Source: Clostridiales bacterium (GTDB lineage Bacteria; Bacillota; Clostridia; Christensenellales; DTU072). Taken from it: DNA of 64,000 bases. The notes beneath the pieces are model-generated. The model was not told where the DNA came from. It made no database searches and saw only the letters and a program-made list of their open reading frames with translations. Positions 1 to 64,000 of this stretch are shown piece by piece (position 1 is the stretch's first letter; each line of letters starts with the position of its first letter). The DNA lies in the NCBI GenBank assembly GCA_012838805.1, contig DUON01000010.1, forward strand, positions 65,072 to 129,071, read 5' to 3'. A program made the position numbers and the translations under genes.

Positions 1-992
1 ACATAGGCAACGGTCAGCCTTGGGACTTGGACAGAATAGACGGCGGCGCTTTCATTCTTCCGCCTTTTCAAAGGGCAAAGAGCGGTGAATGGTACAAGGG
101 CACGGCGAACGCCATATATCAGAACATAGATTTCATAGACCGATACAACCCACAATATGTTCTTATACTATCGGGCGACCATATCTATAAAATGGATTAT
201 TCCAAGATGATAAAAGCCCATAAGGAAAATCAAGCCGACTGCACTATCGCCGTTTTGGATGTGCCGATTGAAGAAGCTTCAAGGTTCGGCATTATGAACA
301 CCCATGAAAACCAGCAAATCTATGAATTTGAAGAAAAGCCAAAAGAACCCAAATCCACAAAAGCTTCTATGGGAATATATGTATTCACTTGGGAGAAGCT
401 TAGGGATTACCTAATAATGGACGAAAATGACAAGTCCAGTTCAAACGACTTCGGCAAAAATATCATACCGCTTATGCTCAAAGACAACCAGAGGATGTTC
501 GCGTATGAGTTCAAGGGATATTGGAAAGATGTGGGCACGATTAGTTCTCTTTGGGAATCCAATATGGACATTTTGACGCGTGCAAGCGGGCTTAACCTAA
601 ACGACCCGAACTGGAAGATTTATTCCCGAAACCCCGCTCTGCCCCCGCACTACATCCACCCCGACGCTGTTGTTAAAAACTCCATAATAAGCGAGGGCTG
701 CGAGATTAAAGGAACGGTTGTGAACTCAATTATTTTCAGCGGTGCTAAAGTGGACAGCTCCGCGGAAATCATAGATTCTTTAATTTTGCCGGGAGCTGTT
801 ATCGGCGAAGGGGCGAGAATAAGTCATTCCATAATCGGATGGGACTCTGAAATTGGCGACAATGCCATTATCGGCACCAAACAGAAATCACCCATAAACG
901 GGGAATGGAAAATCGCCGTAGTAGGTCCCAATACCAAAATGGAAGCGGATTCTATCCTAAAAGCGGGAGAAATGGTAGGAGGTAATCAATAA
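1..992 (+). CDS. glgC: glucose-1-phosphate adenylyltransferase, catalytic subunit (5' partial)
   Basis: This gene makes ADP-glucose from glucose-1-phosphate and ATP, the committed step of bacterial glycogen synthesis. The reading frame is open to the left edge: the first complete codon is at position 3 and the first residues ([11 protein letters not shown]) match the interior of GlgC, so roughly the first quarter is missing. Visible are the nucleotidyltransferase part with [11 protein letters not shown], the sugar-binding FEEKPKEPK stretch and [15 protein letters not shown], followed by a C-terminal left-handed beta-helix of hexapeptide repeats. The stop codon shares one base with the glgD start (TAATG), so the two are translationally coupled. 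GlgC is the catalytic partner of GlgD in Bacillota. The apparent TTG start at position 27 is only an in-frame Leu codon, not a true start. Confidence 0.96.
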
Positions 993-2107
993 TGAATAAG
1001 ATGATGATGAGCGTACTCTTTGCTTCCGGCAACGAGAGCAAACTCAATGAACTCACTCTGCACAGAACAACGGCGTCTTTGCCTTTCGGCGGAAGATATA
1101 GACTTATAGACTTCGCCTTGTCCAATATGGTTAATTCGGGAATCACGACCATAGGTCTTGTGACAAGAAGCAATTATTCCTCCCTTATGGACCATATCCG
1201 CATGGGTAGAGACTGGGACTTAAACAGAAAAAACAGCGGTATAGCCGTATTCCCTCCCTTTGTTTTGGGTTCGTCAAGAGAAATCTATAAAGGCAAAATT
1301 GAAGCTTTGCACACAATTTTGAATTTTTTGACAAGGGCAAAGGAAGACTATGTGGTTATCTCAAACTGCAACATAGCCGCAAATGTCAATTTCTCCGAAA
1401 TATTAGAAACCCATTTGGAAACCGAGGCGGATATAACGGTGCTTTGCAAGGAGGGAAAGACGACCACCTCAAGGCGTTTGGTATTGAATAAAGATTCCAA
1501 TAATATAATAAGGGATATGTACATTTCCGAAAGCTCAAGTTCGGATTCCAAGCTGATAAGCCTGAACGCTTATATTATTCAAAAAGAAAAGCTTGTCGAG
1601 CTTGTCAAAAGCGCTTATGCCAGAGGGCTTGTAGACTTTGAAAAGGACATACTATTTAAGATAGTGGACAAAGGAAAGATATACGCTTATGAAGTCGAAG
1701 GCTACGCTTCCATTATCGACGACATAAAGACCTATTATGGCGAGAGCATGAAATTATTGAACCCTGAAGTCAGAAATCATCTCTTTAACGGGTACAGTAA
1801 GATTTACACAAAGGTAAAGGACAGTGTGCCCACCACATATCTTGACAATGCGGATGTTAAGAACTCTCTTATAGCCGACGGATGCGTAATAGACGGAAAG
1901 GTAGAAAATAGCATATTGTTTAGGAATGTCACGGTGGAGAAAGGCGCTGTCGTCAAGAACTCCATTCTTATGGAAAATTGTGCGGTGCAAAAAGACGCAT
2001 CCTTGCAGTATGCGATAACAGACAAGGATGTTACGATAAGCGAGAATAGGAAGATATCGGGATTTATTACCTATCCCATAGTTATTGTCAAAGGCAAAAC
2101 CGTTTAG
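992..2107 (+). CDS. glgD: glucose-1-phosphate adenylyltransferase regulatory subunit GlgD
   Basis: This is a paralogue of GlgC of about 371 residues. It keeps the overall fold (SLPFGGRYRLIDFALSNMVNSG near residues 30-50 and a C-terminal beta-helix with repeated VxNSI motifs), but its N-terminal nucleotide-binding loop is degenerate: the GGxGTRL signature of GlgC is replaced by SGNESKLNEL. That is the known hallmark of GlgD, the non-catalytic or weakly catalytic subunit that tunes activity of the heteromeric enzyme in Bacillota. The start at 992 has AGGAGG upstream at 977-982 and overlaps the glgC stop by one base. glgA follows 16 nt downstream, so this is one operon. Confidence 0.95.
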   Translation: MNKMMMSVLFASGNESKLNELTLHRTTASLPFGGRYRLIDFALSNMVNSGITTIGLVTRSNYSSLMDHIRMGRDWDLNRKNSGIAVFPPFVLGSSREIYKGKIEALHTILNFLTRAKEDYVVISNCNIAANVNFSEILETHLETEADITVLCKEGKTTTSRRLVLNKDSNNIIRDMYISESSSSDSKLISLNAYIIQKEKLVELVKSAYARGLVDFEKDILFKIVDKGKIYAYEVEGYASIIDDIKTYYGESMKLLNPEVRNHLFNGYSKIYTKVKDSVPTTYLDNADVKNSLIADGCVIDGKVENSILFRNVTVEKGAVVKNSILMENCAVQKDASLQYAITDKDVTISENRKISGFITYPIVIVKGKTV

Positions 2108-2123
2108 GTATCGGAGGTAAAAA

Positions 2124-3539
2124 ATGAGAATACTTTTTGCAACAAGCGAGGCGGAGCCCTTTATCAGAACGGGAGGGCTTGGAGATGTAAGCGCAGCTTT
2201 GCCCGCGGCCATCGCCAAAGAAGGTCATGATATAAGGGTTATTATGCCCCTTTATGAAAGAGTGCCTATGAAGTATCGGCAGACTATGGAGTTTGTGGGA
2301 AGCACAATAGTCAATTTAGGGTGGCGGCAGCAGTACGCCGGGGTGTTTTATCAAAACTTAAACGGCGTGAAATTCTATTTTATAGACAATGAATTTTATT
2401 TCAAAAGGCAGGGGCTTTATGGTCATTTTGACGACGGGGAGAGGTTTGCCTTTTTCTCAAGGGCGGTTTTGGAAGTGCTGCCTTTGATGAAATTCCAACC
2501 CGATGTCATTCACTGCAACGACTGGCAGACGGGGCTTACTCCCGTTATGCTGGATTGTTTTTATAGGCAAAAAGAAGGATACAAGTCCATAAAAACAGTC
2601 ATGACCATACACAATATCCAATTCCAAGGCAATATGAGCAAAAATTGCATATCAGATGTGTTCGGCATTCCCGAAAGCCACAAAAGCATTGTTGAATACA
2701 ACAACGACGCAAATATGCTCAAAGCCGGTATCGAATCCGCCAATGTGGTCAGTACGGTGTCAGAAACATACGCAAAGGAAATTTTAGACCCGTTCTATGC
2801 CTATGGACTCGAAGACATCTTGCAAAAGAGAAGCTATAAAATAAAAGGTATCGTCAACGGCATAGATACCGACATGTACAATCCTTTGAAAGATATCGCC
2901 CTTTTCCAGAAGTATTCAGTAAAGAGCATCTCCCGCAAGAAAGCCAACAAGAAAGGACTTCAAGAAATGCTCAATCTCCGCGTAGGGGACAACGCTGTTA
3001 TTGGCATGGTGACAAGGCTCACAGGTCAAAAAGGGCTGGATTTGGTCATGGAAGTTCTGGAAGAAATTTTGAATATGAACTTGCAAATGGTCGTCTTGGG
3101 CACAGGGGATTGGAAATACGAAAACGGGCTTCAGGAGATAGCCAAGAGATACAGCAATAAGCTATCGGTTATCATCAATTTTTCCAAGGATATAGCCTCA
3201 AAAATATATGCGGGCAGCGATATGTTCCTTATGCCCTCCAAGTTTGAGCCCTGCGGTCTAAGCCAGCTCATAGCCATGAGATACGGCAGTCTTCCCATAG
3301 TTCGTGAGACCGGCGGCTTGAAAGATACAGTAATGCCCTACAATCCCCAAACCCAAAAAGGAACGGGCTTTACATTCAAAACTTATGACGCCTACGATAT
3401 GCTTGACGCCATAAAAAGAGCCTTGGCTCTCTACCAAGACAAAGATAAATGGCAGAATTTAATTAAAAACGCTATGGAAAAAGATTATTCTTGGAAAGAA
3501 CAGGCGAAAAAATACATTGAAATGTATAAAAATCTGTAA
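2124..3539 (+). CDS. glgA: glycogen synthase (ADP-glucose, GT5)
   Basis: GlgA transfers glucose from ADP-glucose to the non-reducing end of alpha-1,4-glucan. Its 471 residues are close to the usual length of about 477. The N-terminal GT5 domain begins ILFATSEAEPF and contains the nucleotide-sugar loop RTGGLGDVSAALP at residues 15-27. The usual KTGGL has Arg in place of Lys at position 15, a conservative variation. DVIHCNDWQTGL and MTIHNIQFQG follow, and the C-terminal half has KFEPCGLSQLIAMRYG at about 372 with RETGGLKDTV after it. The start has GGAGG at 2114-2118. It lies 16 nt after glgD and is clearly part of the same transcript. Confidence 0.96.
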   Translation: MRILFATSEAEPFIRTGGLGDVSAALPAAIAKEGHDIRVIMPLYERVPMKYRQTMEFVGSTIVNLGWRQQYAGVFYQNLNGVKFYFIDNEFYFKRQGLYGHFDDGERFAFFSRAVLEVLPLMKFQPDVIHCNDWQTGLTPVMLDCFYRQKEGYKSIKTVMTIHNIQFQGNMSKNCISDVFGIPESHKSIVEYNNDANMLKAGIESANVVSTVSETYAKEILDPFYAYGLEDILQKRSYKIKGIVNGIDTDMYNPLKDIALFQKYSVKSISRKKANKKGLQEMLNLRVGDNAVIGMVTRLTGQKGLDLVMEVLEEILNMNLQMVVLGTGDWKYENGLQEIAKRYSNKLSVIINFSKDIASKIYAGSDMFLMPSKFEPCGLSQLIAMRYGSLPIVRETGGLKDTVMPYNPQTQKGTGFTFKTYDAYDMLDAIKRALALYQDKDKWQNLIKNAMEKDYSWKEQAKKYIEMYKNL

Positions 3540-3567
3540 AAGATTTTTTTAGAGTCTATCGAATAAT

Positions 3568-3596
3568 TTGACAAATCCATACATAAATAATAAACT
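3568..3596 (+). promoter_or_regulatory. predicted sigma-A promoter for glgP and the amylase gene
   Basis: TTGACA at 3568-3573 is followed 17 bp later by TAAACT at 3591-3596. The site lies in the only sizeable gap of the glycogen cluster (3540-3666), so the degradative half (glgP, amylase) can probably be transcribed separately from the biosynthetic half. The -10 is only a 4/6 match. No intrinsic terminator was seen after glgA, so read-through from the upstream genes is also possible. Confidence 0.5.
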
Positions 3597-3630
3597 TTTA
3601 TTTATGTGTAGATAAGTTGTATCACACATA
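3581..3630. repeat. two overlapping inverted repeats at the glgP promoter
   Basis: ACATAAATA at 3581-3589 is inverted as TATTTATGT at 3599-3607, spanning the predicted -10 at 3591-3596. A second pair, TATGTGT at 3603-3609 and ACACATA at 3624-3630, lies just downstream of the expected start of transcription. They could be a repressor operator or a 5' leader hairpin. AT-rich sequence gives such repeats by chance fairly often. Confidence 0.4.
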
Positions 3631-3666
3631 GATAAACAAATGATTATATTACCTATGAGGAGTTTT

Positions 3667-6081
3667 ATGATAGAAAAAAAAGAATTAAAAGAGCTTATTG
3701 AGCTTAAACTTGCGAAGATGTTCGGCGTAAAATATGAGGACGCCAGCAAAAATGTCATGTATAGGGCGCTTTGCCTTACTATAAAAGACCTCTTAACACA
3801 AAAAAGGCTTGAATTCAAGAAAAAAGTCAGAGAGCAAGGGCTTAAGCAAGTATATTATATGTCCATGGAATTCTTGCTTGGTCGCTCTTTAAGAAATCAC
3901 CTCTATAACAGCGGAATTTTGGAAATGACCAAAGAGACCCTGAACGAAATGGGGTTTAATTTTGAAGAAATTATGGAAATCGAGCCTGATGCGGGGCTTG
4001 GGAACGGAGGACTGGGACGGCTTGCCGCCGCATACTTAGACTCCTTGACATCATTGGGATATCCCGCAAGCGGTTTCTCCATAAGATATGATTATGGAAT
4101 CTTTAAACAAAAGATTGTGGACGGCTGGCAAATGGAACTGCCCGACGACTGGCTGACCAACGGCGATGTATGGCTTAATCAAAGAGAGGAAGATTCCTTT
4201 GAGGTCAAGTTCGGCGGTCAAATAAAAGAGTACTGGCAAGATGACAAATTAAAGATAGAGCATATAAACCATACCACCATAATAGCCGTACCTTATGATA
4301 TGAACATAAGCGGATATAACAATCAAGCGGTCAACACCATAAGATTGTGGTCTGCAAGAGCGCCTTTGGGCTTTGATATGAGCCTCTTTTCAAGGGGAGA
4401 ATATGTCAAGGCTATTGAAGCAAAAGCTATGGCTGAGGCGATATCCAAAGTGCTTTATCCCGCGGACAACCATTATGAGGGCAAGTCCTTAAGGTTAAGA
4501 CAACAGTATTTCTTTGTCTCCGCATCCATTCAAAGCATAATAAAACACCATTTGAAGTATAACCCCAGTCTTGACAATTTCTCTGAAAAAGTCGCCATTC
4601 ACATAAACGACACTCATCCCACCCTTTGCATTCCTGAGCTTATGAGAATCTTGCTTGATGAATACGGTTACAGCTGGGACAGCGCTTGGAGAATAGTCAC
4701 TCAAACCGTATCTTATACCAACCATACAATAATGCAGGAAGCTTTGGAGACATGGCCGCAGGACTTATTCAAAAACCTTTTGCCGAGAATCTATCAGATT
4801 GTGCATGAAATAAATCAAAGGTTTTGTGCGGATCTATGGACTGTATTCCCCAACGATTGGGAAAAGATATCCAAAAACGCTATTATGGGGCACGACCAAA
4901 TCAGAATGGCGAACTTATGCCTTGCCGCAGCTCATACTGTCAACGGCGTATCACAGCTTCACAGCAACATCTTGAAAGAAGATGTCTTTTCCGACTACTA
5001 TAAGATGATGCCGCATAAGTTCACCAATGTCACAAACGGCATAACCCATAGAAGGTGGCTTGCCGAAGCCAATCCCCTGCTTACTGACTTATTAAAAGAA
5101 CTTATCGGCGACGGTTTTTTAAGTGACGCCAATCAGTTGGAAAAATTCGCCGATTGTCAAAACGATAGAGGCGTTATTGACAGGCTCTTTGAAATCCGAA
5201 AAGAAAACAAGAAAAGGCTTGCTGAGCATATCTTAAAAAATAATTGTGTATCCGTCAGTGCGGATAGCATATTCGATGTTCAGATAAAAAGGCTTCACGA
5301 ATACAAGAGACAGCTCTTGAACGCCTTCCATATCTTGGACCTATATTATAGATTGAAAGCAAACCCCAATTTGGACATAACCCCCAGAGTCTTTATCTTC
5401 GGAGCCAAGGCAGCGTCCAGCTATTTTATGGCGAAAGAAATCATAAGGCTTATTTATAACATGGGTCTTGTCATCAACAACGACAAAAGTATACAAGACA
5501 AAATTAAGGTTGTGTTCTTAGAAAATTATAATGTGTCCTTGGCCGAATTGATAATCCCCGCCGCCGATGTCAGCGAACAGATAAGCACGGCGGGAAAGGA
5601 AGCTTCCGGCACCGGCAATATGAAGTTTATGATAAACGGTGCGGTGACGATAGGCACAATGGACGGAGCCAATGTGGAAATCCACCAAAGAGTAATGGAT
5701 GAGAACATCTTTATCTTCGGGCTTTTGAAAAATGAAGTGGCTGAGCTTTGGAAAAAAGGCTATCATCCCACATTATATTACACAAACGACAAGAGAATAA
5801 AAAAGATAATAGACAGCTTAAGAGCGGGCATAAACCAGCAACCTTTCGGCGAGATAGCCGATTCCCTGATAACCGGACGGGGAGGGCTTGCCGACCCTTA
5901 TATGGTGCTTGCCGACTTTGACAGTTATGTCAAAGCGCAGAACCAAGTGGACAAGGCCTACAAAGATAAATACCGCTGGGGAAGAATGAGCGTAATAAAC
6001 ACCGCGAAAGCCGGTTTCTTCGCCGCAGACAGAAGCGTGGAGGAATATGCTGAAAGGATTTGGAATATCAAAAAAATCTAA
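3667..6081 (+). CDS. glgP: glycogen/alpha-glucan phosphorylase (GT35)
   Basis: This enzyme phosphorolyses alpha-1,4-glucan to glucose-1-phosphate with pyridoxal phosphate. The PLP-anchoring lysine is Lys653 in EASGTGNMKFMING. Also visible are the N-terminal YYMSMEFLLGRSLRNHL and EPDAGLGNGGLGRLAAAYLDS, and in the middle HINDTHPTLCIPELMR and NVTNGITHRRWL, all classic phosphorylase motifs. The start chosen is ATG 3667, which has GAGG about six bases upstream. An in-frame ATG at 3640 has no ribosome site. The protein is then 804 residues, a normal length. The 3' end overlaps the next gene by 35 bp. Together with glgC, glgD and glgA it allows both storage and release of glucose. Confidence 0.96.
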   Translation: MIEKKELKELIELKLAKMFGVKYEDASKNVMYRALCLTIKDLLTQKRLEFKKKVREQGLKQVYYMSMEFLLGRSLRNHLYNSGILEMTKETLNEMGFNFEEIMEIEPDAGLGNGGLGRLAAAYLDSLTSLGYPASGFSIRYDYGIFKQKIVDGWQMELPDDWLTNGDVWLNQREEDSFEVKFGGQIKEYWQDDKLKIEHINHTTIIAVPYDMNISGYNNQAVNTIRLWSARAPLGFDMSLFSRGEYVKAIEAKAMAEAISKVLYPADNHYEGKSLRLRQQYFFVSASIQSIIKHHLKYNPSLDNFSEKVAIHINDTHPTLCIPELMRILLDEYGYSWDSAWRIVTQTVSYTNHTIMQEALETWPQDLFKNLLPRIYQIVHEINQRFCADLWTVFPNDWEKISKNAIMGHDQIRMANLCLAAAHTVNGVSQLHSNILKEDVFSDYYKMMPHKFTNVTNGITHRRWLAEANPLLTDLLKELIGDGFLSDANQLEKFADCQNDRGVIDRLFEIRKENKKRLAEHILKNNCVSVSADSIFDVQIKRLHEYKRQLLNAFHILDLYYRLKANPNLDITPRVFIFGAKAASSYFMAKEIIRLIYNMGLVINNDKSIQDKIKVVFLENYNVSLAELIIPAADVSEQISTAGKEASGTGNMKFMINGAVTIGTMDGANVEIHQRVMDENIFIFGLLKNEVAELWKKGYHPTLYYTNDKRIKKIIDSLRAGINQQPFGEIADSLITGRGGLADPYMVLADFDSYVKAQNQVDKAYKDKYRWGRMSVINTAKAGFFAADRSVEEYAERIWNIKKI

Positions 6082-7894
6082 CTCAACCCTGTTGTTTTGT
6101 TCAAGAGACAAAAAATATAAAACTCCCTTTGGAGCGGCAAGCTCCGACGAACTAATAAAGATTACTTTTCCGATAAAAAAAAGCTATTTAGCCGAGAAAG
6201 TATACTTGGTCTTAAGAAAGGGAGACAAGAGCAAAAAACTCTCTCTTGAAAAAAAAGAGTGTGTGGACGGCTATGATGTCTTCTACATAGAGTTTTCTAT
6301 AAATGAAAGCGGCACATATTTTTATCGCTTTGAAATTAAAAGAAACAATCTGTTGAGCTTTGTGGGGAAAGGCGAAAACGGGTGCGCTAAAATAAGGGAT
6401 TGGCTGCCTGAATGGCAACTTTCGGTATATGACAGCGGTTATCAGACTCCCTCTTTTCAGAACGGGGGCATAATTTATCATATATTTGTTGACCGTTTCG
6501 CTAAAAAAAATCAGTTCAGAAAACCCCGTTATGGCGTTATGAAAGAATGGCATGAGGATGTGACCATAGTCGACAGCGACGGGGTTTATAGAGCCAACGA
6601 CTTTTTTGGCGGGAATTTACAAGGCATAATCTCCAAACTTGATTATCTCAAAAGTCTGGGAGTGACCATGATGTATCTCTCCCCTATTTTCGAATCTTCA
6701 AGCAACCATAGATACGACACAGGCGACTACTCCAAGATAGACCCTCTTCTTGGCGACAAAAAGGATTTTGAGGAGCTTATAAAAAAGGCGGAAGAAAAAG
6801 GCATCTCCATTATGCTGGACGGAGTTTTTAATCATACGGGAGCGGACAGCCTTTACTTTAATAAGTTCAACCATTATCCGTCTTTGGGCGCCTATCAGTC
6901 CAAAGAAAGCCCGTATTATGAATGGTATACATTTTATCGCTATCCCGACAAATATCATTGTTGGTGGGGCATAACCGTCGTGCCTACGGTATCCCGAAGC
7001 GCCGTCGGATATCAAAATATGATTGCGGGCAAAGGCGGCATTTTGGAGAAATGGACAAAAAAAGGCGTAAAAGGCTGGCGGCTGGATGTGGTGGACGAAT
7101 TGTCCAGCGAATTTATTGAGAAGATAAGGTCTGCAATAAAGAAAGCCGACAAAGACGCTTTGGTGATAGGTGAAGTGTGGGAAGACGCCAGCACCAAGCA
7201 CAGCTATGGTGAAAAGAGGAAATACTTCAGAGGTTCGCAGCTGGACGGGGTTACGAATTACCCTTTCAAGGAAGCTATTTTAGATTATATAAACAACCTG
7301 AATGAAAAAAGCTTCTTGGAAAAGGTGATGAGCATTTGCGAAAACTATCCAAAAAAAAGCCTTAACAACTGCATGACGCTCATAGGCTCTCATGACACCG
7401 TAAGAGTGCTTAACGCCCTCGCCCAAGTATCGGTCAATAACCCCACAAAACAGTTCAGAAAAGAATATCGCTTAAGCCCTGAAGAATATAATAATGCAAG
7501 AAAAAAACTTTTACTTGCAAGCGCTATTCAGTATTTTCTTCCGGGGATACCCACGATATATTACGGAGATGAAATAGGCATGCAGGGCTTTGAAGACCCC
7601 TTGAATCGAAGACCATTTGACTTTGAAAAGAGAGATGATATTATATTAAGCCATTATATAAAATTAGGCGATATTCGCTATAAAAATAGAGAGCTTTTTA
7701 CAGACCTTTTTGATGTTTTGGCTTTAGATGAAAAAATACTTTTCATAAAAAGAGGACATCTCACCCTGATTGTCAACCCTACAAGAGAAGACTACGACCT
7801 AAAAGGTGTATATTTTGACCTATTAAGTGAGAATGAAAGGTCCAAGCTCTTGCCCCTTTCGGCGGTTATTCTCAATAACTATGACAAGCTCTAA
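6047..7894 (+). CDS. GH13 alpha-amylase family enzyme (neopullulanase/cyclomaltodextrinase-like)
   Basis: This is a 615-residue alpha-glucan hydrolase of the GH13 family. An N-terminal beta-sandwich region (about 1-130) precedes the (beta/alpha)8 barrel, which starts at IIYHIFVDRFAKK. The four conserved regions are present: DGVFNHTG at about 256-263, GWRLDVVDE with the nucleophile Asp at about 343-351, VIGEVWE with the acid/base Glu at about 372-378, and GSHDT at about 446-450. There is no secretion signal, so it probably acts inside the cell on maltodextrins or on branches left by phosphorylase. The start has GGAGG just upstream, within the end of glgP, giving tight translational coupling. 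The precise specificity cannot be told from sequence alone. Confidence 0.9.
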   Translation: MLKGFGISKKSNSTLLFCSRDKKYKTPFGAASSDELIKITFPIKKSYLAEKVYLVLRKGDKSKKLSLEKKECVDGYDVFYIEFSINESGTYFYRFEIKRNNLLSFVGKGENGCAKIRDWLPEWQLSVYDSGYQTPSFQNGGIIYHIFVDRFAKKNQFRKPRYGVMKEWHEDVTIVDSDGVYRANDFFGGNLQGIISKLDYLKSLGVTMMYLSPIFESSSNHRYDTGDYSKIDPLLGDKKDFEELIKKAEEKGISIMLDGVFNHTGADSLYFNKFNHYPSLGAYQSKESPYYEWYTFYRYPDKYHCWWGITVVPTVSRSAVGYQNMIAGKGGILEKWTKKGVKGWRLDVVDELSSEFIEKIRSAIKKADKDALVIGEVWEDASTKHSYGEKRKYFRGSQLDGVTNYPFKEAILDYINNLNEKSFLEKVMSICENYPKKSLNNCMTLIGSHDTVRVLNALAQVSVNNPTKQFRKEYRLSPEEYNNARKKLLLASAIQYFLPGIPTIYYGDEIGMQGFEDPLNRRPFDFEKRDDIILSHYIKLGDIRYKNRELFTDLFDVLALDEKILFIKRGHLTLIVNPTREDYDLKGVYFDLLSENERSKLLPLSAVILNNYDKL

Positions 7895-7897
7895 GGG

Positions 7898-8110
7898 CTA
7901 TTTGTCCCTAATAGATAGGACTTTATATCCCGCATTCTCCACTTTCTCTTGAATATCCTGGTCTTTTATATCCATATTGGACTTTATTATAGCGTGACCT
8001 TTTTTAAGGTTTACTTTTACTTTCAACCCCTCAATCTCATTGAGAGCCTCATATACTCTTTTTACGCAATGAGCGCAGCTCATGCCCCCAATCTCCACAA
8101 TCTTTTTCAT
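7898..8110 (-). CDS. copZ: copper chaperone, single heavy-metal-associated domain (CopZ-like)
   Basis: This 70-residue protein is a single ferredoxin-like HMA domain with the Cu(I)-binding motif GMSCAHC at residues 8-14. CopZ proteins carry Cu(I) in the cytoplasm and deliver it to CopA. Its start overlaps the copA stop codon (ATGA at 8107-8110), so both are translated from one message. It is convergent with the amylase gene, leaving only three bases between the two stop codons. Confidence 0.93.
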   Translation of the reverse strand: MKKIVEIGGMSCAHCVKRVYEALNEIEGLKVKVNLKKGHAIIKSNMDIKDQDIQEKVENAGYKVLSIRDK

Positions 8111-10377
8111 TTCTTTCTCCTTTTTTCTTTATGGATTGGGCGGAAATATCTCAGCCTAAGTGCATTGGAGACCACAAAGATTGAGCTTAAGCTCATAGCC
8201 GCAGCGGCGAACATCGGGTCAAGTGTCAAACCAAAGAACGGATAAAATACTCCTGCGGCGATAGGTATTCCCAAGATGTTATAGAAAAACGCCCAAAACA
8301 GATTTTGCTTTATGTTTTTGAAAGCCGACTTGCTAAGCTGCAATGCCGTCACAGCGTCCAAAAGGTCGTTTTTTATTAGCACAAAGTCGGCGGATTCGAT
8401 TGCTATATCCGTTCCCGCCCCTATGGCAATGCCCACATCCGCTCTTATCAAGGCGGGAGCGTCGTTTATGCCGTCCCCGACCATAGCGACTTTCTTGCCC
8501 TCTTGTTGAAGCTTTCTTATCTCCTTTTCTTTATCCTGAGGCATGACTTCCGCCACTACTCTATCTATACCAAGTTTATTTTTTACCGCCTCAGCCGTTC
8601 TCTTGTTGTCTCCTGTCAGCATAACTACATCTATGCTAAGCGCCTTGAATCGCTGTATAGCGTCATAGCTTGTGGGCTTAATGGTATCCATAACTGCGAT
8701 TATGCCAATAAACTCTTTTTCTTTGGCAAAGCAAAGCGGCGTTTTCCCCTCTAAGGCAAGTCTGTCATATTCCTCTTGTAAAATGCCTATATCCACACCC
8801 CTTTCTTGAAGCAAAGCGGGATTGCCCGCTATATATTTGTTGTCATCCAAAACCGCTTGCAGACCTTTTCCGGGTATGGACTCGAAGTTAGCTACATCCC
8901 TAAGTTTGAGATTATTTTCTTTTGCCTTTTCAAGTATCGCCTCCGCCAAAGGATGCTCGGAGGGTTTTTCCATAGACGCCGCAATAGTCAAGAGCTCGTC
9001 ATCTGGGATACCGTTTGTTATAATATCGGTAACCTTAGGCTTGCCTTCGGTTATTGTCCCCGTCTTATCTAAAGCCACTGTATCTATTTTATAGGCTGTT
9101 TGCAAAGCTTCTGCGGACTTTATCAATATGCCGTATCCCGCCCCCTTGCCCGTCGCCGCCATAATAGCCACCGGTGTGGCAAGACCCAAAGCGCAAGGGC
9201 AGGATATGACCAAAACGGATATGAGTATGGAAAGCGAAAAGGTAAACGACGCTCCTGTGGCAAGCCACACTATCGCGGATATCAAAGCTATAGTTATGAC
9301 AACGGGCACAAAGACATATCCGATTTTGTCGGCAAGTCTTGCAATAGGCGCTTTGGATGAGCCTGCCTCTTCCACAAGTTTGATTATTTTCGACAAGGTG
9401 GTATCATTCCCCACCTTTTGGGCTTTGAATTTTAAAAAGCCGTTCTTGTTGATTGTAGCGCCTATGACGGTCATGCCCTTGCTTTTCTCCACAGGAATAC
9501 TTTCGCCGGTTATTGCGGATTCGTCAACCGAAGACATTCCTTCAACCACCACGCCGTCCACGGGGATACTTTGTCCGGGCTTGACTATGACAATATCCCC
9601 TTTTCTAACCTCTTCAAGAGGGATGACTATCTCTTGACCCGCCCTTTCCACAGTCGCTGTCTTAGGAGCAAGGTCCAAAAGCTTGCTTATCGCCTCGCTT
9701 GTTTTGCCTTTGGACTTTGTTTCAAGATACTTGCCTAAAGTTATTAAGGTAAGAATCATTGCCGCCGATTCAAAGTACAATTCCATAGAATATTTTTCAA
9801 CTACTGAAGCGTCTTGAGAGGCAAGCCCGTCAGCTATCATAAATATAGCGAAAATTCCATACAAAAGGCCCGCCCCCGAACCGATAGCGATAAGAGAGTC
9901 CATGTTTGGGTGCCTTTTTATTAGGGTTTTGAAACCCGTAATATAATAATTCCTGTTGACTATGACTATGGGAAGGGTTAAGAGAAACTGTAGAAAGCTA
10001 AAAGCCAAAGCCCCCCTATAACTTTTAAAGTATGAAGGAATGGGCATATTCAGCATATGAGCCATGGATAGGTACATTAGGGGAATCATAAAGATAAAAG
10101 AGACTATTACCCTCTTTTTCATGTTCTTGAGTTCGCTATCCAATCCCGATTCGGCTTTTTCTTCTCTTTCAAAACTCTTTGCCTTGTATCCGACCTTTTC
10201 TACTGTGGAAATAATATCCAAGTCACTTAAAACATTATCATCAAAATCAACAAAAAGGGTTTTGGACAAAAGATTGACATTGGCTTCTTTTACGCCGTCC
10301 AAGCGATTGATTGCTCTTTCCACATTTGCCGAGCAACCTGAACAAGTCATTCCCTCAACTAAAAACTTCTTTTGCAT
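8107..10377 (-). CDS. copA: Cu(I)-exporting P1B-type ATPase
   Basis: This is a 756-residue P-type ATPase that pumps Cu(I) out of the cell. There is one N-terminal HMA domain with Cys12 and Cys15 in GMTCSGC. The membrane metal site is the CPC motif (SCPCALGLATP, about residue 391) that defines Cu/Ag pumps. The phosphorylation motif DKTGT is at about 434, the TGES actuator loop precedes it, and GDGINDAPAL is at about 632. Eight transmembrane helices fit the family. The gene has its own strong promoter at 10526-10554 and a roughly 140-nt leader. No CsoR or CopY regulator gene is visible beside it. Confidence 0.96.
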   Translation of the reverse strand: MQKKFLVEGMTCSGCSANVERAINRLDGVKEANVNLLSKTLFVDFDDNVLSDLDIISTVEKVGYKAKSFEREEKAESGLDSELKNMKKRVIVSFIFMIPLMYLSMAHMLNMPIPSYFKSYRGALAFSFLQFLLTLPIVIVNRNYYITGFKTLIKRHPNMDSLIAIGSGAGLLYGIFAIFMIADGLASQDASVVEKYSMELYFESAAMILTLITLGKYLETKSKGKTSEAISKLLDLAPKTATVERAGQEIVIPLEEVRKGDIVIVKPGQSIPVDGVVVEGMSSVDESAITGESIPVEKSKGMTVIGATINKNGFLKFKAQKVGNDTTLSKIIKLVEEAGSSKAPIARLADKIGYVFVPVVITIALISAIVWLATGASFTFSLSILISVLVISCPCALGLATPVAIMAATGKGAGYGILIKSAEALQTAYKIDTVALDKTGTITEGKPKVTDIITNGIPDDELLTIAASMEKPSEHPLAEAILEKAKENNLKLRDVANFESIPGKGLQAVLDDNKYIAGNPALLQERGVDIGILQEEYDRLALEGKTPLCFAKEKEFIGIIAVMDTIKPTSYDAIQRFKALSIDVVMLTGDNKRTAEAVKNKLGIDRVVAEVMPQDKEKEIRKLQQEGKKVAMVGDGINDAPALIRADVGIAIGAGTDIAIESADFVLIKNDLLDAVTALQLSKSAFKNIKQNLFWAFFYNILGIPIAAGVFYPFFGLTLDPMFAAAAMSLSSIFVVSNALRLRYFRPIHKEKRRKK

Positions 10378-10520
10378 ATTATCCCCTTTGAGAATTTATC
10401 CTCAATTTTTTGCTTTACCGTAAGTAGTGTATTTATCTTTTTAGGTAATTAAAGTTTTCCGTTTGCTCTTTTCTTTTTTTACCTAAATGAAAATCGCCAA
10501 TCCCAGTAACCCTATTTTTA
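10378..10520 (-). promoter_or_regulatory. long copA 5' leader with a 9-bp inverted repeat
   Basis: Between the predicted promoter and the copA start lie about 140 bases with no gene. TTTAGGTAA at 10440-10448 is a perfect inverted match to TTACCTAAA at 10479-10487, separated by 30 bases. It could be a pair of operator half-sites or the base of an RNA hairpin. No intrinsic terminator or clear known riboswitch was found in the leader. A classical CopY box (TACAnnTGTA) is not present. The ribosome site is GGGGATAAT just before the ATG. Confidence 0.4.
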
Positions 10521-10525
10521 TCTAA

Positions 10526-10554
10526 ATGATAAAGGCAATACCAATCGGTGTCAA
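10526..10554 (-). promoter_or_regulatory. sigma-A promoter of copA-copZ
   Basis: On the minus strand TTGACA (10549-10554) and TATCAT (10526-10531) are separated by exactly 17 bp. The spacer contains an ACC-GATT-GGT dyad directly after the -35, which could be an operator element. This is the only good promoter in the 10378-10706 gap and it faces copA. Confidence 0.75.
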
Positions 10555-10593
10555 GCAAATTCTTTTTGCCCCCAAGTTCCCAAAACTCTTTTT

Positions 10594-10707
10594 GTAGCCA
10601 TGGCAACAGAATTGCCCAATAAAAAAAGCCGTATCGACCTATAAAAATCTAACGGCTTTTTATCTTGAATATGACGCTTTTATAGCTAATTCTGTAGCCT
10701 TGGCAAC
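10594..10707. repeat. 14-bp imperfect palindrome, two copies exactly 100 bp apart
   Basis: GTAGCCATGGCAAC at 10594-10607 and GTAGCCTTGGCAAC at 10694-10707 differ at one base. Each is itself a near-palindrome of the form GTwGCC-GGCwAC. They bracket the terminator at 10623-10661, and the second copy ends on the aquaporin stop codon. The function is unknown. Confidence 0.45.
10623..10661 (-). terminator. intrinsic terminator after the aquaporin gene
   Basis: AAAAAGCCGT (10623-10632) pairs with ACGGCTTTTT (10652-10661), with T-runs on either strand. Reading on the minus strand it lies about 45 bases after the aquaporin stop and before the copA promoter, so it insulates copA from the aquaporin transcript. 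Confidence 0.8.
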
Positions 10708-11393
10708 TAAATCTTGGTATCTAGAGTTACTTCCTCTTCGTTTTTATTATACATTTTGTAGCCAATCGCCGCGATAATCGCCCCAATGAGAGGTGCGACA
10801 ATAAACAGCCATACATGTCTTAATGCGTCGCCGCCCGTGAAGATTGCGGGAGCAAAACTCCTTGCGGGGTTGAGAGAAGCGTTAGTCAGCGGCAAGCCGA
10901 AAAGGTACAAAGCGGTAAGCGTCAATCCATTGACGATGCCTATTAAATATTTACTTTTCTTGGATGTCATAACCAAGAAAACCATTACAAAAATAGCTGT
11001 GAGAATTATCTCTGCAATAAGAGCCTGCCACCATGAGAACGACCAACCGCTTAAGTCGCCGTATCCGTTGGCTCCCAGACCTGTATTGTTATTGAAAAAC
11101 ACCATGAGCACCGCCACGCCCACAATAGCACCTAAGAACTGCGCAACAATATAGCCTATGAAGTCTTTGAAATCAATCTTTTTTGCTATAAACATGCCAA
11201 GCGATACCGCAGGATTGAAATGACTCCCAGACACCTGATGATAGCAATATGTCATCGCCATTAGAGTAAGCCCGAACGCAAGCGCTACCGCAATCCAGCC
11301 GGCGCTGAAGTCATACATAACCAAAGCTCCGCAACCTATATGCGTTAAGAACAAAGTGCCGATAAACTCCGCTATATATTTTTTGAAATTCAT
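10707..11393 (-). CDS. aquaporin / glycerol-facilitator family channel (MIP)
   Basis: This membrane channel of 228 residues passes water or small neutral solutes. Both pore NPA boxes are present: HFNPAVSLG (Asn60) and NASLNPARSFAPA (Asn175, with the selectivity-filter Arg178). Six hydrophobic helices fit the family. The length and the short loops resemble AqpZ-type water channels more than the longer GlpF. The start chosen is the ATG at 11391-11393, which has GGAGG four bases upstream. An in-frame ATG 18 bases further up lacks a ribosome site. The gene is followed by a terminator and appears monocistronic. Confidence 0.9.
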   Translation of the reverse strand: MNFKKYIAEFIGTLFLTHIGCGALVMYDFSAGWIAVALAFGLTLMAMTYCYHQVSGSHFNPAVSLGMFIAKKIDFKDFIGYIVAQFLGAIVGVAVLMVFFNNNTGLGANGYGDLSGWSFSWWQALIAEIILTAIFVMVFLVMTSKKSKYLIGIVNGLTLTALYLFGLPLTNASLNPARSFAPAIFTGGDALRHVWLFIVAPLIGAIIAAIGYKMYNKNEEEVTLDTKI

Positions 11394-11496
11394 AATTCCT
11401 CCATAATTCAAGTTTTGAATTGTATATAGTATTTGGGGATTATAAAATTCTATTCAATAAAATTTAAGGTTTTTTCCAAAATCAATTTTTTTATCA

Positions 11497-12978
11497 TTAC
11501 TCAATTAATGTTTTATATAAATTTGTTTTTTTCCATATATCTCGTATCGCACAGTCCTTCTCTTCCACAAAATCCCCGTCCTTGTCATAGACCTTGACCC
11601 GTTTCTTTTGCCAAGGAGCTTTGCCGTTATTAATAAAATATGTGAGGTCGTCTCCAAGTCTTTGGCTAAGCTCATAAGCTTTTTTCCTAAAGGGCGTAAG
11701 CGAAAATAACAGCTTCCCCACTATGTTATTAAAATTCCCAAAAGCAAATATGATATCCAAAGCATGGGCGGATTTAAGACCCGTAAGCTCCAAAAAGAGA
11801 TTGGAATACTCAAATCGATAAAACCACACATCTCCAAACTGTGAATGAAACTCCCCATACCATTCCGACGGTATGCCTACCACTAAATCCCCTAAGATTT
11901 GGGCGTACTTTTGGTCGATTGGACTTGTTCCATAGGCATTAAGAAGTTCGTCTTTTATCTCGTTTTCACTTTCAAAAAAAGAGTTCAAGTCCTTTTTTGC
12001 CTTATCCTTATATGGTTTTAATTTGAAAAGTATATCAGCTTCGTTCTTTGTCACTCCAATAATCAATGGCGGATAAAAAGCCTTGCCTTCTTTAGCCGAT
12101 TTCAAAGGTCTATGTTTAAGGAATTCGCCGTCTACGACAGGCATAAGGAGATTCAAGCCATTTCTTTCTTCAAAACTCTTGGTGTATTCTCTTGCCTTTC
12201 GATTAAGCTGAAAAGCGTCCATTTGTACCAATTTATAGAATTCATTTTCCCTTATATCCAAATAATTCAAAAAGCCTTGGGCAATCTCCACGCTTCTTTG
12301 ATAAGAGTTTACAAAATCGGGCAAGGGGCTTATGGCGACAGCCTTTTTAATATATTTTCTTGCCTGCTCGACGCTTAAAAGGCAAAGTACGCTTATCGCA
12401 CCGGCGGACTGACCGCATATAGTGATATCTTCGGGATCACCTCCAAAGGCGGCTATATTTTCATATACCCAAGCCAATGCCATGAGCTGGTCCTTAAGTG
12501 CCAGATTGCTTGAATACTGCTTGTCTATATATGAGAAATTAAACATACTTAAGGCTCCCAAACGGTAGTTTATAGTCACCACAACCACGCCTTTCTTGCA
12601 AATATTTGTCCCGTCATAAAGATATTGGGAGGAGCTTCCAGCAATAAAAGCTCCTCCGTGAATAAAGACCATAACGGGTTTTTTGCCGATAATTGAAGGT
12701 GAATAAATGTTCAGATATAGACAGTCTTCGTCTTCTATCTCTTTCTCAAAGAACACCATTTGCAGACATGAGGGACGAAAGTATGTGGCGTTATATACCC
12801 CTTTCCATTTCTGAATAGGCAAGGGCTCCATAAATCTCCTATCCCCGATAGGTTTCTGAGCATAGGGCAAGCCTTTCCAAACAAACACGCCGTTTCTATA
12901 TTCACCTTTTGCCTTGCCGTATTTTGTGTTGGCGAAAACATATACGGCATCTTTTGGCTTAATCATACTCTTTGGCAT
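11497..12978 (-). CDS. type-B carboxylesterase
   Basis: This 493-residue alpha/beta-hydrolase of the carboxylesterase/cholinesterase family hydrolyses carboxylic esters. The N-terminal FVWKGLPYAQKPIGDRRFM and VMVFIHGGAFIAGS (oxyanion hole) are typical. The nucleophile is Ser191 in ICGQSAGAISV. A candidate acid is the Glu in GVTKNEADIL, and the His is in KSAHALDIIFAFG. No signal peptide is seen, so it is likely cytoplasmic. It starts 7 nt after the M23 peptidase stop and is probably cotranscribed with it. The substrate is not predictable. Confidence 0.92.
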   Translation of the reverse strand: MPKSMIKPKDAVYVFANTKYGKAKGEYRNGVFVWKGLPYAQKPIGDRRFMEPLPIQKWKGVYNATYFRPSCLQMVFFEKEIEDEDCLYLNIYSPSIIGKKPVMVFIHGGAFIAGSSSQYLYDGTNICKKGVVVVTINYRLGALSMFNFSYIDKQYSSNLALKDQLMALAWVYENIAAFGGDPEDITICGQSAGAISVLCLLSVEQARKYIKKAVAISPLPDFVNSYQRSVEIAQGFLNYLDIRENEFYKLVQMDAFQLNRKAREYTKSFEERNGLNLLMPVVDGEFLKHRPLKSAKEGKAFYPPLIIGVTKNEADILFKLKPYKDKAKKDLNSFFESENEIKDELLNAYGTSPIDQKYAQILGDLVVGIPSEWYGEFHSQFGDVWFYRFEYSNLFLELTGLKSAHALDIIFAFGNFNNIVGKLLFSLTPFRKKAYELSQRLGDDLTYFINNGKAPWQKKRVKVYDKDGDFVEEKDCAIRDIWKKTNLYKTLIE

Positions 12979-12985
12979 TAATGAG

Positions 12986-13957
12986 TCAGATTGCTCTTTT
13001 GATATTTACGCTTTTATAGTCGTCGTCGAATTTTTTGACTTCGGCTCTGTTCAAAGAAAGGAATTTTGAGATTTGGTACATATCTATCCATATTTCGTTC
13101 ATGCCCTGAACCTGACTCTCGTCAAAAATCAGCTGCATGCCAAGATGAAGGTGGGGCTTGGTGTTCATATTTACATTCTCTTTCATGCTGTAACCAGTGA
13201 CTCCCAAATACCCTATCACTTGCCCCGCTGTTATCTTATCCCCTTTCTTTAAGCCTTTAATGTAAGGTCGGTCTTTTCTCATATGGGCATAATAGTATGA
13301 CCTTTTTTTATCAAAGGACCTTATGCCTATCCTCCACCCGCCGTATCTGTTCCAGCCCAATTCCGTCACCGTCCCTCCCTCAATGGCAATAATCGGAGTG
13401 CCGATTGAGCCGAACATATCGTGTCCCAGATGCCTTCTCTTAAAGCCATAGTTCCTCCCTACCCCAAAGTCGTCCGAATGGTTATACCAAAAGCCCTTGG
13501 GAAAAGGGTGATAGTTCTTTAAGCCGTATTTTATCTGGTGAGAGCCATGTTCCTTATATTCACCTATAAATTCCATGAATATGGCGTCATACGCCTCCAC
13601 ATAATACTTATAATACTTGTTCCCGCCATAAAAATCGTCTATTTTCTTGCCCTCTCTAAGTTTTCTTACAAGTTCATCCAAATTTTTCAAGTCAACAGCG
13701 ACATTGAACTTATTGCCGTTTTTTGTGGCAAGATAAGCAAGCGCCTTAATAAAACTAAAATCCACATCTTTTTGGTTATGAAACTCTAAATCGTATTCAT
13801 AAGCCTTCTTCATAACCTCATAAGACACATTGCAATCCACCCATTTGATATAGTCTTTATCTTTCTTATCTTGCTTTTTATCGTCAATCTTAAAGGCTGA
13901 AAACACTGTCACCAATGAGATGATAACAACAATTATTAATACCTTGAAGCGTTTCAT
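12986..13957 (-). CDS. M23 family (LytM-type) metallopeptidase, membrane-anchored or secreted
   Basis: This protein is likely to act outside the membrane on peptidoglycan cross-links. An N-terminal hydrophobic segment (about residues 5-22) without a clear cleavage site suggests a signal anchor. The C-terminal M23 domain shows the zinc ligands His176 and Asp180 in HLGHD and the HxH pair His269/His271 in PHLHLG, with His225 in YYYAHM as an extra catalytic candidate. All key residues are present, so it should be active. The middle region (about 35-165) has no recognised domain. It is first in a two-gene unit with the esterase and diverges from the flavodiiron gene. Confidence 0.88.
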   Translation of the reverse strand: MKRFKVLIIVVIISLVTVFSAFKIDDKKQDKKDKDYIKWVDCNVSYEVMKKAYEYDLEFHNQKDVDFSFIKALAYLATKNGNKFNVAVDLKNLDELVRKLREGKKIDDFYGGNKYYKYYVEAYDAIFMEFIGEYKEHGSHQIKYGLKNYHPFPKGFWYNHSDDFGVGRNYGFKRRHLGHDMFGSIGTPIIAIEGGTVTELGWNRYGGWRIGIRSFDKKRSYYYAHMRKDRPYIKGLKKGDKITAGQVIGYLGVTGYSMKENVNMNTKPHLHLGMQLIFDESQVQGMNEIWIDMYQISKFLSLNRAEVKKFDDDYKSVNIKRAI

Positions 13958-14007
13958 AGCTATATTTTTTGCAAGACATAAGCAAAATATTCAAGAGTAT
14001 CTTATTA

Positions 14008-14036
14008 TTGACAAAACGCCTTATATCAGGTAAAAT
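14008..14036 (+). promoter_or_regulatory. sigma-A promoter of the flavodiiron/NROR operon
   Basis: TTGACA at 14008-14013 and TAAAAT at 14031-14036 have exact 17-bp spacing. The predicted transcription start is about 25 bases before the ATG at 14068. It lies in the divergent gap between the M23 peptidase and the flavodiiron gene. Confidence 0.75.
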
Positions 14037-14067
14037 GACAATATTTCAAAAAAAAGCGAGGAAAAAT

Positions 14068-15255
14068 ATGAAAATAGAGGTTACACAAGATATATATTAT
14101 GTAGGGGTTTTAGACAAGAATCTCAGGGTATTTGATATAGTCATGATTACCGAAAACGGCACCACCTATAACTCCTATCTTGTCAAGGGCAAAGAAAAGA
14201 CCGTCCTTATCGAATCGGTAAAGACCAATTTTTTCGAAGAGCATTTAGAGAAATTAAAAGAGATATGCGAGGTCGAGAAGATTGATTATTTAGTGGTCAA
14301 TCACACCGAACCCGACCATACGGGAGCCATTGAAAAATTTCTTGAAGTCGCACCCAATACGACCATTCTGGCAAGTGCCACCGCCATTAATTTCTTAAAA
14401 GACATTCTCAACAAGCCTTTTAAGCATAGAGTAGTCAGCGAAGTCGACCAAATAGATATCGGCGGCATGACACTTGAATTTTTCATAGCTCCCATGCTGC
14501 ATTGGCCTGACACCATGTTTACTTATATAAAAGAGCGAAAGGCATTGTTCCCTTGTGACTGTTTTGGCTGTCACTATGCCGATGACAAAATTTTCAACGA
14601 CAAAATGACTGGGGACTTCTTTGGGGCGTATAAGTATTATTTTGACAATATCATAGCCCCTTACAAAATACCCCATATGACAAACGCCTTAAAAAAGATA
14701 GAGGACCTGGACATAGAGATTATCGGCACGGGACACGGACCGGTGCTTAGAAAAAACATATCTTACTATATCGATATGTATAAAAACTGGTGCAAGGTCA
14801 AATCTAAGGACAATAAAAGCGTTGTCATAGCCTATGTGTCCGCATACGGCTACACCAAATCGCTTGCGGATAAGATAGCTGAGGGAATAAGAAGCGAGGG
14901 AATATCCGTTGAGCTTTTTGACCTTGTGTTTGACGACAAGCAAAAAGCACTTGAAAAAATAAATGATGCGGACGGCGTGCTTTTTGGCTCTCCCACTATG
15001 GTGGGCGATGCACTCTATCCCATTTCTGAACTGCTCCTAAACCTTAATCCCGTCATACATAAAGGCATGCTTGCGGGTGCTTTTGGAAGTTATGGCTGGA
15101 GCGGCGAAGCTGTGGGCAATATCATGGCAAGAATTAAACAATTGAGGCTGAAGACTCCTTTAGAGGGATTCAAGGTTAAATTAAAACCCACCCAAGAGGA
15201 CCTGAATAAGGCTTTTGAATACGGTAGGGATTTTGCCAAGGCATTAAAGGAATAG
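14068..15255 (+). CDS. flavodiiron protein (FprA-type O2/NO reductase)
   Basis: This 395-residue cytoplasmic enzyme reduces O2 to water, or NO to N2O, in anaerobes. The N-terminal metallo-beta-lactamase domain keeps the full diiron set: His79, Glu81, Asp83 and His84 in NHTEPDHTG, His145 in MLHWPD, Asp164 in PCDCFGCHY, and His223 in GTGHGP. The C-terminal flavodoxin domain (about 255-395) has the FMN loop SAYGYTKSLAD and GSPTMVGD. The start is ATG 14068 with GCGAGG upstream. An upstream in-frame start at 13969 would include promoter sequence and is rejected. The next gene starts 3 nt after the stop and encodes its likely electron donor. Confidence 0.95.
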   Translation: MKIEVTQDIYYVGVLDKNLRVFDIVMITENGTTYNSYLVKGKEKTVLIESVKTNFFEEHLEKLKEICEVEKIDYLVVNHTEPDHTGAIEKFLEVAPNTTILASATAINFLKDILNKPFKHRVVSEVDQIDIGGMTLEFFIAPMLHWPDTMFTYIKERKALFPCDCFGCHYADDKIFNDKMTGDFFGAYKYYFDNIIAPYKIPHMTNALKKIEDLDIEIIGTGHGPVLRKNISYYIDMYKNWCKVKSKDNKSVVIAYVSAYGYTKSLADKIAEGIRSEGISVELFDLVFDDKQKALEKINDADGVLFGSPTMVGDALYPISELLLNLNPVIHKGMLAGAFGSYGWSGEAVGNIMARIKQLRLKTPLEGFKVKLKPTQEDLNKAFEYGRDFAKALKE

Positions 15256-15258
15256 CTT

Positions 15259-16542
15259 ATGAAATATAAATGCGGCGTATGCCATGAAGTTTTTGACTAT
15301 CTTCCCGAAATATGCCCCATTTGTGGCGCTGATAATAAAGCCTTTCGGGAGTTCAAAGAAGAGATAGTCTCTTATCGAAAAGATACAAACGAAAAGTTTG
15401 TCATAATAGGTGGCGGAATAGCTGCCTTAGAAACTGCTAAGGCAATTAGAGCCCGAAACAAGACAGCGTCCATAAAAATGATTTTTTCAGAGGATAAGCT
15501 CCCCTATAAAAGACCTGCTCTGTCGGATTTCATATGCGGGGATATGCTCTTTTCGGATATAGTGATTGAAAACTATAACTTCTATAAAAACAACAATATT
15601 GAGCTTTACAAAAACAAAACCGCCTTAAAGATAGACACAAAGCAAAAGGTGGTATTATTGGACGACGACAGTCTTATTGAGTACGACAAATTATGCCTTG
15701 CTTGCGGCTCTCATTCTTTTTGCCCTTTTGAATTGAAAGAGGACCAATTGCCGATAAAAACTTTGCGGAGCTATAAAGACGCCATGGATATCTTAAGCCT
15801 AATCGATAAGGGCAAGAAAGTAGTCATTGCGGGCGGAGGCATATTGGGAATAGAGGCGGCGATGTCCTTGAACCAAAAAGGCTTGGATGTCACAGTCCTT
15901 GAAAGAGGGGAATGTGTTGTAAAAGCACAGCTGGATAGAAAAAGCTCCGACCTATTGAGGCAAGCTCTTGAAAACAAAGGCATAAGGGTGCTTTTGAATT
16001 CAACCGTCAAAGAGATAAAGAAAGACAGCGTTGTCTTGGATAATGGTATGACGCTTTTCCCAGACTTTATGATAGTCAGCATGGGCGTGAGAGCCAATAC
16101 CTCCCTTGCCTTAGACGCCGATATACAAGTAGGCAAGGCTATTGTGGTAGACGACTATATGAGGTCGTCCGATCCCTATGTTTATTGTGCGGGAGACTGC
16201 GCCGAATATAAAGGCAAGCCCGGAGGGCTTTGGATAATCAGCTCGGCGCAAGGAAAGTGTGCGGGCGCCAATATGACGGGGGAAATGATAAAGTACAGCG
16301 TTGTTCCGTTCGCCACAGCTTTTTCGGGTTTAGGCGTCACATTCTTTTCTGCGGGCAATGTTCACAGCGGGGATACCAAAACATTCTCGGATAAGAATTC
16401 TTATAAATTATTGTCCTTTGAAGATGATAAATTAATAGGCGGCATTCTTTGGCAGGATACCCGAAATAGTAGTAAGCTTATGAAATTATTGTCTTTATCC
16501 GCAGACAAAGAAACAGCGGTTGAAAAGCTCTTAAACTCTTAA
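15259..16542 (+). CDS. rubredoxin-like domain fused to NAD(P)H:rubredoxin oxidoreductase-type flavoprotein
   Basis: This 427-residue fusion has an N-terminal rubredoxin-like iron site with Cys5, Cys8, Cys19 and Cys22 (CGVC and CPIC). The ten residues between the pairs are the short, rubrerythrin-like spacing. The rest is a pyridine nucleotide-disulphide oxidoreductase fold with an FAD loop VIIGGGIAALE at about 48, an NAD(P)H loop VVIAGGGILGIEAA at about 189 and YCAGDCAEY at about 313. In clostridia NROR passes electrons from NADH to rubredoxin and then to flavodiiron protein. Here donor and carrier are in one chain next to the acceptor. It probably forms a self-contained NADH-dependent oxygen scavenging pair with the upstream gene. 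Confidence 0.9.
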   Translation: MKYKCGVCHEVFDYLPEICPICGADNKAFREFKEEIVSYRKDTNEKFVIIGGGIAALETAKAIRARNKTASIKMIFSEDKLPYKRPALSDFICGDMLFSDIVIENYNFYKNNNIELYKNKTALKIDTKQKVVLLDDDSLIEYDKLCLACGSHSFCPFELKEDQLPIKTLRSYKDAMDILSLIDKGKKVVIAGGGILGIEAAMSLNQKGLDVTVLERGECVVKAQLDRKSSDLLRQALENKGIRVLLNSTVKEIKKDSVVLDNGMTLFPDFMIVSMGVRANTSLALDADIQVGKAIVVDDYMRSSDPYVYCAGDCAEYKGKPGGLWIISSAQGKCAGANMTGEMIKYSVVPFATAFSGLGVTFFSAGNVHSGDTKTFSDKNSYKLLSFEDDKLIGGILWQDTRNSSKLMKLLSLSADKETAVEKLLNS

Positions 16543-16868
16543 TTATCTTCAGGCTTTTGTGAATTTATAGTGCCGATTACTTCATCAACAGGCAAGGAAA
16601 AGATTATGCCTCTGCCGATAACTTTCATATCGATTTTTTCATCTATGGCTTTCATAACGGCTTTTTTTCTGTCGTCGCCTATGAGTATCAACAAAAGGTC
16701 TTTTTCAGGCTCTATAGTTATGCCCAGGAACTTTTCCGTTTCCTTTGTACTTGTGCCTCGGGCGTGAACAATTGTGCCGCCCCTTGCTCCATGGCTCTTA
16801 GCCGCCTCCATAGCTGTCTCCGCAAAGCCTCTGTTGACAATCGCTATAATTAATGAATGCTTGTTCAT
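16539..16868 (-). CDS. P-II-like signalling protein, copy 1 of the DUF1538 operon
   Basis: This is a 109-residue protein with a GlnB/P-II-like ferredoxin fold. LIIAIVNRGFAETAMEAAKSHGARGG aligns with the P-II beta1-alpha1 region and IGRGIIFSLPVDEVIG with its final strand, where GlnB has GKIFV. The T-loop segment (HARGTSTKETEKFLG) is short and lacks the uridylylated Tyr region of GlnB, so it is a divergent relative. P-II-type trimers sense nucleotides and bind membrane transporters. It is the last gene of an operon, 9 nt after the second P-II-like gene and 4 nt overlapping the end of the convergent NROR gene. Confidence 0.78.
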   Translation of the reverse strand: MNKHSLIIAIVNRGFAETAMEAAKSHGARGGTIVHARGTSTKETEKFLGITIEPEKDLLLILIGDDRKKAVMKAIDEKIDMKVIGRGIIFSLPVDEVIGTINSQKPEDN

Positions 16869-16877
16869 ATCTTCACC

Positions 16878-17222
16878 TCACTGCTCCAGCATGTATTTCA
16901 AAGCCAACATACTGGAAACGCACTTTATGGGTATAGTAAAAGCAATCCCCGTATTGGGCTTTCTCAATTTTAGTTTCTCATTTAATAAATCCATAATGTC
17001 TTTTGACTTTTCTTGAGGCACTATGCCGAAGACAATATCCCGCTGAGACTCTTCAAGTCCAAAATAAGTCCTTATCTCTGTGGATGCAGTTCCCGTGCCA
17101 TAAGCGGCGAATGTGTACCCCAAGCCAAAATCATTGAGCATCTTAATAATTTTTTTGCCCTTTCCTCTGTCTACGATGACCATTAACATCTTGACAGGCT
17201 TAGGCTGGCAAATGTTTTCCAT
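16878..17222 (-). CDS. P-II-like signalling protein, copy 2 of the DUF1538 operon
   Basis: This 114-residue P-II-like protein is clearly different from its neighbour. The core runs MLMVIVDRGKGKKIIKMLNDFGLG, then the loop region YGTGTASTEIRTYFGLEE, and ends TGIAFTIPIKCVSS, the equivalent of the P-II B-loop and last strand. Two non-identical P-II-like genes in tandem suggest a hetero-oligomer or two sensors for one membrane partner. The start has AAGGAG upstream. It lies 20 nt after the DUF1538 gene. The assignment rests on the fold-like pattern and context rather than on a strict signature. Confidence 0.75.
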   Translation of the reverse strand: MENICQPKPVKMLMVIVDRGKGKKIIKMLNDFGLGYTFAAYGTGTASTEIRTYFGLEESQRDIVFGIVPQEKSKDIMDLLNEKLKLRKPNTGIAFTIPIKCVSSMLALKYMLEQ

Positions 17223-17242
17223 ATTTTACTCCTTACCTCAAA

Positions 17243-18808
17243 TTATTCTTCTACTACATCTATATCCACATACTCTGTGTCTATGTCCACAGGTTCTTTG
17301 CCTGTGTCCATGGGTTCTGCGCCTTGAGTATATTCCTTTTCTTCTTGTCTTAGGCTGACTTTTGCTAACTTAAGCTTATATACCAAACCGAACAGCTGCA
17401 CCGTCACTGGAGGAGCCATTGTCGTCAAAGCCACCGCACCAAAAGCGTCTCTTAATATGTCCCCTCCCAAGGCAAGGCTTGCGCCCACAGCCAAGGGCAG
17501 GACAAAGGTGACGGAAATAGGTCCCGACGCCACTCCTCCTGAGTCGAAAGCGACTGGAGTAAAGATTGGAGGAACAAAAAAGCTAAGTGTCAAAGCTAAG
17601 GCATAGCCGGGAATTAAAAAATAAAGCAGGCTGATACCCGTAAGCACCCTTAGCATAGATATCCCTACCGAAAACGCCACCCCCACCGTAAGCGCCACAA
17701 TCATGGCTTTTCTGGACAGAGCGCCGCCAGTGATTTCTTCCACTTGATTGGTCAAGATATGTACGGTCGGCTCCGCCAAGACCACCACCGCTCCAATGAC
17801 CATACCTATGGGGACAAGAATCCAATTATAGCTCTTTGCTGCGAGCATTCCGCCTATCAATTTTCCTGCAGTCAAAAACCCGACATTCACACCGGTAAGG
17901 AATATGGTAAGTCCCAAATGTGTGTATATAACGCCTATTATTATCCTAATAATCGAGACTTTGGGGAACTTTAGCAGCACTATTTGAAACACCACAAAAC
18001 AAAGCAAGATAGGCAAAAGGGCTATCCCCACTTGCATAAAATATGTGGGAAAAGCTTTCAAATACTCCTTAACCACGCCTGAAAAGCCGTCAATTTCAGG
18101 AACAAAGCCCATATCCACATGGCTTTGCGGATTATAAAATAAACCCAATATCATAATCGCAAGCACAGGTCCCACCACGCAAAGTGCCACCATTCCAAAG
18201 CTGTCCTCATTGCTGGTTTTTCCGCTCCTAACTGTGGCAAGACCTATTCCCAACGCCATAGCGAACGGCACGATTATTGGTCCTGTCGCCACGCCCCCCG
18301 AATCAAACGCCACAGCCAAAAAGTCCTTATTGACGAATATTGAAAGAATAAAAATAAGCGCATAAGAGAAGAGCAAGATATACTTCATCTTTATCTTAAA
18401 GAATATCTTCATAACAAACAAAACCAAAACCGTACCTACTCCCACGGCGATACTGACGATAAGCACGGTGTTCGGCACAGCATAAACCTGATCGGCAAGT
18501 ACTTGAAGGTCGGGTTCAGCTATTGTGATAATAAATCCCATAAGAAAAAATACGGGGATGATTATCCATAGCTTGTTGGTTTCAGATAACTTGGCGGACA
18601 TGCTCTCGCCCATGGGTATCATCGCCATATCCGAACCCAGAGCGAAAAGACTCATCCCAATAATAAGCAAAAAAGCACCGCTTAAAAACAATATTATTAA
18701 AGACCACTCCAGTCTTAGAAAAGCAAAATTGATGATCAGCACTATTATTGTTATAGGTAGTACCGCAAATATGGATTCTTTAAGTTTTTTTCTAAGATTC
18801 TTTATCAA
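17243..18808 (-). CDS. DUF1538 family polytopic membrane protein (putative transporter)
   Basis: This 521-residue integral membrane protein has about 12-14 hydrophobic helices. It is an internal duplication: AVAFDSGGVATGPIIVPFAMALGIG and PVAFDSGGVASGPISVTFVLPLAVG lie in matching places of the two halves, and so do IAEPDLQVLADQV and LAEPTVHILTNQV. Such pseudo-symmetric repeats are typical of secondary transporters. The C-terminus is a short acidic tail of repeated DIDTEYVDID type. The start is TTG at 18806-18808, preceded by AAGGAG with five bases between. No substrate is known to me for DUF1538. The two P-II-like genes downstream suggest regulation by a nucleotide or metabolite signal. Confidence 0.82.
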   Translation of the reverse strand: MIKNLRKKLKESIFAVLPITIIVLIINFAFLRLEWSLIILFLSGAFLLIIGMSLFALGSDMAMIPMGESMSAKLSETNKLWIIIPVFFLMGFIITIAEPDLQVLADQVYAVPNTVLIVSIAVGVGTVLVLFVMKIFFKIKMKYILLFSYALIFILSIFVNKDFLAVAFDSGGVATGPIIVPFAMALGIGLATVRSGKTSNEDSFGMVALCVVGPVLAIMILGLFYNPQSHVDMGFVPEIDGFSGVVKEYLKAFPTYFMQVGIALLPILLCFVVFQIVLLKFPKVSIIRIIIGVIYTHLGLTIFLTGVNVGFLTAGKLIGGMLAAKSYNWILVPIGMVIGAVVVLAEPTVHILTNQVEEITGGALSRKAMIVALTVGVAFSVGISMLRVLTGISLLYFLIPGYALALTLSFFVPPIFTPVAFDSGGVASGPISVTFVLPLAVGASLALGGDILRDAFGAVALTTMAPPVTVQLFGLVYKLKLAKVSLRQEEKEYTQGAEPMDTGKEPVDIDTEYVDIDVVEE

Positions 18809-18820
18809 GCTAACTCCTTA

Positions 18821-19756
18821 TTATAGTATTTGGTATCGTGTTTCTGTTATTATTCTTATATTCGCCAGCATTCCTTCGGGCATATAGTTTTTTAGGTCTA
18901 TTGTGATATTTCCCAGTACCGGCACTTCGATTTCAATCTTCTTGTTTTGATAAATCTCCAAAATGTTGGGCGGTATGCTGTCGGAGACTTCTTCCACTAT
19001 TTGGTCAAGTTCCTGCCATGGCATATAGAAAGAGATGTTTTGGGAAGATTTTATCTTTTCCACAAAAAAAGCTCCTTGATAATACACATCCCCTTTGACT
19101 CTGCTGAAGTTTGTCTTGTTGTCTAAAAAATTCCAAATGTCTATGTCGATATAGTCTTTCATTATCATAGACAAGGCACTGATAATATTATCAAAAGCTT
19201 TTCTGCCTTCAATATAAAAATTGCCGCTTTCAGCAATCGACAACCTTTGGGTATCGTATAGCATAATGCTGTTTAAGTTCAGGTCTATATCCTGATATTG
19301 CTCATTGGACAGTTCAATGAACATGTCATTGACATCCATTAAACCTTCTTTCTTGGTCACTTTAATGGATGCCAAATCGTCTTTAATGTCGATATCGGCG
19401 TCTAAAGACAATATTGTAGGGGTCAGCCCTTCATATACGCCAAGGAGATTTATTTGGTAATCGGCAGAAATATCATTCCCATTATACACTCTGTTCCCCT
19501 CTATTGTCAAAAGTAAATCCAGTGTATTCTCAGCATGTCCAAGGTGAAAATCGACAGCTATGTCGTCATAAGCTTTTTTTCTATCCGCCTTTTCCCAAGT
19601 CTGTTCGGCGTAGGCAAACCTCACATTGGGGGTATAGCGTCTATAAAGAAAGATACCCAAAAAAACCATGCCGATAATGGCGCCAACCATGAGTACGCTT
19701 ATTATTAACAAAAATATGGTCTTTTTTTCTTTTGTCATCTTTGATAAAAAATTCAT
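18821..19756 (-). CDS. membrane-anchored protein of unknown function
   Basis: I do not recognise this 311-residue protein. It has one N-terminal transmembrane segment (about residues 13-35) followed by a predicted extracytoplasmic beta-rich region with no cysteines and no repeats. Text such as LDADIDIKDDLASIKVTKKEG suggests an immunoglobulin-like or lipid-binding beta fold (inference). It stops 12 nt before the DUF1538 start and is separated from the upstream genes by a strong terminator, so it is probably the first gene of the DUF1538/P-II-like operon. It may be an accessory subunit of that system. Confidence 0.6.
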   Translation of the reverse strand: MNFLSKMTKEKKTIFLLIISVLMVGAIIGMVFLGIFLYRRYTPNVRFAYAEQTWEKADRKKAYDDIAVDFHLGHAENTLDLLLTIEGNRVYNGNDISADYQINLLGVYEGLTPTILSLDADIDIKDDLASIKVTKKEGLMDVNDMFIELSNEQYQDIDLNLNSIMLYDTQRLSIAESGNFYIEGRKAFDNIISALSMIMKDYIDIDIWNFLDNKTNFSRVKGDVYYQGAFFVEKIKSSQNISFYMPWQELDQIVEEVSDSIPPNILEIYQNKKIEIEVPVLGNITIDLKNYMPEGMLANIRIITETRYQIL

Positions 19757-19797
19757 GTGAACCGTCTCTTATATGGCATAATATCTTTATTATAAAC

Positions 19798-19830
19798 CAA
19801 AAAGCCCCTAAGTTATAGGGGCTTTTTGGA
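19798..19830 (-). terminator. strong intrinsic terminator
   Basis: A perfect 13-bp stem, CCAAAAAGCCCCT with AGGGGCTTTTTGG, encloses a 7-base loop. On the minus strand it lies directly after the gene ending at 19846 and before the gene starting at 19756, so it divides the two transcription units. It is symmetrical, but no gene runs into it from the other side. Confidence 0.88.
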
Positions 19831-19845
19831 AATTTTGTTATTTAT

Positions 19846-21135
19846 TTACTTTATGAACTCCTCATCCGAATATTGTTTGGTGACTTTGTATTGCGAATCG
19901 TATAAGAGCTGGGTGTTCATTTTGTTGAAGTCCAGCTTGTTTAGGCTTTGAGTAATGACAATCTGGCTGGGGTCATAGGGTCTGAAATATTCAACCTTTA
20001 GGTTGTCTCTGTCCAGAACCGAAAGCTCGGTATCCGAAAGAGGTCTGTCCTTAACAGCTTTTTTCTTTTCTTCTTTGCTGTCGTCTCTCAAAAGCCCTAT
20101 CGCAAATGTGGTGACCACCAATACGCCCGCGAATATGAGAAAGAGCCTTCTTACTGCCATAAACGCTGTGATGGCGAATATCAAATCATTGCTGTCCAAC
20201 CATGCCATGCTCATATATTTCAAAACACCTCTGGATTCGTTGGACGGCGTCAGCGTCAGTACCGTGCCGTTGTTCAGCATAATGTAAATGGGAGAGCCTA
20301 CCACAGCCTCGTCTTCTATGGCGTTAGTAACCGAAGCCAAAAGCTCGTTTATGAAGCTTTGCATGAGATTCAATGTGCCCAAATATTGTGGGGGTATGAC
20401 CCCCATGCCGTCGGGTCCAAGGTCAAATTCCATAGGCTCGCCAAGCATGTCAAGTATAGACCACAATACCGGGTCATTAACCATAACGCCGTCTTCGCCC
20501 CTTGACGGGAAGGGCTTGTCTTGGGTCTCTCTTTGATTTATTATCAAGTGAATAAGCGTGGGTATGGTCAGCCTTTCATCGTCCGCCATATCTATCCATG
20601 GACCCACAAAGGTGGCATATCCATCCATATCTATGCTTTCAAAGTGCTTTTTCAATAAGTCCATGACCTCTTGATTCCTTGCCCCTTCATCCAAATACTG
20701 CTGGCGGGACAATGTCTTAAGGTTGCCGTTGTCCACATTGCGGTTTATGTACTCTTCCAACAGCTCTTTATTGACATCGGCTCTTGAATTGAAGTCATCG
20801 GCAAGGTCTTCATAGAAGATTGTGCCGCTGGTGGCGTCATCCAAAAAGTCGGGAAGAAACACATCCGCCGCAATCCATAGACCGCCAAGACAGATAAATG
20901 CGACTAAAATCGATACGATAGTCTGCCTGTATATGCTCTTTTTCTTTCTTTTCGCCATTATGCCGAATACCAAATAGTATATTATCGCCATAACAACGGT
21001 AACTATTACGCCCACAAAAACCATCACGCCATAACTAAGACCTGATTCTATGATATGAAGACTTTCAAGCACCACCAAAGCTATGAGCAACGGAAAGCCG
21101 GCTAAATGAAGCAATATTTGCAAAAACTTTTTCAT
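19846..21135 (-). CDS. multi-pass membrane protein of unknown function (paralogue of the next gene)
   Basis: I do not recognise this 429-residue protein. It has three N-terminal hydrophobic helices (from about 5 to 105), a long soluble middle part (about 110-330) that is probably outside the membrane, one further helix after AVRRLFLIFAGVLV at about 345, and a cytoplasmic tail of about 65 residues. The order matches the upstream protein, including GFPLLI near the N-terminus and the RR-x-L-x-x-F-A-G-V motif before the last helix. The two are therefore likely ancient duplicates that work as a heterodimer. It begins one base after the previous stop codon. Confidence 0.62.
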   Translation of the reverse strand: MKKFLQILLHLAGFPLLIALVVLESLHIIESGLSYGVMVFVGVIVTVVMAIIYYLVFGIMAKRKKKSIYRQTIVSILVAFICLGGLWIAADVFLPDFLDDATSGTIFYEDLADDFNSRADVNKELLEEYINRNVDNGNLKTLSRQQYLDEGARNQEVMDLLKKHFESIDMDGYATFVGPWIDMADDERLTIPTLIHLIINQRETQDKPFPSRGEDGVMVNDPVLWSILDMLGEPMEFDLGPDGMGVIPPQYLGTLNLMQSFINELLASVTNAIEDEAVVGSPIYIMLNNGTVLTLTPSNESRGVLKYMSMAWLDSNDLIFAITAFMAVRRLFLIFAGVLVVTTFAIGLLRDDSKEEKKKAVKDRPLSDTELSVLDRDNLKVEYFRPYDPSQIVITQSLNKLDFNKMNTQLLYDSQYKVTKQYSDEEFIK

Positions 21136-21136
21136 C

Positions 21137-22531
21137 TTAATTACCCTCCATTGTCAAAGTCGCAAACAGCTCTTTTTCCTTTCTTGCAAAGTGATAGGCA
21201 AGAACTGTGCTCAAGCCGATAACGCCGGCAAACACATATAGATATCTTCTTGCCGCAAAAAGAGGATAAAATTGCGGTTTGTAAGAAATCTCGGTTCTTA
21301 ACTGATATAGCTCTTCAAGAGTATATCCCATATCTTCGGGGAAGCCCGAATTGTTCATATCCACATGGCCAATTTTGGGTCCGATAAGCACAGAACCTAT
21401 TTTGGCTCCGTGAACGGTGGCGTAATAATTGACATAGGCATATTCCTTAAGGTTTTCGTCTTCAATGAACTCAAATATGGGCTTTGCTTGAGGAGATTGG
21501 TAGAATGAGAATCCCTTAAGCAATTCCGCAAGGGTATCTCTCGTTATGGGTTCTTCAAAAAGTCCCATTGTATTGATAACCGTAACTATGGTATCTACAT
21601 CCAAATCTTCGTTTATATAAGACAATAATGCGGCGTATTCTTCTAATCCCACCCAACTAAGTATGGGTCCCAAGCCCCCAACACTATCTTCCAGTTCTCT
21701 TCCCAGAGCGCCCAATATAGCGTCCAGCCTGTCTAAAGTGAGCATATACTTATAGGCTTCGCCGTTTTCACCATAGGCTTTTTTGTACTCCGCGGTCTGT
21801 TTGTATTTGTTCCATTCGGATGAAGCATTGTTTTCAAGCGCCGTAAGGGCTTTTTGCAATTCTTCATCGGCGTCCTTGCCCTGGGCCTTAAAGTAATCTT
21901 GCTGTTCATGATAGGTTATCAACACATTCAAGGCTTGTTTTATGCCGAATATGTAACCGTCCGCAAACATGCCATTGGGGCTGTACCAAGCATCGTCCTC
22001 TTGATTATAGACAATTTCTGAAAGGTCGGTATTTTCGTCGCCGTAATTATCCGCCTTGTAGTCGATATGATAAGTTTTCAAAAAGTCAAAAACGCTGTCG
22101 TTGAACTTTTTGGTCATGCTTTTCTTGCCCGTCGTCATCGTAGAGAACCAGTTTATTTGATATTCATAGTTCTCGATTGTGACACCATACTCTTGGTTTT
22201 CTTTTTCCAATTTCTCAAATTCTTTACCCATATAGGCGTCAAAGACAATGGCGCTTGCCAAGACCAGCCCAACTGCGACAATCAGCGTGAACATAGTCCT
22301 TGCTTTCCACCCTTTGGCAAATAAGGAAAATACTATCTGAAGAAGGGTGACCACGACCCAAAGAGCGGCTACGGCAGCTACCCCGTACCACCATGTGTCC
22401 TCAAAAGCGCTCTGTCCAATAAAGGATATGGAACAGACAAACACCATGACGATAAGTAGAGGAAACCCAATCAGATAGGAAATTGTTTTCATTCTTCGGT
22501 AATTAGAAAGCTTTCTTTTAACTTTATTCAT
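21137..22531 (-). CDS. multi-pass membrane protein of unknown function (paralogue of the downstream gene)
   Basis: This 464-residue protein has the same plan as its downstream neighbour: SYLIGFPLLIVMVFV and two more helices in the first 110 residues, a roughly 310-residue soluble middle, then ARRYLYVFAGVIGLSTVLA and a short basic/acidic tail. The middle part starts with a Glu/Lys-rich stretch (FEKLEKENQEYG) that may be coiled coil. No catalytic motif was seen. A promoter reads into it from 22599. The ribosome site AAGGAG lies 12 bases from the ATG, which is long, so initiation may be weak. Confidence 0.62.
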   Translation of the reverse strand: MNKVKRKLSNYRRMKTISYLIGFPLLIVMVFVCSISFIGQSAFEDTWWYGVAAVAALWVVVTLLQIVFSLFAKGWKARTMFTLIVAVGLVLASAIVFDAYMGKEFEKLEKENQEYGVTIENYEYQINWFSTMTTGKKSMTKKFNDSVFDFLKTYHIDYKADNYGDENTDLSEIVYNQEDDAWYSPNGMFADGYIFGIKQALNVLITYHEQQDYFKAQGKDADEELQKALTALENNASSEWNKYKQTAEYKKAYGENGEAYKYMLTLDRLDAILGALGRELEDSVGGLGPILSWVGLEEYAALLSYINEDLDVDTIVTVINTMGLFEEPITRDTLAELLKGFSFYQSPQAKPIFEFIEDENLKEYAYVNYYATVHGAKIGSVLIGPKIGHVDMNNSGFPEDMGYTLEELYQLRTEISYKPQFYPLFAARRYLYVFAGVIGLSTVLAYHFARKEKELFATLTMEGN

Positions 22532-22569
22532 TGAAATACCAATCTCCTTAATTTAAAATTACTATGAAC

Positions 22570-22599
22570 ATTATACAATGGCATTCAATACCAAGTCAA
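22570..22599 (-). promoter_or_regulatory. sigma-A promoter of the two-gene membrane-protein operon
   Basis: On the minus strand TTGACT (22594-22599) and TATAAT (22570-22575) are 18 bp apart, about 40 bases before the start codon at 22531. It diverges from the promoter at 22636-22665. Confidence 0.65.
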
Positions 22600-22635
22600 G
22601 AGGCAAATATTAAGTTATATTAAAGATAACTTATA

Positions 22636-22665
22636 TTGACGGAATTCTCTCTTAGATGCTATACT
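22636..22665 (+). promoter_or_regulatory. sigma-A promoter of the InlB-repeat lipoprotein gene
   Basis: TTGACG at 22636-22641 and TATACT at 22660-22665 have 18-bp spacing, about 35 bases before the chosen ATG at 22701. An earlier ATG at 22656 falls inside this -10 element, which supports the later start. Confidence 0.55.
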
Positions 22666-22700
22666 TGGATTGTACCAAAATTTTGAAAAGAAGGCTTTAT

Positions 22701-25700
22701 ATGAAAAAAATCTTAATCGCAATACTTATTATATTGGCTTTATTTTCTTTTGCCGCCTGTCAAAAAGATGATATCATACTCAATTTTTATGACGGGGAGG
22801 AGCTTATTCAATCCATTTCATGGGACAAAGAAACTTTCCCGGAAATCACCCCTCCAGAAAAGAAAGGTCATACTTTTGAAGGCTGGTACATTGACAAAAA
22901 TCTCACTCAAAAATTCAAGACCTCTGATTTGAAAAACGGACTCAACCTCTACGCCAAATACATAAGAAATACTTATACCGTCACCTTTAAGGCGGAGGGG
23001 TTTGAAGATATCACAAGAAAAGTAGCTTTCGGAGACGCCTTGAAAGATATCCCCGCCGTTCCCGCAAAGCAAGGCTATGACGGAAAATGGGAGGATGTCG
23101 GCTTAAGCTCAATCACTTCGGACATAACTGTCAACGCCATATATTCCATAAAAGAGCTTACCATTGTATTCAAAGCAGAGGGTTTTCAAGACATCATAAG
23201 AAAAGTCAAGTACAACCAAACGCTTGAGGATATCCCCTCAGTTCCACAAAAGGAAGGAAAATCAGCCCATTGGGATATAGAAAATTTTGAGAATATAACC
23301 CAAGATTTGATTGTCAACGCGGTATATACCGATATTATGAAAAAGGTCTCCTTTATTTCCAAAATTGAAAAGCCCGTAGAACAGATTTTTATTGAAACTG
23401 TGGAGGTTGTCTACGACACCGATTTATCGCCTTCACTAATCCCTGAGCCCTATCCCTTTGAAGGGTATTATGTTATAGGCTGGGAAGACAAGGATTTAAC
23501 AAAAATTAAAAACGATATAGAAGTATATGCAATCTATCAGCCTTTTACCTATGATATAACCTTTTTTGACTGGGACAACAATATAATCATAACTTTAGAG
23601 GATGTGGAATACGGCTCTATATTAAAAGATATTATAGAAAATTCTCAAGACTTAGACCCCGCCATAATTGAAGAGCTGTTAAACCCTCAAATCCCCGAAG
23701 AATTGCAAAACGAAATGAACCATAATTTCCGTTATGGCAACAAGCTGTACGATGCCGACATCTATACGCCGATAACAAGAGGCGGAAGCTACTTCTTAAT
23801 TTTTGACACCACAATAAAAATAACCGTATTCGCAAACGGCGGAGAGCTTGAAGGCGACTTTGATATAATTGACGGCGAGGAAAAAGAAGTTCAAGCGGGA
23901 ACATCGCTGGTTGATTTGGACATAAAAGAAAGATACGGCTATAAGTTCTTGGGCTGGTATACCTCAAGCGACTACGCTCCCGAATACTTTGACCCCGAAA
24001 ATCTGCCCCAAGACCTTATCGAAATAAACAAGAACATCCCCCTTTATCAGAACACAATGCTAATTGCCCTATGGGAGAAACTCTTCTGCCAAATATCCTT
24101 TCCCGATATCGACGGCGTTGGCTTTTATATAGACAATGAACCGCATTCGGGTATCATAACCATAGACTATGGAGAGAGTATTGACTTTCTAATAGATACT
24201 CAAAAAGATATCCTAAGGGTTTTGGCAAATGATTTAGAGCTCACAGCCGATAACGGATTATACGCCCTTGGACAAATTGAAGAGAATATAGTCATAGCTA
24301 TTGAGACATCCGAGATACCTATTCATACGCTGAGATTCTATTCTCAAGACCAAATACTACTTCATACCCTATATGTAAACAACGGACGGATACTTCTCCT
24401 TATACCCGAAATTGAATCAATACACGGCGCCAGCGGAGAATGGCGGTGCATAGAGCACCCGTCATTCAGCTTTGACAGCCCTATTACCGAAGACTTGACT
24501 TTTGAATTAAGTTACAGCTACTTTACATATCCCATATACTATCATTATGACGGCTTGATTAAAGCCGAAAATATTGATTATGGCGACATATCTTATATCT
24601 TATGGTCGCCTCCCCCAAAAGAGGGATACCTTTTTGAGGGCTGGTATGTAAATGAACAGCTTTCACAAAAAGCATCCGTCCAATATGCAGTCAATATGGG
24701 AAGACCTGTGAATCTATATGCCAAATGGACGGAAGAAAAGGACTTTGAGCATCCAATTATTGGGAAATGGTATGCCGAACGAATGATTTTACATTTTTAT
24801 CAAAACGGACTTGTAACATTTAACTTTGAAGAAAAATTCTTTGAATATAGCTATACGGTTATTGACGAGGCTGTATTTATTTTAGATGAAGAGCTTATCT
24901 TTGAGCACGGTCAGCTTATCTATAAAAATACTGTGTTCACAAAGACCGACCAAAATGTCACTATCATAGAGTTCGGCTCTTTGGGATTATATACAATAGT
25001 CGGTGATAGGATACCTTATAATGATGAAGTATTCTCTTATTATTGGTATCTTGATGATAATATTTATAAAGAAATGTATGATATCTATGGAGAATTAGAT
25101 TATGACAAGGTAGAAAACAATTTCTTAAGGCTCTATCCACATCCGTTTAGGCTTGTAAAAATATACTATGACGCCATGGACGGAGTTACACAATACAATA
25201 TTGAATATCAATATGTGTATGTAACGCAGTATTATGAATTAATATTTTCCGACCCCGACGACACTCTTACTGATTTTATCTTCGCAACCAAAGACCACCA
25301 TATTTTTGTAGGCTGGACGGTTGAAGACACAAGTATTCTTATGGATAAGAACTATTTGACCAATAATTATATTCTTGAAATAAGAGCCAAAGCAAAGTAC
25401 ATAAGCGACGCTATAACGCCTCCCGAGAATACCATAGAAGGCTTTTATTACCACTATGACTCGCAATCAGAGAGTATAACCACCGTGGAATTCTATGCGG
25501 ACGGAACCTATCAAATCACAAAAATGAACATATACCATAGGGGTGACCGTTATATCCTATTCTATTATTTTTGGGACGAAAACGGCTTCAGGGACGAAAA
25601 CGGCAATGAAATAGCCGTCCAAGACAGCGTCATATCTCTTTATATTGACGGCGTTCTTATTTCTCTAAAGAAGCCCGTATACAATGTTATTTTCCCATAT

Positions 25701-26195
25701 TTTGCCTACCCCAAAGAGGATAACGATTATGACTTTATAGAGATTTACGAAGACTATGTTCTTTATAATAACCAGATAGTGGACGCTGTGATTGAAAATA
25801 ATTTCTTATTCTATATCCAAAGATACCCAGATGACCTTTGCCATTTGATAACAATTGATATGGACGACTTGATAGCGCTGAATCAAGATATACCACAACA
25901 CTATAACGGAGTATTTGAAGGTCAGCACATATTTGAAGTCCCTGAGGGAGAAAACCTGATTGTTGACATTCAAGTAACTATATCCGCTAACCACACCGCA
26001 CTTTTAATGTATAAGTCTGAAAACTATCCCGATTGGGAATACGAGGCAAAAGTATTCTATTATCAAGAACAGTGTCACATACTTTATAAGATATACGACA
26101 CTTTGCAAAAAGTATATTTCTATTATGACGAAATAGAGGGAATATATATATTAGATGTCTACCCTGCAATAGTTCAAATGCAGAAAATTCAATAA
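22701..26195 (+). CDS. large lipoprotein with InlB B-type (Listeria-Bacteroides) repeats
   Basis: This 1164-residue surface lipoprotein has a signal peptide (MKKILIAILIILALFSF) ending in the lipobox FAAC, so it is anchored through a lipidated Cys at about 20. InlB-type repeats with the G-x-x-F-x-G-W-Y core occur at about residue 55 (EGWYIDKNLTQKF), 415 (FLGWYTSS) and 650 (FEGWYVNEQLSQK). Several FKAEGFxDIxRKV strands lie between the first ones. The C-terminal third has blocks opening with GKWYAERMILHF and EGFYYHYDSQ, each followed by a short beta-rich stretch ending near a D-G turn, resembling small lipocalin-like units. Such proteins usually mediate adhesion. No enzyme motif is visible. It is monocistronic and meets the convergent DUF421 gene one base after its stop. 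Confidence 0.82.
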   Translation: MKKILIAILIILALFSFAACQKDDIILNFYDGEELIQSISWDKETFPEITPPEKKGHTFEGWYIDKNLTQKFKTSDLKNGLNLYAKYIRNTYTVTFKAEGFEDITRKVAFGDALKDIPAVPAKQGYDGKWEDVGLSSITSDITVNAIYSIKELTIVFKAEGFQDIIRKVKYNQTLEDIPSVPQKEGKSAHWDIENFENITQDLIVNAVYTDIMKKVSFISKIEKPVEQIFIETVEVVYDTDLSPSLIPEPYPFEGYYVIGWEDKDLTKIKNDIEVYAIYQPFTYDITFFDWDNNIIITLEDVEYGSILKDIIENSQDLDPAIIEELLNPQIPEELQNEMNHNFRYGNKLYDADIYTPITRGGSYFLIFDTTIKITVFANGGELEGDFDIIDGEEKEVQAGTSLVDLDIKERYGYKFLGWYTSSDYAPEYFDPENLPQDLIEINKNIPLYQNTMLIALWEKLFCQISFPDIDGVGFYIDNEPHSGIITIDYGESIDFLIDTQKDILRVLANDLELTADNGLYALGQIEENIVIAIETSEIPIHTLRFYSQDQILLHTLYVNNGRILLLIPEIESIHGASGEWRCIEHPSFSFDSPITEDLTFELSYSYFTYPIYYHYDGLIKAENIDYGDISYILWSPPPKEGYLFEGWYVNEQLSQKASVQYAVNMGRPVNLYAKWTEEKDFEHPIIGKWYAERMILHFYQNGLVTFNFEEKFFEYSYTVIDEAVFILDEELIFEHGQLIYKNTVFTKTDQNVTIIEFGSLGLYTIVGDRIPYNDEVFSYYWYLDDNIYKEMYDIYGELDYDKVENNFLRLYPHPFRLVKIYYDAMDGVTQYNIEYQYVYVTQYYELIFSDPDDTLTDFIFATKDHHIFVGWTVEDTSILMDKNYLTNNYILEIRAKAKYISDAITPPENTIEGFYYHYDSQSESITTVEFYADGTYQITKMNIYHRGDRYILFYYFWDENGFRDENGNEIAVQDSVISLYIDGVLISLKKPVYNVIFPYFAYPKEDNDYDFIEIYEDYVLYNNQIVDAVIENNFLFYIQRYPDDLCHLITIDMDDLIALNQDIPQHYNGVFEGQHIFEVPEGENLIVDIQVTISANHTALLMYKSENYPDWEYEAKVFYYQEQCHILYKIYDTLQKVYFYYDEIEGIYILDVYPAIVQMQKIQ

Positions 26196-26196
26196 T

Positions 26197-26907
26197 TCAT
26201 TGAAAGAGACTTCTCCCCAGCTTTTCCGTAGGGTTTTTTTGGTAGAAGGAGAGCTCTCCTTTTTCGTCAAGCGTGCCAAGGAGCACATCCTCTATATCCA
26301 TGTTCTGAATTTTGAGCTGGCGCATAAGCCAATCTCTATCCTTGTTCATAGCACCTAAATTGCTTTCCATAACTTTGCCGTCAATAATCACATTGGCGAA
26401 TATACTGGGCGTGGACTTTACAGCACCCACATCTTCCGCCACAACGGGTCTTTTGTGGTCCTTGGGAAGAATGCTTAATTTGCCGTTGGTTTCATAAATT
26501 ATATAGCCCACATCGGCAATATTGAAATAATCCTTTATTCTCAATTCCCTTAACAAATCACTTATATTCAGCTGTGATTTCTTGAGTCCGTCATAAAGAA
26601 TTTTCCCATTGTCCACAAGCACCAAAGGTCTGCCGTTGAGTATTCTTCTTCCCCAAATCGTCTTTCTGCTCAATAAGCTCATAATTAGGTCACTTCCTGC
26701 GAATATCGACATGGCGACAAGCGAATAGAGTATATTGAGCTTCGGGTCTACGCATAGCGTCGCCGCAATAGAGCCTATCGTAATACCCACTATATAATCA
26801 TAGAAATTCAGTTGAGATATTTGTTTGGCTCCCAAAGCTTTGGTAATCAAAAACAAATACACCACGGCAATAACGCCTCTTAATACTATTTCTAAGAATT
26901 CGTTCAT
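26197..26907 (-). CDS. DUF421 (YetF-type) membrane protein
   Basis: This 236-residue protein has three N-terminal helices (about 5-85) and a C-terminal soluble region. The family signature LITKALGAKQISQLNFYDYIVGITIGSIAA is followed by GRPLVLVDNGKILYDGLKKSQLNISDLLRELR, as in YetF, YdfS and related Bacillus proteins. DUF421 proteins occur in spore membranes in Bacillus, and this one is divergent from spoIIR, sleB and ypeB, so a spore role is plausible (inference). No ribosome site of note precedes the ATG. Confidence 0.85.
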   Translation of the reverse strand: MNEFLEIVLRGVIAVVYLFLITKALGAKQISQLNFYDYIVGITIGSIAATLCVDPKLNILYSLVAMSIFAGSDLIMSLLSRKTIWGRRILNGRPLVLVDNGKILYDGLKKSQLNISDLLRELRIKDYFNIADVGYIIYETNGKLSILPKDHKRPVVAEDVGAVKSTPSIFANVIIDGKVMESNLGAMNKDRDWLMRQLKIQNMDIEDVLLGTLDEKGELSFYQKNPTEKLGRSLFQ

Positions 26908-26958
26908 AATATCATTCTTAACAAAATAATTTTTTTTAAAAACTCCTTGCGATTTTTT

Positions 26959-26987
26959 GTTTAAGGCGCTGTAGATCTGACAATAAT
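26959..26987 (+). promoter_or_regulatory. possible sigma-F/G-type promoter of spoIIR
   Basis: GTTTA at 26959-26963 followed after 15 bp by GACAATAAT at 26979-26987 partly fits the forespore sigma-F consensus (GtATA and GGnnAnAnT). The predicted start of transcription falls at or within a few bases of the ATG at 26995. This is a weak match that rests on the known forespore expression of spoIIR. Confidence 0.3.
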
Positions 26988-26994
26988 ATTCGAT

Positions 26995-27516
26995 ATGAAA
27001 AAGCTTGTCTGTGTCCTCATGGCCTTTATTTTAATTGCCGCATCGATAAACCTTTTTTGCGGTTGCCAAAAAAAAGCCGATAATGATATCTTAAGAATCC
27101 ATATCATAGCCAATAGCAATTCCCGACTTGACCAAGATATCAAGCACGAAGTAAAAGACTGTATTGTCGAAAAACTTAGTGAAGCATTGAAAGACGCCAA
27201 AGACAAAAATCAAGCCAAGAGAATAATCAAGGACAACGAAGAACAACTCTTATCACTATCAAATCAAACGCTTGAGAAAAAGCACGCGGACTACTTAGCA
27301 AAAATGGAAATCAAGCTTCAAGAATTCCCAGCAAGGGTCTATGACGATATTGTCTTTGAAAAGGGAGTTTATGAGGCAGTAATAATCACATTGGGCAAAG
27401 GACAAGGTGACAATTGGTGGTGCGTCGCTTTTCCGCCGTTATGCTTTATACCGTCTGACGGCAATGAGATAAGGTATAAATCTATAATTATGGAAATAAT
27501 TAATAATGCGAACTGA
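26995..27516 (+). CDS. spoIIR: stage II sporulation protein R
   Basis: SpoIIR is made in the forespore, crosses to the intermembrane space and triggers SpoIIGA to process pro-sigma-E in the mother cell. The 173 residues start with a signal sequence (about 1-24) ending at GCQ, and contain the family core LRIHIIANSNSRLDQDIKHEVKD, then FPARVYDDIVFEKGVYEAVIITLGKGQGDNWWCVAFPPLCF. The NWWCVxFPPLCF motif is diagnostic. No Shine-Dalgarno sequence is seen before the ATG. sleB starts 22 nt after its stop and ypeB follows, so the three may be one transcript. Confidence 0.95.
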   Translation: MKKLVCVLMAFILIAASINLFCGCQKKADNDILRIHIIANSNSRLDQDIKHEVKDCIVEKLSEALKDAKDKNQAKRIIKDNEEQLLSLSNQTLEKKHADYLAKMEIKLQEFPARVYDDIVFEKGVYEAVIITLGKGQGDNWWCVAFPPLCFIPSDGNEIRYKSIIMEIINNAN

Positions 27517-27538
27517 ATTATCTTATGAAAAGGAAAAC

Positions 27539-28261
27539 ATGAGTATGAATGATGCAAAAGGCAAAAAGAAGAATTTGAAAGAGCTTTTTCTTATGTGCGT
27601 GTGCATATTTCTTTTGGCCGCTATCGGAGCAACGACGCTTTTTCTCTACACGGATATCTTTGTAGAAGAACAAGCGGAAGCTCAGCTTATACGCAGGGGA
27701 AGCACAGGTGCTACCGTCCGTGAGATTCAAAGCCGTCTTAAGCGGTGGGGATACTATACGGGAGGCGTGGACGGCATATTTGGTCCAAAGACAGAGCAAG
27801 CGGTCAGATATTTTCAAAGAGTGAACGGGCTTGCGGTAGACGGCATAGTGGGACGCCAGACCGCCGCCGCCATAGGAATCAGATTGCATGCCAATTCCTC
27901 GTCATCTTATTCCAGCGATGTCAATCTGCTTGCTCGGTGTATCTATGGCGAGGCAAGAGGAGAGCCTTATATCGGTCAAGTCGCCATAGGCGCGGTCATC
28001 TTAAACAGGGTCAAGAACCCCAACTTCCCCAACACCATAGCAGGCGTAATCTACCAGCCGCACGCTTTTACCGTCGTTGCGGACGGACAGATAAACCTAC
28101 AGCCAAACGATACTGCCATAAGGGCAGCAAGAGACGCCTTAAACGGCTGGGACCCCACCAATGGATGCATTTATTATTACAATCCCGCCACTGCCACCAA
28201 TCAATGGATAAGGTCAAGACCTATTCATTTGACCATAGGCAGACATGTATTTTGCACTTAA
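27539..28261 (+). CDS. sleB: spore cortex-lytic enzyme
   Basis: SleB cuts spore cortex peptidoglycan during germination. The 240-residue protein has an N-terminal hydrophobic segment (about 15-40), a peptidoglycan-binding domain (GSTGATVREIQSRLKRWGYY to AVDGIVGRQTAAAIG, about 55-115) and a catalytic domain (LLARCIYGEARGEPYIGQVAIGAVILNR, with the candidate catalytic Glu in YGEARGE). The start chosen is ATG 27539 with AAAGGA upstream. An ATG at 27506 overlaps the end of spoIIR and has no ribosome site. It is followed 11 nt later by ypeB, the usual partner that stabilises SleB in the spore. Confidence 0.95.
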   Translation: MSMNDAKGKKKNLKELFLMCVCIFLLAAIGATTLFLYTDIFVEEQAEAQLIRRGSTGATVREIQSRLKRWGYYTGGVDGIFGPKTEQAVRYFQRVNGLAVDGIVGRQTAAAIGIRLHANSSSSYSSDVNLLARCIYGEARGEPYIGQVAIGAVILNRVKNPNFPNTIAGVIYQPHAFTVVADGQINLQPNDTAIRAARDALNGWDPTNGCIYYYNPATATNQWIRSRPIHLTIGRHVFCT

Positions 28262-28272
28262 GGAGTTAAGTC

Positions 28273-29583
28273 ATGGAAAAAAGAAAGAAGATAATTAAAA
28301 TAATAACTTATGCGGTGGCGGTTTTGGTCATAGCAGGTCTATCCACAGCCTTAGCCTTAGCGGTAGAAAGACAAAACCAGCTGCGCATCGATTTGGAAAA
28401 TGTCTATGAGAAATCCTATTATGACACTATGGCATCGCTATTTAATATCGAAACCAACTTAGAAAAGCTGTCCATAGCCGAAGGGGAAAATATGCAGAAA
28501 AAGATACTAAACGATATCTGGCGGGAATGCGAACTGACGGAGAGCAATCTTTCACAATTGAGTACGGACAGTGAATCCATAGACCAAGTAATAAAATTCT
28601 TAAACCAAATGGGCGACTACTGCAACTCTTTAGCCAACAAATTAGAAAAGCATAAGCTATCCGATGAGGAAAATCAAAATCTGGAGAGCTTTTCTCTGCT
28701 CATAAAAGAACTCAAGAACAACCTTGTATCCGTACAGGACGAGCTGTTAAGCGGAGGGCGCATTCTTGGGTCTATGGGACAAGAAGTAAACTACTTGGCT
28801 AAGGCGTATCATAAGATGAACCATACCACCGTGGATTATCCGCATCTGCTATATGACGGACCTTTCACCGAAGGTATAAATGAAAGAAGGCCCTTGGCTT
28901 TGAAGGGGCTAAAGAATTATACCCAACAAGAGGCGCAAGAAATGCTTCAAGACTATTTTCCTCACGACAACTTGAAGATAGAATTCATCACTGAAGTAAA
29001 AGGTACTATTCCCTCTTATCTATACGAAATATCCGCTAAAGGTCTTTCGGGCAGCGTGCAGCTCACAAAACAAGGGGCGAAACTGCTCTTGTATGACAGC
29101 TATAAAACTGTACAAGACCCCAACCTTAGCGAAGAGGAGTGCGTGGAAAAGGCAAAAGAATTTATTAAAAATATAGGTTATCAGAATATGGAACCTGTGT
29201 GGGTAACCAACAATCATTCCACAATGTATATAAATTTTGCTTATACCCAAAACGATATAGTAATCTATCCCGACCTCATCAAAATAAAAGTAGCCGCAGA
29301 TAACGGAGAGATTATTGGGGTGGAAAGCCGAAATTATATTTATAGCCATAAGCAAAGGGAACTTGAGATTCCCGAAGATTTTGACTATACCCCAAGCGAC
29401 GAAGTGACTGTAATAAAAGAGACTTTTGCTTTAATTCCCACTGAATGGAACAGCGAAGTACTGACTAAGGAATATGTGGTGAAAAAGAACAATAACACCT
29501 ATATTGTCTATGTCAATGTGGATACTATGGAAGAGGAAAAAATCCTTATGGTAGTGGATGACGAAGGACAAATGCTTATTTGA
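28273..29583 (+). CDS. ypeB: germination protein YpeB
   Basis: YpeB is needed for assembly and protection of SleB in spores. The 436-residue protein has one N-terminal transmembrane segment (about 8-28), an Arg/Lys-rich start, a helical region (about 30-180) with heptad-like Leu spacing, and C-terminal PepSY-like repeats (from QEAQEMLQDYFPHD at about 215 to the end). The order spoIIR-sleB-ypeB links forespore signalling with later germination genes. A strong terminator follows at 29602-29637. Confidence 0.94.
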   Translation: MEKRKKIIKIITYAVAVLVIAGLSTALALAVERQNQLRIDLENVYEKSYYDTMASLFNIETNLEKLSIAEGENMQKKILNDIWRECELTESNLSQLSTDSESIDQVIKFLNQMGDYCNSLANKLEKHKLSDEENQNLESFSLLIKELKNNLVSVQDELLSGGRILGSMGQEVNYLAKAYHKMNHTTVDYPHLLYDGPFTEGINERRPLALKGLKNYTQQEAQEMLQDYFPHDNLKIEFITEVKGTIPSYLYEISAKGLSGSVQLTKQGAKLLLYDSYKTVQDPNLSEEECVEKAKEFIKNIGYQNMEPVWVTNNHSTMYINFAYTQNDIVIYPDLIKIKVAADNGEIIGVESRNYIYSHKQRELEIPEDFDYTPSDEVTVIKETFALIPTEWNSEVLTKEYVVKKNNNTYIVYVNVDTMEEEKILMVVDDEGQMLI

Positions 29584-29601
29584 TATACTTTTTCTTCCCA
29601 A

Positions 29602-29637
29602 AAAAAGCCGACAAGCTCTTTGGTCTGTCGGCTTTTT
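29602..29637 (+). terminator. intrinsic terminator after spoIIR-sleB-ypeB
   Basis: AAAAAGCCGACA (29602-29613) pairs with TGTCGGCTTTTT (29626-29637) with a 12-base loop and a T-run. The stem is symmetric, so it can also stop the convergent LRR gene transcript from the right. Confidence 0.88.
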
Positions 29638-29654
29638 GCTTTTTTTATAAAAAC

Positions 29655-32600
29655 TTAAATGAACACTATTTTATCAGCAATGTCGTTAGAGTATATAATC
29701 TCGGAGCCCTCAGGCAGATAAATTGTTTCGACAGAATCCACAAAAGCATGGCTGACAATCTCATACACCCTCTTGCCCTGAATATACTCTGGGATATAGA
29801 CGGCTTTGGTATTGCCTGTAAACTGCAAAATTCTTATCCTTTGATTTTGAAGTTCCTCTATCGCATAACTACCATAAAGGGTAGTATTGGGGATGATTTG
29901 GTTGCCCATTTCCGCCCACAGCGTTCTGGTCCGATAGTCGCTTAAGTGATTGGGATTGACAAGCACCCTCAAAGCCGACGGAGTGTTCATAAACATGCTG
30001 CTTCCCCCTTCCACACGGTCTCTGGTGATATAAACCCTGTTGAGGGATGAACAGCCGTTAAACGCAAACGCCCTTATGAATTGTACATTATATGGAATAT
30101 CTATTTCTTTCAAAGATACGCAGGACTGGAATGTGCCTTGCAATATTTCGGTTATATCTGCAGGCAGGTTTATAGTTCTTAAATTATAGCAATTTCTGAA
30201 CGCATATTCCCCAATGCCTGTATCCCTTATGGTGTTAGGCAAAACCACCCTTTCAAGGGAAACACAGTCGCTAAAGCCGAACATGTTTATTTTTTGGTCG
30301 TATCCCGCCTCTAACCTTACGCTCTTTATAAAGGGATTTCCAAAATGCCTGCCGATAGATTTTACACTATAACTAACTCCGCCTATCTCCATTTGGGCAG
30401 GTATAACTAATTGGACTTCCTCTCCCCTGTATTTATTCAATTGTATACTTCCGCCGTCAAGTATCGTATAGGCATAGTCTCCGCTTATCAGATTGGGAAT
30501 AATATAATCAGGATAGACTAGCGGGTCTGGAACTCCACCCTCATTATAGCCCGCATATACCCTCCAGTTCTCCATAGTCCTATATCCGTCCAAGCTATAT
30601 CTTGGTACATAGATTTTTAAGAAAGGATTGTTTACATTGTTGAACAATCCCGCCCCCGCAGTAGTGAGCGGCACCGTCGGACTGGAGCTGGAATCTCTTC
30701 CCCTCATTATGTAAACTTCGGATAGGCTTGTGCATTCTGAGAATACCCCGTTATAAAGCGCCTCCACGCTGTATGGGATAACTATCTCGATAAGACTTGA
30801 ACATTTGGCGAACGCAAAATTCTCAATGACTGTCAATATACCGTCATAGAAAATCACTTCCCTAAGGTTTTCATTGTTATAAAAAGCGTATTCTTGGATT
30901 TGATAAAGTCTTGACGGCAGTTGGATTTCTTCAAGATTATGGTTTTCGCTGAAACAGTAACTTGCCAAAATCAAGGCGGGAATGTCTTGGTCGGGCAAAG
31001 AGTCAATATCCTCAAATTCAATAGAGCTTAAGGGAGTGTTCGCAAAGGCGTGGTTGTTGATGTTGCCAACCGAAGAGGGAATGACAATCGACTCTAAACC
31101 AGTTCCATAAAAAGCATATTGCTCTATTGTGTTCAAATTGGACCCGCTTTCAAAAATCACTTGCGAAATGCTGCTCTTATAGAAAGCATAATTTCTAATA
31201 GTCTCTACCGTATTGGGTATAGTCACGCTGTCTATTGTATAATCAAAGACATAAGTGCCTATGCTCTTAATTGTATAGTTCCCAATCATTGGAGGTATGA
31301 CCACATCTTTATTTTCGCCAAGATAGTGTACCAGTTCCGCAATCATGTTCGTGGAGTCAATAATGCTTATTACAAAATCGTCATACATGCTGTCCCAGCT
31401 CAAAATTCGTGAACCGTATCTTGACCAGTTTTCATTGTTTCTATAATAAGCAAGCTTGTTGTCCATAACATAGACTTTGACAAAATCACAATTTTCAAAC
31501 AAGCTGGTGGCTTGGTTTTCTAAATTCACTATGCGGCTGGTATCGCTGTCGTCATTCATATAAACGGATACAAGGTATTCACAATCCTTGAACACGCCGT
31601 CTTTTATGTTCTCCAGCCTTGAGGGAAGAGTAATTGTCCTTATATTGGTCTTGGCAAAAGCGAATCTTCCGATCTCTATCATTTCCTCTCCCAAGAACTT
31701 CACATCTTCCAATTGCATTCTTTTGCCGTCAGACCCAAAAGCGTAGTCGCCTATTCTGTCAACCAAAGGCGGCACCGTCACTTGACCAAGCAGAGTATTG
31801 GAATAAAAAGCATAGTTGCCTATCTCCCTAAGCCTGCTTGAATTCAAGGCTTCAATGGTGTTGTTAGAGAAAACGAGATTACTTATATTGGTGTCATAAA
31901 AAGCGTAGTTTCCTATTCGAATTAAGCTCAACGGAAGATTAACTGAGGCAAGAGAAGACGAATATCTAAAAGCGTTGTCCCCTATTTCCAAGACTCCTTC
32001 GGGTATTTGGATGCTGTTTAATTTATAATTAAAGCTATATCCGCCTATCTCCAGCACCGGCAGACCTTGAAGTTCGGCAGGAAGAGAGATGTTTCTTTCA
32101 GCCCCAAGATATTTAAGAATCCTTACTCCCTCCAATACAAAAACCACATCCTCGACCATAACGGTATGTTCTCTGCCCAATTCGTCATATAAGAGTATGG
32201 GTCTTAAATTATTTGTCTGATATGACTTGAACTCTAAAGTATAATCAAAGTCGTTTATAAAATGAGTGAAAGTTTTTTGTTCATAGTCTGCATACCCCAA
32301 GGGTTTTTTATTTAAGGTCTCGGGAAGCTTCAATTCCTCTCTTAAGTCCTCGAATTCTGAGGTGCTTTGATTTAACACCCCAAGATAGTCTACAATATTT
32401 ACCGCATGGTATGCTTTATTAATTATTTCAATTGAATATTCGTCCCTTAATGTCTCAATAGAATCTATCTTTTCCGCCAGATTTCGCCAATACCTTGCTT
32501 TTATGTACTCATGCTTTATGGCGTCATATACATAAATCATCAATTCTTTGGGCGTGTTGGCAAAGACATCATTGTTCTGTAATTGAGTCAAAGACTGATT

Positions 32601-35600
32601 CACACCTCTTTCCACCACAACGCTTGTTAGCGATGAGCAATGGTTAAAAATTCTTGTTCCAAGATGAGTCACGCTATCGGGAAGGGTAATGGTGCTTAAT
32701 TGAGAACAATATTGAAACGCATAATTTCCGATAGACTCCAATAGGCTTATTTCATTATCAAGTGATTTTCTAAAAGTTATTTCCTTAAGCGCCATTTGAT
32801 TGTCTTTACTGCCTGCGAAAGAGTACATGCCTATTGTCCTTAGCCTCCAAGGCAAGCGTATTGTCTCAAGGGAAACGCAGTTTTGGAATGCATAATTGGA
32901 TATGGTTGTCAAAAGGCTGTTATCGCCCAATTGCACATCGATTAAGGATGAACAGCCATAAAACGCATGTTCCCCTATATGTTGGACGCTGTCACTTATG
33001 ATTACCCTTTCCAAAGAGACGTTGTTATAGAAAGCTCTATCAGCTATCTTAGTTACGCCTTGTGGGATTCTGACCGTTTTCAATATGGCGTTGTAGCTAA
33101 AGGCGTTCTGACCTATTTCCTTTACTCTCAGACCTCTTATGGTCGAGGGAATGACCAGATTGTCGCCTGCTTCGGCAAGCCCTATGTACTTAATAATCCG
33201 GCAGCTTTCGCTGTCGCCGGGAAGTATTTCAATAATAAAATTCTCAACCGATAGAGAAGAGCTCCTTATCCTTTCGGTATAAGTCCTCCACATGATATTT
33301 TGGCGGTATACATACTCCATGCCCCCGCCTACATAGAATTCAAGTTCGGGTGCCGTGTTCTCAAAAGTGTCCTCACTAATTATAAGCACCGATCCGCCTG
33401 TTTCGTCCACATCTATAAGTATGCTCTTTAAGAATCTATTTCCGCTAAAAGCCTTGCTTCCAAGCTCTATTGTGTTCTTTGATATAGAGTATGTTGAGCC
33501 TTGTTTTCCGGCTGGATACAAAATAAGCAACTGGTCTTCCCCGTATGGCTGGGAATCGTACTCTACATTCTTGGTGTAGAGCACATTGTTCATTGTCTTA
33601 TAGTAGGGGTTTTGAATGTCCACTTCCAAAAGCTCAAGGTTGTCGCACCCATAAGCGGGGGCGTCGCCTATCATAGATACCATTCTTAATGAAAGGCTGG
33701 TAAGGCTCTTGCACCCCGAAAAGCTGTAACTTCCCAAGGTATACGCTCCGTCAATGGATATCTCGACATTTTGCAAGTTTATACAGTTATAAAAAGCATA
33801 GTCTCCTATGTATTCGACAGTGGAAGGTATTGTAATAAAGGTAAGACCTCGGCAGCCATAAAAAGCACCTTGGGATATGGTGACAAGACCCTCATTTAAG
33901 ATAATTTCTCTGAGAGCCGAAGAGTTGCGGAAAACATATTCGCCAATCTCTATGACACTGTCGGGCAAGGCAAATATCCTTATGTCTTCGGAAAGAGCGT
34001 ATCTATCGTATCCTGTAAGCTCCTTAAAATTTAGATTTGAATTTTGTATCGTTCCATATCCTATATTTTCAAAAGCGCCTTCGCCGATATAGACACACTC
34101 GGAGTTATCCGAAAACTCAAAAAGCATGAGATTCCTGTTGTCCTTAAAGGCGTAGGATAGAATCTGTGAAACTCTTTGAGGGAGATATACATAGAACAGA
34201 TTGGTGTCGGCAAAACTATATTCACCTATTATCAATTCCTTTTCTCCGTCCTCAAACATTAAGTCTTGCCGATAAGCTATCACGCTCATGCCGTCTTTAA
34301 ATGCATTCAGCGCAGCGCTTCCCAGACCGCTTTTATAGAAAGCATAGTCGTCAATAAAAGTTGTCCGTGCGGGGATTGTGAACTTATCTATCGCTGAACA
34401 ATAGCTGAAAGCGTATTTTCCTATGGACAAATCCATCTCGCCCTCTAAGAAGACCAAATCTTCTATGCTCTGACAGCCATAAAAGGCATAGTCCCCTATC
34501 TTTACAAAATGAGAAGGGATGACCACTGTTCTTAGTTCATTGCAGTTTTCAAAGATATTGGCGCCCATTTCCACGCCGCCTTCCTTAAAAACAGTGCCTT
34601 GCAACGATTCAAATTCCATTCTTTTCAGATTGTAGCAGTTGGCGAATATATGAGAGCCCATGTCCGTAAGACGGTTGGGTAGGACAACCTCTCTCAGCAT
34701 ATGGCAGTTATCAAAGACATATCTTCCCAATTCAAGCTTTGTGTCGCTTGCCGCAAATACCAAATCGCTCAACCCCACGCACCATGAAAAGGCAAAGTCT
34801 TTTATTTCTTCAAGCCGTGAAGGGAATACGAGTTGAGTTATTCTTGAACACTCATAAAAAGCGTAGTCATCTATTGTCAAAGACTTCTCACTATCCGACT
34901 GGTCAAATTCAATATTAAGAAGATTGTAGCTTCCCCAAAACGCATACTTTCCAATTATGGTCACTCTTTCGGGTATTATTATTTCGGATATGCTGTTGTG
35001 TGAAAAAGCATAATCGCCTATTATCAAGTTGCTGTCTTCGTCCTCGTCGGGATCAATCGTAATCATAGACAGATATCTACAATTATTAAAGGCATACTCT
35101 CCAATTGTCTTTACTCTTTTGCTTATCACAACTTGTGTCAGATATGAGTTATTTGAAAAAGCGTAATCCCCAATGTCCAATGCTGCCCCTTCAGCAAAAG
35201 TAAGAGAAGTTATTCTCGAAGTGTAGAAAGCGTACGGCGCTATCTGCTCCACATCTGCGGGGATTTGAAAAGCGACGGATCTGCCAGACGGGAAAAGAGC
35301 TATGGTCCTTTCACCTAACTTGTTATACAAGACATTAATGCCCTGATTGTCTTCAATTTTATAGTATTGGTTGGAGCTGTCTGCAGTAAACCCTATAAGG
35401 CTTGAACAGTTGCTGAAAGGATTGCCCTCAATACTTTCAATAGAAGAAGCGATTCTAAAGTTCTGTAACGAAGTGCATCCCTCAAAAAGATTGTTAGGCA
35501 AAACCTTCAAAGACGGCGAAGAACCCCAAGCGATATCCGTCAAGTTAATACATTGGGCAAATGCCTCCTTGCCTACAGTTTCAAGACTGTTCACCAATGT

Positions 35601-38141
35601 TATATTGGTGAGAGATTGACAATCAAAAAATGCCCTTTCCCCCACGGTTTCGGTTATTGGGAACAGAAGTCTTTTATTTTCTTCATGTCCGCTCTGCAAT
35701 TGCCTGCAATTTTCAAACGCGGAGATGCCGATACTCTTTACGAGGCTGGGGTTTGAGATTGAACCCGATTGTATGCTGTTCAAATTCACACAGCCATAAA
35801 ATGCATAATCGCCTATGCTTTCCACCGAATAAGGAAACTCAATTTGTGTCAAATTGGTGTTCCTATAAAAAGTGTACGGCTCTATCCGTTTCAAGACATT
35901 GTTATATCGGTTGAAAGTAATCATTAAGGAAGAGCAGTTATAAAACGCTTTGGCGCCTATCGTCTCCACCTTTTCAGGCACGGTAAAGTACAATAGGGAA
36001 GAGCAGTTAGAGAAAGCGCCTTCGCCGATTGTTTCAAGAAGTCTGTTGCCCTCAGAATCAATATCCACATTCAAGGTGGTCAAGTTCATGCTGTCACCCT
36101 CTTCCGCGGCAAAGGCGTAATCGCCAATAGAGACCAAAGAAGCGGGTAGAAGGATGTCCCTTATACTGAAGTTCCTATAAAAAGCATAGTCTCCGATTGA
36201 GTTAAGTTGACTTCCCGCTGTGATAAAATCCACAATCAAATATCTGCAATTATAGAAAGCGTAATCTCCAATGACTTGCACTGAAGCTGGAATGGTCACA
36301 TCCCTAAGATATGCGCAATTCTTAAAAGCGCTGTGACCGATATTCCATAGCCCTTCGGACAAGTTGATCTCTTCCAGTCCCATAAGTTCATCGCCTATGG
36401 AACTAAAAGCTGAAGCCCCTATGGTCGCAAGAGTGCCTTGTGGCAGTACGATTCTTTTTACTTTATGCGCACCGCTAAAGGCATAGTCCCCAATAACTTG
36501 TAGCTGGGAGTTTTCTACGAAATTCACTCCTTGAAGATTGGGCATATTATAAAAAGCGTACTCTCCAATGACCGACACCATGGAAGTGATAGTGACGCTG
36601 GTTAAATTTATGTTCCCTCTAAAAGCATTTGGACCTATAAACCTTGTGGTCATAGGCACGACATATTCAAAAAGCGGATTGCCTAAAGAATCTACTCCTC
36701 TATGAATGCCTCCCCTGTTGGGGAAATAAATTAAGGTCTCATTGTCCAATGAGAAAATGACTCCGTCATTGTCGCTAAATTGTTCATGATTCTCGGCTAC
36801 CGTAAACGCCCTTATGTTCGCATCCTTGAAAGACAAATAATTTATTGAAGTCATGCTTCGGGGAATGAAGAATTCCTCCAGCATCATGCATCCCGAAAAA
36901 GCGCCTTCACCGATTTGGGAAAGATTGGAGTTGTTTTCTATATTCACTTTGGAAAGGAGCATATCCCTGCCTGATTGAGAATCAAAAGCAAAAGCATAGT
37001 CTCCAATGGTTTCTAAAGACGACGGCAGGGAAATCTGCTGAATTCTCGTGCAGCCCATAAACGCCGCATCGCATATCTTTGTCAGCTGAGAGTTCTTTTC
37101 AAATCTGACGACAGAGAGTTCGCTGGTTTGAGAAAAAGCCATGGAACCTATATATTTGACGGTATTTGCAATAAAAATGTTCCTTAAACTCGATGTGTTG
37201 AAGACAGAATGCGCGTCCAAAGCCTCTTTATTGTTTATTTGGTCATAAGGAGTGTCATATCCTATGTATCTGACGGGGATACCGTCAATCTGCGCTGGGA
37301 CAAGCATATTGGTAAGATAAATCGCCGCTCTTGTGATATCGATTATTCTTATGGCATTGTCCACTCCGCCTTCATAGTCCGCTCTTTCAAATAAATAATA
37401 GTCCCTAATCTGATTTTGGCTCACCCACCATGCGTAAAGGGTAACATCGCTGGAGGGCATGACATCGGGGAAAATATAAGGCGTATTAAAGTTGGGGTCA
37501 TAGTACCAGCCCCCGAAATAATATCCATCTCTAACGGGGTCTTCGGGTATCTCATAAGCTTGGTTCATATAACCCGATACTATGTGATAAGGCTCTTTTT
37601 GCTCGTCGGTAATAAAAGTCATGTTATAGGTTCTTAAGGTATACACCGCGTTTATGACATAACTTTCCGTGATGTTTCTGATATCGATATTATTTAAGTC
37701 CCAATGTCCTTCATATCCCTCTCTTTCAGGCACTGAAGGCATATAATTGGCTAAGGACTCACCATAGGGAATGGTTCGGTATATGTATTCGTAAGTAGGT
37801 TGAGTAATCATGCTCGCCCTGAAAGTAATTGTCAATTCTCTGGGTTCCCAAGCAGCGTATAGAGTTATGGTCTCGGTAGGCACCTCGCTAGGATTAAAGG
37901 CGATGGTCCTCTCCTCGTTCAAGTACCATCCTGCAAAGTCATATCCCTCTTTTGAGGGAGGGTCGGGCAAGCGCACAAAAGTGGTATCGGGGGAAATTAT
38001 TATTGGTTTAATCTCATCTCCGCCGTCGGTATCAAAAATTATCCTCACGCTTTGGGTGGTACAACCGCAGACGATAAGCGCCGCTAATACCATAACGATG
38101 ATGAATACAAAGCTCTTTAATATTCTTTTTTGACTAGCCAT
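29655..38141 (-). CDS. giant lipoprotein with InlB repeats and about 60 BspA-type leucine-rich repeats
   Basis: This 2828-residue protein begins with a signal peptide ending in the lipobox VCGC, so it is anchored by lipidated Cys at about 26. Two or three InlB-type repeats (GYDFAGWYLNEERTIAF, GYYFGGWYYDPNFNTPY) occupy about 35-240. From about 250 to the end run BspA-type LRRs of about 23 residues, typical unit IGDYAFYNCxxLxxIxIP. Six blocks are closed by a Y-R-x4-W-x6-I cap (about 1614, 1884, 2240, 2526 and 2740) and each next block opens with a Y-L/x-G...IPxxIxGxxVxEIG motif; the last block is cut to one repeat. Host-glycan adhesion is likely, as for BspA. The DNA reflects this with a 69-bp periodicity of AAAGCATAGTC-like words. 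The start has AAGGAG. Confidence 0.9.
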   Translation of the reverse strand: MASQKRILKSFVFIIVMVLAALIVCGCTTQSVRIIFDTDGGDEIKPIIISPDTTFVRLPDPPSKEGYDFAGWYLNEERTIAFNPSEVPTETITLYAAWEPRELTITFRASMITQPTYEYIYRTIPYGESLANYMPSVPEREGYEGHWDLNNIDIRNITESYVINAVYTLRTYNMTFITDEQKEPYHIVSGYMNQAYEIPEDPVRDGYYFGGWYYDPNFNTPYIFPDVMPSSDVTLYAWWVSQNQIRDYYLFERADYEGGVDNAIRIIDITRAAIYLTNMLVPAQIDGIPVRYIGYDTPYDQINNKEALDAHSVFNTSSLRNIFIANTVKYIGSMAFSQTSELSVVRFEKNSQLTKICDAAFMGCTRIQQISLPSSLETIGDYAFAFDSQSGRDMLLSKVNIENNSNLSQIGEGAFSGCMMLEEFFIPRSMTSINYLSFKDANIRAFTVAENHEQFSDNDGVIFSLDNETLIYFPNRGGIHRGVDSLGNPLFEYVVPMTTRFIGPNAFRGNINLTSVTITSMVSVIGEYAFYNMPNLQGVNFVENSQLQVIGDYAFSGAHKVKRIVLPQGTLATIGASAFSSIGDELMGLEEINLSEGLWNIGHSAFKNCAYLRDVTIPASVQVIGDYAFYNCRYLIVDFITAGSQLNSIGDYAFYRNFSIRDILLPASLVSIGDYAFAAEEGDSMNLTTLNVDIDSEGNRLLETIGEGAFSNCSSLLYFTVPEKVETIGAKAFYNCSSLMITFNRYNNVLKRIEPYTFYRNTNLTQIEFPYSVESIGDYAFYGCVNLNSIQSGSISNPSLVKSIGISAFENCRQLQSGHEENKRLLFPITETVGERAFFDCQSLTNITLVNSLETVGKEAFAQCINLTDIAWGSSPSLKVLPNNLFEGCTSLQNFRIASSIESIEGNPFSNCSSLIGFTADSSNQYYKIEDNQGINVLYNKLGERTIALFPSGRSVAFQIPADVEQIAPYAFYTSRITSLTFAEGAALDIGDYAFSNNSYLTQVVISKRVKTIGEYAFNNCRYLSMITIDPDEDEDSNLIIGDYAFSHNSISEIIIPERVTIIGKYAFWGSYNLLNIEFDQSDSEKSLTIDDYAFYECSRITQLVFPSRLEEIKDFAFSWCVGLSDLVFAASDTKLELGRYVFDNCHMLREVVLPNRLTDMGSHIFANCYNLKRMEFESLQGTVFKEGGVEMGANIFENCNELRTVVIPSHFVKIGDYAFYGCQSIEDLVFLEGEMDLSIGKYAFSYCSAIDKFTIPARTTFIDDYAFYKSGLGSAALNAFKDGMSVIAYRQDLMFEDGEKELIIGEYSFADTNLFYVYLPQRVSQILSYAFKDNRNLMLFEFSDNSECVYIGEGAFENIGYGTIQNSNLNFKELTGYDRYALSEDIRIFALPDSVIEIGEYVFRNSSALREIILNEGLVTISQGAFYGCRGLTFITIPSTVEYIGDYAFYNCINLQNVEISIDGAYTLGSYSFSGCKSLTSLSLRMVSMIGDAPAYGCDNLELLEVDIQNPYYKTMNNVLYTKNVEYDSQPYGEDQLLILYPAGKQGSTYSISKNTIELGSKAFSGNRFLKSILIDVDETGGSVLIISEDTFENTAPELEFYVGGGMEYVYRQNIMWRTYTERIRSSSLSVENFIIEILPGDSESCRIIKYIGLAEAGDNLVIPSTIRGLRVKEIGQNAFSYNAILKTVRIPQGVTKIADRAFYNNVSLERVIISDSVQHIGEHAFYGCSSLIDVQLGDNSLLTTISNYAFQNCVSLETIRLPWRLRTIGMYSFAGSKDNQMALKEITFRKSLDNEISLLESIGNYAFQYCSQLSTITLPDSVTHLGTRIFNHCSSLTSVVVERGVNQSLTQLQNNDVFANTPKELMIYVYDAIKHEYIKARYWRNLAEKIDSIETLRDEYSIEIINKAYHAVNIVDYLGVLNQSTSEFEDLREELKLPETLNKKPLGYADYEQKTFTHFINDFDYTLEFKSYQTNNLRPILLYDELGREHTVMVEDVVFVLEGVRILKYLGAERNISLPAELQGLPVLEIGGYSFNYKLNSIQIPEGVLEIGDNAFRYSSSLASVNLPLSLIRIGNYAFYDTNISNLVFSNNTIEALNSSRLREIGNYAFYSNTLLGQVTVPPLVDRIGDYAFGSDGKRMQLEDVKFLGEEMIEIGRFAFAKTNIRTITLPSRLENIKDGVFKDCEYLVSVYMNDDSDTSRIVNLENQATSLFENCDFVKVYVMDNKLAYYRNNENWSRYGSRILSWDSMYDDFVISIIDSTNMIAELVHYLGENKDVVIPPMIGNYTIKSIGTYVFDYTIDSVTIPNTVETIRNYAFYKSSISQVIFESGSNLNTIEQYAFYGTGLESIVIPSSVGNINNHAFANTPLSSIEFEDIDSLPDQDIPALILASYCFSENHNLEEIQLPSRLYQIQEYAFYNNENLREVIFYDGILTVIENFAFAKCSSLIEIVIPYSVEALYNGVFSECTSLSEVYIMRGRDSSSSPTVPLTTAGAGLFNNVNNPFLKIYVPRYSLDGYRTMENWRVYAGYNEGGVPDPLVYPDYIIPNLISGDYAYTILDGGSIQLNKYRGEEVQLVIPAQMEIGGVSYSVKSIGRHFGNPFIKSVRLEAGYDQKINMFGFSDCVSLERVVLPNTIRDTGIGEYAFRNCYNLRTINLPADITEILQGTFQSCVSLKEIDIPYNVQFIRAFAFNGCSSLNRVYITRDRVEGGSSMFMNTPSALRVLVNPNHLSDYRTRTLWAEMGNQIIPNTTLYGSYAIEELQNQRIRILQFTGNTKAVYIPEYIQGKRVYEIVSHAFVDSVETIYLPEGSEIIYSNDIADKIVFI

Positions 38142-38205
38142 TCCCGCTCCTTAAAGAGAAAAACATTGCTAAAATATTATCTAAATAATAATATTATACA
38201 GATAT

Positions 38206-38235
38206 ATATTACTATGTTTCAAGAACACATGTCAA
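38206..38235 (-). promoter_or_regulatory. sigma-A promoter of the giant LRR lipoprotein gene
   Basis: TTGACA (38230-38235, minus strand) and TAATAT (38206-38211) are 18 bp apart. A second possible -10 (TATAAT) lies 18 bp after TTGAAA in the same stretch. Either would give a leader of about 45-65 bases. Confidence 0.55.
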
Positions 38236-38281
38236 GTATGAATACCGCTAAAAAAAGCTCAAAAAATTAAAGAGAAATTCC

Positions 38282-38309
38282 CCCCTCAGGCATTATTAAC
38301 GCTGAGGGG
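38282..38309 (-). terminator. hairpin after the aldo/keto reductase gene
   Basis: CCCCTCAG (38282-38289) pairs with CTGAGGGG (38302-38309) just after the stop codon of the reductase on the minus strand. The following T-run is broken (AATTTCTCTTTAATTTTTT), so termination efficiency is uncertain. Confidence 0.5.
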
Positions 38310-38315
38310 AAACTA

Positions 38316-39134
38316 TCAGAAATTAAAGGTATCAGGATGAGAGCCCATTCTTAAATCTCTGTTTAAGGATGAGATTAAATCCATGTCTTGTTGACTTAAC
38401 TCAAAATCGAATATTTGGGAATTTTCAATTATTCTTTGTCTATGTACTGATTTGGGAATAATGATAAGCCCACGCTGAAGATTCCATTTAAGTGCTATTT
38501 GGGCTTCCGTTTTGCCGTATTTGTCCGCCAATTCCTTGAGTTTGGGGTCAGTCAGCACTTTACCCTTGGCTATCGGACTCCATGCTTCGCAGGCAATGCC
38601 TTTCGATTGACAATACTTTATCACTTCAATATTTGTCAAATAGGGGTGTGTCTCAATTTGGTTGACGGCGGGAGGAATATCGGTATTCTTCATAAGCGTT
38701 TCCAAGTGATGAATCTGAAAATTGCTCACTCCTATGGCTTTTATTTGTTTCTTTAAGTAAAGCTTTTCCATGACTTTATATGAATTTACAAATTCTTCTT
38801 TTACGGGCCAATGAATAAGATACAAGTCCACATAATCGGTGTCCAGCTTTCTTAAGCTCTCTTCAAAAGCCTCTTGAACCCGTCTTGCCCTCATGTCGTC
38901 GTTCCATAGTTTTGTGGTGACAAAAATCTCTTCGCGGGGTATGCCGCTATCTTTTATTGCTTGCCCGACGGCTTCTTCGTTTTCATAAATCATAGCGGTG
39001 TCAATATGTCTATATCCAACCTCCAGCGCATCTCTAACCGCTTGATATGTCCTCTCTCCTGAACGGAACACTCCCAGTCCCAGTAACGGCATCTTGGTAT
39101 TATTGTTCAAGATTTTTACGCTTTTAATATTCAT
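38316..39134 (-). CDS. aldo/keto reductase
   Basis: This 272-residue cytoplasmic NADPH-dependent reductase is of the AKR (beta/alpha)8 family. The catalytic tetrad is complete: Asp45, Tyr50, Lys75 and His108 (in GYRHIDTAMIYENE, VTTKLWND, YLIHWPV). The cofactor motif is near IPKSVHRQRIIEN in the C-terminal third. The length fits the family. It starts 10 nt after the SIS-domain gene with GGAGG upstream and is probably cotranscribed with it. The substrate is unknown. Confidence 0.92.
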   Translation of the reverse strand: MNIKSVKILNNNTKMPLLGLGVFRSGERTYQAVRDALEVGYRHIDTAMIYENEEAVGQAIKDSGIPREEIFVTTKLWNDDMRARRVQEAFEESLRKLDTDYVDLYLIHWPVKEEFVNSYKVMEKLYLKKQIKAIGVSNFQIHHLETLMKNTDIPPAVNQIETHPYLTNIEVIKYCQSKGIACEAWSPIAKGKVLTDPKLKELADKYGKTEAQIALKWNLQRGLIIIPKSVHRQRIIENSQIFDFELSQQDMDLISSLNRDLRMGSHPDTFNF

Positions 39135-39144
39135 TTTTTACCTC

Positions 39145-40176
39145 CTATATAGTCAAAGTCACCTTTTTAAGACCTCTTGGCTTATCGGGGTCTTTGCCGC
39201 AAGCCTCAGCTACATAAGCAGCAAAAGCCTGTATGGTATTGATAAACAAAAGCGCCTGCGAATCTTTTTTGTAAGGAATTAAAAAGCCCTCGTCATGATT
39301 GTCATACATTTTTTGAATGTCCGTAAAAAGTATGATTTTTGCCCCGTCTCCCTTAAGTCTTGACGCCATAAGCTCAAAGTCCTCATTAAAAATTCCGTCT
39401 GGCGCCAGCATAATAACAACCCTTTCCTTTTCGATCAGCGCATAAGGTCCGTGAGCGAATTCGGCTACCGAATAGCACTTTGTCAGCTTATAGCTTGTCT
39501 CCATAAGCTTAAGCCCAAGTTCTTCGGCTATGGGTAACATTTCACCTCTTGAAAGTATAATAATATTGTCCATATCCTTGGTCTTTTCGGCAAGCTCTTT
39601 TACTCCCAAAAGGCTTTGGGAGAACAAAGTCATATCCTTACTTATCTTTTCAAAATCAGGCTCTTTTTCTTGGGCAAGCAAAGACGCCAGCAGACTAAGA
39701 TTCGCCACCTGCAGTGTAAAAGTCTTTGTGGCGGCTACACTTTTTTCCTCGCCGCAATTGAGGAACAAATGATAATCGGAGAGCTTGGCAAGTTCGGATT
39801 CTGGATTGTTTGTGACCGCCACCGCAACCGCCCCTTTTTCTTTAGCGGCTTGAACGGTCTTTATGACATCCGTACTCTGACCGCTTTGGCTTATGCCAAT
39901 GATAAGAGCGTTTTGAGCTTTTGTCATTTTTTGGTATTTTGTCGCCAAGGACATATCGAACTTGGATACGGCGATCCCTGTTTTCAAAGAACAGATATAT
40001 TTGAAATAGGCGGCGGCATTATTGCTGGTGCCTCTTGCAGCAGTATATATCAGTGAAATATTTTCTTTCTGAACCCTTTCCGCGATTGCTTTTGCAACCG
40101 CCAAATTGGTGGTCAAAACCTTTTGAAGCGCCTCGGGGGCGTAAAGCAACTCTTGCATCATTAAAGACATAGTCAT
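39145..40176 (-). CDS. SIS-domain sugar-phosphate isomerase (GlmS isomerase-domain-like)
   Basis: This 343-residue protein has two SIS domains as in the isomerase half of GlmS, without the glutaminase half. The sugar-phosphate loops are YTAARGTSNNAA and ISQSGQSTDVIKTVQAAKEKG. VTNNPESELAKLSDYHLFLNCGEEKSVAATKTFTLQ also matches GlmS-type isomerases and agaS/frlB-like deaminases. The likely role is conversion of an amino or keto sugar-phosphate in the cytoplasm. The start is ATG 40176 preceded by AAGGAG. Together with the reductase it may form a small sugar-phosphate pathway. The actual substrate cannot be told. Confidence 0.85.
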   Translation of the reverse strand: MTMSLMMQELLYAPEALQKVLTTNLAVAKAIAERVQKENISLIYTAARGTSNNAAAYFKYICSLKTGIAVSKFDMSLATKYQKMTKAQNALIIGISQSGQSTDVIKTVQAAKEKGAVAVAVTNNPESELAKLSDYHLFLNCGEEKSVAATKTFTLQVANLSLLASLLAQEKEPDFEKISKDMTLFSQSLLGVKELAEKTKDMDNIIILSRGEMLPIAEELGLKLMETSYKLTKCYSVAEFAHGPYALIEKERVVIMLAPDGIFNEDFELMASRLKGDGAKIILFTDIQKMYDNHDEGFLIPYKKDSQALLFINTIQAFAAYVAEACGKDPDKPRGLKKVTLTI

Positions 40177-40213
40177 ATTGCTCCTTATTTATAGTTTGAC
40201 TTTATTATATTAT

Positions 40214-40242
40214 ATTATAGAAAAGAAATCAATTTTTGTCTA
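40214..40242 (-). promoter_or_regulatory. sigma-A promoter of the SIS/aldo-keto reductase operon
   Basis: TAGACA (40237-40242, minus strand) and TATAAT (40214-40219) have 17-bp spacing, about 37 bases from the start codon. Confidence 0.65.
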
Positions 40243-40306
40243 AAGTTTAATTGTTTTCGGATTGTCGATTGATAAATTTATATAAGGCATATCGATAATT
40301 TTTCAC

Positions 40307-40335
40307 TTGACAACGGCTTAAGCGGTCACTATAAT
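40307..40335 (+). promoter_or_regulatory. full-consensus sigma-A promoter of the tRNA-Thr gene
   Basis: TTGACA at 40307-40312 and TATAAT at 40330-40335 are exactly 17 bp apart, a perfect consensus as expected for a stable RNA gene. The tRNA begins 32 bases downstream. Confidence 0.88.
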
Positions 40336-40367
40336 ATAGAGTGCGTAAACTCAAACAATAAACATAC

Positions 40368-40443
40368 GCTGATGTGGCACAGCAGGTAGCGCAACGCCTT
40401 GGTAAGGCGTAGGTCGGCGGTTCGAATCCGCTCATCAGCTCCA
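40368..40443 (+). tRNA. tRNA-Thr (anticodon GGT)
   Basis: Acceptor strands GCTGATG (40368-40374) and CATCAGC (40433-40439) pair perfectly. The anticodon stem ACGCC/GGCGT encloses TTGGTAA with anticodon GGT at 40401-40403, and the T-arm has GGTTCGAATCC. CCA is encoded at 40441-40443. It is a lone tRNA with its own promoter and terminator. No integration site or repeat of its 3' end was seen in the window. Confidence 0.95.
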
Positions 40444-40451
40444 ATAATTAT

Positions 40452-40476
40452 AAATCGCTCATTATGGGCGGTTTTT
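40452..40476 (+). terminator. intrinsic terminator after tRNA-Thr
   Basis: AAATCGCTCA pairs with TGGGCGGTTT around a 3-base loop with two G-T pairs, followed by TTTTTCTTT. It lies 8 bases after the encoded CCA. Confidence 0.7.
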
Positions 40477-40515
40477 CTTTATTTAGATCTTAAAAAAAAT
40501 TATGGGATAGAAATA

Positions 40516-40549
40516 AAAAAGGCTTGATTTTAGTTATTCAAGCCTTTTT
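40516..40549 (-). terminator. intrinsic terminator after the cation antiporter
   Basis: AAAAAGGCTTGA (40516-40527) pairs with TCAAGCCTTTTT (40538-40549) with a 10-base loop. On the minus strand it follows the antiporter stop by about 12 bases. The symmetric stem could also back up the tRNA terminator. Confidence 0.88.
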
Positions 40550-40561
40550 ATCGCAATGTTA

Positions 40562-41761
40562 TTAAGCTCTCTTTACCTTTTTTTTCTTTATCGGTAAATC
40601 TGGAATTTCGCCGGCTTTGGAGAGAGCTATCTTGGAAAGTGCAGAGCCTACAAGCTCATAGAATAAGACCGAACCCAATATAACCGTTCGAATTTGTTCG
40701 GCATAATGAGGTAGAGCCTGAGAGGCGACTATCATCAATCCCAACGCCACTCCCGCTTGGGGCAAAAGAGTGAGTCCAAGATATTTCTTCACGGTAGGAG
40801 GGCTTTTCATAACCACAGCCCCCAGCCAAGAACCGAACATCTTGCCGGTGGCTCTGGTTACTATATAAATAATTCCGATTAAGCCGACCATAGGTATAAC
40901 CCTGATGTCAAGCGATGCGCCCGACAATACGAAAAAGAGCATAAGTATAATGGGAGTCATAAGCTCTGATAGTTCTATCACAGAATCGGCTTCTTTAGAG
41001 ATATTTACCAAGACTCCGCCGAATATCATACATGTCATTAAGGACGAGGCGTCAAAATAATTGCTTAAAGCGGATGCAATGAATATCGTGCCCGCAATGG
41101 CGCACATTCGATTGGACTTTTTCTTAAAAAAGCGAAGAGGAATTAATAATATAAGAGCGGCGCCTACCCCTATGAGAGCGGAGATTCCTATGCTTATCAA
41201 CGGTTTCACAATGGCGGCATATAAATCAAACGCTCCTGTGGTCATTGATTTTGCCACATTGATAGCGAAGAAAAAGAGTATAAGCGCCAGCGCGTCGTCA
41301 AGCGCCACCACGCTTAACAGCATTTTGGTGACAGGTCCGTTGGCGCGGTATTGTTTAATTATCATTATGGTAACTGCGGGAGCTGTCGCCGTCGCGATTG
41401 TGCCAAACACCAAAGCAAGCGCCAAATCGACCTTAAAAGCGATAAGCCCAAGCGTAACCAGTACGCCGGCTAATATCCCCTGAAACAAAGTGATGACAAT
41501 GGACGCGACGCCTATTTCTTTTAGAAACGATATCTTAAATTCCGCCCCAATAAACAAGGCAATAAACGCCAACGCTATTTCGGATACTATGGCATTGATA
41601 CTGTTTACCGTATCCAGACTGAATACTCCCAAGACATGCGGACCGAATATCAGCCCAGCGATAAGATACCCTGTGACATTAGGCAGTCCTATCAGTTTTG
41701 TCAATCTTCCAAAAAGCAATCCGCAAAGAAGCATAATGCCTATATATAAAAGTACACTCAA
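40562..41761 (-). CDS. CPA2-type cation:proton antiporter
   Basis: This 399-residue membrane protein of the Na+/H+ or K+/H+ exchanger superfamily has about 12-13 helices. The N-terminus LIGLPNVTGYLIAGLIFGPHVLG and the middle LLSVVALDDALALILFFFAINV, with paired Asp in a transmembrane helix, are typical for KefB/NapA-like antiporters. There is no TrkA-N or TrkA-C cytoplasmic domain; regulation may instead come from the separate P-II-like protein encoded just upstream. The ATG overlaps the stop codon of that gene (ATGA at 41758-41761), so the two proteins are made in a fixed ratio. Likely roles are pH or salt homeostasis at the cytoplasmic membrane. The ion is unknown. Confidence 0.9.
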   Translation of the reverse strand: MSVLLYIGIMLLCGLLFGRLTKLIGLPNVTGYLIAGLIFGPHVLGVFSLDTVNSINAIVSEIALAFIALFIGAEFKISFLKEIGVASIVITLFQGILAGVLVTLGLIAFKVDLALALVFGTIATATAPAVTIMIIKQYRANGPVTKMLLSVVALDDALALILFFFAINVAKSMTTGAFDLYAAIVKPLISIGISALIGVGAALILLIPLRFFKKKSNRMCAIAGTIFIASALSNYFDASSLMTCMIFGGVLVNISKEADSVIELSELMTPIILMLFFVLSGASLDIRVIPMVGLIGIIYIVTRATGKMFGSWLGAVVMKSPPTVKKYLGLTLLPQAGVALGLMIVASQALPHYAEQIRTVILGSVLFYELVGSALSKIALSKAGEIPDLPIKKKKVKRA

Positions 41762-42105
41762 TTTTCCAGTCCCTTCCCAAAAGCGTATTCTAAATTAAGC
41801 ACAAACATTATCCCGGTGTCGGGTTGAGAAAAGTCAATGACTCTTTTTGTGGCATTCAATATAGTATCTTCTTGATCTTTGCGGATTACTGCAAATATCG
41901 TCTTTGTCTTTTCGTTCTCTCCATGGCGTAAATATTTGCGTATTGAATTAAAGAAAGAAATATCTTCCTCTTGCGAGCCAAGAAGACTCCGAGCCATGCC
42001 CGAACTTTCTAAAATTGTAGCACCGCAAATTTTTTCCTTTGCGTACTCACGCATTAAATCGCCAAGCTTTTCGGTTTGGTTTAATACCAATACAAATAAT
42101 TTCAT
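41758..42105 (-). CDS. P-II-like protein cotranslated with the cation antiporter
   Basis: This is a 115-residue protein with a P-II-like pattern: MKLFVLVLNQTEKLGDLMREYAKEKICGATILESSG for the first strand, helix and second strand, then a variable loop (SLLGSQEEDISFFNSIRKYLRHGENEKT) and TIFAVIRKDQEDTILNATKRV, ending TGIMFVLNLEYAFG like the other two P-II-like proteins at 16539-17222. The conserved T-loop Tyr of GlnB is absent. The start has AAGGAGAGG directly upstream, abutting a terminator hairpin. A regulatory subunit that gates the antiporter by sensing a nucleotide is the most likely role (inference). Confidence 0.72.
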   Translation of the reverse strand: MKLFVLVLNQTEKLGDLMREYAKEKICGATILESSGMARSLLGSQEEDISFFNSIRKYLRHGENEKTKTIFAVIRKDQEDTILNATKRVIDFSQPDTGIMFVLNLEYAFGKGLEN

Positions 42106-42220
42106 ATCCTCTCCTTATAAAAAAGAACAGGCTAAAACTGTTCTTTTGGTAATACTATTTTACAGTGTTTAAGAGTAAAAGAAGTCGACCTTTAGCCATC
42201 GCAACCGATTAAGTAATCGC
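42106..42220 (-). promoter_or_regulatory. candidate riboswitch/attenuator leader of the P-II-like/antiporter operon
   Basis: The predicted transcript runs from about 42220 to the ATG at 42105. It contains, in order, a 5-bp hairpin (CGATT and AATCG, 42206-42219), an 8-base element GGCTAAAG (42190-42197), and an intrinsic terminator (42121-42147) whose loop and first right-arm base read TTTTAGCC (42130-42137). GGCTAAAG can pair with this loop element (seven Watson-Crick pairs and one G-U), which would compete with or lock the terminator. The ribosome site AAGGAG (42111-42116) lies right after the terminator. No known riboswitch consensus was recognised. Confidence 0.6.
42121..42147 (-). terminator. 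intrinsic terminator inside the leader, just before the ribosome site
   Basis: On the minus strand AAAAGAACAG pairs with CTGTTCTTTT (perfect 10-bp stem, 7-base loop), followed by two more T bases. Since the only good promoter lies upstream at 42227-42255, transcripts must pass this hairpin, so it acts as an attenuator. It could also stop read-through from the MMPL gene. Confidence 0.8.
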
Positions 42221-42226
42221 TATAAT

Positions 42227-42255
42227 ATAATAGCTCTTTTTTTGTGCTTTGTCAA
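42227..42255 (-). promoter_or_regulatory. sigma-A promoter of the P-II-like/antiporter operon
   Basis: On the minus strand TTGACA (42250-42255) and TATTAT (42227-42232) are 17 bp apart. Transcription is expected to start near 42220, giving a leader of about 115 bases. Confidence 0.8.
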
Positions 42256-42306
42256 TTAAAAGAAGCTTTATCCAAGCTTATTTCAGCGGTTTTTTGGCAT
42301 TTTTAT

Positions 42307-44556
42307 TCATTCTTTATTCTTATTGTTCCGACGCCGAAATACAACCTTAAAATCCATTTTTTCAATTAATTTATCACACACCAATAACACAGAAGGCAGG
42401 ACCAACAATACAACCAATACCGAGGTAGCGGCACCTATTCCCAAGAGCATACCCATTTTCGCCACAACCCCCGAAGCCACCAGCCCCATAGCCAATCCCG
42501 AAACCGTCAGAATCGTGCCCGAAGTGATGATTGTAGGGAAGACTGCGTTTTCGGCGTTCGCCATGGCATCGAATCTATTGGAATATAAATGCTTGATGGA
42601 CAAGTAACGGTTGGTCAAAATAATGGCATAGTCTATGGTTGCCCCCATTTGAATGGCACATACCAAGAGGTATCCGACAAATGAAATGGGACTTGACGAT
42701 AAGAAAGGAATGACAAAATTTATCCACATTCCGCCCTGAATGGCAAGTATAAGAATGAGCGGAAGGATAAAGTTCTTAAAAGTAAAGAAAAGTATCGTCA
42801 AGACAAATAAAACGGTCAAGAAGCTTACCAAAAAATTGTCTCTTGGGAATGTCTTTGCCATATCGTAGCATGCCACGCTTTCCCCTGCCAAATAATATTC
42901 GTCATAGAATTGTCCCAATTCCGTGCTAAGCTCTTCTATCAGCTTTAGGCTTTCCTTGCTCTCTGTCGGACTGTTGATATTAAAGACAAGTCGAGAGTAG
43001 TTTTGGCTCTCAAAGTTCGCCCGCGCCATTGTGATTTGCTTTAAGCCCTCGGCGATTTCTCCATCCTGCATGCCCATGTCTTGGATTTTTTGTGACGCAA
43101 ATACCATTAAGTCAACAAGCCTTACCGCATATTCAGATGACGGCGTTTGACTGTCGGGATCGTTTTGTTTTCTATACAAATTGAACAGCGATTTAACAAC
43201 AACCGAACTAAACCCATAGGAACTCCCCGCTTGGATAAGCTGATCTTGGGTCACATAATCAACAAGCCTCAAGCCCTCCATAGCCTCGATAGACGCAAGA
43301 CCCGTTCCGTCATTTACAATATCCTTGCTCTTGACATATTCTATAAGCTCCCTCTCTTTCTGGTAATCTCCTTTGGGCACGATAATAGCCAAATCGTTTT
43401 TATAACCAAACTCTTCTGCAATCTTGTCTTGCGAATCAATTATGCGCTTGGCACCATTGATATTGTAGGAATATTCGTTAAAGAATTGCCCCGTTCCCGC
43501 CAAGGCTATGATTACAATAAAAACAGCCGCTATGGGTTTTCTGAACTTGAGCTTGGCTCTGGCGGGCTTTGTCACCGAGGGAACAAAGTTTTTATGTACT
43601 GTCTTTTGCAGCTGTTTATCAAAAATAATCAATAAAGAGGGCATAAAGAATATTACCGTCAGCAAACTAAAGACTATGCTCTTGGCAAGTGCGAGTCCCA
43701 TTTCCACCCCCAGAGGCAGTGTCATGACAATAAGGGAGCAAAGCCCGGCAATAGTCGTCATAGAGCTTGACAGAATCTCCAATATCCCCTTGGACAAAGC
43801 CCGTACAGCAGATTCCTTCGCATCACTGTCCATACGCTCTTCCATAAACCTATGTAAAAGGATAATCGCATAGTCCAGCGACAAGGTAAGCTGTAAGATC
43901 AAAGCCACCAGATTGGAGATATAGGATATTCCGTTAAATAGGAAATTGGTACCCATATTCAATACAACGGATACCCCAAATACTAAAATCAAGATAATTA
44001 TCTCAAAATATGTCCTTGAAGTAAATAGCAGCATAATTATTATCGCAAGCACAATGATTATGCCTACTTTTATGATACTTTCCACAGTTTCCAAGCGGGT
44101 ATAATAGGACATGGCGGATTGTCCGCTCAGATAAGTTTCTTTATTGGAAAACTTTTTTATTATGCCCTTTATGGTAGCGTTTGCCTCGGAAGTAGAATCA
44201 TAATCCGTCAAGGAGACTGTAAATAAAGCATTGCCGTTTTTATAGTCTTTTTCCTTGTCGAAAGCAGCAAACGCCACCCCGTCCATTTGGTTAAGCTCGT
44301 CCAAAATCGTCAGCGCCTCGTCTTGAGTGACGCCTTTTACCATTATGTAAGCCGAACCTTTGTCGTCGAACTCCCTTTTCAAAATGGCGACGGAATCTTG
44401 TGTGAGGCTGTTTTTAGGAGCGGACTGGCTCAAGTCGTATACAACCTTGTTTTGAAAAATCATTATTCCGCCTAAAACGACAAGAACAATAAAGACAGTG
44501 ACGAAAACCCATTTATTTTTTACTATGAAACTTGCGAATTTTTCTTGCATGTCCAA
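42307..44556 (-). CDS. MMPL/RND-family transporter
   Basis: This 749-residue membrane protein exports lipids, drugs or other hydrophobic compounds. Twelve helices are arranged as 1+5 twice, with two large extracytoplasmic loops. The first loop is at about 40-150 and the second at about 370-545. The RND/MMPL helix motif with the proton-relay Asp appears as LSLDYAIILLHRFMEER at about 225 and as MGATIDYAIILTNRYL at about 640. The length matches bacterial YdfJ/MmpL-like proteins. It has its own promoter with an overlapping palindromic operator. No regulator gene is adjacent. Confidence 0.92.
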   Translation of the reverse strand: MDMQEKFASFIVKNKWVFVTVFIVLVVLGGIMIFQNKVVYDLSQSAPKNSLTQDSVAILKREFDDKGSAYIMVKGVTQDEALTILDELNQMDGVAFAAFDKEKDYKNGNALFTVSLTDYDSTSEANATIKGIIKKFSNKETYLSGQSAMSYYTRLETVESIIKVGIIIVLAIIIMLLFTSRTYFEIIILILVFGVSVVLNMGTNFLFNGISYISNLVALILQLTLSLDYAIILLHRFMEERMDSDAKESAVRALSKGILEILSSSMTTIAGLCSLIVMTLPLGVEMGLALAKSIVFSLLTVIFFMPSLLIIFDKQLQKTVHKNFVPSVTKPARAKLKFRKPIAAVFIVIIALAGTGQFFNEYSYNINGAKRIIDSQDKIAEEFGYKNDLAIIVPKGDYQKERELIEYVKSKDIVNDGTGLASIEAMEGLRLVDYVTQDQLIQAGSSYGFSSVVVKSLFNLYRKQNDPDSQTPSSEYAVRLVDLMVFASQKIQDMGMQDGEIAEGLKQITMARANFESQNYSRLVFNINSPTESKESLKLIEELSTELGQFYDEYYLAGESVACYDMAKTFPRDNFLVSFLTVLFVLTILFFTFKNFILPLILILAIQGGMWINFVIPFLSSSPISFVGYLLVCAIQMGATIDYAIILTNRYLSIKHLYSNRFDAMANAENAVFPTIITSGTILTVSGLAMGLVASGVVAKMGMLLGIGAATSVLVVLLVLPSVLLVCDKLIEKMDFKVVFRRRNNKNKE

Positions 44557-44562
44557 CCTCTT

Positions 44563-44587
44563 ATACTGATATTACCAATATCGGTAT
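44563..44587. promoter_or_regulatory. 25-bp palindromic operator in front of the MMPL gene
   Basis: ATACTGATATT (44563-44573) and AATATCGGTAT (44577-44587) are inverted copies with one mismatch in 11 and a 3-bp centre. The site lies directly after the -10 element at 44586-44591 and before the ribosome site, a position typical for TetR-family repressors. No matching regulator was found in the window, so the regulator is probably encoded elsewhere. Confidence 0.65.
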
Positions 44588-44614
44588 TATATCACCAAGC
44601 CTTCCTTTTTTCAA
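44586..44614 (-). promoter_or_regulatory. sigma-A promoter of the MMPL transporter gene
   Basis: TTGAAA (44609-44614, minus strand) and TATAAT (44586-44591) are 17 bp apart, with a TGn extension before the -10. The operator palindrome at 44563-44587 overlaps the start of transcription, so a bound repressor would block the promoter. Confidence 0.75.
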
Positions 44615-44704
44615 ATTATTATTTATGACTACCAAAATTTTAAAATATATAATATAATGTTTTAGGCAGTTGGATTGAATAAAACAATATTGTAAGGAAA
44701 AAAT

Positions 44705-46888
44705 ATGCTAAAAAAAGTAACGATAATAATTATTCTATGCTTAACGCTTTTTGCCTTATTCTCCTGTGGCTTTGGCGACAGTCAAGAGCCTGATGAGAAC
44801 GGCTCTACGGTAGAAGAAGAGATGATTCTCAATATAGATGATTTGAACTATAACAGTAGATATTTCAATCCCCAAAACAAATCAGAAAAAGGCTTTATTT
44901 TATACGACACTATTGATTTAAGCAAAATAAAAGCAGAAAAAGACCTATCCGACATCACTGTTGATTATGAATTCATACTTGACGGCGAAACCATAAACAC
45001 GATTCGAAAGCAATATTATGACGCTTTTCCCGTTTACAGCTTCCGAAAAACCGGAGAATATACTATAAAAATAACAGCTCACCCCAGAGGCGGAACTCCG
45101 TGGATAGGCAAGTTCAAGGTCAATGTGCTTGCGGGCGGATATGCGGATAAAGCTGAGCTTGCGATAACGGATTTAACAGGAAACCCCGTGGAAGAAGCCG
45201 TCCCCGGACAGCAATACAAACTTATCGCAAAAGTATATTCGGACGGCGTCTTGCAAAGTCAGGATACCGACAAGTTCTATTCCTTTTGGATAGGGGATGA
45301 AAGGGGAATTCGAGAGAGCGTCGTCACAATAGAAAACCAAAGAACGGATACCGAATTACATTTTAGTTTTATATGCATCAATATAGCGGATATAAATTAT
45401 AAATTTGATACCACACTCACAATTAAAGTAAAAAATAATTATAGCGGATTGCAAACCTCTTTCGGGGGATTGTATGTTTCCAACGGGCAAACAAGCATAA
45501 ATGTTGTGCAGATTGTCGATAACTTTATGAACCAAATAAGCGTAAGCCATGTCTTTACAAACGGTGACAAGACAGCCTTAACTATCAATACCTTTGATAT
45601 CTACAACAAAGAGGGTCAAGTCGCGGCGTTTATCAAATATGACGGCGAAGAAGAGTTCCATAGGTATCAAAGAAATATGTTCAATTTCACTTCGGGGTAT
45701 CCTTTTAGCTATTATTATATTCCCAACGGAACGGTTTACCAATTAAACCCCCAAAAGAATTCGGCAGAGTTTTATCTTGCTATCTTTGAAAAGCGTGGGG
45801 ACGACACTAATCCAAAGTATTATCCCATAGAGGACAGCTTTTTAGATATTGAGCTTAGAAAAACAGGACCGAACGGCATCGATGTTTTGTCTATTGGCTT
45901 TTCTGAAAAGGATATGACAAGCGATACAAAGTTTATAGTGTCCTCAAGGGAAGTTGTAGAAAACCAAGTAGATGTAAAGGTACGCGTTACAAATAATGTC
46001 TACCAAGCCGATTTGAATAAGCAATACTTCACTCTGGATGTGGAGCTTTTGGGCGATATCATTTGGATGAAGGATTATGTATACGAAATAAGCGATTTGA
46101 GCATCGTCAGCTACAGTCCCGGTCTGAAAAGATTTATTCCCCAAAAAAAGGGCGAATGCGTGATTGTTATCAAGTCGGCTTTTCTTGATATAAGATACGA
46201 ATTAACGGTCAATGTAATAAATCCTATAAAGTACTATACCATAGATACGACAGGACCTGGCTCTTATGAATACCCCCAAGTGTTTATTGGAGAATTAGAC
46301 TTTTCACCCTATATCCGCGTAAGGAAACATTATTATAACAATACCTCTAAAACCCGAGGGCTTAACCAAAACGAAAGCCTTAGATTCAAGCATCGTTATA
46401 TAGGAAGTGACTTTGTAGAAGCTCATGAAATACCAAAAAGCGATAGGATGTACTCTTTTATGACCATTAACCTATATGAGTACGATCAGCCCAAGGAGAA
46501 TGTGAATTATAACATGAGTGATAATCAAATAAGTGTCTTTTTGTTGCCGGATATTGAGTTTGAAATAGACCAAACAGTCTATAGACTTAGCGAATTTCAG
46601 ACACTTGATTACAATAATAATAGCAATAATGATAAGAATAAAGTAAGATACTATACTGCTTCATTTACTTTGGAAGTGGATGAATATAAAGAATTGAATA
46701 TCTTAAGGGTGGACGGAGAAGATTACGATGAAGAAAAACAATATAATTTTTCAATGTATTACTCCTCAAGAACTAAGAATTGGATTATTGATTATCAAGG
46801 TCTTTATAGAGAGTCCATCACGGGAAAAAAAGAAACCTTTGACACTATAAGACTACTCATATTCACCTTAAATATTTCCGATATTTAA
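44705..46888 (+). CDS. lipoprotein of unknown function
   Basis: I do not recognise this 727-residue protein. The signal peptide (about 1-20) ends with the lipobox LFSC, so it is likely a membrane-anchored lipoprotein. The rest is beta-rich with PKD- or Ig-like stretches (YTIKITAHPRGG, GQQYKLIAKVYSDGVLQSQDTDKF) and no enzyme motif. There are no internal repeats and no Cys after the lipobox apart from a few scattered ones. It has AAGGA upstream of the ATG, diverges from the MMPL gene and converges on the deacetylase gene three bases after its stop. It looks monocistronic. Confidence 0.65.
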   Translation: MLKKVTIIIILCLTLFALFSCGFGDSQEPDENGSTVEEEMILNIDDLNYNSRYFNPQNKSEKGFILYDTIDLSKIKAEKDLSDITVDYEFILDGETINTIRKQYYDAFPVYSFRKTGEYTIKITAHPRGGTPWIGKFKVNVLAGGYADKAELAITDLTGNPVEEAVPGQQYKLIAKVYSDGVLQSQDTDKFYSFWIGDERGIRESVVTIENQRTDTELHFSFICINIADINYKFDTTLTIKVKNNYSGLQTSFGGLYVSNGQTSINVVQIVDNFMNQISVSHVFTNGDKTALTINTFDIYNKEGQVAAFIKYDGEEEFHRYQRNMFNFTSGYPFSYYYIPNGTVYQLNPQKNSAEFYLAIFEKRGDDTNPKYYPIEDSFLDIELRKTGPNGIDVLSIGFSEKDMTSDTKFIVSSREVVENQVDVKVRVTNNVYQADLNKQYFTLDVELLGDIIWMKDYVYEISDLSIVSYSPGLKRFIPQKKGECVIVIKSAFLDIRYELTVNVINPIKYYTIDTTGPGSYEYPQVFIGELDFSPYIRVRKHYYNNTSKTRGLNQNESLRFKHRYIGSDFVEAHEIPKSDRMYSFMTINLYEYDQPKENVNYNMSDNQISVFLLPDIEFEIDQTVYRLSEFQTLDYNNNSNNDKNKVRYYTASFTLEVDEYKELNILRVDGEDYDEEKQYNFSMYYSSRTKNWIIDYQGLYRESITGKKETFDTIRLLIFTLNISDI

Positions 46889-46891
46889 GGA

Positions 46892-47743
46892 CTATTTTTT
46901 TATATCTTTATAACTTATCAATTTGACGCCATGATTTTTTATGGCGTCTTCAAATTTTTGAGAGAATAGGAGTTCCAATTCATATTCCCTTTTTTTCCAT
47001 TCCTTTGTGTATTGGCTTAAGGTTGGGGAGTGGTAGGAAGGATGTAAAAACAGCTCGGTGACGCCCTCTTTTAAGTTATATATGGCGTTCAAATAGTAGT
47101 CTTCCAAACTCTTATAGCCATTGATTTCGCTTATTGAATAAGGGTTGGATATCATATTGTCAACAAGGGTGACCTTCATCATCTTTGCTATAAATACAAT
47201 AATTTTGTGGGCAAGCTTGATTACTGAGGGTATCTCGTTGTTAAAAAAGTCTTTTAAGAAGTCGTTTTGTTTGGGGAAGCGAAAAGGGAGCTTGTATTTT
47301 TTGGATAGCTTAAAGGCGTTTATAAAAAAAAGCCTTTTATTTATACCGTACATGGTGCCGCTATGGTTGTCCAAGTGGTCTAAATCCACACCGCTTTTTA
47401 AAATATACTCTATCTGCTCTTGGCATTCGCGGGTGACATCAGCGCTTAGAGCGCCTTGAGCTATTTTTTGGGTATCATAAGGCAAAAAACCGTCAATAGA
47501 AAGGCTGCTTTTTTCTATCATTGCTTTCCATGGCGCTTTTTCAAAATCTGAATTAAGCGTAAGGTGGACGCCTACGCTTATATTCAATTCTTTGGCTATG
47601 GCTATCGCCTCTTGCGCCGCCTCGGCATTTGCAAGCAGGCTTGTAGAAGTTATTTTTTTATTGAGAAAAAGCTCTTTTATCGCCTTGTTGGTCTCACTGC
47701 AAATCCCAAAATCGTCGGCGTTGATTATAAGATACTTATTCAT
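46892..47743 (-). CDS. ChbG/HpnK (YdjC) family carbohydrate deacetylase
   Basis: This 283-residue cytoplasmic protein removes N-acetyl groups from oligosaccharides, for example diacetylchitobiose in the ChbG branch. The motif NADDFGICSE (Asp10, Asp11) and the His-containing GVHLTLNSD and DHLDNHSG provide the expected metal ligands and base. The start overlaps the end of the sugar symporter gene by 8 bp, indicating cotranslation. Together they suggest uptake of an acetylated sugar followed by deacetylation. Confidence 0.88.
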   Translation of the reverse strand: MNKYLIINADDFGICSETNKAIKELFLNKKITSTSLLANAEAAQEAIAIAKELNISVGVHLTLNSDFEKAPWKAMIEKSSLSIDGFLPYDTQKIAQGALSADVTRECQEQIEYILKSGVDLDHLDNHSGTMYGINKRLFFINAFKLSKKYKLPFRFPKQNDFLKDFFNNEIPSVIKLAHKIIVFIAKMMKVTLVDNMISNPYSISEINGYKSLEDYYLNAIYNLKEGVTELFLHPSYHSPTLSQYTKEWKKREYELELLFSQKFEDAIKNHGVKLISYKDIKK

Positions 47744-49052
47744 TGCTTTCAGTTGTCTCTTCTGTGGGTATTTCTCTAACGGCGTCCTTAATAGTAAACT
47801 TAAGGAAGAAAGACACGACGATACCCAAAATCAATAGACCAAACGGGAATATGGTGAGCATAAATCTTGCCGCATCGTCGGGACGGGGGCCGGGATTATC
47901 ACCGCTCTCAAAGCTATATATTGAGGCGGCAAGGAAAGTGGCTAAGGATACAAACAAGCCCGAAAGCCTGTTCATAAAGCCCATGGCGCTCGAATAAATA
48001 CCCTCTCTTTTAACCCCGTATTTTTGATAATCTTCGTCCATAATCTTAGCGCCTATGATATCCATGGTGCTAATAACTCCTGCAAATCCAAGTCCCACAA
48101 GAACGCTGGATAGAATTGCGGTCAAAAGATTTGAGGAGAAATATAGTGGAATAAAAGAGACCGCAAGCGTAATAAGCGCAGCTCTCCAAATGGGTAAAAC
48201 TCCCTTTGCCTTGACAAGGTAGCTCCATAACACCACGCCCAGAATAGCCACAAGTATAACAGAACCCAAGACATAAGTACCTTGACTGTCGGGAAGATTC
48301 AGGGAATATTTGATAAAGAAAGGAACGGATGCCAAGACAAGAGACATGGCGGCACTGTAAAAAGCGTTCGCCACTCCCGCAATCCAAAAGTTTTTGGTCT
48401 TTACCATGGATATGAGAGCGGGCAAAATCTTTATCTTTTCGCCCACTTTTTCTTGAGGCAGTTCCCTTATTCCAAAAGCCATATATAGAACGACTGCAAG
48501 CGCCAAAGCTCCATAAATCACAGCGGTGAGCGTATAGCCGATAGCCGATGTTATCATGGGCGTCAAGGCTATGCCTATGACCATAGCCACAAGCTGAAAA
48601 ATCTGCCGTATGCCATTGGTTCTTGCTCTTTTTTCTTCTTCGGGGAAGAGTTCGGGAAAAAGCGCTCCATAGTTAGCGTTCAGCAAGCTGTCAAGCGTTC
48701 CCGTAATTATATAGAATATCAGCGCCCAAGCAAACAGCCCTCCTTGCTTAAGCGAAGCGGGAGGTGCGAAGAACAATATAAAAAACAGCGTAAACAAGGG
48801 CGCGCCTATAACCAACCAAGGCTTTCTTCTGCCAAATCTTGTGCGGGTGTTATCGGATAATATGCCGTATACGGGATTGTCAATGGCGTCTATAAAAGTG
48901 TAAATAAACAGTATCAAGGAAAGACTTTTCATGGGCAGTCCCAGCTTTATCACATAGAAAGCCGAGGCAAAGCCTCTAAACATGTTTATGGGAAGCGATG
49001 TCCCAAACATCCCTACTCCATACCTAAAAGCACTTGTTCTTTTTTCCGCCAT
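47736..49052 (-). CDS. GPH-type sugar:cation symporter (MFS, MelB-like)
   Basis: This 438-residue transporter has 12 helices. The first part matches glycoside-pentoside-hexuronide symporters: FIYTFIDAIDNPVYGILSDNTRTRFGRRKPWLVIGAPLF, with the D-x-x-x-D-P pattern and the cytoplasmic loop RTRFGRRKPW. Its partner is the deacetylase gene, with which it overlaps. The ribosome site AAGGAGG is six bases from the ATG and a promoter lies at 49098-49126. The substrate is likely a small glycoside. The ion is not predictable. Confidence 0.9.
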   Translation of the reverse strand: MAEKRTSAFRYGVGMFGTSLPINMFRGFASAFYVIKLGLPMKSLSLILFIYTFIDAIDNPVYGILSDNTRTRFGRRKPWLVIGAPLFTLFFILFFAPPASLKQGGLFAWALIFYIITGTLDSLLNANYGALFPELFPEEEKRARTNGIRQIFQLVAMVIGIALTPMITSAIGYTLTAVIYGALALAVVLYMAFGIRELPQEKVGEKIKILPALISMVKTKNFWIAGVANAFYSAAMSLVLASVPFFIKYSLNLPDSQGTYVLGSVILVAILGVVLWSYLVKAKGVLPIWRAALITLAVSFIPLYFSSNLLTAILSSVLVGLGFAGVISTMDIIGAKIMDEDYQKYGVKREGIYSSAMGFMNRLSGLFVSLATFLAASIYSFESGDNPGPRPDDAARFMLTIFPFGLLILGIVVSFFLKFTIKDAVREIPTEETTESNE

Positions 49053-49097
49053 TGCAGCCCTCCTTATATATTTATTACTTTTATCGTTTACTCTATT

Positions 49098-49126
49098 ATT
49101 ATAAAGCCGTTATATCTATTCTGCAA
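49098..49126 (-). promoter_or_regulatory. sigma-A promoter of the symporter/deacetylase operon
   Basis: TTGCAG (49121-49126, minus strand) and TATAAT (49098-49103) are 17 bp apart, about 45 bases before the symporter start. Confidence 0.6.
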
Positions 49127-49151
49127 TACTAAAAAAAATCGCTCTTAGCTA

Positions 49152-50702
49152 TTAATAATTCTTTAACACATTTATTATGGGTTTTTTAGACAGTCTGTAA
49201 GAGCATATATAGGCGAATAAAAAGCCCAAAGCATATAGAGCTACAACAGTAACACTCACACAAATAGCGATAACCGACCAAGGAATGCCCAAGTTGACGG
49301 AAATATTTTTTATTTCCATAAGTCTGCCTATCAAAATCTTAAGACCATATGATATCAAGAATCCTATGACGGCAAGGAAGATATTGGCTTTGGTTATCAC
49401 TATGGCGGATTCGGCGATGTATAGGTTTGGTATAGCCCTATCCCGTGCGCCGATTGCCCGCATCATAGTCAAATAGAATTTTCTTTCTTCGACATTGGAC
49501 TTTATCGATGAAAAAAGATTGATTATTGCGCACAAGGCTATGGTAGAGCCCACAATGCCGAATACAAAAGAGGCGATGTTTATCTCTTTATAGGTATAAT
49601 AATATTTAATATAAGGCGCTGACATGTCCAAGGCGTCCGCTTCCTCACAGAGTGTTTTTTTAATATAGGAATCGACGCTGTCGGCAGCCTTTTTCAAATT
49701 CGCATAAGAGGAGCTTTCAAAATATATATTTGTGGAAAAAATAGTGGTGTTATTTTTATTGTTAAACACTTCCCGGCCCAGCATCATGTATTCTTGGTTA
49801 TATTCGTTTCTTTTCTCCCAATTGTCATAGATTTTTGAACGCCAACCTTTGGAGTTTTCCTCATAGCGGGGTTTTAAGACCCCTTCGCCGTCCTTATACA
49901 CATTGACATCGGTAAAAAACATATCAGAATTCATATAGGCATATTGGTCATAGGACACGCCGTAAGAATATATTTTTGAGACCTCTGACTTTATTACTCC
50001 CACGACTTCATAGTCTTTACACAAATAACAAGTTTCTTCTTGATAGTTTAGCGTAAACGCTTTAACTAAAGTAATCTTTTTCTTATACACATCCTTTGGC
50101 TTTAGGCGTTGCAAGGTGAGGAACTTTTCAGCGACAATGACCTGTTTTTTTCCGTTATTGGTAAAGCCTTGGTCGCACCCTTCCACAAAAATACCGTCGG
50201 GGAAATTTTTGACAAGGTTTTGAGGAAATAAGTTTTGGCTTTTTCCTATATCTATCACGCTGTAATAGTTTTCATAATCCCCTGATTTATCCCTTAACGC
50301 TTTAAGCGTGGAGTTGTCTATACTGTACCAAACGGTGTCTTCTTGTGTGTAGGATACCTTACTCTTTAAGGAATGCAATTCATAAACAATCTTGCTTTTT
50401 AATAGTTCGTTTTCCATGAAAAAATTGATATTTTTAGAACCCGATAAATTGTGTATAGTTCCGTTTTGGACATCATTCGAAGTCTCCACCCTATAATCTG
50501 ACATGCTGACTTTGCCGAACAACACATAGGGAACTTTATTGAGCTGTTTTGTTATGCTGATATTCAATCCCGCAAGGACGACAATAAGCGGAATCAGAAT
50601 AATAAACCCTATCGCCAAGCCCCTAACAGTGGCTCTGGCACTCTTTCTCCTTGATTTAAGATTGAGGTAGGCAAGCCTAAAATATTCTTTTGTCTTCATC
50701 AT
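49152..50702 (-). CDS. ABC transporter permease, FtsX/MacB type (third gene)
   Basis: This 516-residue permease has an N-terminal helix (about 25-48), a long extracytoplasmic part (about 50-370) and three C-terminal helices with the FtsX signature region (FGIVGSTIALCAIINLFSSIKSNVEERKFYLTMMRAIGARDR at about 375-415). That arrangement fits MacB/LolC-like mechanotransmission permeases rather than solute importers. The start overlaps the previous permease by 4 bp (ATGA type) with GGGAGG upstream. Confidence 0.88.
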   Translation of the reverse strand: MMKTKEYFRLAYLNLKSRRKSARATVRGLAIGFIILIPLIVVLAGLNISITKQLNKVPYVLFGKVSMSDYRVETSNDVQNGTIHNLSGSKNINFFMENELLKSKIVYELHSLKSKVSYTQEDTVWYSIDNSTLKALRDKSGDYENYYSVIDIGKSQNLFPQNLVKNFPDGIFVEGCDQGFTNNGKKQVIVAEKFLTLQRLKPKDVYKKKITLVKAFTLNYQEETCYLCKDYEVVGVIKSEVSKIYSYGVSYDQYAYMNSDMFFTDVNVYKDGEGVLKPRYEENSKGWRSKIYDNWEKRNEYNQEYMMLGREVFNNKNNTTIFSTNIYFESSSYANLKKAADSVDSYIKKTLCEEADALDMSAPYIKYYYTYKEINIASFVFGIVGSTIALCAIINLFSSIKSNVEERKFYLTMMRAIGARDRAIPNLYIAESAIVITKANIFLAVIGFLISYGLKILIGRLMEIKNISVNLGIPWSVIAICVSVTVVALYALGFLFAYICSYRLSKKPIINVLKNY

Positions 50703-51886
50703 TCTGCCTCCCGCAAAATCACAACGGGCGGTCTCTTAAAATGCCTAAAGAGCATTTTTAAGGCACCCAGTGTTATGGATACAATCAAGATTACTATATT
50801 TAACAACGGCAATAAAAAGTTAAACCCCGTCCGCAACTTTAACCCCTCATACCCTCCAAATATGTCATATATAATCTGAATTTGTTCAGCCAAAGTAAAA
50901 TTCGCAATCAACCAAGATATCAAGGCGCTTATAAACGATGCGATAACCACAATTAAACCCGTCTGTGACAATATGTAAAAATAAATATCCTTGTTTCTCA
51001 TCCCCAAGGCTTTCATAATGCCTATGAATCGGTTGGAATTTATTATGCTTATTTTCATTGTGTTCAAAACACTGCCAATACTAAGCAATATGCAAAGCAG
51101 CGTCAGAAATGCGATAATACCGGCTATCACAAGCGTAGTATATAGATGTTCGGTATAAACAATATAGGTCAACCCGCCAATAATTATTGTATCCGTCTCT
51201 TTAGATATCTTCTTGATTTCTTTGGCAACGGATAAATTCTGGTATTCATTCACCCTATCAAAGACCGTAAGTGAGCTGATATCCAAAAAATGATAGTCAA
51301 TATAACTTTCCTCACTTTCCACGACACCTTTTATAATGAATTCTCTATTCGCCGCTTTATTTATGTTCAAACTAATCCTGTCACCAACGCCCAAGCCATG
51401 GGTATTCGCCAAAGCGTTTGATATCCATATATGGTTCATTCCTATATCATCGGTCTGCCAATAAGCCCCGTCCACCAGCGGCGGATTGCCGTCATACATC
51501 TCTTTCCCGCCAAGATATGGGCGCAATGTTACTTCTTCTTCAGAATAAAAGCCAAAGCCTATGCTATCGAACTCATACTCATATAAAATACCCATTTCTT
51601 GTGTTTTTTCAATAAAATCGTCTAAATCAGAGTCTTTCAAATAGTAGTTTTCGATATCATTTATTCTATAAACCACATAAGAGACCTCTATCGTCGCTTC
51701 CACGCCTTGGGTCTTAATAATATCCATCACGAAGTCTTTGCTGGTGCGATAAAAATAATAAGCAAAATTTATGAGTGTTAAAATCACGACAGATAAAATC
51801 GTCGCCGTGATTAATAACAAAATAGAGCGTGAAAAATTTTGGAACAGGTCTTTTGCGGCAAGTTGGAATACGCTACTTCTCTTCAT
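50699..51886 (-). CDS. ABC transporter permease, FtsX/MacB type (second gene)
   Basis: This permease of 395 residues has the same topology: a helix at about 17-40, an extracytoplasmic part to about 255, then three helices with the FtsX-like region (LLSIGSVLNTMKISIINSNRFIGIMKALGMRNKDIYFYIL). It pairs with the third gene as a heterodimer. The start chosen is ATG 51886 (MKRSSVFQLAAKDL), which lies 14 bp inside the end of the ATPase gene. An upstream in-frame start at 51925 would overlap more and lacks a ribosome site. Confidence 0.86.
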   Translation of the reverse strand: MKRSSVFQLAAKDLFQNFSRSILLLITATILSVVILTLINFAYYFYRTSKDFVMDIIKTQGVEATIEVSYVVYRINDIENYYLKDSDLDDFIEKTQEMGILYEYEFDSIGFGFYSEEEVTLRPYLGGKEMYDGNPPLVDGAYWQTDDIGMNHIWISNALANTHGLGVGDRISLNINKAANREFIIKGVVESEESYIDYHFLDISSLTVFDRVNEYQNLSVAKEIKKISKETDTIIIGGLTYIVYTEHLYTTLVIAGIIAFLTLLCILLSIGSVLNTMKISIINSNRFIGIMKALGMRNKDIYFYILSQTGLIVVIASFISALISWLIANFTLAEQIQIIYDIFGGYEGLKLRTGFNFLLPLLNIVILIVSITLGALKMLFRHFKRPPVVILREAE

Positions 51887-52562
51887 GGTCCGCCTCTGTT
51901 CTCTTGGAGACCCGACCGTCAACAAGCTCGATTATGTAATCGGCTTTCATGGCGTCTTCTTTATTGTGGGTAGCCAATATCACCGTCTTACCCTCTAAGC
52001 TTATTTGTTTCAAAATAGCGATGACTTCCGCCCCGTTTTTGCTATCCAGATTGCCTGTGGGTTCGTCCGCCAAAATAATGCTCGGCGAATGAACAAGTGC
52101 TCGGGCTATCGCCGCCCTTTGCTTTTGCCCTCCCGACAAGGTGTTTACTTTCTTGTGGATTTTATCTTCTAACCCCAAGCGGTTCAATAGCTCTATTGCC
52201 TTTTGCCTTCTCTCTTTTTTAGGCATGCCGGCTATAATCAAAGGCATCTCCACATTTTCAAGGGTAGTAAAGCTTGGCTCCAGATAAAAGTCTTGGAACA
52301 CATAACCTATGTTCTTGTTTCGATAGTCGGATAATTGATTGTTGCTTAAATCGTTAAGACGGATGCCTTTACAAAAGATTTCTCCCGATGAGGGGTAGTC
52401 AAGACCTCCAATTAAATTGAGAAAAGTCGTCTTTCCGCACCCCGACTTTCCCATTATCGCCACAAACTTTGCTTCAGGGATTTCAAGCGTTATGTCGTCA
52501 ATGGCTCTTTCAGCAGAGTCCCCCTCGCCATAAACCTTAACAAGATTTTTTACTTTTATCAT
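51873..52562 (-). CDS. ABC transporter ATP-binding protein (MacB/LolD type)
   Basis: This 229-residue ATPase drives the two FtsX-type permeases. Walker A is GKSGCGKTTFLN at about 38-50, the signature is LSGGQKQR at about 143, Walker B is IILADEPTGNLD at about 160-172, and the switch His is in ATHNKED. Lengths and order (ATPase, permease, permease) fit lipoprotein, peptide or antibiotic efflux systems. No accessory gene or two-component system flanks it, so the substrate remains open. Confidence 0.94.
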   Translation of the reverse strand: MIKVKNLVKVYGEGDSAERAIDDITLEIPEAKFVAIMGKSGCGKTTFLNLIGGLDYPSSGEIFCKGIRLNDLSNNQLSDYRNKNIGYVFQDFYLEPSFTTLENVEMPLIIAGMPKKERRQKAIELLNRLGLEDKIHKKVNTLSGGQKQRAAIARALVHSPSIILADEPTGNLDSKNGAEVIAILKQISLEGKTVILATHNKEDAMKADYIIELVDGRVSKRTEADHEEK

Positions 52563-52579
52563 ATCCGTCTCTTTTTATT

Positions 52580-52608
52580 ATAATGCCCTACTCTTGAAAG
52601 ATTGTCAA
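52580..52608 (-). promoter_or_regulatory. possible sigma-A promoter of the ABC operon, with adjacent palindrome
   Basis: TTGACA (52603-52608, minus strand) and CATTAT (52580-52585) are 17 bp apart. Directly upstream of the -35 is a 13-bp perfect palindrome, GCCGC-TTA-GCGGC at 52611-52623, which may be an operator. Confidence 0.45.
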
Positions 52609-52651
52609 TAGCCGCTTAGCGGCATACATAAAAACCCTAAAAAAATGCTTT

Positions 52652-52680
52652 TTGACTTTTGTATTAAATGATGTTAAAAT
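52652..52680 (+). promoter_or_regulatory. sigma-A promoter of the L25 gene
   Basis: TTGACT at 52652-52657 and TAAAAT at 52675-52680 are 17 bp apart, 34 bases before the ATG. It is divergent from the ABC operon promoter. Confidence 0.7.
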
Positions 52681-52714
52681 TGTTAATAAATACTAAGGTA
52701 ACAGGAGATTTGTT

Positions 52715-53305
52715 ATGAAACTTGAACGGAGAATGGAAAAAGTCAACAAAGTAAGAAGACAAGGTTTGGTTCCCGGCGTATTGTTCGGAAAGGATATAGA
52801 TTCCATTCCCGTACAAGCCGAGAATGCGGATTTCATGCAAACTTATAAGAAATATGGAAGGACCAAGACCTTCAAAGTGAAATTCGCAAACAAAACCCAC
52901 CAGGTATACTTCAAGGATATCCAGCTCAATATGGCGAATCCAAAGGAAGTCTTGCACTTTGGCTTATTGAAAGTAACCGCAAAAGACACCATAACGACCG
53001 AGGTCCCGATTAAGCTTACGGGAACTCACGAGATAGAGAAATCTGGTCTTGTTGTGCAGCAGATTCTTTATTCTCTTGAAGTGGAATACCCCGCCACCAT
53101 GAGCTTGGAGAAATTAGAACTTGATGTCTCAAGCCTTAAGCTGGGAGAAGGTCTTTATGTAAAGGATATCCCCCTTCCCAATAAATGCAAGGCCAACTTA
53201 GACCAAGAAGAGTTGGTGGTCAATGTCACATATCCCAAGGTCCATAAGGTAAAAGACACCCGGACCGAGGAAACCGCACAGGAGACTGAAGAAAATCAAG
53301 AATAA
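52715..53305 (+). CDS. rplY: ribosomal protein L25 / general stress protein Ctc
   Basis: The 196-residue long form (TL5/Ctc type) binds 5S rRNA in the large ribosomal subunit. It has the N-terminal L25 domain (VRRQGLVPGVLFGKDIDSIPVQ at about 14-35, then VYFKDIQLNMANPKEVLHFGLLKV) and a C-terminal beta domain (about 95-180) with VEYPATMSLEKLELDVSSLKLGEGLYVKDIPLP, followed by an acidic Glu/Thr tail. The start has AACAGGAG upstream. It is monocistronic with its own promoter and terminator. Confidence 0.93.
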   Translation: MKLERRMEKVNKVRRQGLVPGVLFGKDIDSIPVQAENADFMQTYKKYGRTKTFKVKFANKTHQVYFKDIQLNMANPKEVLHFGLLKVTAKDTITTEVPIKLTGTHEIEKSGLVVQQILYSLEVEYPATMSLEKLELDVSSLKLGEGLYVKDIPLPNKCKANLDQEELVVNVTYPKVHKVKDTRTEETAQETEENQE

Positions 53306-53310
53306 AAAAC

Positions 53311-53336
53311 CATCCGAAAATTCGGATGTTTTTTTA
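53311..53336 (+). terminator. intrinsic terminator after the L25 gene
   Basis: CATCCGAA pairs with TTCGGATG (53311-53328, 2-base loop or a larger one with a shorter stem), followed by TTTTTTT. It starts five bases after the L25 stop codon. Confidence 0.8.
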
Positions 53337-53367
53337 TACGACCTTTTATAACAAGCAGAAAAAATAT

Positions 53368-53550
53368 TTAAGCCTTTTTATCTCTAACCAAAGCCTCAAA
53401 GCTTCTGTCGTATGCCGCCTCCGCACTCTTTGAGAAAAAACAGGCAGGGAACTCTTCGCTTCTTAAGTGATACTGCACGCACTCACAGCATTTTCCCTTT
53501 CTTGAACAAGGATAAGTGCAGGGACATTTCATATTGTTATCGCAAGCCAT
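53368..53550 (-). CDS. small Cys-rich protein, DUF6485 type
   Basis: This 60-residue protein has eight cysteines (positions 3, 9, 11, 15, 21, 22, 24 and 37) that suggest a metal-binding knot, and ends with AEAAYDRSFEALV. The KxPCxYPCSRKGKCCECVQYHL pattern resembles small zinc-finger-like proteins annotated DUF6485. GGAGG lies seven bases before the ATG, and it starts 11 bases after the end of the TIM-barrel gene, so it is probably the last gene of the uronate operon. Its role is unknown. Confidence 0.75.
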   Translation of the reverse strand: MACDNNMKCPCTYPCSRKGKCCECVQYHLRSEEFPACFFSKSAEAAYDRSFEALVRDKKA

Positions 53551-53561
53551 TTTTTGCCTCC

Positions 53562-54320
53562 TTATTTCAATAATTCTTCATATCCCAGTTTTTTTATGTG
53601 GTCCACGCTTTTTTTTAGCTCTTCAAAAGGTCTTGTCGTGTTTTGTTCGATTACGGCGTACTCCACACTATTCAGTCCGCTTTCTATTATCCTTTTGAAA
53701 TCAATGACTCCGTCTCCAAGGGCGAAATCTTTCGCCTTTCTTGCCGCTCCCTTAAGCCCATAATCCCTAAGGTGATATCCTTTGACTTTGGGCAGAGTTT
53801 TTGTCAAGATATCGGCGGGGAATCCCGCTTTTGTCGCCCAATAGGTATCTATAACAAAGGGAATATTCAAGCTCTTTCTTAATATATCAATCTGCATGCC
53901 ATATTCTCTTATTAAGAATTCAAAATCATGGTGGTGAAAACAAAGCTCTATACCCTCTTTATTATATTTTTCGCTTAAAGCATTCGCTTCTTTGCAAAAT
54001 TCTAAAAGCTCCTTTTGACCGCCGAATATATTTTTTACGGGCAAGACCGAAATCACCGCAATTTTGCAATCGGTCATCTTGTGAAAGGTCAAGACCTTTT
54101 CAAATTCGTCTTTTAATATATTGAACTTTATTTGAGTGGACACAACCTCCAGCCCAAAATCCTCTTTCGCCCTTTGAAAGATTTTCGCATTTTCTTCGCT
54201 GAAATCTATCCTTGCGGCTTCCACATACCTAAGTCCAAGGGCGTTGACTTTTTTAAGTGTGCCATGAAGCTCTTTTTTTGCCTCTCTCCTTACCGTAAAC
54301 AACTGAAGCCCTATTTTCAT
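53562..54320 (-). CDS. TIM-barrel sugar isomerase/epimerase family protein
   Basis: This 252-residue protein is of the xylose isomerase-like (AP endonuclease 2) family. It starts MKIGLQLFTVRREAKKEL, and the metal-site region includes Glu (GIELCFHHHDFEF), His (KGYHLRDYG) and Glu (VEYAVIEQN). It overlaps the upstream lyase-like gene by 4 bp (ATGA). In uronate operons such proteins epimerise or isomerise keto-sugars, but the specific reaction is unknown. Confidence 0.85.
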   Translation of the reverse strand: MKIGLQLFTVRREAKKELHGTLKKVNALGLRYVEAARIDFSEENAKIFQRAKEDFGLEVVSTQIKFNILKDEFEKVLTFHKMTDCKIAVISVLPVKNIFGGQKELLEFCKEANALSEKYNKEGIELCFHHHDFEFLIREYGMQIDILRKSLNIPFVIDTYWATKAGFPADILTKTLPKVKGYHLRDYGLKGAARKAKDFALGDGVIDFKRIIESGLNSVEYAVIEQNTTRPFEELKKSVDHIKKLGYEELLK

Positions 54321-56443
54321 AAAACAGTCTCCTCTCTTATATTATTTTTGTAGTCCAAGACAAGCTTTTTGTCTTGATACTTGATTGTTATCTTGTCGGG
54401 GTTTCTTGGGGTCACGCTGTATGCGCTCTCAAATCTCTTATACTCCAAGGGCTGGCTTTCTCCGTTGACGGTAAAGTTCTTGTCATAGTCGGCATAAAGC
54501 TCAACCCCTTTGGATATATAGTTTATTGTTCCGTCTTGAATGTGAATTTTGTTGCTTTTTATTCTCTTAACAAATTGCTCAAAGCTTTCTTTGTCGGTAT
54601 CTGAAAGTTCGGTAACATAAGTATGGTACTCTCCGCCCGTCAGCGTCAAATCAAATTCCTTTTTGAGCCTTATTTCCTGTATCTTTTCCACTTGGGAATC
54701 GTGCTGGGCAAGAAGCGCCGCGGCGTATTCGTCAAAAGGTCGGTATTTGAGCTTACCGTTTGCAATAATAGCTATCAACACCTTGCCTTTTTTGCCGAAT
54801 ACATAGTTTTCGTCAAGCCTCAAAATGTCAAACTTTTCCTTAGGCATATAGATATGCGTCATCTTGGCTATATGAAATTCCAAAAGCCTTTTCTTGACGG
54901 GAAGCTTATAAATTGTCAAATTTATGTTCTTATACTGTACACTCATGGGCTGACGACCGTTGCCCACCCAGTATCCGGGGGAAGCTCCGTGCTTTTCCCT
55001 TGAGTCGTCATCTCTTGCGGGATGAGTGGTATATACTGCCAAGTCGGGGGATATGTTCGCCGTCCATATATGCGCTTGAGCGCCGCATGAATCCACATCG
55101 CAAGCCATAGCCGTCGTCAAGGTATAGTACTTTGTCCTATAACAATAGATATTCCCTCTTCCCAAAGCTATGCCGTTTGTCATGAGATTGAATTTTGAAG
55201 AGATAAATTTGGGGATTCTCAACGCCTTAAGCAAGGTTAGGTTAATGTACCTAAAGGGATTTACAAACTGATTTCTGAACATCTTGTTCTTACTTAAGTA
55301 TTTAAGGGTGTTTTGAATGACCTCTTTGTTGGTAAAAGCCTCGCTGCCAAGTTGAGCCATTATTTGGTGATATTCTTGACCCACAAGAGTTTGCTGAACA
55401 AGCTCTTCAGTATTAAGTCCTGAAGACTCTTTAATAATACGCTCCTCTTGGTCCTTGGCGATATTGTATATAACCTCGGGAACTTTATAAAAACCCTTTT
55501 TGTACATGGCAATAAAGTTCTGCATCATCTGGGCATCCACGCCCACAAGCTTGACTGTGGTCTCCACATCGCAAGCCCCGCTTAGGATTTGTCTTTCTAT
55601 TGGAGATTGTGCATTAACAAGGCTTTGGGTATCCATAGTTCCCCATATGGTATCCATAGCAGCCTTTATTCTATTGCCATAGATATCGCTGGATTTGTTG
55701 TCTCCATACATTCTGCTGCTTACGGCGACAAAGGTATTATTCACTGCATGGCTGGCGACATCAAACCATAAAAGGTCAAATATAATCTTCATTCTATGGA
55801 CGGATTCTTTATCCAAGGAGTATTCTATATAATTTGACATCGGGGCAATATTCTCGGCGTAATAGTTGTTGCTCAACCATTCAAAAAAGCCGTATTTGAA
55901 TTTTTGCTCCATCCAAATGTTTATTATCTTAAGGGCTTTTTGCATATGCTCTCTGCCGGTCATGCCGCTGTTGGTAAACACTTCGTCCTGCCATTCCTGA
56001 CCTGCCAAATATTCGCTGACGGCAAATAAAATCTGGTGGTTTTCCGACCAATAACACATGCTGTCTTCCCCGGGCTCGTCCATATGGTACTTAAAGTCAA
56101 TAAAGGTTTTCTTTATGACGGTTTTCACCCTTTCGGGTAAGTCACAGTCTTTATACAGCCTAAACAAGAGCTGACAGCGAAAATCCGCACAGTCATACCT
56201 GCCGTTTATAAAGTCTATAGTGGGCTGAAGGCTTTTGAAAATATAATCTTCGTCCACAACCAGACCTTCGGGGATTTTATCGGGATTGGTCAAATAATAA
56301 TACACCAAGGAAAGACCGCAAGGGCTTAAAAACTCCTTGGGCATGTCGGGTATGGGTTTTTGGCTTAAGGAAATGACTATCTCTATAATTGTCCATATCA
56401 GACAAACGCCCAAAAGCCCCAAAAAGATATATAAAAAGAGCAT
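54317..56443 (-). CDS. membrane-anchored protein of unknown family, lyase-like (paralogue B)
   Basis: This 708-residue protein has one N-terminal transmembrane helix (about 2-26) and no signal cleavage site, so it is anchored with the bulk outside. The first part (about 75-330) is helical and contains the strongly conserved GEDSMCYWSENHQILF with Asn135 and His136, then LSNNYYAEN. The second part (about 420-700) is beta-rich with TTHPARDDD and PGYWVGNGRQP. The same blocks occur in order in the protein encoded at 59134-61221. An alpha/alpha toroid with a beta-sandwich, as in several polysaccharide lyases, would fit (inference). It ends in an ATGA overlap with the TIM-barrel gene and lies 15 nt after GH105. 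Confidence 0.7.
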   Translation of the reverse strand: MLFLYIFLGLLGVCLIWTIIEIVISLSQKPIPDMPKEFLSPCGLSLVYYYLTNPDKIPEGLVVDEDYIFKSLQPTIDFINGRYDCADFRCQLLFRLYKDCDLPERVKTVIKKTFIDFKYHMDEPGEDSMCYWSENHQILFAVSEYLAGQEWQDEVFTNSGMTGREHMQKALKIINIWMEQKFKYGFFEWLSNNYYAENIAPMSNYIEYSLDKESVHRMKIIFDLLWFDVASHAVNNTFVAVSSRMYGDNKSSDIYGNRIKAAMDTIWGTMDTQSLVNAQSPIERQILSGACDVETTVKLVGVDAQMMQNFIAMYKKGFYKVPEVIYNIAKDQEERIIKESSGLNTEELVQQTLVGQEYHQIMAQLGSEAFTNKEVIQNTLKYLSKNKMFRNQFVNPFRYINLTLLKALRIPKFISSKFNLMTNGIALGRGNIYCYRTKYYTLTTAMACDVDSCGAQAHIWTANISPDLAVYTTHPARDDDSREKHGASPGYWVGNGRQPMSVQYKNINLTIYKLPVKKRLLEFHIAKMTHIYMPKEKFDILRLDENYVFGKKGKVLIAIIANGKLKYRPFDEYAAALLAQHDSQVEKIQEIRLKKEFDLTLTGGEYHTYVTELSDTDKESFEQFVKRIKSNKIHIQDGTINYISKGVELYADYDKNFTVNGESQPLEYKRFESAYSVTPRNPDKITIKYQDKKLVLDYKNNIREETVL

Positions 56444-56458
56444 ATTCCTCCTAAAACG

Positions 56459-57517
56459 CTATTTCTTTTCAAGACATTTTTTATAGTTCAAAGCCGCAAA
56501 AAAAGCCGCCGCCAAGCCATAATGCCAGTCGTTGCCTCTTGGAGTGATTTTATATACAAAATATGGAATAAGAGGTATGGCAGAGGTCGGAGCGCTTATT
56601 TTGGTCATAGAGAGCAGTCCGTTCTTTATCTCAAAGTCGTCCACCACGGCGTTGAAAGCCTTTATGGCGGCGTCATAATATTCCTTGCTCAACCAACCCT
56701 TATAGTACCCATAAAACCATCCGCTGGCAATAAGCATGGTAGCCGAGCTTTCGGTATAGGTCTTGCCGGGCTTGTTGAAAACAGTTTCATAGTATCCGTC
56801 TTCCCTTTGATAGGATAGAAGCGCTTTCGCCACTTTCTTAAAAAGGTCTATTGTGAATTCTTTCTGCTCTCCTTCGGGAAAGTATTCTATAAACAAGGGA
56901 ATGGATGCCATAACCCAGCCGTTGCCCCTGCCCCAATACAGTTTTTTCCTGGGATAATGCGTCTTGAAAGAAGTCCAATAGCAGTGATAGAAAAGGTTGT
57001 CCTCCTCATCCATTAGGTACTTGGCGAAAAGAGCGGGCTGCTTTAAGGCGAACTCCATAAGCTCCTTGTCTCCCGTCGCCTTGGCGTACCAGCTTGCGAA
57101 CACCCCATACATCATCATGCTGTCCACCCAAATGCTTTTGGGATAGATATAACTTTCAATTCCCGTACCCAAATGGTTGGGCATGCCTTCCAAAATCTTG
57201 GGGGTGGTGGAAAAATAATCCCTCACCCTGTCCACCACGCTTTTATATTTTTCTTCGCCCAGTTCATGATATAAATAAAAAGCTCCCAGAGCCGGTGCCG
57301 CGGTATCCGAGGTGTCGACTCTGTATCCCTTTTTCATATGGTGGTCATAATACCTTTTTAGATACTCTGTATAGCGGTTTTCTTTACGCTCTTTGTCGAT
57401 AAGGCTAAGAGCGTATAAATAAAGGGCTTGTCCCCATTGCCAATTAAGCTTTTCGGGGAAAAACCTCTTTGTGGAATCTTCGCTAAGAGAAAATACCTTT
57501 TCTATTCTCTCATTCAT
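56459..57517 (-). CDS. GH105 unsaturated rhamnogalacturonyl/glucuronyl hydrolase
   Basis: This 352-residue enzyme of the YteR/YesR family releases 4,5-unsaturated uronate from the non-reducing ends of lyase products such as pectin or rhamnogalacturonan fragments. NWQWGQALYLYAL at about 25, SIWVDSMMMYGVF with the catalytic Asp132, and KLYWGRGNGWVMASI are typical GH105 motifs. There is no signal sequence, so it acts in the cytoplasm on imported oligomers. The start chosen is ATG 57517 (MNERIEKVFSL), two bases after the kduD stop with GGGAG upstream. A much longer start that overlaps kduD is not real. Confidence 0.92.
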   Translation of the reverse strand: MNERIEKVFSLSEDSTKRFFPEKLNWQWGQALYLYALSLIDKERKENRYTEYLKRYYDHHMKKGYRVDTSDTAAPALGAFYLYHELGEEKYKSVVDRVRDYFSTTPKILEGMPNHLGTGIESYIYPKSIWVDSMMMYGVFASWYAKATGDKELMEFALKQPALFAKYLMDEEDNLFYHCYWTSFKTHYPRKKLYWGRGNGWVMASIPLFIEYFPEGEQKEFTIDLFKKVAKALLSYQREDGYYETVFNKPGKTYTESSATMLIASGWFYGYYKGWLSKEYYDAAIKAFNAVVDDFEIKNGLLSMTKISAPTSAIPLIPYFVYKITPRGNDWHYGLAAAFFAALNYKKCLEKK

Positions 57518-57519
57518 AA

Positions 57520-58272
57520 CTATCTCCCTAACCATCCGCCGTCTACGGCAATTGTGCAACCGTTTATATAGTCGCTTGCTTGGCTTGCGAGGAAAACCGC
57601 CGTTCCTTGCAGGTCTTCGGGCGTTCCCCACCTGCCTGCGGGAATTCTTGCCAAAATCTCCGCATTCCTTTTTTCGTCCGCTCTCAACGCTTGGGTATTG
57701 TTGGTCGCCATATACCCCGGCGCTATGGCGTTGACATTGATATTGTATTTCGCCCATTCATTGGCAAGCGCCATGGTCAGTCCTCTGACTGCGCTCTTGC
57801 TGGAAGTGTAGCTGGGCACCCTTATACCGCCTTGAAAAGACAGCATGCTGGCGATATTGATTATCTTTCCGCCCTCGCCCTGCTTTATAAACTGTCTTGC
57901 CGCCTCTTGGGATAGAAAGAACAATGTCTTAAGGTTTGTATTCAAAACATCGTCCCAAAACTCTTCGGAAAAATCTATGGCGTCTTGTCTTTTAATGATT
58001 CCGGCGTTATTGACCAAAATATCCACTCTGCCGAATTTCTCGACCGTCTTTTGTATTATTCTCTTTACGGGTTCTATGGAGCCAAGGTCTTCCACCATAT
58101 AAGAAAAGTTTTCTCCTATCGCCTTCAAGGTGCCGTCGCTTGGCGATCTGCTCACTCCCATAACCTTGGCGCCCGCTTGGGCTAAGGCTATGGATATACC
58201 CATTCCAAGACCGGTGTTACTGCCTGTGACAATGGCGACCTTTCCTTTCAAACTGAACTTATCAAGCACCAT
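57520..58272 (-). CDS. kduD: 2-dehydro-3-deoxy-D-gluconate 5-dehydrogenase
   Basis: KduD reduces 2,5-diketo-3-deoxygluconate, the product of KduI, to 2-keto-3-deoxygluconate using NAD(P)H. The 250-residue short-chain dehydrogenase has the TGxxxGxG loop (TGSNTGLGMG at about 16-25), NNAG at about 88-91, Ser142, and Tyr155/Lys159 in YTSSK. DVNAIAPGYMATNNT-like text (here NINVNAIAPGYMATNN) matches KduD. The start chosen is ATG 58272, which has GGAGG six bases upstream. An in-frame ATG six bases earlier abuts the ribosome site. Confidence 0.93.
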   Translation of the reverse strand: MVLDKFSLKGKVAIVTGSNTGLGMGISIALAQAGAKVMGVSRSPSDGTLKAIGENFSYMVEDLGSIEPVKRIIQKTVEKFGRVDILVNNAGIIKRQDAIDFSEEFWDDVLNTNLKTLFFLSQEAARQFIKQGEGGKIINIASMLSFQGGIRVPSYTSSKSAVRGLTMALANEWAKYNINVNAIAPGYMATNNTQALRADEKRNAEILARIPAGRWGTPEDLQGTAVFLASQASDYINGCTIAVDGGWLGR

Positions 58273-58285
58273 AATCATCCTCCTA

Positions 58286-59116
58286 TTATCTGATATCAGG
58301 AGTTTTTACATGCTGCATGTCGTCAAACTCTTGATTTTCACCGCACATAGCCCAAATGAACGAATAGTTTTTGGTGCCTACGCCACTGTGTATGGACCAG
58401 CTGGGGGATATGACCGCTTGGTTATTTTTTACCACTATATGCTTTGTTTGGTCGGGAGCGCCCATAAGATGGAATACCACATGCTCTTCTTCCACATCCA
58501 GATAAAGATATACTTCCATTCTTCTTTCATGGGTATGTGTGGGCATGGTGTTCCAAACACTGCCTTCTTCAAGCATCGTAAGTCCCATGGTCAGCTGACA
58601 GCTCTCCACTATATCGGGAATGATGTATTTGTTTATGGTTCTTCTATTGCAATCCTTATCGCTTCCCAAGGTCACCTTAACGGCTTTCTCCAAGGGTATA
58701 TGAACTGTGGGGCAGTCCCTGTGCGCGGGAGAGGATGCGATATAGAAATAGGCGGGATTATTCTTGTCCTTGGAACGGAAGACGACATCTTTAATGCCTC
58801 TTCCTATATAAAGTCCGTCATGCCTTTTCATATTATAGCTTACGCTGTCTACTATCACTTCACCTTCCCCGTCTATGCAAATAACCCCCATCTCTCTTCT
58901 TTCCAAAAAGCTCTTCGCCGCCAAAATATCGCCTTCAGGCAGTCTCAATACCTTGTCATAAGGAACTGCGCCGCCCACTATTATTCTATCGATATGGGAA
59001 TAGGTAAGGTTGATTTGTCCTTTAACAAATATGTCCTCAATAAGGAATTGTTCCCTCAATTCCTCCGTGGTCATTCTGGAAAACTCTCTTTTAGATACTG
59101 AATATCTCGTCTGCAT
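58286..59116 (-). CDS. kduI: 5-dehydro-4-deoxy-D-glucuronate isomerase
   Basis: KduI converts 5-keto-4-deoxyuronate, which forms spontaneously from the unsaturated uronate released by GH105, to 2,5-diketo-3-deoxygluconate. The 276-residue cupin has the zinc ligands His194, His196, Glu201 and His243 (THTHERRMEVYLYLD and WSIHSGVG), the same set as in E. coli KduI. GGAGG precedes the ATG. It lies 17 nt after the lyase-like gene and 13 nt before kduD. Confidence 0.95.
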   Translation of the reverse strand: MQTRYSVSKREFSRMTTEELREQFLIEDIFVKGQINLTYSHIDRIIVGGAVPYDKVLRLPEGDILAAKSFLERREMGVICIDGEGEVIVDSVSYNMKRHDGLYIGRGIKDVVFRSKDKNNPAYFYIASSPAHRDCPTVHIPLEKAVKVTLGSDKDCNRRTINKYIIPDIVESCQLTMGLTMLEEGSVWNTMPTHTHERRMEVYLYLDVEEEHVVFHLMGAPDQTKHIVVKNNQAVISPSWSIHSGVGTKNYSFIWAMCGENQEFDDMQHVKTPDIR

Positions 59117-59133
59117 TAAAATACCTCCTGCTC

Positions 59134-61221
59134 TTATATTATTGTTCTTGTTGCGTTTTCAAAATTTAGTATAAGCTTGTGAGAATTGAATTCAAATATA
59201 AATTCTTCGCTTTCTCTATCCGCCGTCACATAGTCGCTTTCAAATCTCTTATAATTGAAGTCAATCGCCTTACCGTCCACCTTGAAGTCCTTTGAGTATT
59301 CCAAGCTGAACTCTTTTCCTTTACTATTATAGATTAATTTTCCCTTTCCGTCAAAATACACGGAATTCGCCTTTATTCTCTTTTGAAAATCTTCAAAACT
59401 CTCCTCATTTTCATCGCTTAATTCATAGATCCAAAATTGGTTCTTGCCCTTTTGGATAAGGTCAAACCTCTTATCGGGAAAGTCCGATAGGTTATTGTCA
59501 AATACTGCGGCGGAATCGGCACTGAACGGTTTATATTCTAATTCGCCACTGCCGATAAGCGCTATAAAAGCGCCTTTATATCTTGCAAAGGCGATATTGT
59601 TGTCGATAATCACTTGGTCCATATAGGCTTCGGGAAGATAAGTATGCGTAAAATCCAAGGGAACATCATATAGCTCCAAGGCATTTTTCTTTTTGGGCAA
59701 GTTATATATGGACATAAGAATATTTTCATGCTGTGCTGAGTGCGGTGCTCTGCCATATCCTGCCCAGTATCCGGGAATGGCATCGGCGTTTTTTCTCGAC
59801 TCATACCTTGCGGGGTGTGTGGTGAACACTATCGCCCAAGGGGAGAGGTTCGCCACGCTGAGCATTTGTTGCGCCCCATAAGAGCCGGGATGATACGCCT
59901 GCGCTGTCGCCAGCTTATAATACGGCGTCCTATAAGTATAGATATTCGCCCTTTGAATGGCTATACCATTGGGCATGGGATTTAGCGAACGGCTTATGGG
60001 TTTTAACAGCCTGAACCATTTCAAAAATGACAAATTGGTATACTTGAATTGGTTGACAAAACTGTTGCTCAGCATCTTGTTCTTATGCAAATAAGTTATG
60101 GTATTATGGATGACTTCAGGATTGGTGAAAGCTTCCATTCCAAGCTGTACCATTATATCGTTGTCGTCATGGCTGATAAGGTTTTTCTCTTCCAGCTCCC
60201 TTACATCCAGTCCCGTTGAGGACTTGATTATTCTTGTGGAGTTGTCATGAGCGATTTGCTTTATGACCTCGGGCACCTCATAATATTTGTTTCCATTCTC
60301 GTCCGTTGCTTCCATCATGGACTTGAAATTTATGAACATATGGTTTTTGTTGTCTTTGTGGTTGTCGTTAAACCCAAACAAATAGTCCGTATACTGCCTC
60401 ATACGGTCTCCCTCAACGCTTACCATATTGCCGGGATAAGCCCGTCCTGAGGGGGCTATAAAGGTATAGTCATAGACATTTGAAGCCACATCATAAAACA
60501 AAAGGTCAAGGCACATCTTCATCCTTTCCACCATTATTGCATCGTCCTTGTGGGCGAATTGGATAAAATTAGACGCCGCGCCTAAATTCATATGGTAATA
60601 ATTGTTGGAATTGAATTCCGAATATCCGTATTTGAACCTATGCTCCATCCAATAATTTATGCGTTTTTTTGCCCTTTGCATTCTCTCATGCCCCAAGCTG
60701 TTGTCATTGGTAAAGACCTCGTTTTGCCACCTCTGTCCCGCCAGATATTCGGCGGTGGCGAAAAGTATCTGATGATTTTCCGACCAATAGCACATGCTGT
60801 CTTCGCCGGGCTCGGTCATCCAGTATTTAGCACCCAAAAAGGCGTCTTTAATCATCTTGGAGCCTTTAGGGGATATTTGGGCTATCTTGTCGCCGTAAAG
60901 GTACTCCAGCCTTATCAAACTCTGCATCCTGAAGTCAATGCAGTCATACCTGCCGTCAATATATTTTTTGGCAGGAGTGATAGCGTTTACGATGTAATCG
61001 TTGTCAATAACCACGCCGTCTTCGTCCGCTCTTTCGGGATGTTCAAAATAAAACAAAAGCTGGTGTATAAGATTGCTTCCCTCGTTGCTTTCGGGGCTTT
61101 GGGGCAGTGGCGATATGGTGAAGTTGACTGCTATCTCAATAGACAGCGCCAATAATATGGCGCCGATTAAAGTGAGTGCGATTATTAATACTATTTTCTT
61201 TTTGGACATTACTTTTTTCAT
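59134..61221 (-). CDS. membrane-anchored protein of unknown family, lyase-like (paralogue A)
   Basis: This 695-residue protein is the first gene of the uronate operon. One N-terminal transmembrane helix (about 10-33) is followed by an extracytoplasmic part with GEDSMCYWSENHQILF at about 139-154 (Asn149, His150), NSNNYYHMN at about 204, and a beta-rich C-terminal half with FTTHPARYE and PGYWAGYGRAP. It shares these motifs in the same order with the gene at 54317-56443. I know of no named family; by context it would act on a uronate-containing polymer before GH105, KduI and KduD. Asn-His together with nearby Tyr residues is compatible with a lyase active site, but this is inference. Confidence 0.7.
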   Translation of the reverse strand: MKKVMSKKKIVLIIALTLIGAILLALSIEIAVNFTISPLPQSPESNEGSNLIHQLLFYFEHPERADEDGVVIDNDYIVNAITPAKKYIDGRYDCIDFRMQSLIRLEYLYGDKIAQISPKGSKMIKDAFLGAKYWMTEPGEDSMCYWSENHQILFATAEYLAGQRWQNEVFTNDNSLGHERMQRAKKRINYWMEHRFKYGYSEFNSNNYYHMNLGAASNFIQFAHKDDAIMVERMKMCLDLLFYDVASNVYDYTFIAPSGRAYPGNMVSVEGDRMRQYTDYLFGFNDNHKDNKNHMFINFKSMMEATDENGNKYYEVPEVIKQIAHDNSTRIIKSSTGLDVRELEEKNLISHDDNDIMVQLGMEAFTNPEVIHNTITYLHKNKMLSNSFVNQFKYTNLSFLKWFRLLKPISRSLNPMPNGIAIQRANIYTYRTPYYKLATAQAYHPGSYGAQQMLSVANLSPWAIVFTTHPARYESRKNADAIPGYWAGYGRAPHSAQHENILMSIYNLPKKKNALELYDVPLDFTHTYLPEAYMDQVIIDNNIAFARYKGAFIALIGSGELEYKPFSADSAAVFDNNLSDFPDKRFDLIQKGKNQFWIYELSDENEESFEDFQKRIKANSVYFDGKGKLIYNSKGKEFSLEYSKDFKVDGKAIDFNYKRFESDYVTADRESEEFIFEFNSHKLILNFENATRTII

Positions 61222-61301
61222 CTTTCTTGGTTTAACCTCATTTTACTGTACTTATTGAAAATCAATCGATGCCCAATTGACCTTAAGGCGTCCAAAGAAT
61301 A

Positions 61302-61324
61302 AAGCCGAACGGTGAGTTCGGCTT
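61302..61324 (-). terminator. intrinsic terminator between the MBG-protein gene and the uronate operon
   Basis: AAGCCGAAC (61302-61310) pairs with GTTCGGCTT (61316-61324) with a 5-base loop. On the minus strand it lies seven bases after the stop codon of the MBG-repeat protein. The T-run is short (TTTATTCTTT), so strength is moderate. Confidence 0.65.
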
Positions 61325-61330
61325 AAAATT

Positions 61331-64000
61331 CTATTGTCCGATTATTCTTTGCTTTAATCTTTTTCTTCTCTTGGACCTAATGCCTATTCCGACAATAGAC
61401 AAGATTAATATTCCCGCGCTTGACGCCACTACTGGAACAGTCCATACAGCTTCTCCTTTACCGTCGCCTATGACTACATAGGTAGCGTCTTGGTCATAAG
61501 CCTTGAATACCAAATAGTCTCCTTCCCTATGGGACTCGATCTCGACAATACTTCCGTCTTCTTGGAGCATGCCTACCCAAAGGTTTTCAAGATAGCGGAA
61601 ATCGGGATGAATGAGTATTCTCATCGTCATGTATTCGTTTCTGGATTCGTCATCTATTATTCTTATAAAGACATTTTGCCTTATCTCTTTTCCCGCGAAC
61701 TTCCCTACAGTTAGAGGCTTTCTTTGATGTAAATTGACCACATCTATATCAGCTTCCGGCAAAAATCCTTTGTCAGCGAAGGCTATAACATCCTTATTGC
61801 CCACTTGGTCTTGGTTTTCCAGTTTGTCTAAATAAAGTATGAAATCTAAGGAGTTCTTGCCTACAAGATTATAGTTATCGTTATTAATCGTTACGGTCAC
61901 AGTATAGCGTCCGGGGTTTAGGACTTCTTTATTGTAGGTGATTATGGGAGAAAGGTCTTCCTCCTCGTCAGGAATATTGTTCAATACAACCCCCACGCTC
62001 TTTACGCTTCCGTCATAAATCAAGTCCTCATAGTCCGAAAAGCTGACTGTTATATCCCGTCTTACTATGGTAAGGGTAGCGGTCATATCCTCGATAGCGT
62101 GATAGTTATGCTCGTCATACACAAAAGTAGCCTTAGCTTGGTATTCCCCTACATTTATGCCCTTGTTATCGGTATATTCGACGTTGACGCCCTGAGGCAG
62201 TGTTCCGCTTATGACAAGGGTATGCTCAACCGCATTATAAGTCACTTGTTTATCCTCAAAGAGAATATTGGACATATCGTGGGTTGCTTTTACAATCGTA
62301 TATACTCCGTTTATAAATTCGGGAGCATAGTTGGGGTTTGTTATCTCTCCCCATATCGTGTACTCGCCGACGATAAGACCCTCCTCTTTGAAGAGGGAAA
62401 GCCCCAAGTCGTCTCCCTCGACCAAGTTTTCCACTTCGCAGGTCAGTTCTTCCAGTTCCTCTCCGTACACGCTTTGTTTGTTGTGAATGCTAATAATCAA
62501 AGGTCTTTGGGTAATTGTGATAGTGGCGTGCATATCCTCAACGGTATGATAGTTATGATAATCGTATACGAATTCCGCCGTCACGGTTATCTGTCCTACA
62601 TCGGTCAGGCTGTTGTTATGATAGATTATGTCATTAATCTCAAAAGGTATATCTCCCGTCACCTCTAAGCTCTTTTCTTCGCCGTCATATACCCAGCTTT
62701 TATCTTCAAAATCAACGCTTAACATGTCTATCTCGGCTTTTTGTATTATAAGCATGACATCCAATGTATCGCGATAATAGTTATCGGTTTCCTCCGCGAT
62801 AATCGTTATCGCATACTCTCCCACATCCTCATAGCCTTGGCTGGGTGTGTATTCCAGAGTGGTCTCATCGTGGTTGAGGTGGGCTATAATATTCTTTACG
62901 GTGCGGTCATAAGTATGCGTCTGCTCTTCTTGGGCTGTTATAACCGCTTGGGCTTTGTCGATATAGAGCTCGATTTGAGCTTGGGTAAGCTGATAATTGG
63001 TATCCTCGGTAGTAGCTGTCACGGTATAGTATCCCGCCGTCATAAACACCGTAGACTCTCCGCTGAAAGCAATTATAGGCAGGACCTCTTCGCCTGCTAC
63101 ATTGAGATAATAAGCGCTTACGGTATCGCCAAAATCCTCTCCATTATAGGTGTATTCGTCTTGATGAGACCAGAAAACCTGTGTTGGTTTTGGCGATATC
63201 AAGGCTTCGAATTCAAAACTCTCTTCAATGGTATAGTTGTCGGTATCGGTTATAGAGATCCAAACAGTCACGCTTGTAGCAAAGTCCACATCGGGCGAAT
63301 TGTAAATCTTATCGCCAAGAATTACTTGTGCGTCATCCACAATGCCATCTACAAAATAATGTATGCCCTCAATGAGTTCATAAGGATATATATCCGTAGA
63401 GTCATATTCTTTACTGAGAGTGATCATTCCCTCTACCTTGACTTCTTTCTTTTTCATAATTATTGTTCTTTGGTCATCTAAAAGCTGATAATTGGTATCT
63501 GTCGTGGACGCCGTTAAGGTATAAACTCCCGTCGTCATAAACACATCGGACTGACCGCTATACTCTATCGTCAAAGCTATATCGTTGTTATAGATATCCT
63601 TAAATACAGCCGTTATGCTTGGGGACTGGTCTAAGGCATTATAGATATATTCGGCTTGGTCGCCCGTCCAAAGAACATTTACTTCACACGGCAATACCTT
63701 TGCGTCCATAATAAATGTGAACGCTAAGTCATAATTATCATTGTCGCTTATTGTTATCTCCACAGTTGCGTATGAGGCAAAGGCCACATCTTCAGAATTG
63801 AAAGCAATATCGCCTATGGACACCGTGGCGTCGTCCACTATGCCGATAACTTCAAAGTCTGCTCCCTCAACGATTTCCTCAAAATAAGCAGTCAAGCCGT
63901 CATAGACCTTTTCTAAAGTGACCAGACCTTGGGCTGTGACCGCAGCTTTTTGTATTGTCACCTCTCTTGTATAGCCCAGAAGCTGATAATCGCTGTCCGT
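61331..64000 (-). CDS. MBG-repeat surface protein (5' end beyond the right edge)
   Basis: At least 889 residues are visible; the frame is open to position 64000, where residues TDSDYQLLGYTRE continue the repeat pattern, so the apparent GTG start at 63961 is not the real one. Two long tandem units of about 165 residues are followed by four or five shorter MBG/YDG-type units (NAxxHTYDR, IYDGSVKSVGVVL, VTYNAVEHTLVISG). A C-terminal part (about 740-830) may be an all-beta cap, and the end is a single transmembrane helix (ASSAGILILSIVGIGI) with a basic tail. No LPxTG motif is present, so the protein is anchored by its helix. Function is likely adhesion or a stalk on the cell surface. Confidence 0.85.
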   Translation of the reverse strand, partial: TDSDYQLLGYTREVTIQKAAVTAQGLVTLEKVYDGLTAYFEEIVEGADFEVIGIVDDATVSIGDIAFNSEDVAFASYATVEITISDNDNYDLAFTFIMDAKVLPCEVNVLWTGDQAEYIYNALDQSPSITAVFKDIYNNDIALTIEYSGQSDVFMTTGVYTLTASTTDTNYQLLDDQRTIIMKKKEVKVEGMITLSKEYDSTDIYPYELIEGIHYFVDGIVDDAQVILGDKIYNSPDVDFATSVTVWISITDTDNYTIEESFEFEALISPKPTQVFWSHQDEYTYNGEDFGDTVSAYYLNVAGEEVLPIIAFSGESTVFMTAGYYTVTATTEDTNYQLTQAQIELYIDKAQAVITAQEEQTHTYDRTVKNIIAHLNHDETTLEYTPSQGYEDVGEYAITIIAEETDNYYRDTLDVMLIIQKAEIDMLSVDFEDKSWVYDGEEKSLEVTGDIPFEINDIIYHNNSLTDVGQITVTAEFVYDYHNYHTVEDMHATITITQRPLIISIHNKQSVYGEELEELTCEVENLVEGDDLGLSLFKEEGLIVGEYTIWGEITNPNYAPEFINGVYTIVKATHDMSNILFEDKQVTYNAVEHTLVISGTLPQGVNVEYTDNKGINVGEYQAKATFVYDEHNYHAIEDMTATLTIVRRDITVSFSDYEDLIYDGSVKSVGVVLNNIPDEEEDLSPIITYNKEVLNPGRYTVTVTINNDNYNLVGKNSLDFILYLDKLENQDQVGNKDVIAFADKGFLPEADIDVVNLHQRKPLTVGKFAGKEIRQNVFIRIIDDESRNEYMTMRILIHPDFRYLENLWVGMLQEDGSIVEIESHREGDYLVFKAYDQDATYVVIGDGKGEAVWTVPVVASSAGILILSIVGIGIRSKRRKRLKQRIIGQ
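62955..63945 (-). repeat. two tandem ~165-residue repeats inside the MBG-repeat gene
   Basis: Unit 1 (about 63446-63945) runs from AQGLVTLEKVYDG to STTDTNYQLLDDQR; unit 2 (about 62955-63445) runs from VEGMITLSKEYDS to ATTEDTNYQLTQAQ. Each holds in order EGxxxxVxGIVDDAxVxxGD, ISDxDNYxxxxxF, and SGxSxVFMTxGxYTxTAxTxDTNYQL. The period is about 495 bp. The end of a third unit lies at the right edge, since SDYQLLGYTRE matches the end of units 1 and 2. Confidence 0.8.

What the first reader, a model, noticed from the sequence alone, without database searches (positions are those of the whole stretch)
42106..42255. Candidate new riboswitch or attenuator controlling a P-II-like/cation antiporter operon
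A 17-bp-spaced consensus promoter (42227-42255) fires into a ~115-nt leader that must cross a perfect 10-bp intrinsic terminator (42121-42147) before reaching the ribosome site at 42111-42116. An upstream element GGCTAAAG (42190-42197) can pair over eight bases with TTTTAGCC (42130-42137), which is the terminator loop plus the first base of its arm, and a small hairpin lies at 42206-42219. That is the plan of a terminator-type riboswitch. I recognise no known class. Ion antiporters are known to be under Na+, Li+ or c-di-AMP riboswitches in other bacteria, so the ligand might be an ion or nucleotide.
Basis: partly seen in the sequence, partly recalled or inferred. Interest (0 to 1): 0.75.

Follow-up and report, generated by a model that had tools for sequence, protein, structure and literature searches.

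The report
Leader hairpin before PII-like/antiporter operon
A real terminator-like RNA hairpin sits between a strong promoter and an operon encoding a P-II-like protein and a cation antiporter, but there is no evidence for a ligand-sensing riboswitch, so it is best read as an ordinary, lineage-specific leader attenuator or weak terminator.

Summary
The hairpin is not chance (0 of 5000 shuffles), though it is the weakest terminator-like hairpin among the window's upstream intergenic regions (-9.0 kcal/mol, 3 G-C pairs). It is not MMPL's usual terminator: it lies 160 nt past MMPL's stop, and a congeneric MMPL without the operon lacks it. The riboswitch part fails. The GGCTAAAG/TTTTAGCC 'antiterminator' is near chance (12% of shuffles for 7 Watson-Crick pairs, 29% for 8 with G-U) and 3.6 kcal/mol weaker than the terminator. 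Rfam gives nothing. The leader has no convincing homologue in 396 genomes of the order or in the six nearest operons. Across 95 operon leaders the usual layout is a short leader, with any terminator before the promoter; a few, including two lineages of the closest genus, have unrelated leader terminators. A Leu-rich leader ORF (MAKGRLLLLLNTVK) lacks a Shine-Dalgarno and its geometry does not fit classical attenuation. Verdict: ordinary lineage-specific attenuator, sensor (if any) unknown.

The parts
42227..42255 (-). Promoter TTGACA-17-TATTAT; transcription start expected near 42220-42221
   Evidence: 11 of 12 consensus positions; start site inferred
42206..42219 (-). Small 5-bp hairpin CGATT-ACTT-AATCG near the 5' end of the leader
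   Evidence: in the minimum-energy fold
42155..42199 (-). Possible leader ORF MAKGRLLLLLNTVK* with five consecutive Leu codons; no Shine-Dalgarno
   Evidence: Leu run >=5 in any frame in 0.3% of shuffles; post hoc, unproven
42190..42197 (-). GGCTAAAG, proposed antiterminator strand; overlaps codons 1-4 of the leader ORF
   Evidence: pairing with the loop near chance level, 3.6 kcal/mol weaker than the terminator state
42119..42147 (-). Terminator-like hairpin (10 bp, 7-nt loop, -9.0 kcal/mol) plus U-run
42111..42116 (-). Shine-Dalgarno AAGGAG of the P-II-like gene
41758..42105 (-). P-II-like protein, 115 aa
   Evidence: 44 of 52 homologues match Pfam P-II at E<=0.1, best 1e-7; AlphaFold pLDDT 83; Foldseek top hits are P-II proteins
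40562..41761 (-). Cation:proton antiporter (Na_H_Exchanger, CPA2-like); start overlaps the P-II-like stop
   Evidence: the CPA2 subfamily match is below its curated cut-off
42307..44556 (-). Upstream codirectional MMPL transporter gene

Best explanation
The P-II-like/antiporter operon has its own promoter and a ~115-nt 5' leader with a weak intrinsic terminator just before the ribosome site. RNA polymerase starting near 42220 meets the hairpin; some transcripts stop, and the rest read through into the operon. The hairpin belongs to the operon's 5' end in this lineage and is not a member of a conserved riboswitch class. Whether read-through is constitutive or is modulated by a protein, a translating ribosome or another RNA is unknown. 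Shown: the sequence elements and the absence of detectable homologues of the leader. Inferred: the start site, and that termination actually happens.
For: Hairpin far beyond chance. It lies downstream of an 11/12 promoter and 160 nt beyond the MMPL stop, whereas the four other terminator-like hairpins in the window's upstream intergenic regions start 4-40 nt after the upstream stop and are stronger, -12.8 to -17.4 kcal/mol. The congeneric MMPL orthologue (74%) without the operon lacks the hairpin. At the end of the U-run the terminator state dominates, P=0.996. A hairpin plus U-run within 90 nt of the gene occurs in 8 of 95 operon leaders against 1-2 in shuffles; two of those (L147, L156) are probably upstream terminators by promoter position. 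The closest genus has a terminator hairpin shared by two lineages, in a leader where 4 of 28 predicted pairs change on both sides.
Against: Only 3 G-C pairs in the stem, so termination may be inefficient. No RNA data. Most homologous operons lack a leader terminator, so it is not needed for the operon's function. In a third lineage of the closest genus (L121) no hairpin with U-run is seen.
Confidence: 0.6

Rival explanations
1. Terminator-type riboswitch of a new class sensing an ion or nucleotide.
For: Promoter-leader-terminator layout; antiporter genes are under Na+ and Li+ riboswitches elsewhere (PMC9337991, PMC9646797). The antiterminator fold is transiently the best at ~95 nt of transcript.
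Against: Only ~74 nt remain upstream of the terminator, and the leader as a whole folds no better than shuffles (z = -0.54). Antiterminator pairing near chance level. Nothing but noise in Rfam even at E 10. No convincing homologue of the leader in 396 genomes of the order or in the six nearest operons, though an aptamer should be the best conserved part.
Confidence: 0.06
2. Ribosome-mediated attenuator: translation of the Leu-rich leader peptide MAKGRLLLLLNTVK sets termination.
For: ORF 42199-42155 with five consecutive Leu codons, a run seen in 0.3% of shuffled leaders, ending 7 nt before the terminator stem; the proposed antiterminator strand lies in codons 1-4.
Against: No Shine-Dalgarno. 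A ribosome stalled on the Leu codons would cover GGCTAAAG and so favour termination, the reverse of classical attenuation. The short ORFs in L119/L120/L148 share no peptide with it. Found post hoc, and a pyrimidine-rich stretch makes Leu runs likelier.
Confidence: 0.12
3. The hairpin is simply a terminator for MMPL read-through, with no role in the operon.
For: MMPL is codirectional and has only a weak hairpin of its own (AAGCTTggataAAGCTTcTTTT). In many relatives the terminator near this operon belongs to the upstream gene.
Against: In those relatives the terminator lies before the promoter; here it lies after it and 160 nt past the MMPL stop. The congeneric MMPL lacks it.
Confidence: 0.12
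4. The hairpin does not terminate but affects translation or mRNA stability, being 4 nt from the Shine-Dalgarno.
For: U-run and purine-rich SD can pair in the full-length fold.
Against: The U-run and layout fit a terminator; the SD pairing is expected of any U-run next to an SD.
Confidence: 0.1

Closest known systems
Intrinsic leader terminators / transcription attenuators of Bacillota
   Same: Promoter, untranslated leader, hairpin with U-run before the gene
   Different: Weak stem, no credible antiterminator, no known sensor
Na+ (DUF1646) and Li+ (nhaA-I, nhaA-II) riboswitches
   Same: Located upstream of cation transporter genes (PMC9337991, PMC9646797)
   Different: No match of the leader to any Rfam 15 model; no conserved aptamer
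Amino-acid (Leu) leader-peptide attenuators
   Same: Short ORF with a Leu run before a terminator
   Different: No Shine-Dalgarno, geometry reversed, genes not amino-acid biosynthetic

Membership tests
Riboswitch (terminator type) | Match to a known aptamer class | tested here: not met
   no Rfam hit to the leader at gathering; only noise at E<=10. Speaks against known classes only
Riboswitch (terminator type) | Aptamer conserved with covariation across homologues | tested here: not met
   no convincing leader homologue found, so covariation cannot be computed for this leader
Riboswitch (terminator type) | Mutually exclusive antiterminator better than chance | tested here: not met
   12-29% of shuffles match the loop region as well; 3.6 kcal/mol weaker than terminator
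Riboswitch (terminator type) | Ligand binding alters structure or termination | not testable with these tools
   needs bench work
Leader intrinsic terminator | Hairpin plus U-run downstream of promoter, upstream of gene | tested here: met
Leader intrinsic terminator | RNA 3' end at the U-run | not testable with these tools
   no transcript data
Leader-peptide attenuator | Translated leader ORF with Shine-Dalgarno | tested here: not met
   ORF present, no SD-like motif
Leader-peptide attenuator | Ribosome stall disfavours the terminator | tested here: inconclusive
   geometry from coordinates suggests the reverse
P-II superfamily (41758-42105) | P-II fold | tested here: met
   (the single sequence alone is below the Pfam cut-off)

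The most novel reading that the evidence does not exclude
A lineage-specific sensing leader (RNA aptamer or leader peptide) that controls a P-II-like/antiporter operon in response to an ion, nucleotide or leucine, with close homologues only in unsampled genomes.
Probability: 0.12. Interest if true: 0.55.

Novelty: new member of a known kind. Interest (0 to 1): 0.2.

Why it matters
It removes a riboswitch candidate that rests on a near-chance pairing, while recording that P-II-like/antiporter operons, widespread in Clostridia, occasionally carry unrelated leader terminators. My few literature searches found no paper on regulation of this gene pair, and the leaders of the closest genus would be a better starting point than this one.

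Tried and rejected
Rfam scans of the window, the leader and 39 homologous loci: no riboswitch upstream of the operon. Leader DNA search in 396 order genomes: best hit outside the own genome is E 4e-5 over 34 bases (per genome), in the promoter part, the level expected for the best of ~400 genomes of AT-rich DNA or a little below it; not followed up. Pairwise leader comparison with the six nearest operons: p 0.08-0.63. Direct scan of genome contigs with the P-II-like protein: nothing; a scan with the antiporter alignment gave 80 loci. Phylum sampling and plasmids gave no closer relatives. Covariation could only be looked at on the leaders of the closest genus, three sequences of which two are near-identical.

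Full report
Observation. The promoter matches 11 of 12 consensus positions with a 17-nt spacer. The hairpin AAAAGAACAG-TTTTAGC-CTGTTCTTTT is perfect over 10 bp, runs into six U, and ends just before the Shine-Dalgarno. In dinucleotide shuffles of the 201-nt intergenic region no copy out of 5000 gave such a hairpin. Among upstream intergenic regions of the window it is the weakest terminator-like hairpin found (-9.0 against -12.8 to -17.4 kcal/mol), and the only one far (160 nt) from the preceding stop codon.

The operon. The 115-aa protein has a P-II fold: alone it falls below the Pfam P-II cut-off, but 44 of 52 homologues match P-II at E<=0.1 with a best E of 1e-7; the AlphaFold model (pLDDT 83) has P-II proteins as its top Foldseek matches. 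The next gene is a Na_H_Exchanger-family antiporter, CPA2-like. The pair recurs widely in the class: 95 distinct leaders with both genes were collected.

Riboswitch test. The antiterminator GGCTAAAG/TTTTAGCC is matched by 12% (7 Watson-Crick pairs) to 29% (8 with G-U) of shuffled leaders. With the U-run complete the terminator state is 3.6 kcal/mol better and has probability 0.996; the antiterminator is only transiently best at about 95 nt. The whole leader does not fold better than shuffles (z -0.54). Rfam 15, which as far as I know includes the Na+, Li+ and c-di-AMP classes, gives nothing at gathering and only noise at E 10. The leader DNA has no convincing relative in 396 genomes of the order or in the six nearest operons, L119, L120, L121, L148, L039 and L008. 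Covariation therefore cannot be tested for this leader, and the riboswitch claim has no support left beyond its layout. A class confined to unsampled close relatives is not excluded.

Not MMPL's terminator. In a congeneric genome (G001) in which the P-II-like gene was not found, the MMPL orthologue (74% identical) is followed by a different, GC-rich hairpin and a convergent gene. In most relatives with a nearby terminator it precedes the operon promoter; here it follows it. So the hairpin goes with the operon's leader, on one comparison.

Relatives. The usual layout is a short leader: in 79 operons with a recognisable promoter the median distance from the -10 box to the start codon is 58 nt (promoters are consensus matches only). 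A hairpin with U-run in the last 90 nt occurs in 8 of 95 against 1-2 in shuffles; by promoter position L147 and L156 are probably upstream terminators. The remaining leader terminators are unlike one another by eye. The closest P-II-like homologues (58-68%) lie in another order's family (f38, genus g187), not in this genus. There, L119/L120 and L148 share a homologous leader (z 3.7-5.1) with a terminator hairpin in common; 4 of 28 predicted pairs change on both sides in at least one sequence, too few sequences for a formal test. In L121 the corresponding U-run is not seen. That leader is not alignable with ours.

Leader peptide. ATG 42199 opens MAKGRLLLLLNTVK* with five Leu codons. A Leu run that long in any frame occurs in 0.3% of shuffles, but it was noticed post hoc, there is no Shine-Dalgarno, and a ribosome stalled on the Leu codons would hide GGCTAAAG and favour termination. 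I keep it as a rival at 0.12.

Conclusion. The most likely mechanism is a weak intrinsic terminator in the operon's leader acting as a lineage-specific attenuator or basal throttle; what, if anything, relieves it is unknown. Steps shown: elements, statistics, lack of homologues. Steps inferred: start site, actual termination, regulation.

Noticed in passing
L119, L120, L148 (same leader as L040) upstream of the P-II-like gene: The closest genus (g187) shares a 130-200-nt leader with an extended -10 promoter and a common terminator hairpin; 4 of 28 predicted pairs change on both sides in 3 sequences. A better attenuator candidate than the window's own leader.
   Followed up: partly
window 40562-42105: The P-II-like gene was not found in the two other held genomes of the genus, and only 19-32% identical copies occur elsewhere in the family, while 58-68% identical copies lie in another family of the class: horizontal transfer or differential loss.
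   Followed up: partly
L014 (same leader as L090), last 180 nt before the P-II-like gene: A 148-nt leader after TTGACG-17-TATAAT with a strong hairpin (-15.7) and U6; no Rfam match in the gathering scan of L014.
   Followed up: partly
window 40307-40440 (+): A perfect 12/12 promoter lies 32 nt before a tRNA gene, just downstream of the antiporter gene on the opposite strand.
   Followed up: no
window 29655-38141 (-): A 2828-aa lipoprotein-like ORF made largely of repeated 'IGDYAF' leucine-rich-type units.
   Followed up: no
L024 1071-1230 (-): M-box (Mg2+) riboswitch near a P-II-like homologue, on the strand opposite to the gene.
   Followed up: no
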